From the NCBI GenBank assembly GCA_018970685.1, contig JAGWVX010000001.1:1-63074 (forward strand): a stretch of 63,074 nucleotides of DNA, read 5' to 3'. The notes below the pieces were generated by a model. The model was not told where the DNA came from, made no database searches, and saw only the letters and a program-made list of their open reading frames with translations. This document shows, one piece after another, positions 1 through 63,074 of the stretch (its first letter is position 1; each line of letters starts with the position of its first letter). A program made the position numbers and the translations under genes. Source of the DNA: Alphaproteobacteria bacterium. Lineage in GTDB: Bacteria; Pseudomonadota; Alphaproteobacteria; Micropepsales; Micropepsaceae.

Positions 1-147
1 TCGGATGATCCGCCACGCCGCGACGGCCAACTCATATCCAGGCCACGAAGTCCCAAGCTGCAATGGTTCTTCAACGACCTGGTGTTCGGCATACTCGACG
101 AGACGACAATGGTGTTCTTCCGGGTATATCCCTTCTTCGATCGCTAG
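1..147 (+). CDS. C-terminal fragment of an unidentified protein, cut by the window edge
   Basis: The frame is open from base 1 to a TAG at 145-147 and encodes 48 residues ending LQWFFNDLVFG...VYPFFDR. Third codon positions are mostly G or C, as in the real genes nearby, and the aromatic-rich tail looks protein-like. I do not recognise the family. It runs convergently toward the relaxase, which suggests that the transfer genes do not simply continue leftward. It could be chance, because only 48 codons are visible. Confidence 0.4.
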   Translation, partial: SDDPPRRDGQLISRPRSPKLQWFFNDLVFGILDETTMVFFRVYPFFDR

Positions 148-292
148 GTGTGACCGCCTGAAACCGGTGTTCTTTGATACTGGAACGAATAAGTTCGGCC
201 GAGTTGGAGATTGAAGTCCTCCGTTACTGGCACCTGGGCCTGTGTGGGGCGTCGCCTGCTGTTCGCGATGCACAGCTCGATTTGGGCCGTGA

Positions 293-2275
293 TTACGAAA
301 CCGACGGCCCGCTGCGCTGCCGACCGAGAGCCCAGGAAATCGACTCGCCACGCACAATCCCAGAGACCTGTTTGCCGAGGTTACGCTCCAGCACCGGTCG
401 CCAGGGCACCAGCGCGAACTCACGACTCTTTTCGATGACGGCAAAACGTCCGCTCGCGAGGTCGAGCGAGCGGCGATAGATGCCCTCAACCCGCTCGCCG
501 CTTTTCGCCTCCACATAATCGAGGCCGAGCTTACCCGAAAGCTCGTCAGCAACACGGGTCATCTCCCGGCGCCGCAGAACAGCCAGCATATTGGCACGGA
601 AGACAGTTCGATCCTGCTCCACACGCGCGAGATCTTGCTCGATCAGCCACTGACGGCGGCGTGAGAGCGCATCCCGTACCTCGTGGCCGAAACCGTTGTC
701 GCGAAGTGGCGTGGGCGCATCCCCTGCAATTTCGCGGTCAAGCCAAGTAGCGCCGTCCGCGCCATGCTGCCGGTCGAGCGGCAGAGCGGACAGCGTCCGC
801 ACCACGACCGGCGTGTCTTTGGCCTGGCGCTGTTCGTAGGCTGCGGCGCGCTCCAGGTGATCGGGCGCGATTATCCATGTTCCATCGGCTTCCCGTTCGA
901 CGCCAGCGGTTGCACGCCGGATCGCCTCAAGCCGGCGCACATGCGCTTCCGCAAACGTCGCGCTGGCATTGGGATCATGCCTGAGATGGATATCGACGCT
1001 GTAGCGCCCGTCATTGGCCGCGGCGATCTCGGCAACGGTGCGGTCGGCGGCGCGAGCCCTGGTGGACCTGGGCGAAATCGCCACGATGGAATCCTCGGCA
1101 ACCAGCTCTATTGCATCGCCCTTGCCGATCTCGACGTAATGGATTCGTCCGTCCACGCCATCGACGATCAGATAATGGCGATCATTGATTTCGTCCCAGA
1201 GACCGCGGCGAACAAGACGGCCGACGATCGGCTGTGCCCGCGCGTCGGACGGATCGTAGATGGCGTAATCGGTGGCACCGCGGGACAGGCCCTTCTCAGT
1301 CAGATCGCGGTGCAAGGTTTTGATAATGTCGCCGCGCTCGCCCATACGGCGCAAGACGGGCTCCGACTCGGGCGACAATCGCCATTGTCCAGGCGCCGCT
1401 TCTTCGGCCAGACCGAGCCGCCGGAGCTTCTGCAGTCGGCCGGCGCGCAGGCTTTGCTGAAACGCATCCCTGTGCGTTGCACGGACAAGGCCGTCATCAC
1501 GGCGCTCCCGCAGCAACGCCCGGTCGATGCTGGTCAAGCGTTCCTGATTCACTTCTTCGCGCAGCCGATCCTCGATCTCAAAATCCGACCGTGGCCCCAG
1601 ATCGAGACGCACAATCTCGGCCGCACGCTCGCGCATACCATGAGTGATGTATTCGCGGGCGATGATGAGGTCCTTGTTGCGGTCTGTCTTGCCGCGGACA
1701 ATGACATGGCTGTGCGGATGGCCGGTGTTGTAGTGATCGACCGCCACCCAATCGAGCTTTGTCCCAAGGTCTTCTTCCATCTGGCTCATCAGGCGCCGGA
1801 TGAAGAATTTGAGGTCATCATACTCGACGCCATCCTCGGCGGACACGATGAAGCGGAACTGGTGCCGGTCGCCTTCGCCGCGTTCGAGGAACGCCTTGCC
1901 ATCCGCCCGATCCTGGTCGGCCGAATAGAGCTGCCCCGGCTCGCCCTCGCGGGTGACGCCGTCGCGCTGAATGTAGCGCAGATGCGCCCCGGCGCCCTTC
2001 ATGCCGTTGCCGGCCAGCTTGACAATGCGCGACTTGATGATGACCCGGCGTTGGCGATAGGCGGCGTAGCGATCACGCGAAGACAGAACGCGACCGACAC
2101 CAGCGCCGCGTCCGATCCGGCTGCCGTTGAAACGGTGCGCCGATCCACCGCTTCGGTGAATGCCGCCGGCCAACGCCGCTGCACGCAGCACTTGATGCAG
2201 ATAACGCGCGCCACGCTTGCTGCCCCGCGAGCGGATTTTTCCGAGCTTGGGTTCGAAGTCGTCGTCGTATGTCAT
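293..2275 (-). CDS. Relaxase/mobilization protein with DUF3363 domain
   Basis: Conjugative relaxase of the VirD2-like group that nicks oriT and leads the transferred strand. The start at 2275 (MTYDDDFEPKLGKIRSRG) is chosen because this family begins that way; the frame stays open upstream to 2359. Residues near 95-100 (AHLRYIQRDG) and the metal-binding HPHSH near 185-190 are the relaxase core. The C-terminal two thirds is DUF3363, ending VPWRPVLERNLGKQVSG...GRQRSGPSVS as is typical. At about 660 residues it appears full length. It is followed leftward by no transfer gene in the same direction, and its upstream region carries several palindromes. Confidence 0.93.
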   Translation of the reverse strand: MTYDDDFEPKLGKIRSRGSKRGARYLHQVLRAAALAGGIHRSGGSAHRFNGSRIGRGAGVGRVLSSRDRYAAYRQRRVIIKSRIVKLAGNGMKGAGAHLRYIQRDGVTREGEPGQLYSADQDRADGKAFLERGEGDRHQFRFIVSAEDGVEYDDLKFFIRRLMSQMEEDLGTKLDWVAVDHYNTGHPHSHVIVRGKTDRNKDLIIAREYITHGMRERAAEIVRLDLGPRSDFEIEDRLREEVNQERLTSIDRALLRERRDDGLVRATHRDAFQQSLRAGRLQKLRRLGLAEEAAPGQWRLSPESEPVLRRMGERGDIIKTLHRDLTEKGLSRGATDYAIYDPSDARAQPIVGRLVRRGLWDEINDRHYLIVDGVDGRIHYVEIGKGDAIELVAEDSIVAISPRSTRARAADRTVAEIAAANDGRYSVDIHLRHDPNASATFAEAHVRRLEAIRRATAGVEREADGTWIIAPDHLERAAAYEQRQAKDTPVVVRTLSALPLDRQHGADGATWLDREIAGDAPTPLRDNGFGHEVRDALSRRRQWLIEQDLARVEQDRTVFRANMLAVLRRREMTRVADELSGKLGLDYVEAKSGERVEGIYRRSLDLASGRFAVIEKSREFALVPWRPVLERNLGKQVSGIVRGESISWALGRQRSGPSVS

Positions 2276-2386
2276 GGTGGATCGCGCCGAAGCCGAAAGT
2301 TGACCGCGAGTGCCAGCATGACGCGTCAAAGGCCGCTCGAAAATCGGCGCCATATGCACACAACAATATCAGTCGCTTACGAACAC

Positions 2387-2416
2387 ATGGCGCCATTGCG
2401 CGAACTATGGCGCCAT
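2387..2416. promoter_or_regulatory. Two tandem ATGGCGCCAT palindromes upstream of the relaxase
   Basis: The perfect 10-bp palindrome ATGGCGCCAT occurs at 2387-2396 and again at 2407-2416, exactly 20 bp apart centre to centre, i.e. about two helical turns on one face of DNA. A related GGCGCCAT lies at 2346-2353. The position 110-140 bp before the relaxase start suits an operator or part of the oriT region. That role is inferred from spacing only. Confidence 0.55.
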
Positions 2417-2453
2417 AGGCGGCACCAAAAAGAGATGTGCAGACAGATACTTG

Positions 2454-2478
2454 GGTGCCATCTCGCAGAGATGGCACC
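2454..2478. repeat. Perfect 11-bp inverted repeat, candidate operator or oriT stem
   Basis: GGTGCCATCTC and GAGATGGCACC flank a 3-nt GCA spacer. The arms contain GTGCCAT/ATGGCAC, related to the ATGGCGCCAT decamers just to the left. It sits in the 400-bp noncoding stretch between the relaxase and the transglycosylase gene, where oriT or autoregulatory sites often lie. There is no T-run, so a terminator is less likely. Confidence 0.5.
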
Positions 2479-2682
2479 ATTGTTTCATCTTGCCTTACGC
2501 GGCTCCCTCTCTGCTCACCACCCCTCCTATGCTCACATGGAACCACATGGCCGCAGCAACAGCGCGACGCCCGAAGGGGAGTCGTTCACGTCGGCAGATT
2601 GGTATCGGAATTGGAATGCCAAGAGCGCGCGAGTTAGCGTCGGTCCAAGGCAATTTGCGCCGTGCGACGGGCACGATAGTGG

Positions 2683-3366
2683 CTACTTCTGTTGAGGGTC
2701 TTGCGTGTCTGATGCACGCATTTTCGGAGAGATTTGCCCTTGAACGGCTATGTGCAGAGGCACAAAGAGACCGCCCGGTGATGCACCGGATGAGGATGTT
2801 TCGGGCTTCCCGGTGTCGGTGTGAAGCAGAAAGAACAGGCCGCTGGCCGTGGTCGCCACGGGCTTTCGAGGGGTGGAAAACACCGGCTGGCCGAGCCGCG
2901 CCAGATATCTCACGGTTTCGTCCGGCAGGGGGCTGCGGTCGAACAAATAGGCGTCGAAGCGCCTCGGACCGGCATTGTAGGCGGCGAACAGATTGGGATA
3001 GCCGTAGCGCGCATCGAGTTCGGAAAGATACGCCGTGCCCGCGAAAATGCTGGCGCGCGGATCGTAGGGGTTGGCTCCGAAGCCGTAGCGAATGCTGAGA
3101 TCGCGCCACGTGCCGGGCATGATCTGCATGAGGCCCATCGCCCCTTTCGGCGACAAAGCCAACGGATCGCCGCCACTTTCGGCCTGCATGACGGCCTTGA
3201 TCCAGGATTGAGGAATACCGAAACGGCGCGAAGCCTCGGCGATGAATGTCCGCCATTTGTCGATTGTGAATGGGACAGCGGTGGGTGCGGCACATGCAGA
3301 ATTCAGAGTCACGAGCACAAAAAACGCAATGCTGCTTGCGATCAGCACGCCCGTGACGCGCCGCAT
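2683..3366 (-). CDS. Lytic transglycosylase, conjugation-associated (SLT domain)
   Basis: Periplasmic muramidase that opens peptidoglycan for the transfer apparatus. Residues 1-27 form a signal peptide (MRRVTGVLIASS...ACA). The SLT domain follows, with catalytic Glu near residue 63 in KAVMQAESGGDP, then GAMGLMQIMPGTW and the AAYNAG motif. The start at 3366 gives a TGATG coupling with the upstream traF stop; an in-frame ATG at 3378 is the alternative. The C-terminal tail of about 60 residues after the domain is low-complexity and poorly conserved. It is probably co-transcribed with traF and the HTH gene. Confidence 0.88.
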   Translation of the reverse strand: MRRVTGVLIASSIAFFVLVTLNSACAAPTAVPFTIDKWRTFIAEASRRFGIPQSWIKAVMQAESGGDPLALSPKGAMGLMQIMPGTWRDLSIRYGFGANPYDPRASIFAGTAYLSELDARYGYPNLFAAYNAGPRRFDAYLFDRSPLPDETVRYLARLGQPVFSTPRKPVATTASGLFFLLHTDTGKPETSSSGASPGGLFVPLHIAVQGQISPKMRASDTQDPQQK

Positions 3367-3914
3367 CAGCGAAGCCATAACGGCACTAGCCTACCGATGA
3401 TGGTGCGCGTCGGCACCGGTCCGAAATACCGGCTGTCGAAGGAATCGCGCACGCCTGCCATCAGCAGGAAGACCTCGCCGGGCCGCAGCGTGTGGCACCC
3501 CGTCCAGCGCGGCAGCGGTCGGCCGAGGTGATCGGCGATGAGCTGGTTGGCGCCGGGCTGCCCATCGATGCGGACCACGTGATGGAGCGCGCAAACCGTG
3601 TCGCCGGACAGCGCCGCGATGCGCTTCACCAACGGCACGGTGGCGGGCAGATAGCCGCGCCGGGCAGCCAAGGCCCGCACCGAAACCGGCGTGCGTACCA
3701 GCACCAGATCGCCGCGCCGGATCGGACGCACCGGCAGCACCCGGTAGAAGCCGATCGGGGCGCTGGCGCTCGCATTATATATAAGGAGTGGCCTTTGTCG
3801 GTCGAATGCGCAAAATCCCAACAGCCCCAGCCCAACCAGTCCGGCAGCAAGAACGGCACGCGCCCGGGCATGGTGTTGCCCGTCCCAATCGGGGCGATTC
3901 ACGAGGTTACGCAT
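3366..3914 (-). CDS. traF: TraF-like S26 family signal peptidase
   Basis: Membrane-anchored serine peptidase of the TraF/LepB family, which in RP4-type systems matures the pilin. One N-terminal membrane segment (residues 18-36) is followed by catalytic Ser51 in SAPIGFYRV and catalytic Lys97 in PLVKRIAA, then a GDTV box and a conserved DSFDSRYFGPV motif. The start at 3914 is chosen because its ATG overlaps the TAA of the upstream HTH gene (ATGCGTAA); the open frame extends to 4028. About 182 residues, normal for the family. Confidence 0.85.
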   Translation of the reverse strand: MRNLVNRPDWDGQHHARARAVLAAGLVGLGLLGFCAFDRQRPLLIYNASASAPIGFYRVLPVRPIRRGDLVLVRTPVSVRALAARRGYLPATVPLVKRIAALSGDTVCALHHVVRIDGQPGANQLIADHLGRPLPRWTGCHTLRPGEVFLLMAGVRDSFDSRYFGPVPTRTIIGRLVPLWLR

Positions 3915-4182
3915 CGGGTTTGCCACGATCGGGACCGTTCGGAGAGTCCGGTGGATCGGGTTCCCGCGTCCAGTTGTGGCAATGCGATTGGGACCAGGCG
4001 TCGAGGTCGGCGATGTGATAACGGACATAGCGGCCGTGCTTTCTGTAGCGCGGACCCCGGTTCTTGCGGCGCATCTTTTCGAGCGCCATACGGCTGAGAC
4101 CCAGATAATGCGCAGCCTGATCGGTGGTCAGAAACGGGCTGCCTTTCTTGGCTTCGGCAGCGTGGGGAATGTCGGCGTCCAT
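3907..4182 (-). CDS. Small helix-turn-helix DNA-binding protein (excisionase/AlpA-like)
   Basis: About 91 residues. FLTTDQAAHYLGLSRMALEKMRRKNRGPRYRKHGRYVRYHIADLDAW is the classic MerR/excisionase-type winged helix that binds DNA as a directionality factor or regulator. The start at 4182 (MDADIPHAAEAKK) has a GAGG just upstream; a longer frame to 4359 reads as noise. It lies between DUF736 and traF in the element's transfer/maintenance operon. Either an excisionase or an operon regulator is possible. Confidence 0.82.
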   Translation of the reverse strand: MDADIPHAAEAKKGSPFLTTDQAAHYLGLSRMALEKMRRKNRGPRYRKHGRYVRYHIADLDAWSQSHCHNWTREPDPPDSPNGPDRGKPDA

Positions 4183-4355
4183 GATTGGCCTCGACTCATA
4201 TTGCGGACGGCGACGGCCGAAGTCGTCGCATCTGGGACGAGGCTGGACCAGGAGGGCGCGCGGCGGGACGCTCGAATTCGCCCATCCCCGCAAAACGATC
4301 CTCCAGACACGCAAAGCCCCCGCGCGGGCGGCGCGGGGGCGTCGTTGCGGGCCGC

Positions 4356-4682
4356 TCAATCGACCGGATTCCAGATGACGGCAAACACGCCGTCGTCATC
4401 CTGACCGGCGGCGCGGCCGAGATTGGCGTAGAGCTTCTTCGGCCCGAAAGCGGGATCGGACAGGCTCACGCTCACATAGTCCTTGCCCGAGCTTTCGCCC
4501 TTGCGGACCCAGCCCGCACCGATATCGATTCCAGCGCTGTAGACGCGATAGTCGGGCTGGGTGTCGCCGTTTTTCGCGGTGTTGGGCAGGATATCGATGG
4601 GGGCGCGGAAGGACAGCGTCTTGAGCTGGCCCTTGAATGATGTGCCGTCTTTCGACTTCGTGACATGACCGATAGCAGGCAT
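4356..4682 (-). CDS. DUF736 family protein
   Basis: 108-residue protein beginning MPAIGHVTKSKDGTSFKG, with the YRVYSAG...GAGWVRKGE...YVSVSLSDPAFGPKKLYANLG core typical of DUF736. This small family occurs almost only on alphaproteobacterial plasmids and ICEs. Molecular function is unknown. A strong Shine-Dalgarno (AAGGAGAC) precedes the ATG at 4682. The long fold-back element at 4701-4930 lies immediately upstream and could be its 5' leader. Confidence 0.9.
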   Translation of the reverse strand: MPAIGHVTKSKDGTSFKGQLKTLSFRAPIDILPNTAKNGDTQPDYRVYSAGIDIGAGWVRKGESSGKDYVSVSLSDPAFGPKKLYANLGRAAGQDDDGVFAVIWNPVD

Positions 4683-4700
4683 GGGAGTGTCTCCTTGTCA

Positions 4701-4930
4701 GCGCCAAGAGACCATTCTCTCGGCGCAGGCGGACCGTTATGGGCGGCGACGGACCCGCGAACCCCGAAGGGCCGCAGCAAAGCGCAAGACCGGAGCGGCA
4801 CGGATTTTTGGAGCAGAGCGGCCGCGAGGAGCGCGCCCACGGCGCGCGGGGAAAAATCCGTGTGCGATGGTTTCGCCAGGGGACGGACCGCCCATAGGTC
4901 TGACGCTCATAGCCGAGAGAATGGGTTCGT
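4701..4930 (-). ncRNA. Candidate structured leader element upstream of DUF736
   Basis: The stretch folds back on itself in nested order: CCATTCTCTCGG at 4712-4723 against CCGAGAGAATGG at 4913-4924; TATGGGCGG near 4740 against CCGCCCATA near 4890; CACGGATTTTT at about 4799 against AAAAATCCGTG at about 4852. A smaller hairpin, GCGCC-AGAGA/TCTCT-GGCGC, is at 4701-4726. The central part (CCGCAGCAAAGCGCAAGACCGGAGCGG) resembles the loop of the element before ardC. The order and orientation suit a 5' leader RNA, perhaps of the radC-motif kind described before genes for DNA-manipulating proteins. That assignment is inference. Confidence 0.45.
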
Positions 4931-5317
4931 CTTTTTGGCGAAGGAGACCATCCAAGCGTGCCGGTCATGCACAGAACCCAAAGACGGCAACGGGGGCCGC
5001 GAATGCTGATCGTCGCGCCTCACCCGACCGACCGCCTGCGAAATCGGCGATCTCAGACTGCACCTGCACAGTAGCCGGACAGAAGATCGATGCGGGTCCC
5101 TCAGGCGAAAGCAGACAAGCTGTGTGCGCCACGACCCTGCCGGGCCGGAAGAAGATGCCAAGCTGGCCGCGCCGCCGGACAGGCTGCGAGACACTCCGTC
5201 AACGCCCGGTGCGCGGCCCTGCAAACGCCCCACGCTGCCCGCGCGAAGGCTCACGTTGAAACGAAAAGCGAGCGGCGGATCGCTCCGCCGCCCGCGTAAT
5301 ATCCCCCTGCGCGCCGA
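4931..5317. other. Noncoding stretch between the leader element and the parB-like stop
   Basis: I see no convincing gene here. Short frames exist on both strands, but their composition is arginine/serine-rich and resembles out-of-frame reading of GC-rich DNA. No clear terminator was found downstream of the ParB-like gene. Confidence 0.4.
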
Positions 5318-7021
5318 TCATGCAGAGGCCGCCGCGCTGTTCTCCGCAATGCGGCAGGTGCCGCTGCCATAGCCCCGGAACGGAAATTCCATCCAGCCCG
5401 GAAGCCAGTTTTCGACCTTCTCGCGGCCATTCGCGCCCGCAAGACAGTCGCGGATGATCTGCTTCTTGGTCTTGAGCTTCTCGCTCACATTGCCCTTGGC
5501 GACCGCCTCGCCCGCCACCTCGGCCAGCATGGCATTGACCGTGGCGCGGTCGCGCAAAAGCTCGAAGAAAGTCTCGTCCGCCTGCCATTGGCCGCGCGGA
5601 TCGGGTTTGAGCGCATGGCCTGCGGCTTCCACCATCGCGCTGCCGACCGCCAGCGTGTCGGCCATCGCAAAGGCGGCGATGCGTGCCACCTCGACATCGG
5701 GAAGCGCCAGAAGGCGGGCAAAGATGCGCGCGGTCTCGCCAGCATCGCCGGTGGGTAGCGTTGCGTCGTCGGTGCTTTCGCCCATGTCCAGCAAGCCCAT
5801 GACGGCTTCGCGCTCGGCGGCAAACGCCGCCTGCACCGGGCTGTGTTCGACACTGGCGGCGATGTCCTTGCCGCGTGCGCGCTGCGGCTCGGACTTGACT
5901 TGCCAATTGCCGGAGGACGCGAGCGCATGGGCGACCAGTGCCCGCCATGCGATGGACGGCGTAGCAATCAATGCAAGCCGGACGGCGGCGTGGCGGTGGA
6001 GTTCGAGATAATTCTCCATCGCCTGGGTCATGGCCGGACGAGTGGCGGGACCGGCTTTTGCGTGGTCGCCCGCTTGCCCTTTGGCCTCACTATTGCGCGC
6101 CTCCTTGCGCGTCAGCCAGCCTTCGTGAACCTCGACCTCGCCACGCTGGGAAAGCGTGATGAACACCTTGCCGCCCTTCTTCTTGGGCGTCTTTTCGTGC
6201 GCCCATTGGTCGAAGCGCTCGCCCGCCTCCAGCACTACGACCTCGGCCCATTTGGCGGCGAGAAGCGCTTCGCGCTTGGCCTCCACGGCCTTCCTCTGCA
6301 ATTGCCAGAACCGGTCCGTATCGGCGAAATAACGCTCCTCGCCGAACAGGTCGGTGACGATCTGGCCGTTGTAATCGGCCAGCGGAAACAGCGCCACCTT
6401 GGTGGCGATGGACTGCCCGCCAAACACCCACGCCTTCAACTGAGGGCCATAAGGCACGTTGGCCTCCTCGTCCTCGAACAGCTTGAGCCAGTCTTTCTGC
6501 TGGGCCTTGCTCGCCATCGTCAGATAGCGGACGGTCTCGGCGTCGATCTCCTCGGCGCGATAGGCGTCGCGGATTTTGGGCAACAGATTGCCGAGCGCCA
6601 GACGCTGCTTGACCATGATCTCGGTCAACCCGAACGTGGCGGCGATGGCCTCGACGCTGCGGCCCTCTTTGATCAACCGCGTGAAGGTCTCGTATTGGGT
6701 CATCTCGTCGGGATCGAGGCGGGCGAGATTTTCGATCAGCGAGGCTTCCAGCGCCGCCGCATCGTCGCCCGGCTCCATGACGGCGCAGGGAACGGGAGCG
6801 ATCTCGCCCTGTTCCTCGGCAATCGCCTTGGCGCTGAAATAGCGCCGCCGTCCGGCCACGATCTCATAGCCGTCCGCGTTGAGGCGCACCAGAAGCGGTT
6901 GGAGAATACCGCGCGCGCGGATGCTGGGCAGGATGTCGGAAATGTCCGGCGTCTGCTTCGAATGCCGCATGTTGACCGCGGCCGGATGCAGTTCGTTCAA
7001 GGGGATATGTCTCAGTTCCAT
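5318..7021 (-). CDS. ParB/RepB/Spo0J-like partition protein, long plasmid type
   Basis: 567-residue protein. The N-terminal ParB/sulfiredoxin-like domain (about 1-110) has IRARGILQPLLVR, the nucleotide-binding GRRRY and a LIENLARLDPDEMTQYE motif. A ParB HTH region (about 130-165, IAATFGLTEIMVKQRLALGNLLPKI) follows, then a long C-terminal part typical of ParB-like proteins of alphaproteobacterial ICEs and plasmids. The start at 7021 (MELRHIPLNELHPA) lies 8 bp after the stop of the upstream gene; the frame extends to 7063. No ParA partner is visible in the window. It may act in maintenance or regulation. Confidence 0.9.
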   Translation of the reverse strand: MELRHIPLNELHPAAVNMRHSKQTPDISDILPSIRARGILQPLLVRLNADGYEIVAGRRRYFSAKAIAEEQGEIAPVPCAVMEPGDDAAALEASLIENLARLDPDEMTQYETFTRLIKEGRSVEAIAATFGLTEIMVKQRLALGNLLPKIRDAYRAEEIDAETVRYLTMASKAQQKDWLKLFEDEEANVPYGPQLKAWVFGGQSIATKVALFPLADYNGQIVTDLFGEERYFADTDRFWQLQRKAVEAKREALLAAKWAEVVVLEAGERFDQWAHEKTPKKKGGKVFITLSQRGEVEVHEGWLTRKEARNSEAKGQAGDHAKAGPATRPAMTQAMENYLELHRHAAVRLALIATPSIAWRALVAHALASSGNWQVKSEPQRARGKDIAASVEHSPVQAAFAAEREAVMGLLDMGESTDDATLPTGDAGETARIFARLLALPDVEVARIAAFAMADTLAVGSAMVEAAGHALKPDPRGQWQADETFFELLRDRATVNAMLAEVAGEAVAKGNVSEKLKTKKQIIRDCLAGANGREKVENWLPGWMEFPFRGYGSGTCRIAENSAAASA

Positions 7022-7028
7022 GATGCTC

Positions 7029-7520
7029 TCACTCCGGGGTTGGGGTGGATTCGCGCGCCTCATCTAGCGCCGCTTCGGCCGGACCATCCGGCGGAAGATC
7101 GTTCGACCAATCGGCCAGCGCGAAGCGCGCGCCGGTCTCGTCGGTCTCTAGCTCGGGATCGTTGGGGTCTGCACCGTCCGTGTCGTAATCGCAGACATGG
7201 ACGCGGACTTTGCCGCCTTCGATGGCGACCTGCTGCACCACGCCGCCGGACACGGTGACGGTCACCAGCGGCGGCGTGCCGTGCTCGCAATAGGCGCTCG
7301 GCACCGGCAGCGACGACCGGAAATCCGTCCACGGATCGGCATCGCCTTCGGCAATCGCGTCCACGAAGGTGGCACCGCAATCGTCCAGCGATTTCCAGCA
7401 CGGATCGTCATTGGCCTGCGCGATAGCCTGCTCGCAGGCCTGTTCGATGGTATCGGCCTCGACCACCACGGTGTTGGCGTAATAGGCGGCATAGGTGCAT
7501 TGAACGGTCCAGCGTTTCAT
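7029..7520 (-). CDS. Conserved hypothetical protein of the parB-ardC operon
   Basis: 163 residues starting MKRWTVQCTYAAYYANTVVVEADTIEQACEQAI. It is acidic, with many Asp/Glu residues toward the C terminus and no signal peptide or membrane segment. I know similar proteins only as neighbours of parB-like and ardC genes on alphaproteobacterial mobile DNA and cannot assign a function. It is followed by parB after 8 bp. A GAGGAGCC Shine-Dalgarno precedes the ATG. Confidence 0.78.
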   Translation of the reverse strand: MKRWTVQCTYAAYYANTVVVEADTIEQACEQAIAQANDDPCWKSLDDCGATFVDAIAEGDADPWTDFRSSLPVPSAYCEHGTPPLVTVTVSGGVVQQVAIEGGKVRVHVCDYDTDGADPNDPELETDETGARFALADWSNDLPPDGPAEAALDEARESTPTPE

Positions 7521-7530
7521 CGATGGCTCC

Positions 7531-7728
7531 TCAGAACAGGCTCAACTGGTTGCGGGCGTCTTCATCGAACAGGCCGATGGTCATCGGCTTTTGCGCCTTG
7601 GCCGGTGCAAGCGGCTGTGCCATGCGCAGCATTAGGCGCTCGTGCAGACTGACGGGCCGCACGCCGGGAATGAGCGTCTGCTCGCCGCATTGGGTAGCTT
7701 CGCTGTCAAGGCGGTTGGGCGCGCTCAT
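7531..7728 (-). CDS. Small plasmid-type hypothetical protein
   Basis: 65 residues, MSAPNRLDSEATQCGEQTLI...IGLFDEDARNQLSLF. Its ATG overlaps the stop of ardC (ATGA), and it ends 10 bp before the next gene, so it belongs to the ardC-parB operon. The LFDxxARNQLxLF ending is a pattern I associate with small proteins of alphaproteobacterial ICEs. Function is unknown. Confidence 0.7.
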   Translation of the reverse strand: MSAPNRLDSEATQCGEQTLIPGVRPVSLHERLMLRMAQPLAPAKAQKPMTIGLFDEDARNQLSLF

Positions 7729-8636
7729 GCCTCGGCCTCGCGCTCGCTCTGCCGGGTTTGTAAGGCCAAAATGAAATCTGCTGCTTTGGAGGCGTGCGAA
7801 GCGGCGCTGACGACTGCGCGGCTATCGTTCTTCAAGATCGCAAGCCAATTGGCGATGTAATCGGCATGGCGGACGGTGGGCACGATGCCGAGGGCCGCGC
7901 ACAGAAAGGCGCTGCCGATTTCGGCAACGAGTTCCTCGAACGCGTAGGACTGACTGCCGAAGCGTCCCGAGAAATCGCGGTTCAAGCGATGGGCCGCGCC
8001 GCTCCAATGGGTCATTTCATGGAGCACGGTCCGATAAAAATTGATGGGCTCGAAGAATTGGTCCTGCTCCGGGACCGCAATGTAGTCGTCGCGCGCGTGG
8101 TAGAAAGCATGCGCGCCGCCGCGCCGGACTGACGCGCCGCTCGCCGCGATAAGTGCTTCGGCGGACGCGACGGGCTCGCGGTGAGAAATAGGCGGAATAC
8201 TCAACGTCAGTTCGCCCGGAAGGCCGTCACATTGGGCGATGTTGAAGACCGTATAGCGCCGCAGGAACGGAATGGCGCGCGGCGGATCGTCGGCGGACGT
8301 GTCGTCGTCCGCCTTGGGGGTGAAGCGGTCGGCAAACACAATAGTGGTGCCGTGCTCGCCCTTGCGGACGATGCCGCCGAGTTCGCGCGCCTGCTTGAAG
8401 GTCAGCCACCGGTTCGCGGCGTAGCCTTGCGCGAACAGCGCATCCCACAACAGAAGAATGTTGATGCCGGAATAGGTTCTGTCGGTGCGGACATTGACCG
8501 GCAAAGACAGGGCCGGACCGCCCGCCCAAGGCTGAACCCAAGGCAGCGTGCCCGCCTCGATCTGGCGCACGATTTTGTCGGTGATTTCTTCGTAGAGGGA
8601 TGTGCGTCCGCCCGGCTGGTGAAGGGTCTGGCTCAT
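7725..8636 (-). CDS. ardC: ArdC-type antirestriction protein
   Basis: 303 residues. The N-terminal ArdC DNA-binding domain (LYEEITDKIVRQIEAGTLPWVQPW, SGINILLLW, LGGIVRKGEHGTTIVFADRF) is followed by a zincin-like metallopeptidase domain with HEMTHWSGAAHRLNRD near residue 206 and the downstream Glu in YAFEELVAEIGSAFL. ArdC protects incoming single- or double-stranded DNA from host restriction during conjugation. It is the first gene of an operon with the small ORF, the acidic protein and parB. A long inverted-repeat element lies immediately upstream. Confidence 0.93.
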   Translation of the reverse strand: MSQTLHQPGGRTSLYEEITDKIVRQIEAGTLPWVQPWAGGPALSLPVNVRTDRTYSGINILLLWDALFAQGYAANRWLTFKQARELGGIVRKGEHGTTIVFADRFTPKADDDTSADDPPRAIPFLRRYTVFNIAQCDGLPGELTLSIPPISHREPVASAEALIAASGASVRRGGAHAFYHARDDYIAVPEQDQFFEPINFYRTVLHEMTHWSGAAHRLNRDFSGRFGSQSYAFEELVAEIGSAFLCAALGIVPTVRHADYIANWLAILKNDSRAVVSAASHASKAADFILALQTRQSEREAEA

Positions 8637-8666
8637 GCGGTGCCTCCTGCTTCAGACCTCGCGCCC

Positions 8667-8840
8667 GCAATTCCCCGCATGCGGGGTGGGCGGCGTCTTT
8701 GACCGGAGAGGCCCGCCGTCAGAGGCGGGGTGCACCGTCAGGGCGGAGCGAAGCGCAGCACCCGGAGCGTAAGCGCAGGGTTGCGCCCCGCCGCGGCGGG
8801 CCTAAACGGGAGCGCCGCCCGCCCCGCGGAGGGGAATTGC
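8667..8840 (-). ncRNA. Candidate structured leader element upstream of ardC
   Basis: GCAATTCCCC at 8667-8676 pairs perfectly with GGGGAATTGC at 8831-8840. Inside, GGGCGGCG pairs with CGCCGCCC and GGCCCGCCG with CGGCGGGCC, in nested order, around a central part with repeated GGAGCG-AAGCGCA-like sequence. The whole 174 nt would fold into one long hairpin. It starts about 30 bp before ardC. RNA motifs before antirestriction, methylase, integrase and radC genes have been described (radC motif), and this may be a member. I cannot run a covariance search. Confidence 0.5.
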
Positions 8841-9002
8841 ATCAAAGAACGTCATCGCCGCGAGTAGCGGCAGCGTGCGAGCGCGATGGCCTTATGGATT
8901 GCGCAAAGGATCGAAGCCGAAGGCCGAGACGCCATAGGCGGCTCGGTTTACGAGAGCCCGGCGCGCGGGGCACTCCGCGCGTGCGCCCCGAAAACTACCG
9001 GT

Positions 9003-9635
9003 TCAGTTCAGACCTGGCTGTTGTCGTGCATCGCGCTCAAGTTGCCAGCCTTGATGCGTCAAGACCATCGTTTCGGTTCTTGAACCAGACGGTTGCGACA
9101 GCGCAGTCTTGAGAGCAGGAAAGGCCTCCAAGATTGTGGAATTATAGGCCCAAGGCACGATGTTCGCGAGTATGACGTCGTAGCGGACTTGGGACACCGT
9201 TCGCCCCATCACCTTGGCCGGCGTGCCGATGGAGATAACCTTGGTGACCTTCCGGTTGGCGAAGCAAAGGTCCGTCCCGCCCATAAAACTGTCGCGCCCT
9301 TTGTGAACAAATTTTCCTGCACGGGGCGCGATACGATAGCGAATCTGTTGTGCCACCGGCGTTGCGCTGGGAGCCTGCCCTTCCGCTGGCCTGACCGGGG
9401 CAACGACCAGAAGACCGATCTTCGTTAGGGCTTGCAATTGCGGCCGCATCGGTTCGAAGCCGTCGACATCGATCTCGGCTGGCAGGGTAAGCGCAAGCGA
9501 AATGCAGGCCGGGTGGCGGTCGTAATAAGCCTGGAGCGCAGCTTGGATATTCGCTGGGGACGCGGATTGGGACCGGCCACATGCGGCCAGCATGAGCGAC
9601 AGTAAGACGGAGAGCGCCACACGCTTGTCGATCAT
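9003..9635 (-). CDS. Putative lipoprotein of unknown function
   Basis: 210 residues. A lipoprotein signal peptide is clear: MIDKRVALSVLLSLMLAACGRS, with lipobox LAAC at 17-20. The mature part has no motif I recognise. It contains CISLALTLP and a CFANRKV cysteine, which might form a disulfide. The start at 9635 is set by the signal peptide; the frame remains open further upstream. It sits between the ardC operon and DUF2285 genes and may be cargo. Confidence 0.7.
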   Translation of the reverse strand: MIDKRVALSVLLSLMLAACGRSQSASPANIQAALQAYYDRHPACISLALTLPAEIDVDGFEPMRPQLQALTKIGLLVVAPVRPAEGQAPSATPVAQQIRYRIAPRAGKFVHKGRDSFMGGTDLCFANRKVTKVISIGTPAKVMGRTVSQVRYDVILANIVPWAYNSTILEAFPALKTALSQPSGSRTETMVLTHQGWQLERDARQQPGLN

Positions 9636-9691
9636 TGATATCACCACATTCTTCAAGGCAAGCTCTTCTCCGACGCCAAAACTCCGTTCTA

Positions 9692-10517
9692 TCATTTGAG
9701 CAATTGGCGGTAGCCGCCATGAACAAGTCTCTCGCCGAGCCGGATCCGCCGCTGCACCCGACAGCGCAGATAGCCAGAGCCTCCATTCCAGTCGGCATCG
9801 ACCGTGGCCATTCCAAACAAAATGACGGCGATGTCGCGATGCGTGACACCGGCCGCGTGGGCGTCCCACGCCCGTAGCGCCATCATCCAGCGGCGAGCGC
9901 GGCGGTCCGCCATCGCAAGCGCCCGCGGGATACGCCGCAAGCGCAGCAGGGCCAGCAAGCGGCGCAAGGTCAGGAGCTTGGCTTCCAAGGCAACGGTGCC
10001 GACGAGCTCATAGCGAAGGCGGACCGGGCCGTCGAGAACAGTGCCACGCGGTACATCCAGACGAAGCTGGCAGGTTTCGTCGCCGACGAGCAGATGCTCG
10101 CCGCCACCGTTGCGCTTCACGACAAGCAGCGGAGCGGTCAGACGCTTGATATCGAAGGCATCGGGATCGTCCGACCTTGTGGGAGTCGCGTCGACGGTGA
10201 GAACGGATGGATCCGCATCAGCGCGCCACATCAGAAGGCTCCGACCCGGCGAAAATGGCGGCCCGGGCGCGAAAGTGGATACCCCACAATGCGAGGGCGC
10301 CCTCCTCCCCACGGGGCAAGGTCACAACGGAGATTATGGGTTCCGGCCGGAGAACGCGAAGCGTAACATTGGACCAACGAGACGCGTGTCCGATGAAGTC
10401 TTCATCGCGGAGCAAGCATTGCGCCGCCCAGGCGCGTCGATCCCAGAACAGCATGGATTGATAGGCGGCAGCGTCGCGCCAGTCGAACGGTGATTTCGGC
10501 TTGTCTGGTTCGGCCAT
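9692..10517 (-). pseudogene. Frameshifted DUF2285 (plus DUF6499-like) transcriptional-regulator-type gene
   Basis: Two frames together make one family member. The 5' part (10517 to about 10240) reads MAEPDKPKSPFDWRDAAAYQS...LALWGIHFRARAAIFAGSEPSDV, the usual N-terminal region. The 3' part (from about 10240 to 9692) reads LLMWRADADPSVLTVDAT...HLLVGDE...RRIRLGERLVHGGYRQLLK, the DUF2285 C terminus. At the junction, the expected DVWRADADP would need two extra bases, so a 2-bp deletion or +1 insertion, or a sequencing error, breaks the gene. A GGAGG Shine-Dalgarno precedes 10517. DUF2285 proteins are common regulators on alphaproteobacterial ICEs. Confidence 0.75.
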
Positions 10518-10746
10518 GCCGAGCCTCCCTCCAACACGCAAGGTGAGGTGTCGCATTTGCGGCGCTGCGGGACATTGCAACGCAACGCGGCCGGTTCGCT
10601 GGGGGAGCACGGGCCCATGCACCAATAGCCACTACAGCGCCGAGTACAACGATAGGTCGAACAGGCGGTTTGTTTCCGTCAGAAAGGACCGGCGTTTGTC
10701 ACGATTGGTCGAAAAAGCGAATGCGCCGCGGGCAGTACGTCCGCCT

Positions 10747-11067
10747 TCAATGCGAGTTTGCCCCAGGCCGTCTGGACCATCCCCCGGCCTGATCGAGAAG
10801 GCGGCGGTAGCCGTGGGCGGTCATCCAGCGGGCGCGATTGAGATGCGACTGCCAGCAGCTCTGCGTCCTCTCTGGCTCCTTCTCGGGGTCCCGGTGCAGC
10901 ACGATACGGGCGACCTCGCGCCAATCGGCCTCTTCGGATTCGGCATCAAGCAAGCGGAGATAGGTGACGAGATGCTCCTCATCATAAGGTGTCAGATCCT
11001 CCGACCACAGCACGCTGTCCGCAACATCGGGGTCTAGCTTGACGGCAAGTGGCCGTTCGTCGGTCAT
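10747..11067 (-). CDS. Small DUF2285-type protein
   Basis: 106 residues, MTDERPLAVKLDPDVADSVLWSEDLTPYDEEHLVTYLRLLDAE, ending with the DUF2285 signature PEREPERTQSCWQSHLNRARWMTAHGYRRLLDQ-like segment. The start at 11067 is preferred over 11109 because the upstream residues look random. It stands next to the frameshifted DUF2285 gene and the XRE gene, the usual three-gene regulatory cassette of these elements. Function is not established. Confidence 0.78.
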   Translation of the reverse strand: MTDERPLAVKLDPDVADSVLWSEDLTPYDEEHLVTYLRLLDAESEEADWREVARIVLHRDPEKEPERTQSCWQSHLNRARWMTAHGYRRLLDQAGGWSRRPGANSH

Positions 11068-11183
11068 CGTTGGATGTCTCCCTTCGGAGGGGCGTGGGCC
11101 GAACCACATCAGACTATCCTGTTCTGGGATAATCCGGAATCAGGATTATCGGAAAGACCGGCTTCCTCAAAGCGCCGGTCTTC

Positions 11184-11420
11184 ATGCCCAAATCGCTTCG
11201 TACGCCTCGACAGCAGCATTTGCAGCAACTTCTCATAAAACTGCGCCAGTCGAAGAGTCTCACCCAGAGCGAGGTCGCCCGCAAACTCGGCCGGCCACAA
11301 TCTTTCGTTGCAAAGTATGAAGGGGGCGAGCGCCGGCTTGACGTAATTGAATTCATCGAAGTTGCACGCGCTCTGGGTGCAGACCCGCGCGATGTGCTCG
11401 ACGATCTGCTCGGTAAGTAA
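11184..11420 (+). CDS. XRE-family helix-turn-helix regulator
   Basis: 78 residues consisting almost entirely of a Cro/CI-type HTH: LRQSKSLTQSEVARKLGRPQSFVAKYEGGERRLDVIEFIEVARALG. Likely DNA-binding regulator of the element. It is divergent from the DUF2285 gene (intergenic 11068-11183), so shared control is plausible. It is the last gene that clearly belongs to the mobile element on this side. Confidence 0.85.
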   Translation: MPKSLRTPRQQHLQQLLIKLRQSKSLTQSEVARKLGRPQSFVAKYEGGERRLDVIEFIEVARALGADPRDVLDDLLGK

Positions 11421-11516
11421 GTGTCTTGAACCTAGCCGACCGAGCAAGCAATGACATCAAAGACAACTGACGCTTGTGCGCGTCAAAAGATGTTGCCGGT
11501 CGCAGAACGCGGACTC

Positions 11517-12464
11517 TCACCAAGAAGCTAAAGGCCGAGGTCCGACATTTGGAGGAATAGCTATGTTTTTCTGGCCGAATTCGCGCCGATACTTCGCCGG
11601 CGTTGTCCCGGCTCGTTTGCGGAAATTGAAGGTCATATGGCTTTGGTTCGAAAAGCCGGCACGTAGAGCGACTTCAGCAAGCGATAGGTCGCAAGCAACG
11701 AGCAATTCCTTCGCACGCTGAACCCGCCTGTTGATAACGTATCGGTGAGGCGGCAGGCCCGTGCTGGTCTTGAACGCCTGTCCAAAATGATGCGGGCTTA
11801 AACCTGCCAGCGCGGCCAGTTCTCCAAGACCTATGTCCTCGCCAATCCGGCCTTCGATGTAATTCCTGATCCGGCGAAGTTGGACGGACGAGAGCCCGCC
11901 CTTCATCAATGGGAGGTGGTCCGATTTCATTCCATAAGATCGGAACAGATGAATGATAAGCGCGGTCGCGAGGCTCTCGGCATAGAGTCGCCCGGCAGTT
12001 CCTCCATTGGAGATTTCCAGATTGCCGAGAGCGGCGATTTTCTGAATTACGGGATCGTTGACCCCGACTGCAACGCGCACGGGATCGGCTTCCCGGCCAA
12101 ACGCCTCGGAGACTGTTCGGTTTATGAGACGATCATCAAGCGCAATGACAAGTGCGTTGGCCGTCGCATTCCAGCGATGGAAAACTGGAAGATCCGGGCG
12201 ATTAATGTTGGCGTCGCCAGGACGGATTTGCTGTTGTCGCAGGCGATCGCGATCTGCATCACGCCATTGCATTTCGAAGGCGGGTCGGCTGTGGACGGCA
12301 ACTATCGTCTGTTTAGATCCTAGAGTAGTTCCAGGATTCGGCGGGAATATAGATCGCGCAAAGGTGACGCCGCCCAGCGGAAGACGCGCGGCATAGGTCA
12401 CGTGCGGGCTCGGCGTTCCGACAGTATAATCTACTAAAGCGCTGCGATTCTCGCTCAACGGCAT
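11517..12464 (-). CDS. AraC-family transcriptional regulator
   Basis: 315 residues. The C-terminal AraC/XylS double HTH (about 205-305) is clear: RIRNYIEGRIGEDIGLGELAALAGLSPHHFGQAFKTSTGLPPHRYVINRRVQRAKELL and LAEVALRAGFSNQSHMTFNFRKRAGTTPAKYR. The N-terminal 200 residues form a sensor domain of unknown ligand. It is monocistronic by position; its likely target, the gene once at 12.6 kb, is now a remnant. Confidence 0.88.
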   Translation of the reverse strand: MPLSENRSALVDYTVGTPSPHVTYAARLPLGGVTFARSIFPPNPGTTLGSKQTIVAVHSRPAFEMQWRDADRDRLRQQQIRPGDANINRPDLPVFHRWNATANALVIALDDRLINRTVSEAFGREADPVRVAVGVNDPVIQKIAALGNLEISNGGTAGRLYAESLATALIIHLFRSYGMKSDHLPLMKGGLSSVQLRRIRNYIEGRIGEDIGLGELAALAGLSPHHFGQAFKTSTGLPPHRYVINRRVQRAKELLVACDLSLAEVALRAGFSNQSHMTFNFRKRAGTTPAKYRREFGQKNIAIPPNVGPRPLASW

Positions 12465-12597
12465 ATTCCGCTTGCTCAGTTAGTTGCAACGCTCGGCTCG
12501 ACGGCTGGCTGCGTATTCTTTGTGACAGAGCGAGACACGTGAACTCCTAGATTTATTTCCCCGCGAAAGTAGCCCTATCATAGTACGAGTTCACCGT

Positions 12598-12731
12598 CAG
12601 GCAGGCGCCGCTCCCAACTGCCGGAGCAATCCGAGTGTGTCGATCTGCGCCCATACTTCTGCAATCTTTCCGTCTTCGAGACGGTAAATCGCGATAGCAC
12701 GTTCCGTGCCGCAAGCAGGCAAAGTAGCTGA
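12598..12731 (-). pseudogene. C-terminal remnant of a SnoaL/NTF2-like (ester cyclase) protein
   Basis: Read on the minus strand, the frame gives GTERAIAIYRLEDGKIAEVWAQ followed by IDTLGLLRQLGAAPA and a stop. This is the typical C terminus of SnoaL-like polyketide-cyclase family proteins. No start codon or N-terminal part is present upstream, where DNA instead holds the TCTTTG palindrome and the DUF2934 promoter region. I read it as a decayed fragment left by a rearrangement. Confidence 0.6.
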
Positions 12732-12745
12732 CGAGCACGGTCTCC

Positions 12746-12765
12746 TCTTTGTTCGTGCGCAAAGA
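12746..12765. promoter_or_regulatory. TCTTTG-N8-CAAAGA palindrome, site 1 (DUF2934 promoter)
   Basis: TCTTTG-TTCGTGCG-CAAAGA; on the other strand the core reads CGCACGAA. It is a member of the repeated 20-bp operator seen at 24425, 25137 and, weaker, 21285 and 27469. It lies about 100 bp upstream of the DUF2934 start at 12865. The TTG-N8-CAA geometry is that of Crp/Fnr-family sites. Confidence 0.65.
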
Positions 12766-12864
12766 CGCTTGGTTCACGCGTAACTATATTCTCGTCGTGG
12801 TGTCGGCGTACTGGTTGTCCGCCCTCTTGTGAGATGTGGAAACCAATTGCGTGTAAGCGGTGCC

Positions 12865-13197
12865 ATGGAGGGCGTCGTGCCGAATACCGATCGCTTCAGG
12901 CTTCCTGAGGAATGTGTGCGTCTGCGGAGTTGCTTAATTTGGGAACGCGAAGGTCGTCATGACGGCCACGATGCCCAATACTGGATGCGCGCAGAAGCAG
13001 AGCTCAATGCGGAATGTTGGGCTGCGCTACAGGGCCGAACAATGCGGTATGTTCTACCGCATATTTTGATCTCGGTGCCGCCGAACAAAATCACGTCCAC
13101 AGAGGCCCGCTCTGCGCGGTTCCCCGCTTTCACTGAGACCGGAGGGGTGACACTGGCTGTCAGGGAGCAACAGGCAGCCGCCCAGACAAGCATTTGA
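12865..13197 (+). CDS. DUF2934 domain protein (copy 1)
   Basis: 110 residues. RLRSCLIWEREGRHDGHDAQYWMRAEAELNAEC is the DUF2934 motif (helical, function unknown). The next segment, ALQGRTMRYVLPHILISVP, closely matches copy 2 at 24021-24347. The start at 12865 (MEGVV) is chosen because both copies begin GAME in the same relative place; the frame opens at 12829. Both copies lie behind the same palindrome, so they are probably co-regulated. Families with DUF2934 are common in Rhizobiales and relatives. Confidence 0.75.
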   Translation: MEGVVPNTDRFRLPEECVRLRSCLIWEREGRHDGHDAQYWMRAEAELNAECWAALQGRTMRYVLPHILISVPPNKITSTEARSARFPAFTETGGVTLAVREQQAAAQTSI

Positions 13198-13303
13198 AAG
13201 AAACATTCTTTGCAGGCTCTTGACCAGCGCATCGGTAAACGTTGTTGCCGAAGCGCAAAACAGCCGTTATCGCGGAGACAATCACTCGACGAGGACAATA
13301 ATC

Positions 13304-14341
13304 ATGAAAGCGCTTGTGTATCAGGGTCCGGGAAAGAAAGCACTCGAGAACCGGCCGACGCCCGAAATCGCCCAGGCAACCGACGCGATCGTCAGGGTTG
13401 TTAAAAATACGATCTGCGGAACCGATCTTCACATCCTCAAGGGAGACGTGCCGGCCTGCGCGCCTGGACGCATTCTCGGGCATGAGGGCGTCGGCATCGT
13501 TGAGAAAGTGGGTGCCGGCGTCACCGCGTTCCATCCAGGCGATCATGTGATCGTGTCGTGCATATCCTCGTGCGGCAAATGCGATTACTGCCGTCGAGGC
13601 ATGTACTCCCATTGCGTCAACGGCGGCTGGATTCTGGGCAACGTGATCGACGGCACGCAAGCCGAGTTCGTGCGAATTCCGTTTGCGGACACCAGCCTCT
13701 ATCACATTCCGGCCGGAGCCAACGAAGAAGCGCTGGTGATGTTGAGCGACATCCTGCCTACAGGCTTCGAATGCGGCGTACTCAACGGCAGGATCGAGCC
13801 TGGATCAGTTGTTGCCATCGTGGGTGCCGGTCCAGTTGGGCTCGCAGCGCTGCTGACGGCCCAGTTTTATTCGCCGGCCGAGATCATCATGATCGATCTT
13901 GACGAAAACCGCTTGGACGTCTCGAAGCAGTTTGGTGCAACGGTGACGATCGCGAATAACGACGGCAAGGCTGTCGAGAAGGTCATGGCCCTGACCGGCG
14001 GGCGTGGCGTCGACACCGCCATCGAGGCGGTAGGCGTGCCGGCGAGCTTCATCACATGCGAGGCCATCGTGACCCCCGGTGGGGTGATCGCCAACGTCGG
14101 CGTGCATGGCGCCAAGGTCGACTTGCACCTTGAACGCTTGTGGGACCGCAATATCGCAATCACCACTCGCTTGGTGGATACAGTCAGCACGCCGATGCTG
14201 CTCAAGACTGTGCAGTCACACAAGCTGGACCCCGCTCGTCTGATCACGCATCGCTTCCGGCTCGAAAACATCCTGGATGCCTACGAGACGTTCAGTCACG
14301 CGGCAAGCACCAATGCCCTCAAGGTGATTATCGAAGCGTGA
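13304..14341 (+). CDS. Zinc-dependent alcohol dehydrogenase
   Basis: 345 residues of the medium-chain dehydrogenase family. It has the catalytic zinc region ICGTDLHILKGD and GHEGVGIVEKVG, structural zinc cysteines CGKCDYCRRGMYSHC, and a Rossmann GAGPVGLAALLTAQ for NAD(P). The sequence ending ALKVIIEA is typical of the broad isopropanol/alcohol dehydrogenase-like subgroup. It would oxidise alcohols or reduce aldehydes, substrate unknown. A GAGGAC Shine-Dalgarno precedes 13304. It lies just before nsrR on the opposite strand; S-nitroso or formaldehyde metabolism is possible but not shown. Confidence 0.9.
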   Translation: MKALVYQGPGKKALENRPTPEIAQATDAIVRVVKNTICGTDLHILKGDVPACAPGRILGHEGVGIVEKVGAGVTAFHPGDHVIVSCISSCGKCDYCRRGMYSHCVNGGWILGNVIDGTQAEFVRIPFADTSLYHIPAGANEEALVMLSDILPTGFECGVLNGRIEPGSVVAIVGAGPVGLAALLTAQFYSPAEIIMIDLDENRLDVSKQFGATVTIANNDGKAVEKVMALTGGRGVDTAIEAVGVPASFITCEAIVTPGGVIANVGVHGAKVDLHLERLWDRNIAITTRLVDTVSTPMLLKTVQSHKLDPARLITHRFRLENILDAYETFSHAASTNALKVIIEA

Positions 14342-14385
14342 GCGACGGATACGGCGGGCAACCGTGGGTGCCGCCAGATCTATAT

Positions 14386-14856
14386 CTATGGCTGTGCGGA
14401 CGACAAAGGTGCGCGGTCACTCAACTCGATTCTGAGCTGCCGAGCGAGTGGGCGGCGTGGTCTCACAAGATCCTCGATCGTGAAACGATCGAGGACAGAC
14501 AGGAACGCGTTGGTGGCGTCGCGCAAAGCGCCCCGCAACACGCAGCTGTCTTCGATCCGGCAGAAGTGCCGTTCTCCCTGGAGGCAGCCCAGGACGCCCA
14601 ACTCCTCCTCCATATCGCGGACCACGGCACCGACATTGATTTGCGACGGCTTGCGTGCCAACCGGATTCCGCCGTTCTTGCCGCGGACGGTCTCGAGATA
14701 TCCCTTGCGTCCGAGTCCGTGGACGACTTTCATGACGTGGCCTTCCGAGATGTCGAAGTGCTTGACGATTTCTCCCACCGTCGAAAGCGCGTCGCCCTTG
14801 ATCCCGGCAAATATCAGGACGCGAAGGGCGTAGTCGGTATGCAGAGTTAGCCGCAT
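14386..14856 (-). CDS. nsrR: NsrR, nitric-oxide-sensing Rrf2-family repressor
   Basis: 156 residues. MRLTLHTDYALRVLIFAG and the winged HTH (VGEIVKHFDISEGHVMKVVHGLGRKGYLETVRGKNGGIRLAR) are diagnostic of NsrR. Three cysteines, Cys91, Cys99 and Cys105 in GCLQGERHFCRIEDSC, are the Fe-S cluster ligands that react with NO. The start at 14856 follows family length. It is divergent from nnrS with a 136-bp AT-rich intergenic region suited to autoregulation. It probably governs the NO genes in this window. Confidence 0.93.
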   Translation of the reverse strand: MRLTLHTDYALRVLIFAGIKGDALSTVGEIVKHFDISEGHVMKVVHGLGRKGYLETVRGKNGGIRLARKPSQINVGAVVRDMEEELGVLGCLQGERHFCRIEDSCVLRGALRDATNAFLSVLDRFTIEDLVRPRRPLARQLRIELSDRAPLSSAQP

Positions 14857-14992
14857 GGGATTTCCTTGCTGGTTGGACCGCGGGGGTGTCTTGCCGTACC
14901 GAAAGGTACATACTACGTATATGATATAAACGAAACATCCGGCATAGATGGTTGCAGAACCCTCATGCGGCCGGATGTCCGCGATCAGGCCC

Positions 14993-16201
14993 ATGACTGC
15001 AATTCCGCGTTATCGCCACCATGAAGGTCCGGTGCTCCTTTCGGCCGGTTTCCGGCCGTTCTTCCTCGCCGCCACGGTATGGGCCGCTGTTGCGGTCCCC
15101 ATTTGGCTCGTCGCCTATGCAACCGGCACAACGCCGCCAACCGCCCTGCCTCCCGTCATCTGGCACGCCCACGAGATGATCTACGGCTACGCCGCGGCCA
15201 GCGTGGCGGGGTTTCTCCTCACGGCCATCCCCAATTGGACCGGCCGGATGCCGTTGCAAGGCATGCCGTTGGCAACGCTGGTGGGCTTATGGTTTCTCGG
15301 ACGTATCGCCGTGCTTTTGTCTGCCGAAATCGGCGCAGTGGGCGCGGTGGTTGCGGACTTATCCTTTCCCGTAGTGTTTCTCGCCGTCGTCGCCCGAGAG
15401 ATTCTGGCCGGGCGCAATTGGCGCAACCTCCCGATGCTGGGCGCACTCTTGCTGCTTCTGACCGGCAATCTTCTGGTCCACCTAGATACGCTCGGCGTCA
15501 CCAGCACGGCCGAGCTCGGTAATCGGATTGGCATCGGGACGCTGTTGGTACTGATCGGCCTTGTGGGTGGACGCATTGTTCCGAGCTTCACGCGCAATTG
15601 GCTGGCAAAAAACCGACCGGACGCCGCTCTCCCCGCACCGGCGGGAATGCTGGATCTTGTGGCGCTGATCGCAACGGGCCTCGGCATTGCCGTCTGGGTA
15701 TTCGCGCCTGACACAGCCCCCGCACCATACGCCGAGTTGATCGCCGGCGTTGCCGTGGCGCTACGCCTGACACGCTGGGGCGGACCGAGTACAGTGCGGG
15801 AACCTTTACTGTTCATCCTTCACGTCGGTTACGGCTGGCTGGCGGCGGGCCTGCTGCTTTTGGGGACTGATGGGTTGTTCTATTTCCTGCCTCAGACGAC
15901 GGTGCTGCATGCGCTGACCGTGGGTGCGATCGGTACCATGACACTGGCTGTGATGACTCGCGCGACCCTGGGTCATACCGGAAGACCCTTGTCGGCCGGA
16001 CCGGTCACTAAGGCGATCTATGTCTTGGTGACGGCCGCGGCGATCCTGCGGCTCGCAGCCCCACTCGCAGGCGCTGAGATGATGCTGGTGCTGTTCTTTG
16101 CCGGCGTTGCCTGGTGCGCGGCATTCGGCCTATTCGCGGTTGTCTATGGCAGAGCGCTGGCGCGTCCCAGAGTCAGCAACGGAGGAGGAACACCGATCTG
16201 A
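14993..16201 (+). CDS. nnrS: NnrS family membrane protein
   Basis: 402 residues with about 12 hydrophobic segments. Typical NnrS motifs are present: LLSAGFRPFFLAA, IWHAHEMIYGYAAASVAGFLLTAIPNWTGR, GGRIVPSFTRNW, LHALTVGAIGTMTLAVMTRATLGHTGR. NnrS is a haem- and copper-containing inner-membrane protein that protects cells against NO and dinitrosyl-iron damage. The start at 14993 (MTAIPRYRHHEGP) is preferred to 14948 on family pattern. It is divergent from nsrR and likely NsrR-controlled. Confidence 0.92.
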   Translation: MTAIPRYRHHEGPVLLSAGFRPFFLAATVWAAVAVPIWLVAYATGTTPPTALPPVIWHAHEMIYGYAAASVAGFLLTAIPNWTGRMPLQGMPLATLVGLWFLGRIAVLLSAEIGAVGAVVADLSFPVVFLAVVAREILAGRNWRNLPMLGALLLLLTGNLLVHLDTLGVTSTAELGNRIGIGTLLVLIGLVGGRIVPSFTRNWLAKNRPDAALPAPAGMLDLVALIATGLGIAVWVFAPDTAPAPYAELIAGVAVALRLTRWGGPSTVREPLLFILHVGYGWLAAGLLLLGTDGLFYFLPQTTVLHALTVGAIGTMTLAVMTRATLGHTGRPLSAGPVTKAIYVLVTAAAILRLAAPLAGAEMMLVLFFAGVAWCAAFGLFAVVYGRALARPRVSNGGGTPI

Positions 16202-16234
16202 ACGGAGGGACGCGCCAGCTTGCTGCGCGATGGG

Positions 16235-16714
16235 TTACGCGGCTTGCTTGCGTCCGATGCGGACCTTCCAAACGTCCGGTCCGGATTCGACGTAGTCCCA
16301 ACTGAAACGCCCGGGATATTCGGCTTCGAACTGATAATAGAGCGGCTTGGGATCGTGGTCGTTGACGAGGAGGACTGCGTCGCCGGTCTCGAGCTTTCCG
16401 CAGGCTTCAAAGATCAACGCATGGCGCTGCGGCGGGGGCAGTGCGCGGACGTCGAGGTGCTGGGGTTCTGACATGAATGTCTCCTTCTTCTGGTTGAGAG
16501 GCCGAACGAGGTAGTGAAGTGCGCCATGCAGCCTGTCGGCTTCCTGCGTGCTGGCTTTGCGGACGACGGACCAGGCATCGGCGGCAATCCGGCAGGCAAG
16601 GTCGCCCTCGCCCCGATCGTGCAACGCCTTCAGCGCCAGGATCAGCAGACGGTTGAGGGAACGCAGACTGGCGGCCACCGCCTCAAGCTCCGCACGCATA
16701 TCTGTGTCGGTCAT
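16235..16714 (-). CDS. DUF2249 protein with N-terminal helical extension
   Basis: 159 residues. The last 79 (from an internal ATG at 16474, MSEPQHLDVRALPPPQRHALIF...YYQFEAEYPGRFSWDYVESGPDVWKVRIG) are a complete DUF2249 domain. The first 80 residues are mostly helical with no recognised domain. A strong AAGGAG stands 6 nt before the internal ATG, so a short DUF2249-only form may also be made. The outer ATG at 16714 overlaps the stop of the DUF59 gene (ATGA). Last gene of the five-gene NO-response operon. Biochemical role of DUF2249 is unknown. Confidence 0.85.
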   Translation of the reverse strand: MTDTDMRAELEAVAASLRSLNRLLILALKALHDRGEGDLACRIAADAWSVVRKASTQEADRLHGALHYLVRPLNQKKETFMSEPQHLDVRALPPPQRHALIFEACGKLETGDAVLLVNDHDPKPLYYQFEAEYPGRFSWDYVESGPDVWKVRIGRKQAA

Positions 16715-17031
16715 CGCCTTCTTCCAGGGGGTCCGGTTGCGGCGAAGCCAAAGTACGCCTTGGCTTCATCGCTCATCTTTTCGGGGCTCCACGGCGGGTC
16801 CCAAGTCATGGTGACTTCGGCCTTGTCCGCGATTGCGGCGGCGCACCGCTCGACGCCTTCGCGGATGAACTCCGTGGCGGGGCAGCCTTTGGTCGTCGTC
16901 GTGAGCAGGATGCGGACGAGGTCGCTATCGACATCAACGTCGTAGACGAGCCCAAGATCAACGATGTTATATCCGAGCTCAGGATCGATCACCTGCTTCA
17001 GAGCTTCTTTGATGTCGGTGGCGCTGGTCAT
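16711..17031 (-). CDS. Metal-sulfur cluster assembly factor (DUF59/MIP18 family)
   Basis: 106 residues, MTSATDIKEALKQVIDPELGYNIVDLGLVYDVDVD...MTLTTTKGCPATEF-type core here reading ILLTTTTKGCPATEFIREGVERC, then VTMTWDPPWSPEKMSDEAKAYFGF. This is the PaaD/SufT-like DUF59 fold, which helps load Fe-S clusters. A conserved Cys sits in KGCPATEF. It starts 4 bp inside the stop of the upstream DUF2249 gene. In an NsrR-linked operon it plausibly repairs or loads clusters damaged by NO. Confidence 0.9.
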   Translation of the reverse strand: MTSATDIKEALKQVIDPELGYNIVDLGLVYDVDVDSDLVRILLTTTTKGCPATEFIREGVERCAAAIADKAEVTMTWDPPWSPEKMSDEAKAYFGFAATGPPGRRR

Positions 17032-17273
17032 GGCTTCGTCTCCTTGGCGCGGCGGATGGTGGTCGTGAAATCTCCGTCGGAACCGCCGGTGACGTAGCGG
17101 TGGCCGCGCCGTTCGAGTTCGTGCTGCAGCAGCATCGGCTCGCGATCGGTGACGATCTCAAGAACGTCGCTGATACCAAGCTTTTCGACGGCTTCGAGCG
17201 CCCGGCGCATCGGCTCGGGCGGCGGAAGTTCGCGCAGATCAAGCCGGACCATGGAGGGCACCCGGCAGATCAT
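17028..17273 (-). CDS. DUF2249 protein, short form
   Basis: 81 residues: LDLRELPPPEPMRRALEAVEKL...VTDREPMLLQHELERRGHRYVTGGSDGDFTTTIRRA. This is the compact DUF2249 fold (related to the SirA/TusA-like two-layer fold). It overlaps both neighbours by 4 bp. Function is unknown; such genes typically cluster with nnrS, hemerythrin or NO reductase genes. Confidence 0.83.
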   Translation of the reverse strand: MICRVPSMVRLDLRELPPPEPMRRALEAVEKLGISDVLEIVTDREPMLLQHELERRGHRYVTGGSDGDFTTTIRRAKETKP

Positions 17274-17509
17274 GCGCTGGCCGGCATGAAGATGACCTCC
17301 CAGTCGCCGCCTCCGATCTCGCGCTCCGTGTGGCTGTATCCCTTCTCGGCCATCACCGCGAACAAGGGTACCGGCTTGAAGATGGCGAGCAACTTGAGCC
17401 CCTGGCCTGGCTTGAGCGCCACCACGGCCTTCATGATGTCGGAGAAAGGTTCGCCGCCCGCCTTCAACGTCTCACGAACATCGACGGTCACAAGGGAATT
17501 CTCAGTCAT
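17270..17509 (-). CDS. DUF2249 protein, second short form
   Basis: 79 residues, MTENSLVTVDVRETLKAGGEPFSDIMKAVVALKPGQGLKLLAIFKPVPLFAVMAEKGYSH...DWEVIFMP, a single DUF2249 domain. The start at 17509 overlaps the stop of the membrane gene (ATGA); the frame is open upstream but that part is antisense-like. Three different DUF2249 domains in one operon suggest they act together or sequentially. Confidence 0.85.
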   Translation of the reverse strand: MTENSLVTVDVRETLKAGGEPFSDIMKAVVALKPGQGLKLLAIFKPVPLFAVMAEKGYSHTEREIGGGDWEVIFMPASA

Positions 17510-18870
17510 CGAACAGTACCTCCGTGGGGGTATGGCAGAATGCCGAAATGGCGCGGCCCCATGGGCTTTTGCCGGCCCATAGCTGGAGCCTTCGGCCGAC
17601 GTACGAGCCAAAGGGCTCGTACGATCATCAGCGTGGCCGTGAGATGCGCCGCGATGGCCAGGCGCCATAACAACGTCCAACCAACCAGACCGGCCAGGAA
17701 ACCGAGAGCAACGGCGGCGAAGTAGAGCCAGAACCAGGGCCGGTCGCGGCGTTCGTCGACAAGATCTTGCACCCTGGGCACATCTTGTTTGCCGAGGACT
17801 TGGCCGTAGCGTTGCAGCCAGGTGAGGAAGGGGACGATCTTGTAGAGTTGGCTGAGCCCGAGGCCCGAAAGCCAACCGAAGATAAAGAGATAACCGACCG
17901 GTCCGATGAACGCGTCGTCTGCAGCCGCGATCGCCAGCGCGCCCATGAGACAGATCGCAAATGCAGCGAGCGGCGGCACGGCCATGACGGTATTGAGCTC
18001 CAGCTTGCGACGGCGGCGTGCGCGGTAGAGCCGCACCATATCGACGATGTAGAGCGCGATGCCCGCTGCGGCCGCGCCGAGCGCCGCTGTCTCACCCGGG
18101 ATGGCTACGCCTGCGGCGTTCCCAAGACCGATAAGCCACGCGGCAACCGTGCCTCCAGCGCTCAGCACGACGACGGCGGTTCCGATCGTTCCCCGCTCCT
18201 CCGGCGCCAGCGTGAACATGCTGAGCAGACGATAGCTGACACCCATGGCCGTCAGGGTGAACCAGCCCACGAGCCCCGCCAGAAGATGCAGATGGAAGCC
18301 GGTCGAGAGTGCCTCGGGCCATGGCACGAGGTCAGGGTAGGCAAACACCAGACCCATCACGATGCCCATCGCAGCCGTGATGAGCAGGAAGCCGAGTCCC
18401 ACGGCGACAAAGCATGCGGAGAATGGCAGTGGCCGCGTGCGCCACAGAACCCGGGCGAGCACGGCCGACGCCGTTACGAAACCGGCCAGCACCAGCGTGC
18501 CGCCGATCGGCAGACATGCCAGGCAGGTGATCGGCAGCACTCCGCCCATCGCGAGGAAACCCGCCTCCATGCCGGCGAGGCCGACAAGGATGGCCATCAG
18601 CGAGATCAATGCCGACCTGCCCGCCACGATCCTCTGCGCAGTGATGACGGGCAGGAACTGATGCAACGCTCCCAGCATCAGCACGCTGATCCAGCCGATG
18701 GTGAGAAGATGCACGGCAGCAAGCGTCGTCGGAGCAAAGAGCGACACTGCTGGATAGGCGATACCAAACGCCATTTCTGCCTGGGCGAGCACGAAGAAGG
18801 CGAGCGCCGTCCAGAAGTGAAGCATAGTCCAGCGGGAAACCACCGATCCGAACATGTGATGTTCTGTCAC
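17506..18870 (-). CDS. Polytopic membrane protein of the NO cluster (haem-copper-oxidase-like / NnrS-associated)
   Basis: 454 residues, about 12 membrane segments. Conserved-looking His residues sit in helices: LHFWTALAFFVLAQAEMAFG, AVHLLTIGWISVLMLGALHQFLPV, FHLHLLAGLVGWFTLTAMGVSYRLLSMF and QLYKIVPFLTWLQRYG. The pattern recalls subunit I of haem-copper oxidases/NO reductases stripped of catalytic parts, a type found beside nnrS and DUF2249 genes. First gene of the operon; a 23-bp NsrR-like site lies 18 bp before its ATG. Role in NO handling is inferred from context. Confidence 0.8.
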   Translation of the reverse strand: MTEHHMFGSVVSRWTMLHFWTALAFFVLAQAEMAFGIAYPAVSLFAPTTLAAVHLLTIGWISVLMLGALHQFLPVITAQRIVAGRSALISLMAILVGLAGMEAGFLAMGGVLPITCLACLPIGGTLVLAGFVTASAVLARVLWRTRPLPFSACFVAVGLGFLLITAAMGIVMGLVFAYPDLVPWPEALSTGFHLHLLAGLVGWFTLTAMGVSYRLLSMFTLAPEERGTIGTAVVVLSAGGTVAAWLIGLGNAAGVAIPGETAALGAAAAGIALYIVDMVRLYRARRRRKLELNTVMAVPPLAAFAICLMGALAIAAADDAFIGPVGYLFIFGWLSGLGLSQLYKIVPFLTWLQRYGQVLGKQDVPRVQDLVDERRDRPWFWLYFAAVALGFLAGLVGWTLLWRLAIAAHLTATLMIVRALWLVRRPKAPAMGRQKPMGPRHFGILPYPHGGTVR

Positions 18871-18887
18871 CTAATATCGTTGTCAAT

Positions 18888-18910
18888 AACATCTATAATA
18901 TATATATCTT
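18888..18910. promoter_or_regulatory. NsrR-like 11-1-11 site before the DUF2249 operon
   Basis: AACATCTATAA-T-ATATATATCTT. The right half read on the opposite strand is AAGATATATAT, close to the NsrR half-site AAGATGCATTT in enterobacteria. The half ATATATATCTT(T) is repeated exactly in the site at 40377-40399. It sits just upstream of the 18870 start, as expected for a repressor site. Confidence 0.5.
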
Positions 18911-19011
18911 TATGGCGCTGACAAGCCTCTTGTGTTTCGTAACCTGCGGCATTGTCGCCGTTGCTGAGCTCCCAACGCCGGCTCTTGTGGCCGAATAATG
19001 GAGGAGGGAAC

Positions 19012-19377
19012 ATGCCAGTCTGGCGCATTCATCCGGTGGCGCGTCGTGGCGATGCGCGATGGCAAGGACGCAAAATCTGGAAGGAAGTGGTGGTGTGCGC
19101 GCCGTCGGCGGCCATGGCGCGGCTGATCGCCTGCGAACTCGATAGACCGGCCCAGCGTCACCGGAAAGGCAATGAAAGCCTATGCTTCCGCAGCGGGCTG
19201 GAGGACGCAAAGCTCTATTGGGTAGAACAGCTTGATCGATCGCCCGTCGGCGACAACCGTGGACAGGAAGGTGTCATCCGTGCGGTCTTGGAGGACGGGC
19301 GAGAGGTCACGCCAGCCCCGTTCGAAGGCCCTTATCAGTCTCTCAAGCCACACTTCAGGATCGCGACTTCGTCGTGA
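19012..19377 (+). CDS. Hypothetical protein
   Basis: 121 residues, MPVWRIHPVARRGDARWQGRKIWKEVVVCAPSAAMARLIACELD. A strong GGAGGAGGGA Shine-Dalgarno before 19012 supports translation. It is basic, with no signal peptide or membrane segment; I do not recognise the family. It points toward pncB, which runs the other way, and ends 64 bp from it. Confidence 0.65.
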   Translation: MPVWRIHPVARRGDARWQGRKIWKEVVVCAPSAAMARLIACELDRPAQRHRKGNESLCFRSGLEDAKLYWVEQLDRSPVGDNRGQEGVIRAVLEDGREVTPAPFEGPYQSLKPHFRIATSS

Positions 19378-19441
19378 GCGGATCGCGAGAACCTTGGTGC
19401 GCCAGGAGCTAGGCGCATGTCCTGCCTCTTCGAAGACACCG

Positions 19442-20770
19442 CTAAACCCGCCGGTCGCATGCTTCGGCGAGCTGTTTCAAAGTCGCCGAGATCTCGACAG
19501 GATAGACGATTGATTTGAGCGTGCGCAAGGGAAACGGAAGCTGGGCCAGCTGTTGGGCGGCGCGATCCCGAATCGCGCGAAGCGAGGGAGTAGATGCGCA
19601 ACGTCGTCCTGCGCGCAATACCGGCTGTAGCAGCACCTCGCCCACGCCCGGCTCGCTTGTCAACGTGATCATATCTGATGAGAACGTCCCGCCCACATCC
19701 TGTCGGCGCCACACCAGCTTCCGACCCGGCCATGTCGCTTTGCCTTCTGATCGCTTGCGACGCGGAATTCCAGCGTATTCTTCAAGCTTATAGGCGCAAT
19801 CGAGCACCGGGGCATCGGTGGAAACATCAAGGCTTGCACCGATCCCGCAACTGTCGATGGGCACATGATCGCGCGCGAATGCAATGAGGTCGGCCTCGTC
19901 GATGTCCCCGCTGGCGAATATCCGGATGCGGGGAAAGCCACCCGCATCGAGTATGTGGCGAACCATGCGAGATTGCGCCGAGAGATCGCCGCTGTCGATA
20001 CGCACGCCTTCTATGCCGATGCCGCGTGCGGCCAAGCGCATTGCCAGTCGCACGACTTTCTTGGCCGCACGCCCGACGTCGTAGGTGTCTATCAGTAGGA
20101 CAATACCTTCCGGGCGCGCGGATGCGAAGTGCTCGAACGCCTGCTCTTCGTTCTCATGCGCCTGGATGAATGCGTGGGCCATCGTGCCGAACGCCGGAAC
20201 GCCGAACGCCGCGTCGACGAGGACCGTTGCGCTGCCCGAAAAGCCGGCAATATAGGCAGCCCGGGCCGCCAACAGCCCCGCCTCGGCACTATGAGCCCTA
20301 CGCAGGCCAAAGTCGACGAGTTGCTTGCCATCCGCCGCGAGTACAAGCCGCGCGGCCTTGGAGGCGATCAGAGTTTGAAAATGCATGATATTGATGAGCC
20401 GCGATTCGATGAGCTGGGCTTCCGGCAGAGAAGCCACGATGCGAACAATTGGTTCATCGCCGAAGAATACTGTGCCTTCCGGCATAGCATAGACATCCCC
20501 ACGGAAGCAAAACGCTGACAAATAATCTATGAGGCGTCGCGAGAATCGCCCGGAGCGCGACAGCCATTCCAATGCCCTTCCTCCGAAACGGAGGGAACCG
20601 AGATAATCGATCAGTTGCTCAAGACCTGCGGCGAGAAGAAATCCCCGATTGCGCGACAGCCTGCGCACGAAGAATTCGAACACAGCCGTGTCGAGCATGC
20701 CGTCGGCAAGATAGGCGTCAACCATGGTGAGTTCATAGAGGTCCGTGAGAAGCGAATTATCCTGTACCAT
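19442..20770 (-). CDS. pncB: Nicotinate phosphoribosyltransferase
   Basis: 442 residues. Salvages nicotinate to nicotinate mononucleotide for NAD synthesis. Recognisable parts are MVQDNSLLTDLYELTMVDAYL, FFVRRLSRNRGFLLAAGLEQ, the phosphate-binding region LVDFGLRRAHSAEAGLLAARAAYIAGFSGSATV and VRIDSGDLSAQSRMVR...IFASGDIDEADL. The start at 20770 follows the family N terminus; the frame runs open to 21040. It follows the small gene 20875-21201 by 104 bp and may be co-transcribed with it. Confidence 0.92.
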   Translation of the reverse strand: MVQDNSLLTDLYELTMVDAYLADGMLDTAVFEFFVRRLSRNRGFLLAAGLEQLIDYLGSLRFGGRALEWLSRSGRFSRRLIDYLSAFCFRGDVYAMPEGTVFFGDEPIVRIVASLPEAQLIESRLINIMHFQTLIASKAARLVLAADGKQLVDFGLRRAHSAEAGLLAARAAYIAGFSGSATVLVDAAFGVPAFGTMAHAFIQAHENEEQAFEHFASARPEGIVLLIDTYDVGRAAKKVVRLAMRLAARGIGIEGVRIDSGDLSAQSRMVRHILDAGGFPRIRIFASGDIDEADLIAFARDHVPIDSCGIGASLDVSTDAPVLDCAYKLEEYAGIPRRKRSEGKATWPGRKLVWRRQDVGGTFSSDMITLTSEPGVGEVLLQPVLRAGRRCASTPSLRAIRDRAAQQLAQLPFPLRTLKSIVYPVEISATLKQLAEACDRRV

Positions 20771-20874
20771 TACGACCGTTCGCGCTGGCGTGGGAACGTC
20801 CAAGAGACCACTCGCTTGCGGCGATGCGTTTACTTGCCTTGCCGGCGCCCAGTCCATCATTCCCGTTTCGACCT

Positions 20875-21201
20875 TCACCGAACTGCAAATGCGGCGTGCT
20901 TCGTAGGGCTCGTGTGCTCCACATCGCAGCCCCCGGTGAGTTGGTTGAGCGCCGACATCACGGAATATACGTCGCTTGCCACGCCTCCGCCCATGCCTTC
21001 TTCTTCCGCAACCGCAAGCTCGCAGGCGTCGTAGGCCCAATCCCTAAGCAAGAAGACTTTCTCGGCGAGCGTCAGATGCGGGCTTTCCACGATATCCTGC
21101 GGCATCTCAAGCGTGGCGCGAAGGTCGGCAAGCGCAGGCCGGCCATATCGCCGTGATATGAGCTGAACTTTTCGGACCGGTGACGGCTGGTTAGCGTGCA
21201 T
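20875..21201 (-). CDS. Hypothetical protein upstream of pncB
   Basis: 108 residues, MHANQPSPVRKVQLISRRYGRPALADLRATLEMPQDIVESPHLTLAEKVFLLRDWAYDACELAVAEEEGMGGG. The helical central part is well-formed protein but unknown to me; LTLAEKVFLLRDWAYDA suggests a small helical regulator or chaperone-like protein. The start at 21201 is chosen over 21270 by coding look. It is divergent from UDG, and the weak palindrome at 21285-21304 lies between them. Confidence 0.65.
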   Translation of the reverse strand: MHANQPSPVRKVQLISRRYGRPALADLRATLEMPQDIVESPHLTLAEKVFLLRDWAYDACELAVAEEEGMGGGVASDVYSVMSALNQLTGGCDVEHTSPTKHAAFAVR

Positions 21202-21284
21202 AACGCACCTCGTCTTCTGGGCAAGGCCTAAGAAGGATCGTCTTGCCGTGATCGACGTGAACGATAGCACGAACGATGTCTAGC

Positions 21285-21304
21285 GATTTGCGCGCCGACA
21301 AAGA
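21285..21304. promoter_or_regulatory. Degenerate TCTTTG palindrome, site 2 (UDG/pncB divergent region)
   Basis: GATTTG-CGCGCCGA-CAAAGA. One arm matches CAAAGA exactly, the other keeps TTTG; the 8-bp spacer and its CGC..GA core agree with the stronger sites. It lies 34 bp upstream of UDG and 84 bp upstream of the 21201 gene. Confidence 0.4.
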
Positions 21305-21337
21305 GCGCGTTCCAGGCACCCCTCATAAGGGAAACCA

Positions 21338-21991
21338 ATGATCGAGGTTGACATGTCTCTAAAAAATGTCCTTGCAGAGATTCAAAACTGCAAGTGCAAA
21401 CATGAGTTGCCGCACGGATTCCGCCCCATCCTGCAGGTGAGCACGTCAGCGCGACTGTGCATCGCAAGCCAAGCGCCGGGAATCCGGGCCCACGAAACGG
21501 GAATCCCATTCAATGATCGTTCAGGAGACCGCCTGCGGGAATGGATGGGCATGGATCGCAAGACGTTCTATGGCCGGAATGTTGCCATCGTGCCCATGGA
21601 CTTCTGCTTTCCAGGGCACCTGCCGAACGGGGCCGACAAGCCGCCGCGCAGCAAATGCGCCCTGGCTTGGCGCGATCGGCTACTTGCCGAACTACCGCAT
21701 ATTGAATTGACACTTCTTGTGGGGTCGTACGCGCAAGCTTGGCATCTCGGAGACAACGCGAAATCCAACCTGACCGAAACTGTGCGCGCCTGGCGCGAGT
21801 ATACCCCGCGCTACCTGCCCTTGGCGCATCCCTCCTGGCACAACAACGCCTGGCTCGCCGCAAACCCCTGGTTCGAGCGCGAGATCCTGCCCTACCTGAA
21901 ACGGCGGGTTCGGGAAATCTGCCACTCATCAATAATTCTCATCCCGCAAACGCGATCTTCAGGACGGCCGCCGCGCCTGCCACGCCTATAA
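21338..21991 (+). CDS. Uracil-DNA glycosylase family protein
   Basis: 217 residues, family-4-like UDG superfamily. Early Cys residues (NCKCKHELPHG), the active-site loop ASQAPGIRAHETGIPFNDRSGDRLREWMGMD, AIVPMDFCFPG, LLVGSYAQAWHLG and the C-terminal PLAHPSWHNNAWLAANPWFEREILPYLKRRV are all family features. It would remove uracil or other damaged bases. The last about 25 residues (after LKRRV) go beyond the usual end and overlap the 3' end of sdhD on the other strand. Confidence 0.85.
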   Translation: MIEVDMSLKNVLAEIQNCKCKHELPHGFRPILQVSTSARLCIASQAPGIRAHETGIPFNDRSGDRLREWMGMDRKTFYGRNVAIVPMDFCFPGHLPNGADKPPRSKCALAWRDRLLAELPHIELTLLVGSYAQAWHLGDNAKSNLTETVRAWREYTPRYLPLAHPSWHNNAWLAANPWFEREILPYLKRRVREICHSSIILIPQTRSSGRPPRLPRL

Positions 21992-22322
21992 CGGCCGAGA
22001 AGCCGGTGTTGGCGATCAGCAGCAATGCCTTCGTGACCGGCCCGTGAACATAGTCTTCGATGACCACCTGCATGCCGATCCGCATGTGAATACAGAAATT
22101 GAGCAGCGCCAGCAGAAGGACGATCACGGCCAGCGGGTTGCTCAGGAGATTGGTGACTTCGTCATAATCCGCCCCAACACTGGTGCTGATAACGATGAGA
22201 ACACCCGCAATGAGCAGTACGCCGAGGACCGAGGTGACGCGCTGATGCCAGAAGTCTCGCGTGCCATTTCCCGCCGCACCAAGACCGCGAGCGAGCGCTG
22301 TTGATGTACGGAAATCTCGCAT
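21939..22322 (-). CDS. sdhD: Succinate dehydrogenase membrane anchor subunit SdhD
   Basis: 127 residues, MRDFRTSTALARGLGAAGNGTRDFWHQRVTSVLGVLLIAGVL, three membrane segments, with haem/quinone-region HMRIGMQVVIEDYVHG. It anchors the Fe-S subunit and takes part in quinone reduction. The start at 22322 lies 11 bp after the sdhC stop. No flavoprotein gene follows; a 53-bp tail-to-tail overlap with UDG does. Confidence 0.88.
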   Translation of the reverse strand: MRDFRTSTALARGLGAAGNGTRDFWHQRVTSVLGVLLIAGVLIVISTSVGADYDEVTNLLSNPLAVIVLLLALLNFCIHMRIGMQVVIEDYVHGPVTKALLLIANTGFSAVIGVAGAAAVLKIAFAG

Positions 22323-22333
22323 GGCTGTTCCTT

Positions 22334-22732
22334 TCAGCGCGGATAGCAGACCGCCCACAGGATCGCCGTCAACGCCAGCGATCCGATGAGGTTGGCCCGA
22401 GCCAAATACTCCCGCCAGGGATAGGTGTGGGCACGGCCAGTGTCCCAGATGAGATGCCGGATGCCGCCGAGGGCATGATGCAGTACCGCCCAGGTGAGTC
22501 CGAACAAGACGATGAGGCCGGGGATCGATCCCAGCGCGTCGAGAAACGATTCATAGGCGTCGCGCCCGGCGGCGATGGCGATCAGCCACCAGACGAACAC
22601 GATAGTGCCGATGTAGACCGCAATGCCCGTCAAGCGGTGCGCGATCGACATCGTCATCGTCAGAGTCGGCCGGTAGACCTGTAGATGCGGCGCTGTCGGT
22701 CTGGGACGCGATGATGATGTGGTACCGGCCAC
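22334..22732 (-). CDS. sdhC: Succinate dehydrogenase cytochrome b556 subunit SdhC
   Basis: 132 residues. RPTAPHLQVYRPTLTMTMSIAHRLTGIAVYIG is the SdhC signature, and the haem ligand His lies in LHHALGGIRHLIWDTG. Three membrane helices. A GTG start at 22732 with GGAG 6 nt upstream is chosen because the ATG at 22846 would overlap sdhB deeply and the upstream residues look random. Confidence 0.88.
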   Translation of the reverse strand: MAGTTSSSRPRPTAPHLQVYRPTLTMTMSIAHRLTGIAVYIGTIVFVWWLIAIAAGRDAYESFLDALGSIPGLIVLFGLTWAVLHHALGGIRHLIWDTGRAHTYPWREYLARANLIGSLALTAILWAVCYPR

Positions 22733-22743
22733 GGCGCACTCCG

Positions 22744-23538
22744 TCAGTGTTGCCGCTCCACCAGCATCGCCTTGATCCGGGCGATCGCCTTGGCCGGCTC
22801 GAGTCCTTTGGGACAGGTTTTCGTGCAGTTCATGATCGTGTGGCATCGATACAACCGGAAGGGATCCTCCAACGTGTCCAGACGTTCGCCTTTGGCCTCG
22901 TCACGTGAATCGACCAGCCAGCGATAGGCTTGCAGCAGCACGGCGGGGCCGAGATAGCGCTCGCCATTCCACCAGTAACTGGGGCAACCGCCGGTACAAC
23001 TGAAGCAGAGGATGCACTCATAAAAGCCGTCGAGTTTGGCGCGGTCCTCGGGCGACTGCAGTCGTTCGCGTTCGGGGCCCGGTGTCTCACTCTTGAGCCA
23101 GGGCTGGATAAGACGGTGCTGTGCGATAACGTGACTTTGATCGACGACCAGGTCCTTCATCACCAGAAAGTGATTGAGCGGAAAGACCCGTATCGTCCCC
23201 CTGATGTCGTCGATGGGTTGCGTGCAAGCCAGCCAGTTGCGGCCGTCGATGCTCATGGAACACGAACCGCAGACCCCTTCACGGCACGACCGGCGGAAGG
23301 TCAGAGTGGGATCGATCTCGTTCTTGATCTTGACGAGCGCGTCCAGAACCATCGGACCGCATGACTTGCGGTCAATGTGATAGACATCAAGCCGCGGCCC
23401 GCGGCCGCTCTCCGGATCGTACCGATATACCTCCAATACCCGCGTGGCCTTGTCGCCCGTGGAAGTGTCCCAGATCTTTCCTTTGGCAATCCTCGATACG
23501 GTATCCGCGCCGAAGTTTAGTGGCAGGAAGGATCGCAT
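22744..23538 (-). CDS. sdhB: Succinate dehydrogenase iron-sulfur subunit SdhB
   Basis: 264 residues with all three cluster motifs: [2Fe-2S] [16 protein letters not shown] plus WLAC; [4Fe-4S] [18 protein letters not shown]; [3Fe-4S] [21 protein letters not shown]. First of sdhB-C-D, in an operon behind DUF2934 and an AhpD-like gene (24 bp gap). sdhA, which normally sits next to sdhB, is not in the window. The residues CFSCTGG differ a little from the common CACCSTS type. Confidence 0.93.
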
Positions 23539-23562
23539 GCGTGTTCCTCTCCAAAGTGCTGA

Positions 23563-24024
23563 TCAGGAATTGTGGGACGGTTGGTAGCTGCCCACTTCTG
23601 CACCAAACGAAATCGCCAGTCTGTTCCAGCCGTTGATGGCGATGATCGCAAATGTGAGATCAACCAATTCCCTTTCCGTAAAGTGGTTACGCACAGACCG
23701 ATAAAGCGCCTCGGAAACCCCGCTGTCGGCGATACGGGTGACGGCCTCCGTCCAGGCCAAGGCGGTTCGTTCCCGTTCGGAGAAGAACGACGTCTCCCGC
23801 CACGCCGCCAGCGTATAAAGACGTTGTTCGCTTTCTCCGGCGGCCCGTGCGTCTTTGGTATGCATGTCGAGGCAATAGGCACAACCGTTGATCTGCGAAG
23901 CCCGTGCTCTCACCAATTCTAGAAGCGGCTTTTCAAGCCCGCTGCTGCGCACATAACGCTCCAGGCTCCTCAGGGCGGCTGCCGCGTCGGGCGACACGGC
24001 GTGATAATCGAGACGTCGGGTCAT
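23563..24024 (-). CDS. Carboxymuconolactone decarboxylase/AhpD-like protein (copy 1)
   Basis: 153 residues. The CxxC redox motif with downstream His is intact: INGCAYCLDMHTKDARAAGESEQRLYTLAAWRET. Such proteins are AhpD-type alkylhydroperoxidase-like or CMD-like enzymes; the peroxidase core suggests redox defence. Start overlaps the stop of the DUF2934 gene (ATGA), so the two are coupled; sdhB follows. Confidence 0.88.
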   Translation of the reverse strand: MTRRLDYHAVSPDAAAALRSLERYVRSSGLEKPLLELVRARASQINGCAYCLDMHTKDARAAGESEQRLYTLAAWRETSFFSERERTALAWTEAVTRIADSGVSEALYRSVRNHFTERELVDLTFAIIAINGWNRLAISFGAEVGSYQPSHNS

Positions 24025-24347
24025 GATCTCACCAAGCGTTTATGTGTACGAGGGAGGTTGGCATGGTGCCTCGGGATAGAGCTTGCGGCGTCTATTTGCG
24101 TCGTCTCCTTTCCCGTCGCGGTGTCCCCACGCCTGAGTGGTAGCATCGATATCTTGAGATGAGGCAGAACATAGCGTGTGGTCCGGCCATCGACCGCGGC
24201 TTGGCACTCGGCCTCGAGTTCCACCTCGGCGCGCCACCAATATTCCCGATCATGGCCTCTCGGGCGACCTTCCCGCTCCCAAATCAGGTAACTACGCTGC
24301 CGAATTGCCTCGTCCGAAATGCCCCAACTCAACATATCCGTCTCCAT
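24021..24347 (-). CDS. DUF2934 domain protein (copy 2)
   Basis: 108 residues, METDMLSWGISDEAIRQRSYLIWEREGRPRGHDREYWWRAEVELEAECQAAVDGRTTRYVLPHLKISM. The motif from IRQRSYLIWEREGRP to RAEVELEAE is DUF2934. Similar over about 75 residues to copy 1 at 12865-13197. The start at 24347 is supported by alignment with copy 1; 24401 is possible. It heads the DUF2934-CMD-sdhBCD operon, with the palindrome about 77 bp upstream. Confidence 0.78.
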   Translation of the reverse strand: METDMLSWGISDEAIRQRSYLIWEREGRPRGHDREYWWRAEVELEAECQAAVDGRTTRYVLPHLKISMLPLRRGDTATGKETTQIDAASSIPRHHANLPRTHKRLVRS

Positions 24348-24423
24348 TGCACCATCCACCGCTTCGGACCGGGGAGCGACCAAGACGTTGACCGGCACCA
24401 ATATGCGAGTGTTGACGTTTGCC

Positions 24424-24445
24424 GTCTTTGTGCGCGAACAAAGAC
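24424..24445. promoter_or_regulatory. TCTTTG-N8-CAAAGA palindrome, site 3 (DUF2934-CMD-sdhBCD operon)
   Basis: GTCTTTG-TGCGCGAA-CAAAGAC, perfect 7-bp arms. The core TGCGCGAA matches CGCACGAA and CGTACGAA of the other strong sites at 5-6 of 8 positions. It lies upstream of the 24347 start of a five-gene operon. Confidence 0.65.
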
Positions 24446-24711
24446 AGGGACTCTCACCAACGCCGGCCTCCTGCGCTGGTGCGTGGTCGAGGCCAAGCGG
24501 CCTGGGGTTGGGCTCCCTGAATAGGCCGTCGGATGCCGCGTTTCAGCCTGGACAGCTAACGCGGCAAGAACGGCCGAATGACACGGGGTCCTAAGATCGT
24601 CATCAGCGAGTCGTTGCAGATCACCGATCGGAACCTTGATTGGTGATTTTCCGTGACCGATCAAACTTCAAAGCGGAATTTGCAATGGAACGGGTGGCAA
24701 CCGCCCTGATC
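24446..24711. other. Noncoding stretch between site 3 and the DUF488 gene
   Basis: I see no supported gene. A minus-strand frame (24329-24664) begins MIGHGKSPIKVPIGDLQRLADDDLR but then turns proline/arginine-rich and overlaps the operator; it may be a decayed gene start or chance. Confidence 0.35.
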
Positions 24712-25083
24712 CTACCGGCTGAGAACTTCCTTCAGGACAACGGCTTGATTGTGCCCACCGTCACGTGCGCCATACAGAAGGGTCAGACGGCCCTGGTGCG
24801 CCAGGTGCCGCAGCGTCTTCAACTCCTCGGGCGTTGAGGTAAGCTCCAATTTGTATCTCCTGCGAAATTCGTTCCATCGTTTAGGATCATGCCCAAACCA
24901 GAGACGCAGGTCGTTGCTGGGAGCGACATCCTTGAGCCACACGTCGATTGCGGCTTTCGACTTGAGCAGTCCGCGTGGCCACAAGCGATCCACCAGCACC
25001 CTGGTGCCATCGTCAATCTCCGCAGGTTCGTAGATCCGTTTCAACCGGATATCGGACACAGCATCCTCCATCGCATACTGCAT
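24712..25083 (-). CDS. DUF488 family protein
   Basis: 123 residues: IRLKRIYEPAEIDDGTRVLVDRLWPRGLLKSKAAIDVWLKDVAPSNDLRLWFGHDPKRWNEFRRRY...LTLLYGARDGGHNQAVVLKEVL. This is the complete DUF488 (YeaO-like) pattern; function is unknown, sometimes near stress genes. The start at 25083 (MQYAMEDAV) is chosen over 25170, which would run through the palindrome at 25135-25158. Divergent from DUF1858. Confidence 0.87.
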   Translation of the reverse strand: MQYAMEDAVSDIRLKRIYEPAEIDDGTRVLVDRLWPRGLLKSKAAIDVWLKDVAPSNDLRLWFGHDPKRWNEFRRRYKLELTSTPEELKTLRHLAHQGRLTLLYGARDGGHNQAVVLKEVLSR

Positions 25084-25134
25084 TTCGGCATACGCCAGAG
25101 CTCCCGATAGCAAAACTATCATTCCCCGGAGCCA

Positions 25135-25158
25135 TGTCTTTGCGTACGAACAAAGACA
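25135..25158. promoter_or_regulatory. TCTTTG-N8-CAAAGA palindrome, site 4 (DUF488/DUF1858 divergent promoter)
   Basis: TGTCTTTG-CGTACGAA-CAAAGACA, perfect 8-bp arms, the best copy in the window. It lies 52 bp before the DUF488 start and 57 bp before the DUF1858 start, midway between the two divergent genes, exactly where a shared activator or repressor would bind. Confidence 0.72.
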
Positions 25159-25214
25159 CCGGAGAACCAATGCGTCAGTTTTTGGTGCGTGGTTAGTACA
25201 CTCTAGAGGTTAGC

Positions 25215-25427
25215 TTGACCAATTCGTTCGTGCTTAACGATACAATAGATCACGTCATGCGGGCCGAACCTAGAACGATAAGAATCCTCTTGAAGCACGG
25301 GATGGCTTGCATCGGTTGCCCGATTGCGCCTTTTCACAGTCTGGAAGACGTGTGTCACGAATACGACCTTGAAAGCGGCGCTTTTCTTCGTGAACTGTCG
25401 GGCGCCCTCAATGAAAGGACTGAATGA
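25215..25427 (+). CDS. DUF1858 domain protein
   Basis: 70 residues, LNDTIDHVMRAEPRTIRILLKHGMACIGCPIAPFHSLEDVCHEYDLESGAFLRELSGAL. The CIGCPIAPFHSLEDVC stretch carries the Cys pair of DUF1858, a small domain linked to hybrid-cluster and other anaerobic Fe-S proteins. Translation starts with TTG at 25215, with AGAGG 6 bp upstream. Likely a metal- or redox-linked accessory protein of low-oxygen growth. Confidence 0.85.
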   Translation: MTNSFVLNDTIDHVMRAEPRTIRILLKHGMACIGCPIAPFHSLEDVCHEYDLESGAFLRELSGALNERTE

Positions 25428-25475
25428 TTCTACTGCCGTTCCGGCCGTGGCTAAGAGCTATTTGGCCGTTGAAAC

Positions 25476-26171
25476 TCACTGTTCTCCCGCAATCACCACG
25501 ATGGCATGGGGATCACGCAGAACGAGGTGCTGCCTACCGCCATCGACAATCCCGTTCTGCTCCCAGGCGCTTAATATCCGACTGACGGTATGCAGCGTTG
25601 TCCCCGACATCAGCCCGATTTCCTGCCGCGTGATCGGAAAAGGGATTTCTATGCCACCATCGACAGGTCGACCGCTCTGTCGAACCAGTCGAAGAACCGC
25701 ATGCGCGACACGACGCTCGACGTGCTCGGTCGAGGCCTCATGCAGCCGCTTATGTGCCTCCTCGATAGACAATCCCATATATCGGATCAACGCCAAAGAG
25801 AGTTGCGGATGACGCAGTAACAGGTCTACGAACGTTCGCTGGCTCCAGGCGAGAACCTCGCTGTCGAGAATGGCGACAGCCGTCACGGGATATGGCGCCT
25901 CATTGAATGCGGAAAGATGCCCCATTAGATCGCCGGCACCGGCCAAGCGAGTGACGATTTGGCTACCGTCCGAAGCAACTTGGATCGCCTTAAAACGGCC
26001 GTTCAGCACCAGAAAAATGACGTCCGCCTGCTGCCCCTGATCGAATGCGGCACGTCCCCGCCGTACACATCGCGGTCGCGACAACCGGACCACGTCCGCC
26101 ATAGAATCATGGCTGAGCTGCGCGAAGACCGCGAACCGCCGGATGACGCTCTTAATTTCGACGATGTCCAA
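25476..26171 (-). CDS. Crp/Fnr family transcriptional regulator
   Basis: 231 residues. An N-terminal cyclic-nucleotide-binding-like domain (about 12-120) is followed by a Crp-type winged helix (about 150-225) with recognition helix TTLHTVSRILSAWEQNGIV; His194 stands where Fnr has Glu, with Ser197 and Arg198 kept. Only one Cys (Cys35) is near the N terminus, so no Fnr-type 4-Cys cluster. It could be an NnrR/Dnr-type NO sensor or another redox regulator. It is convergent with DUF1858 and central among the palindrome-linked genes. Confidence 0.9.
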   Translation of the reverse strand: MDIVEIKSVIRRFAVFAQLSHDSMADVVRLSRPRCVRRGRAAFDQGQQADVIFLVLNGRFKAIQVASDGSQIVTRLAGAGDLMGHLSAFNEAPYPVTAVAILDSEVLAWSQRTFVDLLLRHPQLSLALIRYMGLSIEEAHKRLHEASTEHVERRVAHAVLRLVRQSGRPVDGGIEIPFPITRQEIGLMSGTTLHTVSRILSAWEQNGIVDGGRQHLVLRDPHAIVVIAGEQ

Positions 26172-26415
26172 CAGCGCTACCTCAGCCCGGCTCCACGCTG
26201 CGACTATATCAGCACCTGTGCGTCCAAATTCAATAGATGCAGATCACAATCCACTATTAGGTGCCATTCGCCCATCCGAGGTTCTGCAGTCAGCGACATT
26301 CCTTCGCACAAGCAGCAACCGATCTCACGTCGCCATGCTAAGAACTGGCACCGCGACGACCTAGCTAAGTTGAGATCCGCCCCCGAAGACGCGGTCCCTA
26401 GATTGACCACTCCCG

Positions 26416-27027
26416 TCAATGATAACCATTTCCCATGACGTAATCGCGGAGCAGGTCCTCCTCATAACCCAGCCTCTCGAACAGAGCATGGAGGACATCC
26501 CGCGCGGCAACGATGCCGATGGCTTTGCCGCGCTGGTCGACGACCGGCACCTCGCGAAAGCCAGCAAGCTTCATAACCGCCCACACGTCCTCCAGCATAT
26601 CCTCAGACCGGCAACAGAACACATCGCGTGTCATCACGACCGCACCAGACAAGGTACAAGTATGACCATGGCACTGCCCAATCCTGCGGACGATATCGGT
26701 CTTTGTCACAACCCCCGCCATGAGGCCAGAGTGGTCACACACGACAAGCAGATTTGCATTTTGCGCCGCAAGCAGTTGCGCGACTTCGGGCAGCCGAGCA
26801 TCGTATCGGATAGTAACGAGCCTGCGCCGTGCAGCGTCAAGGATCCCTCCCACGCGCAGCGCCGTCCTGCTCAAATGCCCTTCACTCCCCGGAACAGGTT
26901 TCACAAGCATAGACACCCCTTCCCGCGATGGCGTGTAACCTCCGGACCCGGCGGCATCGTCCCTCCGTGCCCCGTTCGCCCTTTTTATCCTCATGGCCAT
27001 GTCATCGATAAAGCCCAACGGCAACAT
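26416..27027 (-). CDS. CBS-domain pair protein
   Basis: 203 residues. Two CBS motifs are seen: VTIRYDARLPEVAQLLAAQNANLLVVCDHSGLMAGVVTKTDIVRRIG and MTRDVFCCRSEDMLEDVWAVMKLAGFREVPVVDQRGKAIGIVAARDVLHALF. Such pairs bind adenosyl ligands and signal energy or redox state. The ATG at 27027 overlaps the stop of the upstream AhpD-like gene (TGATG), so the two are coupled; an internal ATG at 26910 is possible. Confidence 0.88.
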   Translation of the reverse strand: MLPLGFIDDMAMRIKRANGARRDDAAGSGGYTPSREGVSMLVKPVPGSEGHLSRTALRVGGILDAARRRLVTIRYDARLPEVAQLLAAQNANLLVVCDHSGLMAGVVTKTDIVRRIGQCHGHTCTLSGAVVMTRDVFCCRSEDMLEDVWAVMKLAGFREVPVVDQRGKAIGIVAARDVLHALFERLGYEEDLLRDYVMGNGYH

Positions 27028-27377
27028 CAGTGGTGCTTCGCCGCTGCTTCGCCTTCGTCCATAGTGGTGAGCGAAACCGTCGAGTGCGCATAGGAGGCAC
27101 CCGCCCGCATCTCCGCTGCGACCCAGATTGCCTCCATCAGCTCCTGCGGCGTGGCACCGGCACGCAGTGCCGACCGCGTGTGGCCCTTAATGCAGTATGG
27201 ACATTGAGTCACGTGAGCGACAGCAAGCGCTATGATCTCCTTCGTCTTGACCGACAAGGCCCCCTCTGAGAACACTCGCTGACTGAAGGCGTCAAACGCC
27301 GCCTGGATATCCGGAGCCAGATCGCGTCTTTTGGCCCGAATTTCATTGGAGGATGGTGGATATAACGGACTCGCCAT
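27027..27377 (-). CDS. Carboxymuconolactone decarboxylase/AhpD-like protein (copy 2)
   Basis: 116 residues with the motif VTQCPYCIKGHTRSALRAGATPQELMEAIWVAAEMRAGASYAHS; the CPYC dithiol with downstream His is the AhpD/CMD active site. Small CMD-type protein, likely peroxidase or oxidoreductase accessory. It heads a two-gene unit with the CBS protein. A degenerate TCTTTG-type palindrome lies 92 bp upstream. Confidence 0.88.
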   Translation of the reverse strand: MASPLYPPSSNEIRAKRRDLAPDIQAAFDAFSQRVFSEGALSVKTKEIIALAVAHVTQCPYCIKGHTRSALRAGATPQELMEAIWVAAEMRAGASYAHSTVSLTTMDEGEAAAKHH

Positions 27378-27468
27378 ATCATTTCTCCTATCTATAGTAA
27401 CGGCTCAACCACAAGCGGGCCACCGTCATGACTTCAGACCGGCATTATGCCCGTGTCAGCCGAACGCC

Positions 27469-27488
27469 TCTTTGTGTGCGCGCAAACA
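27469..27488. promoter_or_regulatory. Degenerate TCTTTG palindrome, site 5 (CMD-CBS unit)
   Basis: TCTTTG-TGTGCGCG-CAAACA; opposite strand TGTTTG-CGCGCACA-CAAAGA. One arm is exact and the other carries one change; the spacer is 8 bp. It lies about 92 bp upstream of the CMD start at 27377. Confidence 0.4.
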
Positions 27489-27776
27489 ATCGACTGCGAC
27501 ATACTGGCGGGAGCGGATTTGCGGAACGATAGCGTCACGGAAAGACCCACCCCGACATCAGGGTGCACGACCATCAAGCTCGGGCCGTTGTTGCGCAGTC
27601 CCAGTCTTGGCAGGCGGGAGAAGCACCGTCTCCCGCGGAGTAGCGGTCACCGGGCATTGCGCCCGGCGACACGCTTGAGTGCTGGCGAGCCTTCGAACGA
27701 AAGGTAGATTCCTAACAACTACTGCAAGGCCTGTGACGTCACACCAGCATCATGTGATGGGCGAGCCAAATGGTCG
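27489..27776. other. Noncoding stretch with a hairpin, between the CMD promoter and metB
   Basis: No gene is supported here. GCGGGAGA at 27614-27621 and TCTCCCGC at 27629-27636 form an 8-bp stem with a 7-nt loop. There is no T-run, so it may be a weak terminator for metB, which ends at 27777 and is transcribed toward this region, or a decayed repeat. Confidence 0.4.
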
Positions 27777-28934
27777 TTAGGTCAGCGCTGCGAGCGCTTG
27801 GTTAAGGTCCTTAATTAGATCGTTCTGATCCTCTAAGCCCACAGACAGCCGCAGCAAGCCGTCCGTGATACCGACATCTGTCATCGTGTCAGGACTAAGA
27901 TAGGAATGTGTCATCGTCTTGGGGTGGGCGATAAGGCTTTCGGTGCCCCCCAACGATTCAGCAAGCGTGAATATCTTAAGGCTCTCGACAAAGTGCCGCA
28001 CTGCTTCTCGCCCACCTATAAGATCGAAACTCAGCATGGCGCCAAAACCCTTCTGTTGTCGCGCGGCAATGTCGTAGCCGGGATGAGCGAGTAAGCCTGG
28101 ATAATAGACTGCTGCGACTTGAGGCTGATTTTGCAGGAAGAGTGCGATCGCACCTGCTGTTCGCTCCTGCTGATGCACGCGGGTAAACAATGTCCGCAGA
28201 CCGCGCAACGTCATATAGGCATCGAAAGGAGCGCCAATTACGCCCGTAACGTTGGCCCAGTGTGCAAACGCCTCGGCGTCCGAGGCCTCTTTCGTGACGA
28301 CAGCGCCGCCAATTACGTCAGAGTGACCGTTGAGATACTTCGTGGTCGAGTGGATCACGTAATCGGCGCCCAGCCCCAAGGGTTGCTGAAGGGCAGGCGA
28401 CAAAAACGTGTTGTCCACCGCCACCTTCGCGTCCACTTCATGTGCTAAGCGAGAGATGTTAGCTATATCCACAATCCTCATAAGCGGATTACTAGGTGTT
28501 TCTACCAGCACCAGGGCCGGACCTCGTCGGAGAGCCCGCCGGACCGCCTTGTCATCCGTCTGATCAACGTATTCCACGACAAAGTCCTCGCGTTCCGAGC
28601 GCGCGTCCAGAAGCCGCATCGTGCCGGCATAGCAGTCATGCGGCGCAATTATCAGTTGATCGGATTCGACGCAGGACAGGGCCAGATTGATAGCGGCGAG
28701 CCCCGACGCCACCACAACTGCGCCAGCGCCACCCTCGAGCTTGGCGAGTGTATCAGCCAGGAGCGTGCGCGTCGGATTAGCCGTCCTGCTGTAGTCGAAA
28801 CGCCCGGGCCGCTCGAAGCCTTCAAAGGCGAATGTACTGGACAGATAAAGGGGAGGAGTGACGGCCCTGAGCGCATTATCGCCGGCAATGCCATTTGTCA
28901 CGGCAATCGTTTCCGACGCTTTAAGTTCGTCCAT
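27777..28934 (-). CDS. metB: Cystathionine gamma-synthase-type PLP enzyme
   Basis: 385 residues, Cys/Met metabolism family. Substrate and PLP motifs: SSTFAFEG, FDYSRTANPTRTLLADTLAKLEGG, VASGLAAINLAL, VETPSNPLMRIVDI, VDNTFLSPALQQPLGLGADYVIHSTTKYLNGHSD with the PLP lysine in STTKY. It would join a homoserine ester with cysteine or release sulfide. MetB, MetC or MetZ roles cannot be told apart by eye; MetB fits best. A peroxiredoxin gene precedes it by 18 bp. Confidence 0.87.
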   Translation of the reverse strand: MDELKASETIAVTNGIAGDNALRAVTPPLYLSSTFAFEGFERPGRFDYSRTANPTRTLLADTLAKLEGGAGAVVVASGLAAINLALSCVESDQLIIAPHDCYAGTMRLLDARSEREDFVVEYVDQTDDKAVRRALRRGPALVLVETPSNPLMRIVDIANISRLAHEVDAKVAVDNTFLSPALQQPLGLGADYVIHSTTKYLNGHSDVIGGAVVTKEASDAEAFAHWANVTGVIGAPFDAYMTLRGLRTLFTRVHQQERTAGAIALFLQNQPQVAAVYYPGLLAHPGYDIAARQQKGFGAMLSFDLIGGREAVRHFVESLKIFTLAESLGGTESLIAHPKTMTHSYLSPDTMTDVGITDGLLRLSVGLEDQNDLIKDLNQALAALT

Positions 28935-28952
28935 CGCTCGCTCCTCCGTCCG

Positions 28953-29594
28953 TCACTGCTGCTTCCGCAACTTGACGACCCTGAGATAGGGTTTAAGTGT
29001 CTTCCAACCCTGCGGAAAAAGCGCTTTGGCCTGCTCATCCGAAACGCTTGGCACTATGATCACTGGATCGCCTGGCTTCCAATTTACGGGCGTCGCCACC
29101 TTCTGCTGGTCCGTGAGCTGGAGGCCGTCAATGGCGCGCAGAATTTCTTGGAAATTGCGGCCGACGCTTGGCGGATAGGTAAGGATAAGGCGTATTCTTT
29201 TCTTGGGATCGATCACATAGACGGCCCGTACTGTTACCGTGGGATCGGCCTCGGGGTGAATCATATTGTAAAGGTTCGACACTTTTTTGTCCGCATCGGC
29301 CAGAATGGGATAATTTACCGGCCCGCAAGCCTGCGTTTCGGCGATATCCCCTTCCCACCGCTCGTGGGAGTCGACCGGATCGACCGAGAGTGCGATTGGC
29401 TTAATCCCACGCTTGTCCCATTCGGTTTTCAAGCGCGCGACTTCGCCCAATTCCGTGGTGCAGACCGGAGTGAAGTCTTTGGGATGGCTGAAGAGAATAC
29501 CCCAGGAATCCCCAAGCCACTTATGGAAATGGATCGCACCTTGCGTGCTGACCTGGGTGAAGTCCGGGGCTGTCTGTCCGAGCTGCAACGCCAT
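28953..29594 (-). CDS. 1-Cys peroxiredoxin (Prx6 type)
   Basis: 213 residues. The peroxidatic cysteine is in HPKDFTPVCTTELGEVARL. The long C-terminal domain with VNYPILADADKKVSNLYNM, RAVYVIDPKKRIRLILTYPPSVGRNFQEILR and TPVNWKPGDPVIIVPSVSDEQAKALFPQGW is that of the Prx6 class. It reduces peroxides and peroxynitrite, a useful neighbour to NO metabolism. It is followed by metB after 18 bp. Confidence 0.93.
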   Translation of the reverse strand: MALQLGQTAPDFTQVSTQGAIHFHKWLGDSWGILFSHPKDFTPVCTTELGEVARLKTEWDKRGIKPIALSVDPVDSHERWEGDIAETQACGPVNYPILADADKKVSNLYNMIHPEADPTVTVRAVYVIDPKKRIRLILTYPPSVGRNFQEILRAIDGLQLTDQQKVATPVNWKPGDPVIIVPSVSDEQAKALFPQGWKTLKPYLRVVKLRKQQ

Positions 29595-29660
29595 TGTTAT
29601 CTCCTTTCAAGATGATTTCCTTGCTCGTTGAGTTGCTGTCCCTACCTGACGCCCAATCTG

Positions 29661-30011
29661 TCATTTCGCCGCCACCAAATCGAGGCAAACAGCAATTGCC
29701 GCGGTGGCGATCACGGTAAGATCGCTTGCCCCTTCTTCTGGAACATCGAGACCACCTTTGACGACGTTCACGTTGACACTGCCATGTGGCAGTGCGGCCT
29801 TTATCGCAGAACGGTTGACTTCTTCGGGTCGCTGCACGCCGACAGTAACATCAATGGCTATTGTATCGAGATCGACATGCAAAGTGCGAACCAATGCCAA
29901 CGAACTATGATGAATGGCGTCTTCAACGGCACGAACCGCGGCTTTAGTATAATCGCACCCGTGCAAATCATTTCCGGTACCAATTTCGAGAAAGATTCGT
30001 TTCGCCGTCAT
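29661..30011 (-). CDS. Lin0512 family protein
   Basis: 116 residues, MTAKRIFLEIGTGNDLHGCDYTKAAVRAVEDAIHHSSLALVRTLHVDLDTIAIDVTVGVQRPEEVN, which matches the Lin0512 family (ring-forming small proteins, function unknown). The start at 30011 has a GGAGG-type Shine-Dalgarno just upstream (in GGCGGAGGTGAC). The 650 bp before it carry no gene. Confidence 0.8.
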   Translation of the reverse strand: MTAKRIFLEIGTGNDLHGCDYTKAAVRAVEDAIHHSSLALVRTLHVDLDTIAIDVTVGVQRPEEVNRSAIKAALPHGSVNVNVVKGGLDVPEEGASDLTVIATAAIAVCLDLVAAK

Positions 30012-30693
30012 GTCACCTCCGCCTGAGAAATCTGCACATTCCAACACCACTCCATGGCCAAATTTATGACCCAACCCGAATGGTACTCGGCACAACATTT
30101 CGAACAGAGATATGCCAAAAATGCCTTGATACTCGGAACGACGCAGGAGAGTTCTCGATCGCCCAGATAGGCTCCGATGTTCCCACCCAACATAGTTCAG
30201 AACTTGTCACCACTGCGGCCTCCAACCGCAAATCCGGAGAAATGCAATCTGCCGATCACATCACGTCAAGCGGCCTCTCGTTGCACACCTTATGTCAGTC
30301 GTAAGGAGAGATGTTTGTTCTAGCTCAAAGTCCGGCCTAGGCGGCAAGCCCGTTCGATCCCGCGAGGTCCTTGGCGCGCATGGAGGCTTGGGACCTTACT
30401 GTTCTGCGAGAACAGTGAAAGCGCGAGATACCTTTTGATGTTTGAGCCCTGTGACACTGATGGTACCATAACGGACGCTGTATCGCAGTTTTGCGGTTTA
30501 TACTGATTGAGCGGAGCCCGAATTGCCGCGGAGATCGAATGCCGAATTTGCCATGAGGTGGCCCAACATCATGGGCAAGGGAATACGTCGGCAGACGCCG
30601 CCCAATGGAACAAGGGTAGCCACAAGTTCGGTGATGGCAAGACTATCCGGGGTGTGCATAAATCGTAAAGCTTTGGTCTATTTGACGAACGCG
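30012..30693. other. Long noncoding stretch with an inverted repeat and a weak operator
   Basis: About 680 bp without a supported gene. ACTGTTCT-GCG-AGAACAGT at 30398-30416 is a perfect 8-bp inverted repeat. TGTTTG-TTCTAGCT-CAAAGT at 30312-30331 is a weak version of the TCTTTG operator. A 9-codon frame with TAAGGAG before its ATG begins at 30312 and may be chance. Nothing else stands out. Confidence 0.45.
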
Positions 30694-31269
30694 TTATCGT
30701 TTCGCAGCGATGCATGACGCCGCCAGGGCGTAGAATGATGAGGCTGCCGTCGGGCAATGATCGGCCAAGCCGGAAACGAGATCGGCGGTGATTTGGCCGA
30801 AGTGCAGGATCGCGCCGCCATGCTGGTTGACGAACAGCTCGGCGTCGGACTTGCGCGCGAAAGACGCGAAGGTCGGTCCCATCTCGCCCGCCAGCGGCTG
30901 CCAAGCGACATAATAGGCCTTGCGGGCGTTCGTGAAGGTTGACGGCGAATCGGATGGATGGTTCCAGTCGATGCGGGCCGTGTCCTGCACATAGAGCGAT
31001 CTCAGCCGGTGGATTTCGTCCGGCTGAGTGACGAAGGCGAAGAAATCGCGCGTACCTCCGAATTTGAGTGCCTTCGACACGCCGTCGACATACGCTTCAG
31101 CGCGCGGCCCCGGCTGCCCCTCGATATACATACCGCAGACGGTACAGACATCACCTTTCTCGATCGCGACAGCGGGCTGGTTGACATCATTTGTCTGCCG
31201 TCCGCAGCCGATCAGAAGAGCGATCGCCGCCGTTACCGCGATCAGTCGCGCCGCAAGAACCAGTTTCAC
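30694..31269 (-). CDS. nosL: NosL, copper chaperone for nitrous oxide reductase
   Basis: 191 residues. A lipoprotein-type signal (VLAARLIAVTAAIALLIGCGR) precedes the copper-binding VCTVCGMYIEGQPGPRAEAYVDG motif; Met and Cys residues deliver Cu(I) to NosZ. The GTG start at 31269 stands 3 bp after the nosY stop with GGAG in range; the longer frame to 31356 is overlapped by nosY. Last gene of the nos operon. Confidence 0.92.
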   Translation of the reverse strand: MKLVLAARLIAVTAAIALLIGCGRQTNDVNQPAVAIEKGDVCTVCGMYIEGQPGPRAEAYVDGVSKALKFGGTRDFFAFVTQPDEIHRLRSLYVQDTARIDWNHPSDSPSTFTNARKAYYVAWQPLAGEMGPTFASFARKSDAELFVNQHGGAILHFGQITADLVSGLADHCPTAASSFYALAASCIAAKR

Positions 31270-31271
31270 GT

Positions 31272-32114
31272 CTACATCTCCTGTCTGCGGAAGACCAGCA
31301 CGGCGCCGGCGAAGGGCATTCCGGCCCATGCTGCGAGCGCGCCATAAAGGACCCACGGGTGGTAGGCATGCGCGGCGGTCATGGCCATGAAGATGCCGTT
31401 GCCGCCATTGTTCCCCAATCCCACGAGGTTGATCAATCGGAAGACGTCAATCGGGTTCAGCAGCAGCAGATAAGGATAGACGGCCTGTTCGACGGCGTTA
31501 CCGCCGCTGATAACCAGCACGGCGAGCAGCAGGAGATCGAATAGGATCACCAGCATCAACCACGATAGAAGAGCGAACCCCGCGGCGCGCGCCTTCTCCC
31601 GGACCAGAACGCTGATCAGGCAGGCTAAGCCGACGAAACTCGCGCCGAGCAGGGACGCACTCGCGATGAAGGTGACGATGCTTCCCAGGGAGGCCAGGCT
31701 CCGTGTCTCGGGATTTGCCGCGAGAATGGCCACGGCTGCGGTACCAAAGCCAGCAAGGATCGCCACAGCCAGCACGCCGCTATGGCCAAGGAACTTGCCT
31801 GCCGCCAATTCAAGGCGCGACAGCGGATAGCTGAGAAGCAGCGGCAGCGTGCCGCTGTCGCGCTCGCCGACGATCGCGTCATGGGCGATGAGCAGGGCGA
31901 TGAGGGGAATGACGAATGCCGCCAGCGTGGTGAGGCTCGCCATCGTAGCGTCGAACGAGGTGAAGCCGACATGTCCCGCAGTGACGGCGCCGAAATAAGC
32001 AATCGCCAGGGCCAGTACAGCGAAGATGGCGGTGATGGCCAGCGTCCAATGGTTCCGCATGTCGTCACGGAACTCCTTGCCAGCCACGATCAGGGTGTTA
32101 TTCGCCATCATCAT
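31272..32114 (-). CDS. nosY: NosY, ABC transporter permease for NosZ maturation
   Basis: About 280 residues. N-terminal MANNTLIVAGKEFRDDMRNHWTLAIT and six membrane segments with FVIPLIALLIAHDAIVGERDSGTLPLLLSYPLSRLELAAGKFLGH are NosY features. Works with NosF and NosD to supply sulfur/assembly for the CuZ centre. The start is one of three consecutive ATG codons (32114, 32111, 32108) that overlap the nosF stop. Confidence 0.93.
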   Translation of the reverse strand: MMMANNTLIVAGKEFRDDMRNHWTLAITAIFAVLALAIAYFGAVTAGHVGFTSFDATMASLTTLAAFVIPLIALLIAHDAIVGERDSGTLPLLLSYPLSRLELAAGKFLGHSGVLAVAILAGFGTAAVAILAANPETRSLASLGSIVTFIASASLLGASFVGLACLISVLVREKARAAGFALLSWLMLVILFDLLLLAVLVISGGNAVEQAVYPYLLLLNPIDVFRLINLVGLGNNGGNGIFMAMTAAHAYHPWVLYGALAAWAGMPFAGAVLVFRRQEM

Positions 32115-33039
32115 CGCCTTTCGCCTGTTTGTCCGCACCCAGGGTCGCGTAGAGGTGCGTGAGAGACGGCTCCTTCACCGTAATGTCGCTCAAGGCCTCG
32201 ATCTGCATTAGGCGGCGCATGACGTCCATCTTGCGCGCAGCCGGCACGGCGAACTCCACCAGCGAAGGCTCGCACTGTCTTGGCGCGGCCGGAAGCTCCG
32301 CGACCCAACCTTCCTTGAGCAAGCCGTTGATCCTGCCGCTAAAGCGCGCAGTGATCGTGTCGGGCAAGCCGGCGTCCCGATGCATTTGCGACACCGTGCC
32401 TTGCGTGACGAGCCGGCCCTCCTTCAGAATCAGCGCGCGATCCAGATGCGGTTCCAGTTCGGCCAGCAGATGGGACGAAATGACCACTGTCTTGCCCTGC
32501 GATTTCAACTCGCCCACCTGCTCGAAAAAAAGCTGCGTTGCCAACGGATCAAGCCCAGTGGTCGGTTCGTCGAGCAGCAGCAGGTCCGGTGAACCGAGCA
32601 AAGCCTGGGCAAGGCCAAGGCGTTGCCGCATCCCTTTGGAATAGGTGCGTACCCGGCAACCTGCTGCGGCAGTCAAACCGACACGATTGAGCAGTACATC
32701 GGCCTCATTGGCCGCCACCCGCTTGAGCCGTGCGAAATAATCTAGGACCTCACGTCCTGTCAGATTGTCATAGAAAGCGACGTTCTCCGGCAGGTATCCG
32801 ATGCGGGCGTGCAGCTGGCGACCTTCGAGTCCGGCGGGAGAATAGCCCAGCGCGCGGACCGTCCCTTCGGATGGCGCGATGAGACCTAGCACCAGTTTGA
32901 TCAGCGTCGTCTTGCCCGCACCGTTATGGCCGAGCAGGCCGATCACCTGACCTTCGGACATCTCCGCCGACAGCCCCTTCAGGACTGCGGCGGCGCCATA
33001 GCGCTTCGTCACCGTGGAGAATTCAACGGCGTTCGGCAT
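32098..33039 (-). CDS. nosF: NosF, ABC transporter ATPase
   Basis: 313 residues. Walker A GLLGHNGAGKTTLIK, signature YSKGMRQRLGLAQAL, Walker B LLLLDEPTTGLDPLA and switch His in VVISSHLL are intact. Powers the NosFY complex. Overlaps the end of nosD by 17 bp and nosY by about the same, so translation is coupled. Confidence 0.94.
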   Translation of the reverse strand: MPNAVEFSTVTKRYGAAAVLKGLSAEMSEGQVIGLLGHNGAGKTTLIKLVLGLIAPSEGTVRALGYSPAGLEGRQLHARIGYLPENVAFYDNLTGREVLDYFARLKRVAANEADVLLNRVGLTAAAGCRVRTYSKGMRQRLGLAQALLGSPDLLLLDEPTTGLDPLATQLFFEQVGELKSQGKTVVISSHLLAELEPHLDRALILKEGRLVTQGTVSQMHRDAGLPDTITARFSGRINGLLKEGWVAELPAAPRQCEPSLVEFAVPAARKMDVMRRLMQIEALSDITVKEPSLTHLYATLGADKQAKGDDDGE

Positions 33040-34378
33040 AGGCTAGTCTCCGCATATCTGGGTGCGGCTTCGCTGGCGGCTTCATCAAGGGATGGCTATC
33101 TTGCACGCTCGGACTTGCAAACACCGGGAAGGCCCGCTGCACATAGCGCAAGAGCAAAATCGCCGGGCTGCTCATCAACAGTGCGGCGCTGGGATACTCC
33201 CATAAGAGGACATCAACCCCGTCATTCGGCCGATACGGCGTGTCGCCGCGACCATCGCCGTTCAAGTCCCACCCCAGATAATCGCTCCAATAATTTCCAA
33301 TGCCATGCCAGGACCATTCCTCCTCCAAGTTTTGGACGTATTTGACTTGAACGCGGTTGCCGACGAAGGCATTGCCGTAAAACAGATCATGGTCTGATCC
33401 GGCGGTGACGTGAATGCCTATCGGACAATCGATAATGGAATTGCGATGAAAGCGGTCGAACTCGGAATTGTAGACGAAGATGCCCTTCCCTTCTCCACCA
33501 GGAACCAGAAAGCCGCCATAGCCCTGCTCGCCACGCACGTTCTTGATCGTGTTGCCGGAAAAGTCGCTGTAGATGACGTAATTGAGGAGAATGCCGTATT
33601 CGCGGTCGCCGCGCGACATGTTGTTACGGATGTCCAGCCGTCGGGATTGCATCAGGGCGTAGCCGGCCAAGTTGCCGAAACTGATGTTTCCTGCCACGAC
33701 ATCGTCGTTGGAATACATGTAGTGAATGCCATAGCGCACATCATGGATGCGGTTGCCGACGATTTTATTGTGGGGACTGATGTAGATGTAGATGCCGTCG
33801 CGCGTCTGACTTATATCGTTGCCTTCGACCAGGACGCCAGTGTCGCTCCACAGATGGATGCCGTCGCCGCGGTCCGCACGGCGCAGACGGCTCAGGCCGC
33901 GAATGCGGTTGCCGATCACCTTCGTTCCCGCCGCACCGTCAAGATAGATTCCAAACAGGACGTCCTCAAGATCGTTGTTAACAATCGTGGCGTCGCGCGC
34001 CTTCTTCTCGACATAAATGCCGGTGTCCATCGTGGTGAGATCGCTGCCGGATTCACGGATCGTCAGGTTCCGCACGGTGACATTCGGAGCAGCGATGCGG
34101 ATCACATCGCCGCTGCCGGCGCCGTCAAGAACTGCCCCTTCTGCACCCACCAACGTAAGAGGCTTGTCGATGTTTAGGTGAACATGATGTACGCCGGCTG
34201 GAACGGTCACGATGGATTGTGGCCTCGCGGCGGCGATCAGGCGCTGCAACGTCTGGCCGCGCGCCTGGGCGGAGATGGCAAGCAGCATCGCCACTCCCAA
34301 CGCAACTGGACCTAACCGCTTTGCCCTCACAATCACCTCCCCGTCTGGAGAGCGAGCCGCCGCGGCCCGTTCGATCAT
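33023..34378 (-). CDS. nosD: NosD, periplasmic maturation factor
   Basis: 451 residues: signal-like hydrophobic segment near 25-42, then parallel beta-helix repeats such as IVNNDLEDVLFGIYLDGAAGTKVIGNRIRG and IYIYISPHNKIVGNRIHDVRYGIHYMYSNDDVVAGN, the carbohydrate-binding-like NosD fold. It delivers a sulfur species for the Cu4S centre of NosZ with NosFY. The start at 34378 overlaps the nosZ stop (ATGA). Confidence 0.94.
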   Translation of the reverse strand: MIERAAAARSPDGEVIVRAKRLGPVALGVAMLLAISAQARGQTLQRLIAAARPQSIVTVPAGVHHVHLNIDKPLTLVGAEGAVLDGAGSGDVIRIAAPNVTVRNLTIRESGSDLTTMDTGIYVEKKARDATIVNNDLEDVLFGIYLDGAAGTKVIGNRIRGLSRLRRADRGDGIHLWSDTGVLVEGNDISQTRDGIYIYISPHNKIVGNRIHDVRYGIHYMYSNDDVVAGNISFGNLAGYALMQSRRLDIRNNMSRGDREYGILLNYVIYSDFSGNTIKNVRGEQGYGGFLVPGGEGKGIFVYNSEFDRFHRNSIIDCPIGIHVTAGSDHDLFYGNAFVGNRVQVKYVQNLEEEWSWHGIGNYWSDYLGWDLNGDGRGDTPYRPNDGVDVLLWEYPSAALLMSSPAILLLRYVQRAFPVFASPSVQDSHPLMKPPAKPHPDMRRLAYAERR

Positions 34379-36318
34379 GCCTCCACCAGCATGCGGCTGC
34401 GCATCTCCAGATGCAGCGCATGGCAGAAGAAGGTGCAGTAGAACCAGTGCACACCAGGTTTGTCAGCGATGAAGGTGACTGATGAGGTTTCCTGCGGGCT
34501 GATCTCCATGTTGATGCCGTAGTTCGCGATGCAGAAACCGTGCGTCAGATCCTCGATCTGATCAATGTTGGTGATCGTGACCGTCACCTCGTCGCCCTTC
34601 TTTACTGTGAACTCCTCCAGGCCATACATCGGGGCTGCGCTTGTCATATAGACGCGCACTTTGCGGCCGTCGCGGATCACCTTGCTGTCGCTTTCGAGCG
34701 TGATGCCATCCTTCTTCGCCATGGCAACGGCCTCGGCAAAGAACGGATCGTTACGAGTCCAAATGCGCTTGACCTTGTTCATCAGTACCCGTCGATGAAC
34801 GATGTTGCAGTCGTGCGGCTCGCTATAGACCGGCACGTCGGCGATGAGCTTCATTTCATCCCCCGAAATGTCGATCAGTTGATCATTGTCCGGGTGCAAC
34901 GGCCCCACCGGCAAGAAGCGGTCCTTGGAAAATTTATTGAGTGATACCAGCCATTTTCCGTCCGCGTCGCGGGTCTCTCCCATGGAAGAGTGGTTGTGTC
35001 CTGGCTGGTAGGCGACATCCAACTTCTGACGGATGTAATTGACCTTCTGGCCCTGGTACGCCTTGATCGCGTCGTCGATGTTCCACTTCACGATCTGACT
35101 GTCTATGAAGAGCGTCGTGTAGGCGTTTCCCCGGCCGTCATACGCCGTGTGCAATGGCCCCAGCCCCATTTCTGGCTCTGCCACCACGACATCGCGCGGG
35201 TCCCTGAGCTTGCCTGCGAAGTACTGGTCAATTTTCTCCCAAGCCATGACCGTCACGGTCGGCGAGAGTTTGCCGGACGCCACGACATATTTGCCGTCCG
35301 GGCTCGCGTTGCAACCGTGGGGATTCTTCGGAACCGGAACGTAGAGTGTGAGCTTGGAACCGTGCCGTCCGTCGACCACAGGCACATCCGAGCCCGCAAT
35401 GGTTTTGTACTGGCCGCTGCGGACCGCCTCTTCGATCCGCTTAATGTTGAAGACGACGACCCAGTCGCGTTCGTCGCGCATGAAACCTGCGAGATCGACG
35501 CCACCCTCGCTGTTGTAGCAAGTAGCCGCCATATATTTGCCGTCGTAGTCGGCATCCGTGTTGTCCAGATTCCCGTCCACCAGCACCTGCCAGGCAATCT
35601 TCATCGTGTCGCCGTCGATCGCCGTGAATACGGTGAAGTACTTGCTCGGGTCATTCAGGTCTCGACCATCGTTGGGATGCGGCACACGGAACTCGCCGCA
35701 ACAGAAGACATAGCCGGTGCGCGGCGCACGCTGCACGCGCAAACCATGGATCGATTGTGCATTGGGGATCTCGATAATCTTGTCGGTCCGCATGACGTCG
35801 CAGCGGATGCGCGCCACGCGCGTGCAAGCCTTGTCGTTGACGAAGATGTAACGTCCGTCGTAGTGGCCGTCGGTCATGCTCATATGGGGATGATGCAGAT
35901 CGCCGCCCTTCGGGAAATTCTCGCCGAGCACGCGCTTGCTTTCGTTCGTGATGCCCCAACCGATGGCGAAGTCGGTATTGAAAACAGGAACGCGGATGAG
36001 CTCGCGCATCGAGGGCAACCCCATGATCCGCACCTCGCCGGACTGGCCGCCGCTCCAGATCCCGTAGTACTCGTCGAGTTGTCCCGGAGCGACATAGTCT
36101 TTCTGTACGCCGCCGCTCGTCGCGCCGGTCGTCCCCGACGTGTGCTCCGCGTGCGGAGCGGCCAGTCCACCGGCCAGCCCGACACCGGCGCCCACGATGC
36201 CTGCCAACGCGCTGGTTCCGAGCATATGGCGCCGCGAGAGAGCGGCGATAGCACCAAGTGACGAACTCCCCTCGCCCGTCTTCCGGGAGTCGTGTGTGTC
36301 GTCAGTGTTGTTGCTCAT
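34375..36318 (-). CDS. nosZ: Nitrous oxide reductase NosZ, Tat-type (clade I)
   Basis: 647 residues. The twin-arginine signal LSRRHMLGTSALAGIVGAG lies near 29-47, so export is via Tat as in clade I. CuZ ligands include DLHHPHMSMTDGHYDG, NPHGCNASPDGKY, PLHTAYDG, GHNHSSMGET and EPHDCNIVH. The CuA site ends the protein: WFYCTFFCHALHLEM (Cys628, Cys632, His636, Met639). Reduces N2O to N2 in the periplasm. The gene is preceded by nosR with a 39-bp gap. Confidence 0.96.
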   Translation of the reverse strand: MSNNTDDTHDSRKTGEGSSSLGAIAALSRRHMLGTSALAGIVGAGVGLAGGLAAPHAEHTSGTTGATSGGVQKDYVAPGQLDEYYGIWSGGQSGEVRIMGLPSMRELIRVPVFNTDFAIGWGITNESKRVLGENFPKGGDLHHPHMSMTDGHYDGRYIFVNDKACTRVARIRCDVMRTDKIIEIPNAQSIHGLRVQRAPRTGYVFCCGEFRVPHPNDGRDLNDPSKYFTVFTAIDGDTMKIAWQVLVDGNLDNTDADYDGKYMAATCYNSEGGVDLAGFMRDERDWVVVFNIKRIEEAVRSGQYKTIAGSDVPVVDGRHGSKLTLYVPVPKNPHGCNASPDGKYVVASGKLSPTVTVMAWEKIDQYFAGKLRDPRDVVVAEPEMGLGPLHTAYDGRGNAYTTLFIDSQIVKWNIDDAIKAYQGQKVNYIRQKLDVAYQPGHNHSSMGETRDADGKWLVSLNKFSKDRFLPVGPLHPDNDQLIDISGDEMKLIADVPVYSEPHDCNIVHRRVLMNKVKRIWTRNDPFFAEAVAMAKKDGITLESDSKVIRDGRKVRVYMTSAAPMYGLEEFTVKKGDEVTVTITNIDQIEDLTHGFCIANYGINMEISPQETSSVTFIADKPGVHWFYCTFFCHALHLEMRSRMLVEA

Positions 36319-36357
36319 TGTAGTCCTCCTTGTTGCGTCTCAGGGCGACGTTTCAGG

Positions 36358-38586
36358 TCAATCGGTCGCAGCAGGTTCGCGAAGCCGTTTGGCGTGCGGG
36401 GCAACCGGCTTTGCCATGGCGGCGCCAGTCTTCTCCCTTCGCTTGCGCAACTGCACGAGCGGCGGACACTTGTGGTCATTCCAGTAAGTGATCTGACAGT
36501 CGAGGCAGTGGTGGCATTCATTGTGGTTGATGTGCCCCGCCGCGTCGATCGCCTGCACCTCGCATTCGTTGGCGCAGACGTGGCAAGGATGGCCGCATTC
36601 CGGGCGCCGCCGCAGCCAATCGAACATGCGCTGACGTCCCGCGACGGCCAGACCCGCGCCCAGCGGACAGACATATCTACAGTAGAACTTGTTGTTGAGG
36701 GCCGATACGGCAAGTAGCCCTACCGCGTAAAGCACGAACGGCCATGAGCGAAGGAAATGCAGGTCGATGGCCGTTTTGAAGGGCTCAATTTCGGAGAACC
36801 GCTCGGCCAGGTTCACGGACTGGAGCGAGAGGCCGAAGAGCCCAAGCAGGATGATATATTTGACAGCCCACAATCGTTCATGGACGAAACGAGGAAATTC
36901 GTACTGCGGCACGCGGAAGCATCGCGCCGCCTTGTTGATCAATGCCTGCAGCGCGCCGAAGGGACACAGCCAGCCGCAATAGACGCCGCGCCCGAGCAGC
37001 AGAAGCGTGATCGCGACGAACACCCAGAGGATGAAGATCAACGGGTCCATCAGGAAGGTGGACCAGCGGAAATCGTGCAGCACGGCATGGATGAAAGTGA
37101 GGATGTTGACGACCGAGAGCTGAGCGAGCCCATACCAGCCGATGAAGACCGCAGTATAGATAAGGTAGCTCGTCCGTAAGCCCTCCAGCAGGCGAGGGTG
37201 TCGCGCGAACCAGTCCTGGAACACCAGGATAACGCTGAGCAGCAGCAGCCCGGCGACCAGGACGGCGATCTGGAACCGGTTCTGGTACCAGATGCGCATC
37301 CAGAGCGGCGCATCCCGGCCAGGCGCGAATTCCGATTGTCCGGCGGGCGACACGACATAGGCGGACGGTATCTGATAGGTGCCGTCGAAGGTGGTGTAGA
37401 TGCTTTTCAGCGGCCCGATCTGGCGCCGCACCAAGAGCTCCAACGTCCAAGGCCGGCCAAGATCGAAACCGTAGGACTTGCGGATGATGAAGATTCCCAT
37501 TTCGCGGAAGGACGGCATACCGGCAAGCGCGGTGTCGGACAGATCCACAAAATCAGAATCGTGAAATAGAATCACCTTGTGGCCCTGGACCACATGCACA
37601 CGATCGAAGATGCCGCCGCGCACGTATCCGACGCCTTTGAACGAGTAGAGGCCGTTGGCCATGATCGCTATGGCCTGGTCGCCCGGCTTGAACCGCGACA
37701 TGAGATCCTTGTAGCCGGCCTCGCCGAGCAGATTGCGGCCGACGGCCGGCGGCGTGATGAAGGCGTAGTAAAGGTCAACGAACGTCTGATCACCCGTACC
37801 GTCCTGTGCCGTTGTGTCGTCCGGAAACAATGGTGCCGGCAAATTGCGGAACGCCTTCGCCACCTGGTCACGGGTTAGGTGCAGACGCCGGATCGCGCCA
37901 TTGCCCGTGAGATCCACCCAGTCGGCGTTTTCGAAATAATTCGTCCGGAGCTTCGATTCCCCAACGCCTTCGACCTTGGCAGCCGAGACGATCTTTCGCG
38001 ACACCGCGACCTTCACGGCGGCATCCATGATCGTCTGGTTGACCGCCATCGAGGTGACTGTCGCACTGCTGATGGCGTCGATGTGAATGGCGTTGCCGCC
38101 GCCACTGTTGCCGACCACGATGTTGTCGGTTACGCGATGGCCGATGTAGCGGGCGACAAAGTCATATAGCTTTTGGACCGGGATGCCGACCAGTAGAATA
38201 GGTTCATGCTGCTCGAGCACCTTGGTGCCGATGATCTGCCCGCTGCCGTCGATGGCGATCAGGATGTTGACCGGCTCGCCGGAATAGGCAGGCACCGGCG
38301 CCACCATCCTGCTCTCGAAGACGTAGCCGATGACTTTGTTGCCGGCGTATACGTTCGCTGCCGGCGGGTTCCCAGTGATCGGTCCGAAACTCGTCGCCTT
38401 TGGGAAAAACTGATGAACGAGTGGATATTGCGCATCGATGCCCACCGCAGACGCCGGAATCGCTGCGAAGAACAGGAGTGCCAGGACGCCTGCAATCCAA
38501 CGCACGAACGGCGCAGCCGGTCGGTTGGACACCAAGGGTTTGTCTCTTATCACCACAGCGTCCCCGTTACGCCACCGCCGCTTCAC
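36358..38586 (-). CDS. nosR: NosR, polyferredoxin/flavoprotein needed for N2O reduction
   Basis: 742 residues. Periplasmic N-terminal part with an FMN-attachment motif AISSATVTSM, then membrane helices and cytoplasmic clusters CRYVCPLGAG...CGHPCHVCANECEVQAID...NECHHCLDCQITYWNDHKCPP. Passes electrons to NosZ and supports nosZ expression. The ATG at 38586 overlaps nosX by 20 bp; a GTG at 38556 with GGGGAC upstream starts after the nosX stop and is an alternative. FMN would be attached by NosX. Confidence 0.94.
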   Translation of the reverse strand: MKRRWRNGDAVVIRDKPLVSNRPAAPFVRWIAGVLALLFFAAIPASAVGIDAQYPLVHQFFPKATSFGPITGNPPAANVYAGNKVIGYVFESRMVAPVPAYSGEPVNILIAIDGSGQIIGTKVLEQHEPILLVGIPVQKLYDFVARYIGHRVTDNIVVGNSGGGNAIHIDAISSATVTSMAVNQTIMDAAVKVAVSRKIVSAAKVEGVGESKLRTNYFENADWVDLTGNGAIRRLHLTRDQVAKAFRNLPAPLFPDDTTAQDGTGDQTFVDLYYAFITPPAVGRNLLGEAGYKDLMSRFKPGDQAIAIMANGLYSFKGVGYVRGGIFDRVHVVQGHKVILFHDSDFVDLSDTALAGMPSFREMGIFIIRKSYGFDLGRPWTLELLVRRQIGPLKSIYTTFDGTYQIPSAYVVSPAGQSEFAPGRDAPLWMRIWYQNRFQIAVLVAGLLLLSVILVFQDWFARHPRLLEGLRTSYLIYTAVFIGWYGLAQLSVVNILTFIHAVLHDFRWSTFLMDPLIFILWVFVAITLLLLGRGVYCGWLCPFGALQALINKAARCFRVPQYEFPRFVHERLWAVKYIILLGLFGLSLQSVNLAERFSEIEPFKTAIDLHFLRSWPFVLYAVGLLAVSALNNKFYCRYVCPLGAGLAVAGRQRMFDWLRRRPECGHPCHVCANECEVQAIDAAGHINHNECHHCLDCQITYWNDHKCPPLVQLRKRREKTGAAMAKPVAPHAKRLREPAATD

Positions 38587-39613
38587 CCGAAACCAGCGGA
38601 AGACCTTTGGAGCGCCAGCGCGACGCCCCGTCCCAGGAGAAAGCCAGCCACTCGTCTCGCCGTGCGGCCATCGTCTCTTTGAGACGCGGCAACGCCATCG
38701 AAAAGGCGGCGACGCTCATCGCATCAGTTTCCACGGTTTCCTCGGCCATCACCGTCACGCTGGAATACCGGTCCGGCGAGTAGCCTGTGTGCGGATTGAC
38801 GATGTGGAAGAGACGTTTGTCCGCCGAGAAAAACACTTCGTAATTTCCCGACGTTGACAAGGCAGCATTGCGGAGCCTGACGACGGCAGCAACGCGGTCG
38901 GTGTGTATTGGATCAACGATACCGACGTTCCAGAAGCGGCTGGGATCGGCGCCAGCAATCGCATGAAGGTCGCCGCCCGCATCCACTAGCGCGTATTCGA
39001 TTCCGGCAGCACGCAGGGCAGCGATCCCCTGATCGACCACAAAGCCTTTGGCGATGCCGTCGAGCGTGATCGCCATTCCGGGCCGAAGCAATTTAATGCT
39101 TCCGCGATCTAGCGAGATGGATTTGTAGCCGACCAAAGGCTCACGGCGTGCGACCGCCTGCAGCTCCGCCGGGTTAAGAACGACCGGCCGGCTTAATCCA
39201 AGATAATAGTCGAGCACCGGCGCCACAGTGACGTCGAAATCGCCTTCGGTGTGTTCGGAAATGGACAAGGCACGTTCCATCACGGTGCGCAGCGCCGTCG
39301 GCGGATTGGCAAGCGATCTCATACGATTGAGATGGCTCACGGCACTATGGGGATCGAAGCGCGACAGCACGTCCACCGTGGATGCCATGCGCCGGAATGC
39401 CAATCGAATGGCTTCACGAGCCGCACCCTCGTCGTCCGAAAGCACGTTCACCGAGACCGACGTCTCCATCAGCGTAGCTTCTCGACGAACTTGGTAAAGG
39501 TTGCGGCTGCGGTTGAGAACGATCCAACCGCCGGCCGCAAATGCGCCGCCGGCCAGCACACCACCCGCCAGCTTCAGGAAAGGCCGCCGGGCCAAATACC
39601 GATCGTCTGCCAT
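38567..39613 (-). CDS. nosX: NosX, ApbE-type FAD:protein FMN transferase
   Basis: 348 residues. Tat-like start RRPFLKLAGGVLAGG, then the ApbE core: FRRMASTVDVLSRFDPHSAVSHLNR, LDGIAKGFVVDQGIAALRAAGIEYALVDAGGDL, FHIVNPHTGYSPDRYSSVTV. Attaches FMN to NosR. The start at 39613 (MADDRYLA) is preferred to 39619. Placed between the HiPIP gene (28 bp) and nosR, ahead of nosZ, as in other alphaproteobacteria. Confidence 0.92.
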   Translation of the reverse strand: MADDRYLARRPFLKLAGGVLAGGAFAAGGWIVLNRSRNLYQVRREATLMETSVSVNVLSDDEGAAREAIRLAFRRMASTVDVLSRFDPHSAVSHLNRMRSLANPPTALRTVMERALSISEHTEGDFDVTVAPVLDYYLGLSRPVVLNPAELQAVARREPLVGYKSISLDRGSIKLLRPGMAITLDGIAKGFVVDQGIAALRAAGIEYALVDAGGDLHAIAGADPSRFWNVGIVDPIHTDRVAAVVRLRNAALSTSGNYEVFFSADKRLFHIVNPHTGYSPDRYSSVTVMAEETVETDAMSVAAFSMALPRLKETMAARRDEWLAFSWDGASRWRSKGLPLVSGEAAVA

Positions 39614-39641
39614 GGGCAATTCCTTGCAAACAGCGACCCGG

Positions 39642-39932
39642 CTACCCCTTTGGCGTGAAATACACGCACCAGCCGTGCGGACTGATGCTGCCGTCTACGA
39701 TCGCGCAGGTGCCGTCCGCATTGGCCTTCGGGCCGGGCTTAAACCGCGCGCAGCCGGCGCATTTCTGTGCTCCGTTCGGCTTGTTCTGGTACATCGCCAC
39801 CTTCTGCGATGCCTTGGCCTCGGCAGGCTCCGATGCGAGGATCGCGCCGGCGGCGATGGCACCGATCGCCACCAATGCGCCCGTCTTGAACATGGAGCGG
39901 CGGGACAGATCGCAGTCGTCAGTCTTCTTCAT
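39642..39932 (-). CDS. High-potential iron-sulfur protein (HiPIP)
   Basis: 96 residues. A Tat signal SRRSMFKTGALVAIGAIAAGAIL is followed by the HiPIP core with four Cys: KCAGCARFKPGP, GTCAIVDG, GWCVYFTPKG. A soluble periplasmic electron carrier with a high-potential [4Fe-4S] cluster. The start at 39932 precedes the Tat motif. It stands first in the nos gene string, 28 bp before nosX, and may feed electrons to NosZ in place of a cytochrome or cupredoxin; that is inference. Confidence 0.85.
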   Translation of the reverse strand: MKKTDDCDLSRRSMFKTGALVAIGAIAAGAILASEPAEAKASQKVAMYQNKPNGAQKCAGCARFKPGPKANADGTCAIVDGSISPHGWCVYFTPKG

Positions 39933-40122
39933 CAATACCTCCGTCAATGGACGCCGCGAACGATCCGCGCACCAATGCAGCGTGTCCGCGCGCCTGCAAT
40001 AAACACTGATATCCGCATGTATCAGGTCGGGAATACGCGTCGTCTCCAGCGTTTCCCAGGCCGATCAAAGCAGTCGCAGCCGCTTGAATGCATCTGTCGA
40101 CCGAGTTCGACGTCCTTCCATA

Positions 40123-40145
40123 AACATGCATTTCATGTGCATGCT
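40123..40145. promoter_or_regulatory. NsrR-like site upstream of HiPIP-nos
   Basis: AACATGCATTT-C-ATGTGCATGCT. The left half agrees with the NsrR half-site AAGATGCATTT at 10 of 11 positions; CATGCA/TGCATG arms give dyad symmetry. Another half-site AGATGCATT (opposite strand) is at 40087-40095. The distance to the HiPIP start is about 190 bp. Confidence 0.45.
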
Positions 40146-40376
40146 TGAACTGCTTAAGAGGTAGATACAATACTCTTTATCAATCCTGCGACACTGTGAG
40201 CCAATTGTCGTGATCGCAGTGGTTTCTTTAGAACTCAGAACGATTCTAATATAGGTACGAACGCTATTCTGGATGGATCGTACGCAGAGTTTCTGGATGC
40301 ACCATCTCAGATTCAGCAGCACGCCCCGCTCCGCGACCGGATTGCGATGCGTCCCTGCCGCTTCAGGTATTCTATA

Positions 40377-40399
40377 AAGATATATTGCATATATATCTT
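40377..40399. promoter_or_regulatory. NsrR-like 11-1-11 palindrome between nos and fdxA
   Basis: AAGATATATTG-C-ATATATATCTT, with an extra A/T pair giving perfect 9-bp outer arms (AAAGATATA/TATATCTTT). The half ATATATATCTTT is identical to that at 18900-18911 before the DUF2249 operon. It lies 85 bp upstream of fdxA and could also serve the divergent HiPIP-nos operon. The half TCTTTGTGCGC directly after also matches half of the TCTTTG operator. Confidence 0.5.
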
Positions 40400-40483
40400 T
40401 GTGCGCTAAAGTGAAGGTGTCCAGGGTGTTTTTCACAAGGGATTTTTGCAGTTCCGTCTGACCTTGGATAGAAGAGGAATAGA

Positions 40484-40849
40484 ATGGCCTACGTCGTCAC
40501 CGATGCCTGCATCAAATGCAAATACATGGACTGCGTGGAAGTATGCCCGGTCGACTGCTTCTACGAAGGCGAGAACATGCTCGTTATCCATCCTGACGAA
40601 TGCATCGACTGCGGAGTCTGTGAGCCGGAATGCCCGGCTGAGGCGATCAAGCCGGACACCGAGACAGGTTTGGAACAGTGGCTGGGCCTGAATGCGGAAT
40701 TCGCGAAGAAATGGCCGAACATCACGAAGAAGGGAACGCCGCCGCCAGATGCGGCGGCCTGGGACGGCGTCCCAGGAAAGTATCCCGAACACTTCAGCGA
40801 CAAGCCCGGCACCAGCGACGACGACACGGCGATATCCAGCGCCGCGTGA
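40484..40849 (+). CDS. fdxA: 7Fe ferredoxin FdxA
   Basis: 121 residues. Clusters are bound by [18 protein letters not shown] (3Fe/4Fe) and [16 protein letters not shown]. The start [17 protein letters not shown] and C-terminal tail with [19 protein letters not shown] are those of FdxA. Cytoplasmic electron carrier. It is followed by ubiU-ubiV (77 bp gap). It may supply electrons to their Fe-S-based hydroxylation; not proven. Confidence 0.93.
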
Positions 40850-40925
40850 TGGGCGATGACTGGCTATCTGCATCGTTGTGGCAGCGGCGGTCTAAAAGGG
40901 CAACCGATCCGGGAAGAGTGCGCGC

Positions 40926-41930
40926 ATGATGACAGCAGCGACCCGCAGTCCAGAGCTGATCTGCCCCGCCGGAACGCCTGCGGGCCTGAGAACCGCCGTC
41001 GATGCGGGAGCACATGCGGTTTATTGCGGGTTTCGAGACGAGACGAATGCGCGCAACTTCCCAGGCCTCAACTTCGACCGGGCAGAGTTGCACGAAGGCA
41101 TCACCTACGCCCACGACCGCGGGGTAAAGGTGCTCGTAGCGCTCAACACGTTCATGCGGGCCGGCGCCACAGGAATATGGAAACGCGGAGTTGATGACGC
41201 CGTTTCCGCCGGTGCCGACGCCTTGATTCTCGCGGATGTCGCATTGATTGCCTATGCGCGCGAGGCATACCCGTGGCAACGGCTTCACTTGTCAGTACAG
41301 GCCGCCGCCGCGACGTCGGACGCAATCGCGTTCTATCGCGAAACATTCGGCATCGCGCGCGTCGTCCTGCCGCGCGTACTGACATTGGAGGAGATCGACC
41401 GGCTGACAAAGGCAACGGCACCGTGCGAGACAGAAGTTTTCGTCTTCGGCGGGTTGTGTGTGATGGCGGAAGGGCGTTGTTCGCTGTCGTCATACGCCAC
41501 TGGAAAGTCGCCCAATATGACCGGAGTCTGCTCGCCGCCAAGCCACGTGCAATATCGTGAAGACAAGGATACGCTGGTCGCTTCCCTCGGCGGCTTCACC
41601 ATCGAGCGCTTTGCGCGCGGCGAACCTGCGGGCTATCCGACGCTCTGCAAGGGGCGCTTTCGGGCCAACGGTACCGAATTTCATCTGTTTGAAGATCCCG
41701 TTAGCCTCAACGCCGTAGAACTTCTGCCGCGTCTGATCGAAGTCGGCGTCTCGGCCTTCAAGATCGAAGGTCGCCAGCGCGGACGTGCTTATGTCGCAAT
41801 GGTGGTGAGGGCGTTCCGGCGGGCCTTGGACTCCATCGCCCAAGGCCGCGAATTCGATGTAGGCGAGTTGCGGGCGCTCACCGAGGGCCAGAACCACACG
41901 ACTGGCGCTTACAAAAAGACTTGGCGATGA
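40926..41930 (+). CDS. ubiU: UbiU, U32-family protein for oxygen-independent ubiquinone hydroxylation
   Basis: 334 residues. LICPAGTPAGLRTAVDAGAHAVYCGFRDETNARNFPGLNF is the UbiU/U32 N terminus. Fe-S Cys occur in FGGLCVMAEGRCSLSSYATG, NMTGVCSPP and YPTLCKGRF. With UbiV it hydroxylates the quinone ring without O2, using prephenate. The ubiV ATG overlaps its TGA. Confidence 0.9.
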   Translation: MMTAATRSPELICPAGTPAGLRTAVDAGAHAVYCGFRDETNARNFPGLNFDRAELHEGITYAHDRGVKVLVALNTFMRAGATGIWKRGVDDAVSAGADALILADVALIAYAREAYPWQRLHLSVQAAAATSDAIAFYRETFGIARVVLPRVLTLEEIDRLTKATAPCETEVFVFGGLCVMAEGRCSLSSYATGKSPNMTGVCSPPSHVQYREDKDTLVASLGGFTIERFARGEPAGYPTLCKGRFRANGTEFHLFEDPVSLNAVELLPRLIEVGVSAFKIEGRQRGRAYVAMVVRAFRRALDSIAQGREFDVGELRALTEGQNHTTGAYKKTWR

Positions 41931-42835
41931 GCGAGGTCCTGCCGCCCTTATCGTTGACGCTTGGCCCCGTGCTGTTCAACTGGCCGACAGACCGCTGGAT
42001 CGATTTCTACGCCCGCATCGCCGACGAAGCATCGGTTGACCGCGTCTGCATCGGCGAAGTCGTGTGCTCGAAACGACAGCCCTTCCGCGATGATACCCTC
42101 GTCGACACGGTCGAGCGTCTCGAGCGAGGCGGCAAGGAGGTTGTCCATTCGACTTTGGCGCTACCCACTACCGCACGTGAAATCCGAGCCATCAGCGAGA
42201 TAATTGACGCAGGTTATGCAATAGAGGCCAACGACATTGCGACAATGAGATTGCTGGGCGGCCGTCCGCACGCTGTTGGCCCTTTGCTCAATATCTACAA
42301 CGAGGCGGCGTTGGCCCGGCACATTACACTCGGGGCTACGCGGATATGTCTACCTCCAGAGCTGCCGTTCGAGTCGATCCGCCTCATCGCCGCTGGAACC
42401 GCAGTGGTCGAAGTTTTCGCTTTCGGCCGCGCGCCGTTGGCTCTTTCAGCCCGTTGCTATCATGCACGCGCCCACGGGTTACCAAAAGATGCGTGCCAGT
42501 TCGTTTGCGAAAAAGATGCGGACGGCATGGATGTGCATACCATCGACGGAAAGCCGTTCCTTGCCGTCAACGGCATCCAGACGTTGGGTCACGTTGTAAC
42601 GGCCGCGACACACCAGATCTCCGAACTGCACGATGCCGGCGTGGTGGCCCTGCGCCTGTCGCCGCAAAGCTGCGACATGGTTCGCGTCGCGACGATTTTC
42701 CGCAACCTAGCGGATGCACACATCACCGCGGGCGAAGCGACGAAGCTGCTGTCGTCGCTTGCATTGCCCGGTCCACTTGCCGACGGTTACCTGCGCGGCG
42801 TGCCTGGCGCGAATCTCATTGACGAAGTCGACTGA
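41927..42835 (+). CDS. ubiV: UbiV, partner of UbiU
   Basis: 302 residues. LTLGPVLFNWPTDRWIDFYARIADEASVDRVCIGEVVCSKRQPF contains the cluster Cys pair. RCYHARAHGLPKDACQFVCEKDADG holds the other Cys of the [4Fe-4S] site. Forms a heterodimer with UbiU. The ATG at 41927 overlaps the ubiU stop (ATGA). UbiT, the lipid-binding third partner, is not in the window. Confidence 0.9.
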   Translation: MSEVLPPLSLTLGPVLFNWPTDRWIDFYARIADEASVDRVCIGEVVCSKRQPFRDDTLVDTVERLERGGKEVVHSTLALPTTAREIRAISEIIDAGYAIEANDIATMRLLGGRPHAVGPLLNIYNEAALARHITLGATRICLPPELPFESIRLIAAGTAVVEVFAFGRAPLALSARCYHARAHGLPKDACQFVCEKDADGMDVHTIDGKPFLAVNGIQTLGHVVTAATHQISELHDAGVVALRLSPQSCDMVRVATIFRNLADAHITAGEATKLLSSLALPGPLADGYLRGVPGANLIDEVD

Positions 42836-42928
42836 ACGTCAAAGGCGAGCAGCGCGTCATTTTACGCGTTTCGTCGCTGTGGCCGGCCCATCTCGCCTGG
42901 GTTTGCTGGTCCGGCATTAGCATCAACG

Positions 42929-43360
42929 TTATCGTTCCAGTTCCATCAGCAACGGTTTCAACAGCGGGGTGAGGCGCCGCAATTCTTCACGATGCGCGGT
43001 TGTCAGGCTGGCCAACAGCTTTTCGGCTTCACCAGTCAGGCCCAAGATCACTCGGCGCCCGTCAATAGGATCGGAGCGGCGTGCCAAAAGGTTCAGACGC
43101 TCAAGCCGGTCCACCAAGCCGACGGCGCTGTTGTGGCGCAGAAAAAGATATTCAGCAAGATCACCGACTGTGGTCGGCCCGTCAGACCCTTTGATTGCTA
43201 GAAGTACCTGATGCTGCTGCGGTGACAAACCGACGTCCAGTGCCTCGGCTTCGCTGAATGCCAGGAATTCCCGGAGCAATCGGCGGAATTCTGCCAACAG
43301 CCTGTAATCGCGCTGCGCCAGTTCCCGGCCCCTCGGCACGCGTTTCTCCCTCACTGTCAT
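42929..43360 (-). CDS. MarR-family regulator
   Basis: 143 residues. Winged HTH: LSPQQHQVLLAIKGSDGPTTVGDLAEYLFLRHNSAVGLVDRLERLNLLARRSDPIDGRRVILGLTGEAEKLL. No cysteine is present, so a thiol switch is unlikely. It is divergent from the ClC gene, and the double palindrome between them is a natural binding site. Confidence 0.9.
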   Translation of the reverse strand: MTVREKRVPRGRELAQRDYRLLAEFRRLLREFLAFSEAEALDVGLSPQQHQVLLAIKGSDGPTTVGDLAEYLFLRHNSAVGLVDRLERLNLLARRSDPIDGRRVILGLTGEAEKLLASLTTAHREELRRLTPLLKPLLMELER

Positions 43361-43375
43361 GCTTCGGTCTCCGTC

Positions 43376-43410
43376 ACGATATGTTGCATTATATCGTACA
43401 ACGATATAAT
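43376..43410. promoter_or_regulatory. Overlapping palindromes between marR and clC, probable MarR operator
   Basis: ACGATAT-N8-ATATCGT at 43376-43397 and ATTATATCGT-ACA-ACGATATAAT at 43388-43410 share an arm, so three ACGATAT half-sites stand in a row. It is centred in the marR-clC intergenic region (16-50 bp from marR, 38-72 bp from the ClC start). The palindromes are perfect and AT-rich in a GC-rich region. Confidence 0.75.
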
Positions 43411-43447
43411 AGCCTAGCTTCGCAGTCCCTCACCCTTTGTCGCACCC

Positions 43448-45250
43448 GTGACCAACTTGCCCATCTCCGCCGATCCTGAAGCCTCCGCGCCCTACATGGA
43501 TCGGCTTGGGGATTTCACAGCCGATTACCGTCTCCTGGCCCTCACCGCCATGGCGATGGCGACCGGAGCCATGGGCGCCAGCGCCGCCTGGGCGCTGTTG
43601 AAGCTGATCGCCGTTCTCACCAATCTCGCCTACTTCGGACGGTTGTCGGACACCACGGTCTATCTCTCGGGCCACCATCTCCAAGCCTGGACTATCACCG
43701 TTCCCGTAATCGGCAGCATCATCATCGGCCTGATGGCGCGCTATGGCTCCGAGAAAATCCGCGGGCATGGCATTCCCGAAGCGATCGAGGCCATCCTGAT
43801 CGGCGAAAGCCGCATCGAGCCCAAGGTTGCACTGTTGAAGCCGTTGTCATCGGCGTTGTCCATTGGCACCGGCGGCCCCTTCGGCGCGGAAGGCCCCATC
43901 ATCATGACCGGCGGCGCGCTCGGTTCGCTATTCGCACAGTTTTTCCATCTGACGTCCGCCGAACGAAAAACTCTCCTGGTCGCTGGCGCCGCCGCCGGCA
44001 TGACCGGCGTATTCGGCACACCAATCGCCGCGACGCTGCTGGCCGTCGAGTTGTTGCTGTTCGAATGGAAACCACGCAGCTTCATTCCGGTCGCGGTTGC
44101 CGCCATCGTGGCGCAAGTGCTGCGGCCCTGGCTCGTCGGGGTGGGGCCGCTGTTTCCATATCTGGGAAACCCCTTGATTCCGTGGTGGGGGCTCGCGCTT
44201 TGTGCCGGCGTCGGCATCGCCGCCGGCCTCCAGTCGGCGTTGATGACCATCTGCCTCTATGGGGTCGAGGATTTGTTCCGCAAACTGCCGATCCACTGGA
44301 TGTGGTGGCCGGCTATTGGCGGCTTGGTCGTCGGCATCGGCGGCTATTTCGATCCCGCGGTGCTTGGCGTCGGCTACGACAACATCCGCCATCTGCTGGA
44401 CGGCGATTTGCCTTTGCGCGCTGCCACCGCGCTGCTGGTCGGCAAGACCGGCGTATGGATCGCTGCCCTTGCCTCCGGCACTTCGGGCGGCATCCTTGCG
44501 CCGCTGCTGATCATGGGTGGCGCGCTTGGCACACTGGAGGCGTACTTCATGCCCTTCGGCGACATCGGCTTCTGGGCTCTGCTGAGTATGGCAGCGATCC
44601 TCGGCGGCACCATGCGCGCGCCGCTTACCAGTACGCTCTTCGCCGTGGAGTTGACGGGTAACATTCACGTATTGGCACCGCTACTGGTCGCTTCCGTGGC
44701 AGCCTTCGCTGTCACTGTCCTGTTGATGCGCCGCTCGATCCTTACCGAGCGCATTGCGCGCCGCGGTCAGCACATCATGCGCGAGTACAGCGTTGATCCG
44801 TTCCTCCAGCTCCGGGTCGCGGACATCATGACCAACCCGGTCGATACGCTCGAGGCTTCGCTCACCATCCCTGAGGCAATCGCATATTTCGCCAATACCG
44901 ACGGATCAAGTGGGCACAAATGCTATCCCGTAGTGGACGGCGAAAGACGTGTCGTCAGCGTTGTTTCCCGTTCCGATATTTTGCGCTGGACGCGGGAGGG
45001 TTGGCCTCAGAGCAGCACACTCGGCCGCATAGAAAGCCAGCGGGAATTGTTTGTCGCCTATTCCGACGATCTTGTGGGTGAGGTTGCGGATCGCATGGCG
45101 GTGGCCGACATCGGTCGGGTGCCAATCCTTGATCGCAATTCCGGCATGCTGGTAGGTTTGGTAGCTCGTCGCGATCTCCTGCGCGTTCGTACCAGGATCA
45201 TCCGCGAGGAGCAAACGCGCAAGCGGATGCTGCACCTACCGGGCTTTTGA
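43448..45250 (+). CDS. ClC-type chloride channel/antiporter with C-terminal CBS pair
   Basis: 600 residues. The ClC filter motifs are GHGIPEAIEAIL, GTGGPFGAEGPIIMTGG (gating Glu present), and SGGILAPLLIMGGALG. Ten or more membrane helices are followed by CBS domains (about 455-590: RVADIMTNPVDTLEASLTIPEAIAYF, YPVVDGERRVVSVVSRSDIL). Likely a Cl-/H+ exchanger regulated by nucleotides. The GTG start at 43448 is used. norB follows 52 bp later with no evident promoter, so the two are probably one operon. Confidence 0.93.
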   Translation: MTNLPISADPEASAPYMDRLGDFTADYRLLALTAMAMATGAMGASAAWALLKLIAVLTNLAYFGRLSDTTVYLSGHHLQAWTITVPVIGSIIIGLMARYGSEKIRGHGIPEAIEAILIGESRIEPKVALLKPLSSALSIGTGGPFGAEGPIIMTGGALGSLFAQFFHLTSAERKTLLVAGAAAGMTGVFGTPIAATLLAVELLLFEWKPRSFIPVAVAAIVAQVLRPWLVGVGPLFPYLGNPLIPWWGLALCAGVGIAAGLQSALMTICLYGVEDLFRKLPIHWMWWPAIGGLVVGIGGYFDPAVLGVGYDNIRHLLDGDLPLRAATALLVGKTGVWIAALASGTSGGILAPLLIMGGALGTLEAYFMPFGDIGFWALLSMAAILGGTMRAPLTSTLFAVELTGNIHVLAPLLVASVAAFAVTVLLMRRSILTERIARRGQHIMREYSVDPFLQLRVADIMTNPVDTLEASLTIPEAIAYFANTDGSSGHKCYPVVDGERRVVSVVSRSDILRWTREGWPQSSTLGRIESQRELFVAYSDDLVGEVADRMAVADIGRVPILDRNSGMLVGLVARRDLLRVRTRIIREEQTRKRMLHLPGF

Positions 45251-45302
45251 TCCTGCGCGCTGCGGAACGTCACGTTGTTGCCTTGGAAGTGGGAGGACTG
45301 AC

Positions 45303-47627
45303 ATGCCAACCGATCTCTCGAACATTTCGCCAGCACCTCACGACCCCGTGAGCAATGTCCTGAAGTGGATACTTCTGGCGGTGGCTGTCGGTTCGTTTGC
45401 CCTGCTCGCATGGGCGACGGTCGTCACCTACATGCTGGCACCGCCGCAACCCGACCAATTCGTCACCAAAAGCGGCACCGTCCTCATGACAGGGAACGAC
45501 ATCCTCGCCGGAAAGGCCGGATTCCAGAAAGCCGACCTGATGGATTACGGCAGTATTTACGGCATGGGCTCCTACTATGGAGAAGACTACACCGCCTCGG
45601 TGCTGGTACGGCTGGCGACGCTCACGCAGGACAGCCTTGCGCGTGCAACGACGGGAAAGCCTTTCGTACAACTTTCAGACTTGCAGCAAGCCGCTATCGA
45701 CATGGCGATGCGGTCGGAACTGCAACATGTCGACCTCACGAAATCTGATGTCGTCGTACCGAACGCGCTGGCCACTGCAATCACTGCCGAGCAGAAGGCG
45801 TTGACCAACTTTCTTAACACCGCCAATCCCCAGCTTGGATGGACACCTGCCTACAGCCTGAAAGGGTCAGACGCCCTCCATACGGCCGACTTTCTGATCT
45901 TCTCGTCACTGACCACGGTGGCGCGGCGCCCCGGCAGGACCTGGTCCTGGACGGAGAACTGGCCATACGAACCGCTCGTTGGGAATACGCCGACGACAAA
46001 CACCTTCCATTGGACTTGGATCAGTTTCTGCTTCACCTTTTTGATGTTCGGCGTGGTGCTGTTTATCTACGAGTTCTGGCTCGCCGACCCTGATACGGCG
46101 CCAATGGATCCGGTGCTTGCAACGTTTGAAACCCTGACGCCGAGCCAGCGGCGCATCGGTAAGTACTTCCTGGTCGTTGCCGTGATCCTGCTGGTGCAGA
46201 TCGCTGCGGGAATATTCATGGCGCATTCTTATTACGACCGTGCGAGCTTTTATGGCTTCGACATCAACCGTTGGCTTCCGTTCAATTTTTTGCGGGACGT
46301 TCATATCCAGTCGCCGATCGTCTGGATTGGTCTGTCGTGGATCGGCGCAGCCCTGTTCCTGGCCCCGGCCATCGCTGGAGGACACGAGGCGCGTGGACAA
46401 GGCGCGCTCGTCGATCTGCTGTTCTGGGTGACGCTGATCGTCGTCGCCGGTGCGTTCGCCGGTGATTACCTCGGCATCATGGGGGTGATCAACCGCGACT
46501 GGTTCTGGTTCGGCAACCAGGGCCTCTCCTACATTCAGCTTGGACGCTTCTGGCAGATCGGGTTCTTCGTCGGCCTCGTTGTCTGGAGTGTTTTGGTTTT
46601 CCGCGCAATGTGGCCGTCGCGCGAAGCCCTGGTGATCGCGACGCGGCAGTTCTGGTCGGGACGCGTCCGCCTGGAGAACCTCATCTGGGCTGCAACCATC
46701 AATATCGCTATCCTCTACGCCTTCGGAATGATCCCGCTGACCGGGATCGAGAAGTCTTTCACCATCACCGATTTCTGGCGCTGGTGGGTGGTCCATCTCT
46801 GGGTCGAACAATCGTTCGAGTTCTTCGCGGCGGCGATGAGCGCGTATCTCCTGATGGCGGTCGGGCTCGTCTCACGCAAGCTCGCCGAGCGAGCCGTGTA
46901 CTTCGAGCTGATCCTGATCTTCCTCGGCGGTGTCATCGGAACCGGCCATCACCTTTACTGGGCCGGCGGTCCGAGCATGTGGGTGCCCATGGGCAGCATG
47001 TTCTCGTTCATCGAAGTGCTGCCGCTGGTGCTCCTCATCATCGAGGCGATCAACCAGCACCGGCTGATCCGGCGTCAGCAAGCCTTCAAGTACGGCGTCG
47101 CCTACACTTATATTATCGGGGCAGCATTTTGGAACTTTGTCGGCGCCGGCGTGTTTGGCGGCGGCACGCTCAACGCTCCGTTGGTGAACTATTACGAGCA
47201 CGGCACGTTCCTCACCCTCAACCACGCCCACACCGCGTTGTTCGGTGCCTTCGGACTTTTGGCGATCGGCCTCATCTATTTTTGCCTGCGCTACGCGGCA
47301 GGCGATCGCATGCCATTCAGCGAGCGCAACGGAATCATCGCGTTCTGGCTCTACAATAGCGGTCTTGTGCTTTGGATTCTGCTGAACTTCTTCCCGATCG
47401 GTTGGCCGCAGCTCGACGCCGTATTCGAACACGGACTTGCCTATGCGCGCAGCGCGGCTTTCTACAACACGACGTTGCTCTGGCAATGGATGAGGCTGCC
47501 GGGTGATGTCGTCTTCGCCCTCGGAGCCCTGCTGATGGCATGGGACTTCCTGATCAAGCTTGGGCCGTTGTTGCCGCAATTCCTGCGTATGACAAGACGC
47601 GAACCTATGCCAAAGGCAGCAGAATGA
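45303..47627 (+). CDS. norB: Quinol-dependent nitric oxide reductase (qNor)
   Basis: 774 residues, single-subunit type: no CxxCH haem c motif, a long N-terminal periplasmic domain and about 14 membrane segments. Key parts include TFHWTWISFCFTFLMF, VVHLWVEQSFEFFAAAMSAYLLM, GGVIGTGHHLYWAGGPSMWVPMGSMFSFIEVLPL, and GGGTLNAPLVNYYEHGTFLTLNHAHTALFGAFG with His ligands. Converts 2 NO to N2O using ubiquinol. A GGGAGGA Shine-Dalgarno precedes 45303. It lies downstream of the MarR-controlled ClC gene. Confidence 0.95.
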   Translation: MPTDLSNISPAPHDPVSNVLKWILLAVAVGSFALLAWATVVTYMLAPPQPDQFVTKSGTVLMTGNDILAGKAGFQKADLMDYGSIYGMGSYYGEDYTASVLVRLATLTQDSLARATTGKPFVQLSDLQQAAIDMAMRSELQHVDLTKSDVVVPNALATAITAEQKALTNFLNTANPQLGWTPAYSLKGSDALHTADFLIFSSLTTVARRPGRTWSWTENWPYEPLVGNTPTTNTFHWTWISFCFTFLMFGVVLFIYEFWLADPDTAPMDPVLATFETLTPSQRRIGKYFLVVAVILLVQIAAGIFMAHSYYDRASFYGFDINRWLPFNFLRDVHIQSPIVWIGLSWIGAALFLAPAIAGGHEARGQGALVDLLFWVTLIVVAGAFAGDYLGIMGVINRDWFWFGNQGLSYIQLGRFWQIGFFVGLVVWSVLVFRAMWPSREALVIATRQFWSGRVRLENLIWAATINIAILYAFGMIPLTGIEKSFTITDFWRWWVVHLWVEQSFEFFAAAMSAYLLMAVGLVSRKLAERAVYFELILIFLGGVIGTGHHLYWAGGPSMWVPMGSMFSFIEVLPLVLLIIEAINQHRLIRRQQAFKYGVAYTYIIGAAFWNFVGAGVFGGGTLNAPLVNYYEHGTFLTLNHAHTALFGAFGLLAIGLIYFCLRYAAGDRMPFSERNGIIAFWLYNSGLVLWILLNFFPIGWPQLDAVFEHGLAYARSAAFYNTTLLWQWMRLPGDVVFALGALLMAWDFLIKLGPLLPQFLRMTRREPMPKAAE

Positions 47628-47682
47628 GTGCCAGTTTGTGCCCTCTGACCGTCTTGGGCCGGCGACACAACGATCCAGCCTG

Positions 47683-47835
47683 GCCGACGTAAAGACGGAC
47701 ACGGCGGGCAACGGCACGGTGACGGGCGTGCGTCTCTATCAACTCATCCGCCAGTAAGGCGCCATTACCGACCAAACTTTCGAAATCGAATTTCTCGATC
47801 CGGGCGTGCGGGCCTATTCCTTCACGTTCGGCTGA
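47683..47835 (+). pseudogene. C-terminal remnant of a thioredoxin-like (DipZ-type) protein
   Basis: The frame reads ADVKTDTAGNGTVTGVRLYQ LIRQ, then a TAA at 47755, then GAITDQTFEIEFLDPGVRAYSFTFG and TGA. The TFEIEFLDPGVxAYxFTFG ending is typical of thioredoxin/DipZ cytochrome-biogenesis-like proteins. The internal stop and missing catalytic part show that it is a fossil. It overlaps the end of the minus-strand amidotransferase by 14 bp. Confidence 0.6.
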
Positions 47836-48536
47836 GACCCACCAGGAATTCGGAAAAGAGCGCCGCTCCCGCCTGCGATGCCGCTTGTGTGTAGCGGCAC
47901 GCATCCTCGCGCAGCGCACCGGCTGAAAGCCCCGCCACACCGGCAATCTCGCACGCATGGCCGAGCAGCCATAGTTCGAAATTCCCGCCAAGGGCCTCGG
48001 GATGGAATTGTATCCCCAAGACATCCGGCCCGTAGGAAAATGCCTGGTTCGGCGTCAGCGCCGTCGATGCCAGCCTTGTCGTACCGTGGGGCAAGTCGAA
48101 GGTGTCGCCGTGCCAGTGCAATACGGGCTTGTCCTCAAGATGCCGCAGCGGACCGTTTTGTCCTTCCTGTGTTAACGAAACCGGGGCCCATCCGATCTCC
48201 TTCGCAGGACCGGGATAGACGCGCGCACCTAACACCCGCGCCATCAATTGCGCGCCCAGGCAAATGCCGGCGGTCGGGCGCCCAGCGGCGAGCCGCGCTT
48301 CGAGCACGCGCATCGTGTCGAGCAGGAAAGGATATTTGTCTTCCTCGTAAGCGCCGATCGGCGCGCCCAGCACGATCAACACATCGGCGTTGCCCGCGCC
48401 GGATTGCGCAATCGAATCGACGCCCGCCTGGCAATAGCCGACGGCGTATCCGGCACCCTCAAGGACCGGCCCGAATGCGCCGAGGTCCTCGAAATGCACA
48501 TGGCGAATGGCAAGTGCGGATTTCAAGAAGTGAATC
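47822..48536 (-). CDS. Glutamine amidotransferase class I (GMP synthase-like)
   Basis: 238 residues. Catalytic Cys in TAGICLGAQLMARVLGA, His-Glu in GIQFHPEALG, and oxyanion region VLIVLGAPIGAYEED. Single-domain GATase1 such as those acting on gamma-glutamyl compounds or unknown acceptors. The TTG start at 48536 (KSALAIRHVHFEDLG) is supported by GGGAGA 8 nt upstream; the first ATG would cut the conserved N terminus. It stands alone before the cobalamin island. Confidence 0.85.
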
Positions 48537-48867
48537 TCCCTAGCCGCTGACGTCTTGCAGGTTAAGACAGCACGCGCGCCACCGATAGCTCCACGCCCAT
48601 TATCGCACACACGGCCATCTGCGTCTTCAAAACCACCGCCGAACGTCGCTGTGATCCGACGAAGTGTCATGCGCGGGGCAAAAAGGTACGCACATGCGAC
48701 TGGGAAGTTTGCTGACGTACGTAACGACGGACAATTGCTGGTAGGCGGATCATCTATCACGGCATGGCGCCATTGTCGTGCAGCGCGGCAACAATCTTGA
48801 CTATCACATCTAAAATGGCGGAAACCATGGTATTGGAATCGGGCGACATGGTAGGTTTCTTTTAGCC
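48537..48867. other. Noncoding stretch left of the cobalamin island
   Basis: The minus-strand frame of the amidotransferase stays open through most of this stretch, but the residues have no protein pattern I trust. No operator or terminator is obvious. I see nothing else. Confidence 0.35.
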
Positions 48868-48969
48868 CTAGGCAGCCTCTAACCGCCCCACACCGTCCAA
48901 TATGCGACCTAAGTCTGGCGGCGGTGCGAGACACTTGGTTCGGTACGTATGGAGCAACGCCAGCCAGCA
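48868..48969 (-). pseudogene. Gene remnant, left copy of a repeated C-terminal fragment
   Basis: The frame reads WLALLHTYRTKCLAPPPDLGR ILDGVGRLEAA and TAG, with a stop directly upstream (TAG at 48970-48972). The right copy at 61840-62028 gives WLGLVNTYRTKCLAPHPDLRHMLDGMGRLEAG. Both copies have the same orientation. The DNA is also similar (TTGGTTCG.TACGT, CCGTCCAA.ATG.GAC). I do not recognise the parent family. Confidence 0.6.
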
Positions 48970-49181
48970 CTAGGCCCAAATGGGACTATTTACGCCATAC
49001 TCGCCTTTTGGTGTGCCACCGCCCGACGTGAATTCGAGGAACGGCAACGTCTACGCACCTGTCGAGGCTACATCCACCGAACGATGCCCAAATGGCGCCC
49101 GGGTGGCTGCAAAATGTTCAGTTGGACTTCGGTGGATTTTCACGTGCGCCACCCGGATCGAATGCTGCACGCGGTTGCACG

Positions 49182-49928
49182 TCACGCGCCGTGGGTTGCG
49201 AAGCAGAGTGCAAGCAGGGTGCACGCTTCTGCGATCTCGGCCAGAGCACCCGCGGTGTCGCCAGTTGTTCCACCGATGCGCGCGAGCATAGAATGCTGAC
49301 ACAGAATGAATACACTGGCGGCGGCGCTCACGGCCCAGAGCCCTGCGCATTGTGTGAACGCAAGTACTCCGAATACGGTGAGTACGACAGCCACAAGGAT
49401 GTTGCCGCGCCGGAGATTGGCCGCCATCGCCGCGCCGAGGCCATCTGCCCGCACATAAGGCGTTGTCAGGAATAGCAGTTGGATCGCGGTGCGCGCGAGA
49501 AGCGGCACGATCGCCAGCTGCAGGATCGCATGCTGTTCGCAGAGAACGGCGATGCCTGCAAATTTCATGAGGAGGACGATTACGATCGAAGTGACGCCCA
49601 TCGGCCCGGAGCAGACATCCTTCATTATGGCAAGCGTTCGCGCGCGGTCGCCGCGACCACCGACCCAGGCATCGGCGCAGTCCGCGAGACCGTCGAGGTG
49701 GAGCGCTCCGGTGAGCGCTGTCCAGACGGCCAAAAGCAGTGCCGAGACCAGCAAAGGATTCTCCTGTCTGAGTATCCAGCCGCCACCAGCAAGCATCGTA
49801 CCCAGCAGAAGCCCGACCAGCGGATAGAACGTCAGCGACCTGCCCGATTCGACCTCCGTGGGCGGGCGTTTCAGCGTAACCGGCAACGTGGTCAGAAACT
49901 GCACGGCGATAAGGAACGCGCGGATCAT
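49182..49928 (-). CDS. cobS: Adenosylcobinamide-GDP ribazoletransferase (cobalamin synthase)
   Basis: 248 residues, several membrane helices: [60 protein letters not shown]. Joins adenosylcobinamide-GDP and alpha-ribazole (phosphate) in the last step. The start at 49928 overlaps the end of cobC (ATGA). Last gene of the operon. Confidence 0.93.
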   Translation of the reverse strand: MIRAFLIAVQFLTTLPVTLKRPPTEVESGRSLTFYPLVGLLLGTMLAGGGWILRQENPLLVSALLLAVWTALTGALHLDGLADCADAWVGGRGDRARTLAIMKDVCSGPMGVTSIVIVLLMKFAGIAVLCEQHAILQLAIVPLLARTAIQLLFLTTPYVRADGLGAAMAANLRRGNILVAVVLTVFGVLAFTQCAGLWAVSAAASVFILCQHSMLARIGGTTGDTAGALAEIAEACTLLALCFATHGA

Positions 49929-50506
49929 GGCTCGACGGTCGCGCAAAACCGTGCAAGCTCGCCCGGACAAATGTTGTGGAGGGAGGCGTGAGGTACTTCG
50001 ATCTTGAGTGCCCGATTGATCGGCAGGCCTTGCAGGAGGCACAGGAGAACACGGATCGGTCCGCCATGCGTTACCACCAATGTCCTGCGATTTGCAGTTC
50101 CCCCGATGAGATCGCGGCAGGCGGCCAGCACCCGCGCGGCAACAGCACCGAGCGTCTCACCGCCGGGTGGCGGGTGGCGAACTGGATCCTGCCAGAAGCG
50201 GCACAACGCGTCCGCTTCGTTCGCCATGATCTCCGCCGTATCGCGTCCGCTCCACCGGCCAAAGTCCATTTCCGCAAAGCGCGGCTCGACATGCATCGCG
50301 AGATTGTCGCGCAGCGACAGGTCTTCCGCGAATGTCCGGCATCGCACCAGCGGCGAACTCACGATCCGGTCATATGAGTGGCCCGACGTCGCCTCCCGCA
50401 TCTGCTGCATGCCGCGGGCAGTCAGTGCGACATCCGTGTGGCCCCAATAACGGACGCCCCCTTCCGTCTCTCCATGCCGAAGGAAACAGATGACAGGCGG
50501 GCTCAT
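49925..50506 (-). CDS. Alpha-ribazole phosphatase-type histidine phosphatase
   Basis: 193 residues. [37 protein letters not shown] and [12 protein letters not shown] are the histidine-phosphatase motifs (phosphoryl-accepting His in RHGE). By place in the operon it is the alpha-ribazole-5'-phosphate phosphatase (CobC of enterobacteria). The ATG overlaps the cobT stop. Confidence 0.88.
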
Positions 50507-51552
50507 TGGGATTTTTTCGACACCCCGGCTTCGGCGAAGGTCGCCATGCCGTTGTGAAGCGCACAGGCAAGCCGCAGGATCGGAACCGAGACGGCAGCCC
50601 CGCTCGCCTCTCCCAGCCGCATCTGAAGATCGAGAATGGGCTCTGCATTCAGGGCTGCCAATATCACGCGGTGTCCCGGCTCGGTCGACGTATGCGAGAA
50701 GAACAACCATGGACGCACGCCAGGACACAGGCGTTCAGCGCACAGCGCCGCACTGCCGGCGACGAAGCCATCGACGATGGCGACAAACCTGCTTTGCGCG
50801 CAGGCAATATAACTTCCGACCAGTGCAGCAATCTCGAAGCCTCCAAGGCAGCGCAACGCCTCGCGCGCCGAGGTTATGCCAGGCTTGTGCCGGGCGAGCG
50901 CGCGGCGAACGGTGATGGCTTTACGCGCGACGCCAGCGGCATCAAGGCCCGTTCCGGGACCGGATACGTTTGCGGGATCGCAATCCTGCAAAGCGCAAAG
51001 AAGCGCGGTCGCCGCTGTGGTATTACCGATCCCCATTTCGCCGCCGATGAATATCTGCGCGCCCGCCTGCTTTGCGCGCAGGACCGCTGCGCGCCCCGCT
51101 TCGAGCGCCGCGTTAAGCTCGGCTTCGCTCATGGCGGGGCCTTCCGCAAAATTTTCTGTGCCGGGCGCGATACGCTTCGACAGCACACCATCGAGCGGGC
51201 CTGGATCCGTCACCGTGCCAAGATCGACGACTTCGAGCGTGGCATCGAGCGTGCGCGCGAGGACTGAGATAGCCGCCCCGCCGCGGGCAAAGTTGCGGAT
51301 CATTTCCGTTGTCACCGCCTGCGGAAAAGCAGAGACACCTTCCGCGACGACGCCGTGGTCCGCGGCGAAGACGGTCACATGCACGCGGTCTGCCTTCGGC
51401 AGTGGCGTGCCCTGAAGGGCCGCGAGTTCGATCGCGAGAGACTCAAGGCGTCCGAGCGCCCCCGGCGGCTTTGTGAGGTTTTGTTGGCGGTCTTCGGCAG
51501 CACGGCGCGCCTTTGCGTCGGGTTGCGCGATAGGCAGATTGAGCCAGTCCAT
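50503..51552 (-). CDS. cobT: Nicotinate-nucleotide--dimethylbenzimidazole phosphoribosyltransferase
   Basis: 349 residues. [67 protein letters not shown] and [17 protein letters not shown] are CobT signatures. Activates DMB to alpha-ribazole phosphate. The start at 51552 ([10 protein letters not shown]) lies 3 bp after the cobU stop; the longer frame upstream is antisense-like. Confidence 0.94.
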
Positions 51553-51554
51553 GG

Positions 51555-52073
51555 TTACGATGCTCCTTTCAAGAATAACGGCAGACCTGCCACCATCAAG
51601 ATCACCCGGTCGCTGAGACTCGCGAGGTCTTGATGCAAGCGGCCCGCTTCGTCGCAATAGCGGCGCGTAAGTTCGCCCAGCGGCACGATGCCGAGCCCCG
51701 TCTCGTTGCTGACGAGGATGACGTCGCCGCGCAGCGTGGCAAGCGCTTCGATCAGGCAAGCGCGCTCGCGCCGAAACACGGCGTCGTCTTGCGCCAGGAG
51801 CAGATTGCTCAGCCAGAGCGTGAGGCAATCGACGAGCACACAGCCATCGGATGCGGTATGTGCCGCCAGGCTGGCACCAAGCGCCAGCGGCTCTTCGACG
51901 ACGGACCACTCGGCAGGACGGTGCTGGCGATGATGCGCGATCCGCGCCGCCATTTCGGCGTCGCCCGCCATGGCGGTGGCGACATAGGTCACTGGGCGCT
52001 GCGTCTCGCGCGCCAGCTTCTCGGCGAAGCGACTTTTGCCGGAGCGTATGCCGCCGAGAATAAGCGTCTTCAT
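51555..52073 (-). CDS. cobU: Bifunctional adenosylcobinamide kinase/guanylyltransferase
   Basis: 172 residues. P-loop [47 protein letters not shown] (guanylylated His region), [11 protein letters not shown] and [11 protein letters not shown]. Phosphorylates and guanylylates adenosylcobinamide. The ATG overlaps the cobQ stop. Confidence 0.94.
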
Positions 52074-53530
52074 GGCGTGAGCCCCAGCAGCCGCGAAAGG
52101 CGTGCCGTATCGAGATGGGTTTCGATGCACTCGGCCAGACGTTCGATCGCGGCATCTTTCAGAGCGCCGTAATCGGGTGTTTGCGCGTGCTTAAGGCCGG
52201 CCCAGCCGAGCAGCGCATCGCAAGCCGCCGCGCTGTCGAACAGGCCATGGACATAGGTGCCGACGATCTGGCCGTCGGCGCTGACGGCGCCGTCGTCCCC
52301 CTCTTCCAAATGAAGCGCCGGCATTGAGAGCGCCGCCCCTTTGCTGATGCCAGCATGGATTTCGTAACCGGCAACGGCCGCATTGCCGAATGCAAGCCGG
52401 CCATGAACATTGCGCAATTGCTTGTCCGGCGCGAGCCAAGTCTCCATGTCGAGAAAACCCAGACCGGGGCTCGTGCCCAACTCGCCTTCCAGGCCATGGG
52501 GATCGTGGATGGCGCGGCCCAGCATCTGAAAGCCGCCGCAGATTCCGATAAGCTTGCCACCATAGCGCAGATGGCGCCGGATCGCGCCATCCCAGCATCG
52601 CGCGCGCAGCCAGTCGAGATCGGCGCGCACGGATTTGGAACCCGGCAGAATGATGAGATCGGCGGGCGGAATTTCTGCTTCCGGCTCCACGAAGCGGAAT
52701 TCGACCTGTGGGTGCAGGCGCAGCGGATCGAAATCGGTGTGGTTGCTGATGCGCGGCAGAACCGGCGCGATCACGCGCAAGGCGCCATCGGCTTTCTGCG
52801 CCATCACCTCGCGCGGTACCGCATCCTCGGCTTCGATATGAAGTCCGTGAAGATAAGGCAACACGCCAAACACGCGCTTACCCGTGCGCTGCTCCAACCA
52901 ATCGAGTCCCGGTTGCAGCAAGGCAATATCGCCGCGAAAGCGGTTGATGACGAAACCCGTCACGCGCGCCTGTTCGCTGGTATTCAAAAGCGCAAGCGTG
53001 CCGGTGAGATGGGCGAAGGCCCCGCCGCGGTCGATGTCGGCGATGAGCAAGACCGGGCAATCGACCGCTTCTGCAAAGCCCATATTGGCGATGTCGCCCT
53101 CGCGCAGATTGATCTCGGCCGGTGAGCCGGCGCCTTCGACGAGGACGACATCGTATTGCGCAGCAAGCCGTAAATAGGATTGGCACACTGCGGCCCAGGC
53201 CACGCTCTTGTAGCGATGATAATCGCCCGCATCCATGTTGCCGACGGCCTTGCCGTGGATGATGACCTGCGCGCCGGTATCGCTGTTGGGCTTGAGCAGG
53301 ACAGGGTTCATATCGCTATGCGGCGCCAAGCCCGCTGCATAGGCCTGCACGGCTTGGGCACGGCCAATTTCGCCGCCGTCAATGCTGACCGCGCTGTTGA
53401 GCGCCATGTTCTGCGGCTTGAACGGCACGACGCGGACATGACGGCGTGCAAGCCAGCGGCACAGACCGGTCACTAGCGTGCTCTTGCCCGCATCCGAGGT
53501 CGTGCCTTGGATCATGAGGGCCTTCGTCAT
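52070..53530 (-). CDS. cobQ: Cobyric acid synthase
   Basis: 486 residues. ATP-binding N-terminal domain ([38 protein letters not shown]) and C-terminal GATase domain with nucleophile in [13 protein letters not shown]. Amidates four side chains of adenosylcobyrinic a,c-diamide. The start at 53530 overlaps the stop of the next upstream gene. An open frame further upstream to 53848 is not coding-like. Confidence 0.95.
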
Positions 53531-54507
53531 CGCATCGCGTCCAAGGCGGCTTGCAGGCGTTGCCATTCGGGCTCTGTACCCGGCAGACCGAAGCGCAGGC
53601 TCGCCGGAGCCTCGAACAGCCGCGTCAGAATTCCTTGTCCGGCCAGTTGTTCGTGGGCCGATCGGGCCTGCTCCGTGCATATCCATTGAAACAGCGCCGT
53701 GCCGCCCGACGGGGCGAGACCGTATTCGCACAGAAGTGCGCCAAGCCGTGCGGCATGACCGGCCAGTGCCGCGCGCGTTCGCGCCTGCCAGTGACGGTCG
53801 CATAGCGCTTCTCTTGCGATCCAGCGCGACGTCGTCGCGATCGGCCAAGGACCGAGCTGGTCACGCAAGCCGGACAGAACGTCCTCCGTCGCAGACACAA
53901 AGCCGACGCGCAGACCGGCAAGCCCGAAGAATTTTCCGAGAGAGCGCAGAACGATAAGCCCTGGTCGCGGCGAATAAGGCAAAAGGCTTTGCTCCGGCGC
54001 CGCGTCCATGAAGGCCTCGTCGGCCACGAGCCAACCGCCCCGTGCGGCCAGCTCTGCGTACCACGACAGCAGCTGTGCAATGAGAATGACATCGCCCGTC
54101 GGATTGTTGGGCTGGATCACAACCAGCACATCCGAACTTGCGACGGTGGCGCTCAGTCCTTCCAACAAAACAGGCGTCACTTGATGCCCGCGCTTTTGCC
54201 AAGCATGGGCATGCTCGGCATAGCCAGGCGAACTTACGGCGACGCGGCAGGGTTCGCGCAGAAAGGGCAAGGCCTGGATTGCGGCTTGCGAGCCGGCCAC
54301 GGGAAGCAGCGGGGCGGTGCCGTAATAAGCACGCGCCGCCGCTTCAAGGCCATCCTGCTCCTCTGGCAGGGCCGACCACAGATCAGGCGGCAGAACGGGC
54401 ACCGGCCAGCCCTTGGGATTGATGCCGGTCGACAGATCAAGCCATTGCTCCAGCGCGATGCCGTACTGTTTCGCCGCCGCGCGCAATCGTCCGCCATGCT
54501 CAAGCAT
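53527..54507 (-). CDS. cobD: Threonine-phosphate decarboxylase-like aminotransferase (CobC/CobD type)
   Basis: 326 residues, PLP fold type [40 protein letters not shown] and [16 protein letters not shown] (PLP Lys in SLGKFFG) mark the cobalamin-specific histidinol-phosphate-aminotransferase-like family. Makes (R)-1-amino-2-propanol phosphate for the nucleotide loop. Overlaps cbiB by 8 bp. Confidence 0.92.
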
Positions 54508-55411
54508 GGAGAAGTCCGCCGCCGAAAATCACGGCAACCCAGAGAAAGACGCTGCGCCGGATGAGCGCCAGGGCGCGCGCCACGTCACCGCCGTCCGGCA
54601 ATCTTCCGGTCCCAAGTGCGGGCCTTGCGCACCACACTCCGTCATAACGCGCGGGACCGCCGAGCATGATCTCCAACGCTCCGGCCCCCGATGCCATCAC
54701 CGGTCCGGCATTGGGGCTCTTCCATTGCGGCGCTTGCATGTGCCAGCATTTGAACGCCATCCACGTCTTGCCGAGCAACGCATAGCTCATGGCGGTCAGC
54801 CGAGCGGGAACATAGTTCAGCACATCGTCGAGCCGCGCGGCGGCCCAGCCGAAATCGCGATAGCGCTCGTTGCGGTAGCCCCACATCGCATCGAGCGTGT
54901 TGGCGAGACGATAAAGAACGGCGCCCGGCGCGCCGGCAAGCACAAACCAGAACAGCGCGCCGAACACGGCATCGTTGCCGTTTTCCAGCACGGATTCGAT
55001 GGTCGCCGGCACGGTGTCCAAAACCTCGGCATCGCGGCTGACCATATGGCTCGCGTAGCGCCGCGCTTCGGCGTCGTCGCCGGTAGCGAGCGCGCGCGAC
55101 ACGGCAGAGGCATGTTCATGGAGGCTTTTGTGGCCGAGCGCCGCATAGAGAACGAAGATGTCGATGCCCCAACCCAAATGAGGCAGCCCACGCAAGGCCG
55201 CAACAAGTGCGGTGACGGGCACAAGCAGGAGTAAGACGGCCGCGACTCCGCGTACGCTTCGTTTACAGGGCGTCATATTCGCGCTGCCGTATAGAGCGTG
55301 CTCGACACATCCTGCAAGCCGCCCAAGTCCCACCAGCGGATGCCAGCGCGTCGGCTCGCCGAACAACCAGTCGCACAACAGTGCTGCCACGACGATGAGA
55401 CCGGTCGTCAT
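54500..55411 (-). CDS. cbiB: Adenosylcobinamide-phosphate synthase (CbiB/CobD)
   Basis: 303 residues, membrane protein. WLFGEPTRWHPLVGLGRLAG, HASAVSRALATGDDAEARRYASHMVSRD, ENGNDAVFGALFWFVLAGAPGAVLYRLANTLDAMWGYRN are CbiB motifs. Attaches aminopropanol (phosphate) to cobyric acid. The start at 55411 overlaps the stop of the binding-protein gene (ATGA). Confidence 0.93.
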   Translation of the reverse strand: MTTGLIVVAALLCDWLFGEPTRWHPLVGLGRLAGCVEHALYGSANMTPCKRSVRGVAAVLLLLVPVTALVAALRGLPHLGWGIDIFVLYAALGHKSLHEHASAVSRALATGDDAEARRYASHMVSRDAEVLDTVPATIESVLENGNDAVFGALFWFVLAGAPGAVLYRLANTLDAMWGYRNERYRDFGWAAARLDDVLNYVPARLTAMSYALLGKTWMAFKCWHMQAPQWKSPNAGPVMASGAGALEIMLGGPARYDGVWCARPALGTGRLPDGGDVARALALIRRSVFLWVAVIFGGGLLHA

Positions 55412-56214
55412 CGCGTCTCGTCCGTCCAGCGGTCGATGATCGCCTGCAGGCTGCGGACGCCGTTGGTCAGCGCAGCGGGTCCGGGCTGCAGAATGTCCGG
55501 CGACTTGATTTCGAAGACATGGCCCGCGCGAATGGCCGGAATGTCGCGCCAGCCTTCTCTGGCGCAAACCTGCTCCGGCTGGAAGCGCGTGCCGCACCAC
55601 GACCCGATGATGATGTCCGGGGCGCGGCGGACGACCTCCAACGGATCGGCGATGATCCTGCCCTTGGCCGCGCGTTCCTTCGCGAGTTCGGGAAAGCAGT
55701 CCTCGCCACCGGCAATGAATATCAGTTCGGAGACCCAGCCGATCCCCGATATGAGCGGATTCTTCCACTCTTCGAAATAAACCCGTGGACGCCGCGTGCG
55801 CTGTTCCGCTGCGCGAACGATCTCGGCAAGATCGTGCTGCAGTTTATCGACGAGGCGTGCTGCCTTCTCAGACGCCCCGACCATGCCGCCAAGCACCGAG
55901 ATCATCTCCAAGATTCCGGCGACGGTGCGCTGGTTGAAGATATGAACGGCAAGTCCCGCGCGCGCCAGCGCCGCCGCGATGTCGGCCTGAAGGTCTGAGA
56001 AGCCGAGCACCAGGTCGGGCTCAAGCTCCAGAATCTTTTCGATATTGGCGCTTGTGAAAGCGGAGATGCGCGGCTTTTCCCAGCGCGCGATCTTGGGCCG
56101 CACGGTGTAGCCAGAGATGCCGACGATGCGATGCTGTTCGCCAAGAAGGTAAAGCGTCTCCGTTGTCTCTTCGGTCAGGCACGCGATGCGCCGGGGATAA
56201 AGCTCTTGTGTCAT
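55408..56214 (-). CDS. BtuF-like cobalamin-binding protein without a signal peptide
   Basis: 268 residues. PRRIACLTEETTETLYLLGEQHRIVGISGYTVRP, KPRISAFTSANIEKILELEPDLVLGFSDLQADIAAALARAGLAVHIFNQRTVAGILEMISVLGGMVG and AGHVFEIKSPDILQPGPAAL match the periplasmic vitamin B12/Fe-siderophore-binding fold. There is no signal peptide, so it may be cytoplasmic and act in corrinoid handling rather than uptake. Lies within the biosynthetic run, overlapping bluB and cbiB by 4 bp. Confidence 0.85.
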   Translation of the reverse strand: MTQELYPRRIACLTEETTETLYLLGEQHRIVGISGYTVRPKIARWEKPRISAFTSANIEKILELEPDLVLGFSDLQADIAAALARAGLAVHIFNQRTVAGILEMISVLGGMVGASEKAARLVDKLQHDLAEIVRAAEQRTRRPRVYFEEWKNPLISGIGWVSELIFIAGGEDCFPELAKERAAKGRIIADPLEVVRRAPDIIIGSWCGTRFQPEQVCAREGWRDIPAIRAGHVFEIKSPDILQPGPAALTNGVRSLQAIIDRWTDETR

Positions 56215-56858
56215 ATCGGCTCACATCCCCATTGATCCTCGAACAGGATGGTCTTCAGATCGCGGCGCTCATCCCAGCCGGCGCTCTGCAGCATCGGCTC
56301 CGGATAAAAGCGGTCGACGTGACCAAGGCAGAGCACGGCCAGCGGCTTTGTGCCATTGGGCAAGGCCAGCAGCCGCGCCAACGCATCCGGATCGAACAGC
56401 GACACCCAGCCCATGCCAAGCCCTTCGGCGCGCGCAGCGAGCCAGAGATTTTGGATCGCACAGGCGACCGAACAGATGTCCATTTCGGGCAGCGTCCGCC
56501 GCCCCAGCACATAACGTTCGCGATCCGGGATCAGGACGGCAACCAGAAGCTCGCCGCATTCGCGTATGCCTTCGAGTTTCAGCCGGCGCACCATCGCCGC
56601 GCGCTCGCCACAGGCCTGGGCAGTCTTGGTCTGCTCCTCGGCGGACAGCGTATAAATCGCCTGCCGCAACAGGGGATTCACGATCCGGATGAAGCGCCAG
56701 GGCTGCATAAAGCCCACGCTCGGCGCTTGATGGGCCGCCGCAATCAAGCGCACCAGCAGTTCCGGCGCCACGGGATCGGAACGGAAATGGCGCATGTCGC
56801 GCCGCTCGGCGATGGCGCGGTAGACGGCGGCGATCTCACTGTCGCTGAAGCGGGTCAT
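56211..56858 (-). CDS. bluB: 5,6-Dimethylbenzimidazole synthase BluB
   Basis: 215 residues. RRDMRHFRSDPVAPELLVRLIAAAHQAPSVGFMQPWRFIRI, ELLVAVLIPDRERYVLGRRTLPEMDICSVACAIQNLWLAARAEGLGMGWVSLFDP are BluB nitroreductase-fold features. Makes DMB from FMN and O2. It thus needs oxygen. The start at 56858 overlaps the cobB stop. The frame is open upstream to 57188 but reads as antisense. Confidence 0.93.
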   Translation of the reverse strand: MTRFSDSEIAAVYRAIAERRDMRHFRSDPVAPELLVRLIAAAHQAPSVGFMQPWRFIRIVNPLLRQAIYTLSAEEQTKTAQACGERAAMVRRLKLEGIRECGELLVAVLIPDRERYVLGRRTLPEMDICSVACAIQNLWLAARAEGLGMGWVSLFDPDALARLLALPNGTKPLAVLCLGHVDRFYPEPMLQSAGWDERRDLKTILFEDQWGCEPI

Positions 56859-58147
56859 GGCAGGAACAGCCGCATGGCCGCCTCCGGATTGGACGGAAAA
56901 TAGAAGTGCATATAGGAGGCGGTCAGCCGCCCCCGCCGGTAAATCGCCTCCGGCGTGCCGTGGTGACGCGCGGCCACGCTTTGGGTCAGCGGGATGCAAT
57001 CGATCTCGGCGCGGGAATGATGGAAGGTATGACCGCGCAACGTGCCTTCGGGCAAACCCGCACTGTGAAGCCCGAGATTGGCCAACCTTGTCTGCATCGT
57101 TGCAGTACCGGGAAGAATGCCGGCCATGCGCGCGCTGTGCCCCGCGGCGTCGGTCAGCCGGTCCAGCAAATAGAGAAGCCCGCCGCATTCGGCGAGAAGC
57201 GGCTTGCCGTTTTCGACATGACTTTTGAGCGCGCCGTGCATCGCGCCATTGGCGCTCAGCCGTTCGAGGTGGAGTTCGAGATAGCCACCGGGGAGATAGA
57301 CGGCATCGGCCGTCGGGAGCGCCTCATCGTCAAGCGGCGAGAAGAAGGAAAGTTCGGCGCCCGCCGCCCGCAACAGGTCGAGATTGGCGGCATAGAGAAA
57401 TGAGAAGGCGCGGTCGCGCGCCACGGCTATGCGAACACCCGAAAGGCGCGGTTGCGCCGGCTCTTCTTCGGCGGGCGGCGCGAAGGTTACGGGGTCGGGT
57501 AAGCCTATTGCCGATGCCTCCAGCATCGCCGCGATACCGTCGAGCCGCGCATCGAGGTCGGCAAGTTCGTCCGCCTGCACAAGGCCCAAATGGCGCGAGG
57601 GCAGCGAAGCGGCCTCGTCACGGGAGAGAGCGCCGAAGAAAGCGATCTTGCCGGCGACGCTCTCGGCCAGCATCGCGGCATGGCCCCGGCTGCCGACACA
57701 ATTGGCGAACACACCGGCCATAGGCAGATCGTCTCGGAACTTCGCGAGCCCGAAGGCGATGGCGCCGAAAGTTCCCGCCATGGCCGACGCGTCGATCACG
57801 GCCAGCACCGGCACGGCGAAGAGTTGGGCGAGATCGGCGCTTGACGGCTGACCGTCGAACAGACCCATGACGCCTTCGATCAAGATGAGATCGGCCTCGG
57901 CGGCGGCGCGACAGAGCAGCGCTTGGCAATGCGCCGTTCCTCCCATCCACAGATCGAGCTGATAGACGGGCTCGCCACACGCCGCTTCCAGAATCGTGGG
58001 ATCGAGGAAATCCGGCCCCGTCTTGAAGACGCGGACCTCAAGCCCACGGTTGCGGAACAGGCGCGCAAGGCCGGCTGTGACGGTGGTCTTGCCTTGGCCG
58101 GAGGCCGGCGCCGACACGAACAGGGCAGGACAGCGCACGGTTGTCAC
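56855..58147 (-). CDS. cobB: Cobyrinic acid a,c-diamide synthase
   Basis: 430 residues. ATP site FVSAPASGQGKTTVTAGLARLFRNRGLEVRVFKTGPDFLDP, EGVMGLFDG, and GATase part with nucleophile region LAECGGLLYLLDRL. Amidates the a and c carboxylates of (hydrogeno)cobyrinic acid. Overlaps cobO by 4 bp. The presence of this enzyme implies the corrin ring is made elsewhere in the genome or salvaged as early forms. Confidence 0.94.
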   Translation of the reverse strand: MTTVRCPALFVSAPASGQGKTTVTAGLARLFRNRGLEVRVFKTGPDFLDPTILEAACGEPVYQLDLWMGGTAHCQALLCRAAAEADLILIEGVMGLFDGQPSSADLAQLFAVPVLAVIDASAMAGTFGAIAFGLAKFRDDLPMAGVFANCVGSRGHAAMLAESVAGKIAFFGALSRDEAASLPSRHLGLVQADELADLDARLDGIAAMLEASAIGLPDPVTFAPPAEEEPAQPRLSGVRIAVARDRAFSFLYAANLDLLRAAGAELSFFSPLDDEALPTADAVYLPGGYLELHLERLSANGAMHGALKSHVENGKPLLAECGGLLYLLDRLTDAAGHSARMAGILPGTATMQTRLANLGLHSAGLPEGTLRGHTFHHSRAEIDCIPLTQSVAARHHGTPEAIYRRGRLTASYMHFYFPSNPEAAMRLFLP

Positions 58148-58749
58148 AAGTCGATTCCCTTCTGCGCTTTGACGCCGGCCCGGAACGCGTGCTTGATATC
58201 GCGCATCTCGGTGACCGTGTCGGCCAGTTCGATCAAGGCCTCCGGCGCGCCGCGGCCGGTGACGACGACATGCTGTAGCGGCGGCCGTGCGGCGATATCC
58301 GCCAGCACGGCCTCGGCCTTGAGATAATCGTAGCGCAACAAATAGGTGAGCTCATCGAGGATCACGAGATCGATCGCCGGATCAGCCAAAAGGCTTTGCG
58401 CGACGGCCCAGCCGCACTTCGCCGTCTCGACGTCGCGCGACCGGTTCTGCGTTTCCCACGTGAAACCCTCGCCCAGAACGTGCCAGGCGACGCCCGGCAG
58501 ATCGCGGAAGAAGACTTCCTCGCCGGTGTCGCGGCGCCCCTTGATGAACTGGGCCACCGCGACCGTCATGCCCGAGCCGAGCGAACGCGCCATCATGCCG
58601 AAGGCGGAACTCGATTTGCCCTTGCCGTTTCCGGTGAGGACGAGAAGCAGCCCGCGCTCGTCATCCGCACGGGCAATGGCGGCATCTACCACTGCCTTTT
58701 TGCGCTGCATGCGCTGGCGGTGGCGCTCCTCGGCCGGTTGGTCACTCAC
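58144..58749 (-). CDS. cobO: Cob(I)yrinic acid a,c-diamide adenosyltransferase
   Basis: 201 residues. RGLLLVLTGNGKGKSSSAFGMMARSLGSGMTVAVAQFIKGRRDTGEE with P-loop GNGKGKSS, LVILDELTYLLRYDYL and VVVTGRGAPEALIELADTVTEM. Adds the adenosyl ligand. It overlaps the downstream cobB and upstream membrane gene by 4 bp each. Confidence 0.95.
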   Translation of the reverse strand: MSDQPAEERHRQRMQRKKAVVDAAIARADDERGLLLVLTGNGKGKSSSAFGMMARSLGSGMTVAVAQFIKGRRDTGEEVFFRDLPGVAWHVLGEGFTWETQNRSRDVETAKCGWAVAQSLLADPAIDLVILDELTYLLRYDYLKAEAVLADIAARPPLQHVVVTGRGAPEALIELADTVTEMRDIKHAFRAGVKAQKGIDL

Positions 58750-59333
58750 CGGCTTTCGCCCGCTTGGCTGCGGGCCTGCGGTGCGCGTTGGGCAAGCGTC
58801 AGGATGACATGCGTAACCGCCGCCAGCCCGACATAAAGGGCCAGCGATCCGAGACCTGTCGGCAGATATTCCGCAACGCGCGGCATAAAGTCGGCGAGCG
58901 TCGGGTCGGTAAAGCGCCCGGACAAGAAATAGAAGCTGCCGCTCGAAATCAGCTCGCAGACGATGCCGCCAACGGCCAAGCTGGCAGACAGGGGGATGAG
59001 CGTATCCAAACGGACATCAAGGCGTTTGGCATACCAGCGACCGCCCAGCCATAGCGCGCCATAGGCGGGCAGCAATGCCGCGTAGGCCGGGCTTATGCAG
59101 AAAGCGCTCACACCACCAAAGGTGATGGCGAGGTAATCGATCAGGACGGCTTCGGCCAGGAATAGCGGCAAGGCAAAGGCCGAGCGCAGATAAACGCCAG
59201 CCAGGAAGAACACGGCCCAGGACGCGTCCGGCATATGGTCAAGCGATGCAACATGATGGCTGCGCGTGACGGCCATCAGCATTGTCAGAACAAAGCCAAT
59301 CAGGATCTGATGGTGTGCAGAAAGTCTCGGCAT
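58746..59333 (-). CDS. Membrane protein of the cobalamin operon, possible corrinoid or cobalt transport component
   Basis: 195 residues with about five membrane helices: MPRLSAHHQILIGFVLTMLMAVTRSHHVASLDHMPDASWAVFFLAGVYLRS, AYAALLPAYGALWLGG, LPTGLGSLALYVGLAAVTHVILTLAQRAPQ. His-rich first helix (SHH, DH). It is operon-bound (4-bp overlap with cobO, 71 bp after btuB). I recognise no named family with certainty. A B12-related transporter part fits the place; this is inference. Confidence 0.65.
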   Translation of the reverse strand: MPRLSAHHQILIGFVLTMLMAVTRSHHVASLDHMPDASWAVFFLAGVYLRSAFALPLFLAEAVLIDYLAITFGGVSAFCISPAYAALLPAYGALWLGGRWYAKRLDVRLDTLIPLSASLAVGGIVCELISSGSFYFLSGRFTDPTLADFMPRVAEYLPTGLGSLALYVGLAAVTHVILTLAQRAPQARSQAGESR

Positions 59334-59404
59334 GGTCGTTTGCTCCTTGGTTGAATTCGGCGGGGTTGAGGAATGTTGACGTTGGGTTGGAACGGTCATC
59401 GGAT

Positions 59405-61336
59405 TCACAGCTCCGTGCGGACGCCGGCATAAACGGCACGGCCGAGCCGGCCATAGCCGTGAACGGGCTCCTCATGGGCATCGAGAAGGTTCTCGACGCG
59501 CGCGAACAGCGCGAATGCGTCGTTGAGGCGAAAAGACCCGAACATATCGAGGCCCGTGAAGCTGTCTAGCGGCACGCTTTGGCCGGCATCGTCGAAACGC
59601 GAGCCGACAAAGCTGAAGCGCGCTCCGACCGACCAGATTTGCGACGGCGTCCAGGTCAAGATGGCATTGGCAGCGTCACGGGGAAGACGCGCCAGATCGG
59701 TGCCCGTCAAGCCATCGACGGCGGATAGATAGGTGTAATTCGCCGTGACTGACAGCGTGTCCGCCAGCTGTCCGGCGAGAGCGGCCTCGACCCCGGAGGC
59801 ATGCGAGCGTCCGATGTTGTAATAATAGCCGCCCTGCGCAAGACGTAGCGCGCAAGCCGCAGAAGTGACGCCGTCACAGGAGAAGAAGTCGATCTGATTG
59901 TGAGTATGCCGGTCGAAATAGGTGAGCGACGCGCGCATATGGCCGTCGAGCAACGCTTGGTCCATGCCGGCTTCCCAACCCTTGGCGGTTTCCGGCCGCA
60001 AAGGGCCGAGCGGATTGGAATATTGGGAAAACAGCTCATAGAGTGACGGCGCCTTGAAACCGTCGCCGTAATTCGCCCGCAACGTCGTGTCGCCGCCAAA
60101 CAATTGCTCCGCCGCGGCAAGTTTGAACGATGCGTGGCCGCCGAATTCGGAATTGTCTTCGTAGCGGGCGCCGCCTGTCAACGTCAGTTGCTGGAAGAGC
60201 GTCGTTTGCCACTGGCCATAATAGCCGCTGGTGTGGACGTGGCCTTGCGTAATCTGCGCCGTCGAATCATAACCGCTGTGCGTTGCAAGAGTCGTGTTCT
60301 CGGTTTCAGCGCCGAAGGTTGCAATATTGACTTCATTGACCTGGAACACTCCCTGATACTCGAAGCGCGCCGCTCCACCCCGACCGAAGAAATCTTCTAT
60401 CAAAGGGAGAATGTTCGGATCGTTGAAGTCCTTGCGATCGCTTGACGACCCCATGAACGCGACGCGGTTTCTGAAACGACCGTCGAACAGCGCTAGGTTG
60501 ACGCCGGCATAGCCGGCAAAGAGCTTGTCGGTATCGTATTCCCCGTCGTCCCGTAGCGTGTAAGTGGGGGGCGGGTAGCCGTCGAATTGCGTTCGGGCAT
60601 CATCGTAATAGGCCCGCAGATCGATGCTGACCGTATTGCTCACATGAAAACGTGTATTGCCGGTCAGTCCGAAATTGCGATCGCCGTCCGGTTCGGTGTT
60701 GCCGTTGCGGGAGTCGGCCGCCGAGATACCGGTCGTGTCGAAATAATTGGCCGCAATTTCGTAGTCGATCCTGTCGACCGTCCCGTTTGCGGCCGCATTG
60801 ACACGATAGGTGCCGTACGATCCGCCTTCGCCATCGAGGTTGGCGGCAAAAGGCGTGTCGCCACCGCGGCGCGTCAGGATGTTGACGACACCGCCGATCG
60901 CATCGCTGCCATAGAGCGTGCTTTGCGGGCCGCGGAGGATTTCAACGCGACTGACATTGTTGACCATAAGATCGCCCAGTACGGCTTGTCCGTTGGGCGC
61001 GCTGGGATCGCTGATACGGACCCCGTCGATGAGGACGAGGGTCTGCCCGTCGGCAGATCCGCGCAGACCGAGCGACGTCGTCTCTCCGACACCGCCGTCG
61101 CGATTCACCTCTACGCCTGGCGTCTCGGCCAAGGCGTCGCTCAACACCAGAATCTGCTGGCGCTGAAGTTCGCCCCCCGAAATCACCGATACGGACACGC
61201 CCGTAAGATCGAGCGGCTCTGGGCTTCTCGTCGCCGTGACGACGACGGTTTCCGGAAGTGCTGCCGCTTCCTCAGCCCATGCCGGACTACTTCCGCATGA
61301 CAAAACAAGCGGGCAAATAAGAAGAAATTTGCGCAA
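59405..61336 (-). CDS. btuB: TonB-dependent receptor, BtuB-like
   Basis: 643 residues. Signal peptide MRKFLLICPLVLSCGSSPAWA, plug with ETVVVTATRSPEPLDLTGVSVSVISGGELQRQ and TonB-box-like start, YGSDAIGGVVNILTRRG motif, then a 22-strand barrel ending RAVYAGVRTEL. Takes up cobalamin or other corrinoids across the outer membrane. First gene after the riboswitch; expression is expected to fall when B12 is high. Confidence 0.93.
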   Translation of the reverse strand: MRKFLLICPLVLSCGSSPAWAEEAAALPETVVVTATRSPEPLDLTGVSVSVISGGELQRQQILVLSDALAETPGVEVNRDGGVGETTSLGLRGSADGQTLVLIDGVRISDPSAPNGQAVLGDLMVNNVSRVEILRGPQSTLYGSDAIGGVVNILTRRGGDTPFAANLDGEGGSYGTYRVNAAANGTVDRIDYEIAANYFDTTGISAADSRNGNTEPDGDRNFGLTGNTRFHVSNTVSIDLRAYYDDARTQFDGYPPPTYTLRDDGEYDTDKLFAGYAGVNLALFDGRFRNRVAFMGSSSDRKDFNDPNILPLIEDFFGRGGAARFEYQGVFQVNEVNIATFGAETENTTLATHSGYDSTAQITQGHVHTSGYYGQWQTTLFQQLTLTGGARYEDNSEFGGHASFKLAAAEQLFGGDTTLRANYGDGFKAPSLYELFSQYSNPLGPLRPETAKGWEAGMDQALLDGHMRASLTYFDRHTHNQIDFFSCDGVTSAACALRLAQGGYYYNIGRSHASGVEAALAGQLADTLSVTANYTYLSAVDGLTGTDLARLPRDAANAILTWTPSQIWSVGARFSFVGSRFDDAGQSVPLDSFTGLDMFGSFRLNDAFALFARVENLLDAHEEPVHGYGRLGRAVYAGVRTEL

Positions 61337-61489
61337 GATCGTTCTCCTGGAGATGAAACCAGGAGTCGGTTGGCGGGAACGCTTCGGATGGCGATGAAAT
61401 ATTCACACGGCTCCCCGCAGTAACGACTCCAATGTCGTCACGGCGGTTTCCCCCGCAGTTCCCGGCGCACCCCGGCCGAAAACAGGACG

Positions 61490-61665
61490 ACGGCGCGAGG
61501 CAGGTCTCCTGGCTCCCGGTTCCTTGTTTTCGTCCGCCTTCCCAAAGCCTGCTGGCCTCAGTGGCATGATGGACGATCACTCGCCGGTTACAGTTGCGGG
61601 GGCAGCCACGGTGTTACACCGCGTTCCCTTAAATCCCTCTCGGGAACCTCACACACGATGGAGGG
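61490..61665 (-). promoter_or_regulatory. Cobalamin riboswitch
   Basis: On the minus strand, conserved parts appear in the right order: GAGGTTCCC...GGGAA near 61620-61650, GGTGTAACACC, GTGGCTGCCCCCGCAACTGTAA, GGCGAGT, ATGCCACTG, AGGCTTTGGGAAGGC, and the B12 box GGGAGCCAGGAGACCTGCC (61499-61517). About 150 nt further on lies the btuB start. The box, core and peripheral hairpins are those of the adenosylcobalamin-type element. The stretch 61340-61490 has GC-rich hairpins that can act as the expression platform. Confidence 0.93.
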
Positions 61666-61839
61666 TAATCACGCTTTCGTCGCCCGGTCAACGGCTGCAA
61701 GCGCCGGTGTCGATTTGGCGGAGCCGGAGAACCGCATGGCGCCATCGCGGCGTAAGATGATCAGAGTCGTGACTGTTTCAGACTCGGCATGGCCCCCAAG
61801 GTCATTTAAGGCAAATAGTAATTCCCGCCACTTCTAGTC

Positions 61840-62028
61840 TTAGCCGGCCTCTAGCCGTCCCATACCGTCCAACATGTGACGTAGATCCGGGTGTGGCGCG
61901 AGGCATTTGGTTCGATACGTGTTGACCAAGCCCAGCCAATCTCTATCGGTATTATGGCGCAAACGGTGGAAGCCGCGGCGCGGTTTGTCTAAGGCGACAC
62001 CGAGAGAGAGTTCTCCCTTGCACGTAGC
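61840..62028 (-). pseudogene. Gene remnant, right copy of the repeated fragment
   Basis: The frame from 62028 reads ATCKGELSLGVALDKPRRGF HRLRHNTDRDWLGLVNTYRTKCLAPHPDLRHMLDGMGRLEAG, then TAA at 61840-61842. TGA stands directly upstream. The last 33 residues match the left copy at 48868-48969. Parent family is unknown to me; it is the C terminus of a longer protein. The two copies bracket the cobalamin operon in direct orientation. Confidence 0.6.
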
Positions 62029-62117
62029 TCAGGGGCTCGACGCGCGCGCAAAAAACGCCCGTGCACTCACTTTCCCGCCGGTGTGATGCCAAATGCGCCA
62101 ATAACTCCTTACAATAA

Positions 62118-62546
62118 TCAGGAAAGTTTTTGCAGATCACTTCGTAGCCGATCCGCATTTGGCAACAATCCTTCGATCATTGAATGCGTTTCTTTCCAAG
62201 CAGGTAGCACCCGGATCAATAGCCGGTGTCCTGAACGCGTAAGCGAAAGCAAGCGGCTACGCTTATCCTCAGGGTCAGCAACAATGCCGATTAACCCACG
62301 GCGTTCAAGTGGCTTTAAAGCTGCAGTCAATGTCGTGCGATCCATTGCCAACAGCGATGCCACAGACCCCATGCCTGATGGCTTGGGGCGGTTCAACGAC
62401 ATCAACAGCGAAAATTGGCCATTGGTCAGGCCATAGGGACGCAATACGTCATCGAAAACGCGCGCCAATTTACGTGCCGCACGTCGTGCATGCAGACATA
62501 AACAAGAATCCCGAACGAGAAACGTCGTTGCGACGGGTACTTTCAT
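62118..62546 (-). CDS. MarR-family regulator
   Basis: 142 residues. HTH region LTNGQFSLLMSLNRPKPSGMGSVASLLAMDRTTLTAALKPLERRGLIGIVADPEDKRSRLLSLTRSGHRLL. Cys residues CLCLHARRAARK near the start may serve as a sensor. The start at 62546 (MKVPVAT) is preferred to 62558. Divergent from the YciI-like gene with a perfect palindrome between. Confidence 0.88.
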   Translation of the reverse strand: MKVPVATTFLVRDSCLCLHARRAARKLARVFDDVLRPYGLTNGQFSLLMSLNRPKPSGMGSVASLLAMDRTTLTAALKPLERRGLIGIVADPEDKRSRLLSLTRSGHRLLIRVLPAWKETHSMIEGLLPNADRLRSDLQKLS

Positions 62547-62570
62547 GGGTCTTGACATACATCAAATTAG

Positions 62571-62582
62571 GTTGATATCAAC
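62571..62582. promoter_or_regulatory. Palindrome GTTGATATCAAC, probable MarR operator
   Basis: Perfect 12-bp dyad between marR (62546) and the YciI-like gene (62630). It lies 48 bp from the latter and overlaps the likely promoter (TTGACA at 62552-62557, AT-rich block 62573-62580). Confidence 0.7.
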
Positions 62583-62629
62583 TTACTTGTCAAATGTTCA
62601 AACCAAGTCACATGCAAAAAGGAGACGCT

Positions 62630-62986
62630 ATGAGCGCCGACAACACCTTTCTCGCCGTTTTTTTCGGCAGCAAAACAAACACACGCATGATCGCGTGGAA
62701 TGCCTTGCCAGAAGCGGACCGGAATAAAAAAACGCAGGAAGGTATGGCCGCATGGCAAGCATGGGCGGAAAAGCATCAAGCTGCGATCGTTGCAATGGGC
62801 GGACCGCTGGGCAAAACAAAGAAGATAACGCAAAAGGGTATTGAGGATACAAGCAACGAACTAACGGCCTATACCGTTGTCCGCGCACCCTCACACGAGG
62901 CCGCTGCCAAGATATTCGAGAAGCACCCGCACTTCACGATCTTTCCAGGTGAATCTGTAAATTCGCTCGCAATAATGACCCCCTGA
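62630..62986 (+). CDS. YciI-like protein
   Basis: 118 residues, MSADNTFLAVFFGSKTNTRMIAWNALPEADRNKKTQEGMAAWQAWAEKHQAAIVAMGGPLGKTKKIT, with the PSHEAAAKIFEKHPHFTIFPGESV segment. YCII-related fold with conserved HPH in the active cavity. Such small proteins are often MarR-controlled. AAGGAGAC precedes the ATG by 6 bp. Confidence 0.85.
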   Translation: MSADNTFLAVFFGSKTNTRMIAWNALPEADRNKKTQEGMAAWQAWAEKHQAAIVAMGGPLGKTKKITQKGIEDTSNELTAYTVVRAPSHEAAAKIFEKHPHFTIFPGESVNSLAIMTP

Positions 62987-62998
62987 GGGGTGTTTTTC
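62978..62998 (+). terminator. Rho-independent terminator of the YciI-like gene
   Basis: ACCCC-CTGA-GGGGT followed by GTTTTTC. The stop codon TGA (62984-62986) lies in the loop. Five pairs and a T-run are enough for a typical terminator. Confidence 0.75.
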
Positions 62999-63028
62999 GC
63001 GTCCAAAACCGACCCCTCTGACGAGATG

Positions 63029-63074
63029 TGTCAGCGTCCTTCCTTTGGCCTGAGTTGGCCGGGAAGGACTGGAG
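63029..63074. other. Possible insertion-sequence end with hairpins
   Basis: TGTCAGCG is followed by GTCCTTCC (63036-63043), GGCC-TGAGTT-GGCC and GGAAGGAC (63062-63069), so an 8-bp inverted repeat encloses a 4-bp one. It resembles the start of a transposable element, but the window ends before any transposase. Weak. Confidence 0.3.

Follow-up and report, generated by a model that had tools for sequence, protein, structure and literature searches.

Among described systems, the closest to the locus presented here are the local repressors of the MarR family, winged-helix proteins encoded divergently from a transporter or enzyme gene, with a palindromic operator in the intergenic region. To our knowledge, little has been reported on the regulators that act on bacterial ClC genes. 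The ClC reference is the E. coli Cl-/H+ exchanger ClcA, in which Ser107, Glu148, Glu203 and Tyr445 are key residues, and ClC proteins of enteric bacteria have a role in acid resistance (PMC10394335). Quinol-type NO reductases (qNORs) are represented by NorB of Geobacillus, Neisseria and Alcaligenes, and for control by NsrR or FNR/NnrR the point of comparison is an Rrf2 gene or an FNR-type box, present beside many relatives of the norB gene studied here. Genes of all three kinds stand side by side in the stretch of 63,074 nucleotides analysed (the window). The literature searched, with subscription journals mostly outside its coverage, held no report of a MarR-ClC pair or of a conserved regulator-operator-ClC module, and nothing relevant on clcA together with norB or on the operator half-sites.

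In regard to the layout of the locus, marR lies on the minus strand (42929..43360) and encodes a 143-aa MarR-family regulator. Divergent from it, clC (43448..45250, plus strand) encodes a 600-aa ClC-family anion transporter and is followed on the same strand by norB (45303..47627), which encodes a qNOR of 774 aa. The clC gene starts with GTG at 43448, and its relatives start at the same place (MTNLPISADPEASAPY in the window, MPNNSISAEPEASSPH in locus L145). The gap of 52 bp between clC and norB (45251..45302) carries an SD-like GGAGG in front of norB and neither a promoter-like nor a terminator-like site; a scan of 42800-47900 with the sigma-70 consensus only returned no promoter of that type. 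Open reading frames, Pfam matches and the promoter scan agree in this respect with a previous sequence-only reading of the region, which had given these gene positions, the GTG start and the gap without a visible promoter. Since marR converges with ubiV, and norB with minus-strand cobalamin genes, the pair clC-norB stands as an isolated unit of two genes on the plus strand. Gene order was read from the assembled contig alone, the source genome being one metagenome-assembled genome (MAG) of about 80% completeness, and a rearrangement private to this MAG could account for the clC-norB junction.

The regulator is a member of the MarR family, its winged-helix domain scoring above the curated cut-offs (PF12802 53.8 bits, cut-off 27; PF01047 31.8 bits, cut-off 24.6), and is predicted to work like a standard MarR local repressor, differing from such repressors generally in that its target is a ClC gene. 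The nearest NCBIfam model, HpaR, is matched far below its cut-off (36 versus 121 bits). Orthologues of marR adjoin clC in many genomes and are 50-76% identical. There is no cysteine in the whole 143-aa sequence, which argues against a simple thiol switch; an OhrR-like switch is ruled out by the absence of the reactive N-terminal cysteine. Likewise, the sequence holds no metal motif suggesting direct NO sensing and lends such sensing no support; the signal may be related to acid, an anion or a metabolite.

Three half-sites are present between marR and clC (ACGATAT at 43376, ATATCGT at 43391 and ACGATAT at 43401), and both inverted repeats that had been described as two overlapping perfect palindromes do exist, but only the inner one is conserved. 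The outer half-site (43376..43382) is missing from orthologous regions, which rules out two overlapping functional operators. The conserved repeat is ATATCGT-3-ACGATAT (core ATATCGT-ACA-ACGATAT, 43391-43407), with the extended form TTATATCGTACAACGATATAA at 43389..43409. Allowing up to two mismatches, the operator TTATATCGTNNNACGATATAA was found upstream of 29 of the 33 clC genes and 31 of the 40 marR genes, divergent pairs entering both counts, while its expectation in shuffled sequence is about 0; a palindromic operator candidate beside the regulator's own gene is what is expected of the MarR family. The perfect form ATATCGT-3-ACGATAT occurs once in the window genome and in 6/100 genomes surveyed (window genome included), all six with a marR orthologue, and a 19-base operator form was found in the window genome only among 385 sampled alphaproteobacteria. 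In the 50 genomes with the norB clade of the window, 13 of 17 perfect sites lie at or beside marR or clC, and almost all perfect operators are in genomes with an orthologue of the window MarR. A perfect operator is kept at clC even where marR sits on another contig (G020, G024). Furthermore, the operator spans a TTGCAT-15-TATAAT element (43384..43410, plus strand), a putative clC promoter of short spacing, and such a position fits a repressor. The conserved unit is thus the divergent marR-clC pair with one operator, and norB looks like a later addition to it.

The label of antiporter given earlier to the ClC protein did not withstand the comparison of key residues. Family membership is clear (Voltage_CLC, PF00654, 260 bits, plus two CBS domains), and the gate Glu148 was kept in the 13 subfamily members compared, a feature shared with E. 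coli ClcA along with the ClC fold family. However, of the four residues of the ClcA-type exchanger only this one is retained: Ser107 is replaced by His in all 13 members, Glu203 by Leu or Val (13/13), and the Tyr445 segment is without Tyr. A further difference from ClcA is the presence of the two CBS domains. ClcB-like proteins (PRK01862) are the best NCBIfam match and have a similar length and a CBS region, yet the window protein scores 196.6 bits where the cut-off is 482. We infer a channel-like anion transporter rather than an exchanger, although the residues are compatible both with a passive channel and with an exchanger using another proton path or another anion, and the loss of Glu203 would be compatible with proton coupling by another path.

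As for the third gene, the quinol-type NO reductase identity proposed from the sequence was supported. NorB comprises a COX1 domain (PF00115) and the fused N-terminal cytochrome-c-like domain (PF22085), and aligns with solved qNORs (3ayf and 8bgw chains) along its full length at about 1e-125. Its FeB histidines and glutamate are retained, as are the quinol-site His, Phe and Asp. It differs from known qNORs in having Asp in place of Glu332, and in the position of its gene behind clC. An NO dismutase is ruled out by the retained metal and quinol residues.

The order of these genes is another matter. Across about 20 norB loci of the genus and 80 named ones of close norB relatives, norB was found directly behind clC in the window genome only, an outcome that the previous reading had itself named as refuting it, so that neither a conserved pair, as had been proposed, nor a conserved clC-norB operon can be upheld, and conservation cannot support cotranscription. 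It should be considered that, at other loci, genes were called with a simple ORF picker plus BLAST rather than taken from curated annotation. In the nearest norB relative (G048, 82%), norB lies behind an Rrf2/NsrR-like gene and the marR-clC pair is on another contig, and most marR-clC pairs stand among unrelated housekeeping genes. The proposal of one MarR-controlled unit is partly supported: the divergent marR-clC pair and its operator are conserved, and norB would be controlled from it by read-through.

According to the model that we favor, and consider rather probable, a channel-like ClC is under the local control of a MarR repressor, and norB has been captured into the ClC transcription unit. 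A MarR dimer bound to TTATATCGTNNNACGATATAA would cover both of the divergent promoters and silence marR as well as clC, with autoregulation as a consequence, until a signal releases MarR and lifts the repression. In this lineage, the qNOR gene would have landed 52 bp behind clC and is probably transcribed from the promoter under MarR control; since the operator overlapping the clC promoter region is conserved and a separate promoter is not visible in front of norB, read-through into norB is the simplest interpretation. The unit would then increase NO removal and anion permeability at the same time, an advantage in places where NO arises from acid and nitrite. Alternatively, a rearrangement could have placed norB behind clC without functional consequence, with a cryptic promoter inside the last part of clC driving norB, and with NO control exerted by an NsrR-like Rrf2 protein or by Crp/Fnr instead of MarR. 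The restriction of the adjacency to the window genome among the loci surveyed would be accounted for in this way, an FNR-type box or an Rrf2 neighbour is frequent among relatives of norB, and genes of both regulator types, Rrf2 and Crp/Fnr, are present in the window. On the other hand, neither an Rrf2 gene nor an FNR-type box directly precedes the window norB (TTGAT-N4-ATCAA is absent from the 400 bp before it at up to one mismatch), there is no promoter-like site near it, and in L053 norB stands behind the same operator independently, in the order marR, perfect operator, nnrS, norB. The last arrangement provides an independent case of norB placed behind this operator, and we regard such a neutral juxtaposition as rather unlikely.

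Related to NO control, the suggestion that MarR acts in place of NsrR found no support, since the genome contains an NsrR-like Rrf2 gene by nnrS and a second norB with its own Rrf2 gene. The former (14386..14994, minus strand, Rrf2 family, NsrR/RirA-like) adjoins nnrS within the window and is a rival source of NO control. The second norB copy (G000:C318, L021, 837-3111) is 76% identical to the first and cut by the contig end, and the gene directly behind it is NsrR- or RirA-like. In another genome, a norB of 75% identity (G125:C1:2833480-2835768) carries one in-frame TGA.

Although the direct pair is not conserved, the proposed connection of ClC and MarR with NO genes survives in a looser form, recurring in other lineages and exceeding chance. 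Besides L053, the order norB, nnrS, DUF488, clC, operator, marR is found in L051/G022; in L047, marR lies 0.5 kb behind norB and a perfect operator precedes osmC; and in both G024 and G020, Rrf2 and nnrS lie close to clC and its operator, only the former having a norB remnant there as well. In Acidocella (L040), a perfect operator before a decayed clC remnant (6856-7206) is located about 3 kb before norB, with an imperfect copy 176 bp before norB, and the search of that genome gave no marR orthologue. In L221 (6797-10430), a marR-clC pair neighbours genes for an ANTAR response regulator, an NMT1-like (NasS-like) nitrate-sensor-like protein and a NarK-like transporter, these genes being preceded by an operator with two mismatches. 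Under a rough model counting separate contigs as unlinked, 3 genomes, of about 27 that have marR as well as norB (window excluded), carry the two within 5 kb, against 0.07 expected (p about 5e-5). Furthermore, marR is present in 25/48 genomes with the window norB clade and in 8/385 sampled alphaproteobacteria class-wide, and within the genus norB occurs in 9 of the 13 genomes with marR and in 4 of the 47 others.

Such arrangements, together with the linkage and the co-occurrence, could mean that MarR takes part in a response to nitrogen oxides (NO, nitrite or nitrate), with clC, nnrS and norB as its regulon, repeatedly brought together. However, the placement of most marR-clC pairs among housekeeping genes does not speak for it, some genomes with marR lack norB of the window clade, and the regulator has no cysteine or metal motif for direct NO sensing. 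The correlation of marR with norB is modest on an rpoB tree (likelihood ratio 10.3, p 0.036; 36 genus members, without the window genome, whose rpoB was not found), and shared ancestry and habitat therefore explain part of the co-occurrence. Taken as a whole, we find this explanation unlikely.

It is also possible, and to us a more serious candidate though still short of an even chance, that MarR answers general acid, anion or electrophile stress and that NO genes are incidental members of its regulon. The role of enteric ClC proteins in acid resistance would agree with this, and perfect operators precede genes of other kinds: osmC in L212 (5669-7189), in the row norB, AhpD-like gene, marR, operator, osmC; a truncated zinc-ADH-like ORF in L286; and a gene of the Na/H-exchanger family in L289 (1501-2864), where the only MarR relative of the genome is a distant one. 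Each of these sites was, however, found only once. In a more speculative and doubtful extension, the cysteine-free MarR clade would answer an acid- or nitrogen-oxide-derived signal and control a channel-type ClC together with repeatedly captured norB and nnrS; if so, anion conductance and NO removal would be switched together in acid-tolerant denitrifiers. What is unusual about the locus is the apparent capture of norB by the MarR-clC unit, as well as the conserved regulator-operator-ClC module itself. A conserved regulator and operator joined to a ClC subfamily with altered proton-path residues offer a direct route to the signal and to a test of channel versus exchanger, and a concrete hypothesis for how denitrifiers cope with acid and nitrite comes from the repeated proximity to NO genes.

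Finally, the window also holds nosRZDFYL (nosDFYL assigned by eye from sequence), apbE, fdxA, ubiU, ubiV, nnrS and the Rrf2 and Crp/Fnr genes mentioned above. Based on the nos genes, a copper nitrite reductase gene present in the genome and the norB copies, the organism, an uncultured alphaproteobacterium, is likely a denitrifier. Genes for a zinc-ADH, Rrf2, NnrS, a DUF59 protein and a second NnrS-like membrane protein without a Pfam match form a probable NO-response cluster at 13220-18870, 26 kb from norB. Within the nos/apbE/fdxA/ubiUV group, a HiPIP with a TAT signal (39642-39947), resembling the iron oxidase Iro at 54.9 bits, below the cut-off, is a possible electron carrier. The ubiU-ubiV genes of oxygen-independent ubiquinone synthesis (40926-42835) adjoin marR-clC-norB, a neighbourhood that fits a quinol-fed NO reductase under anoxia.
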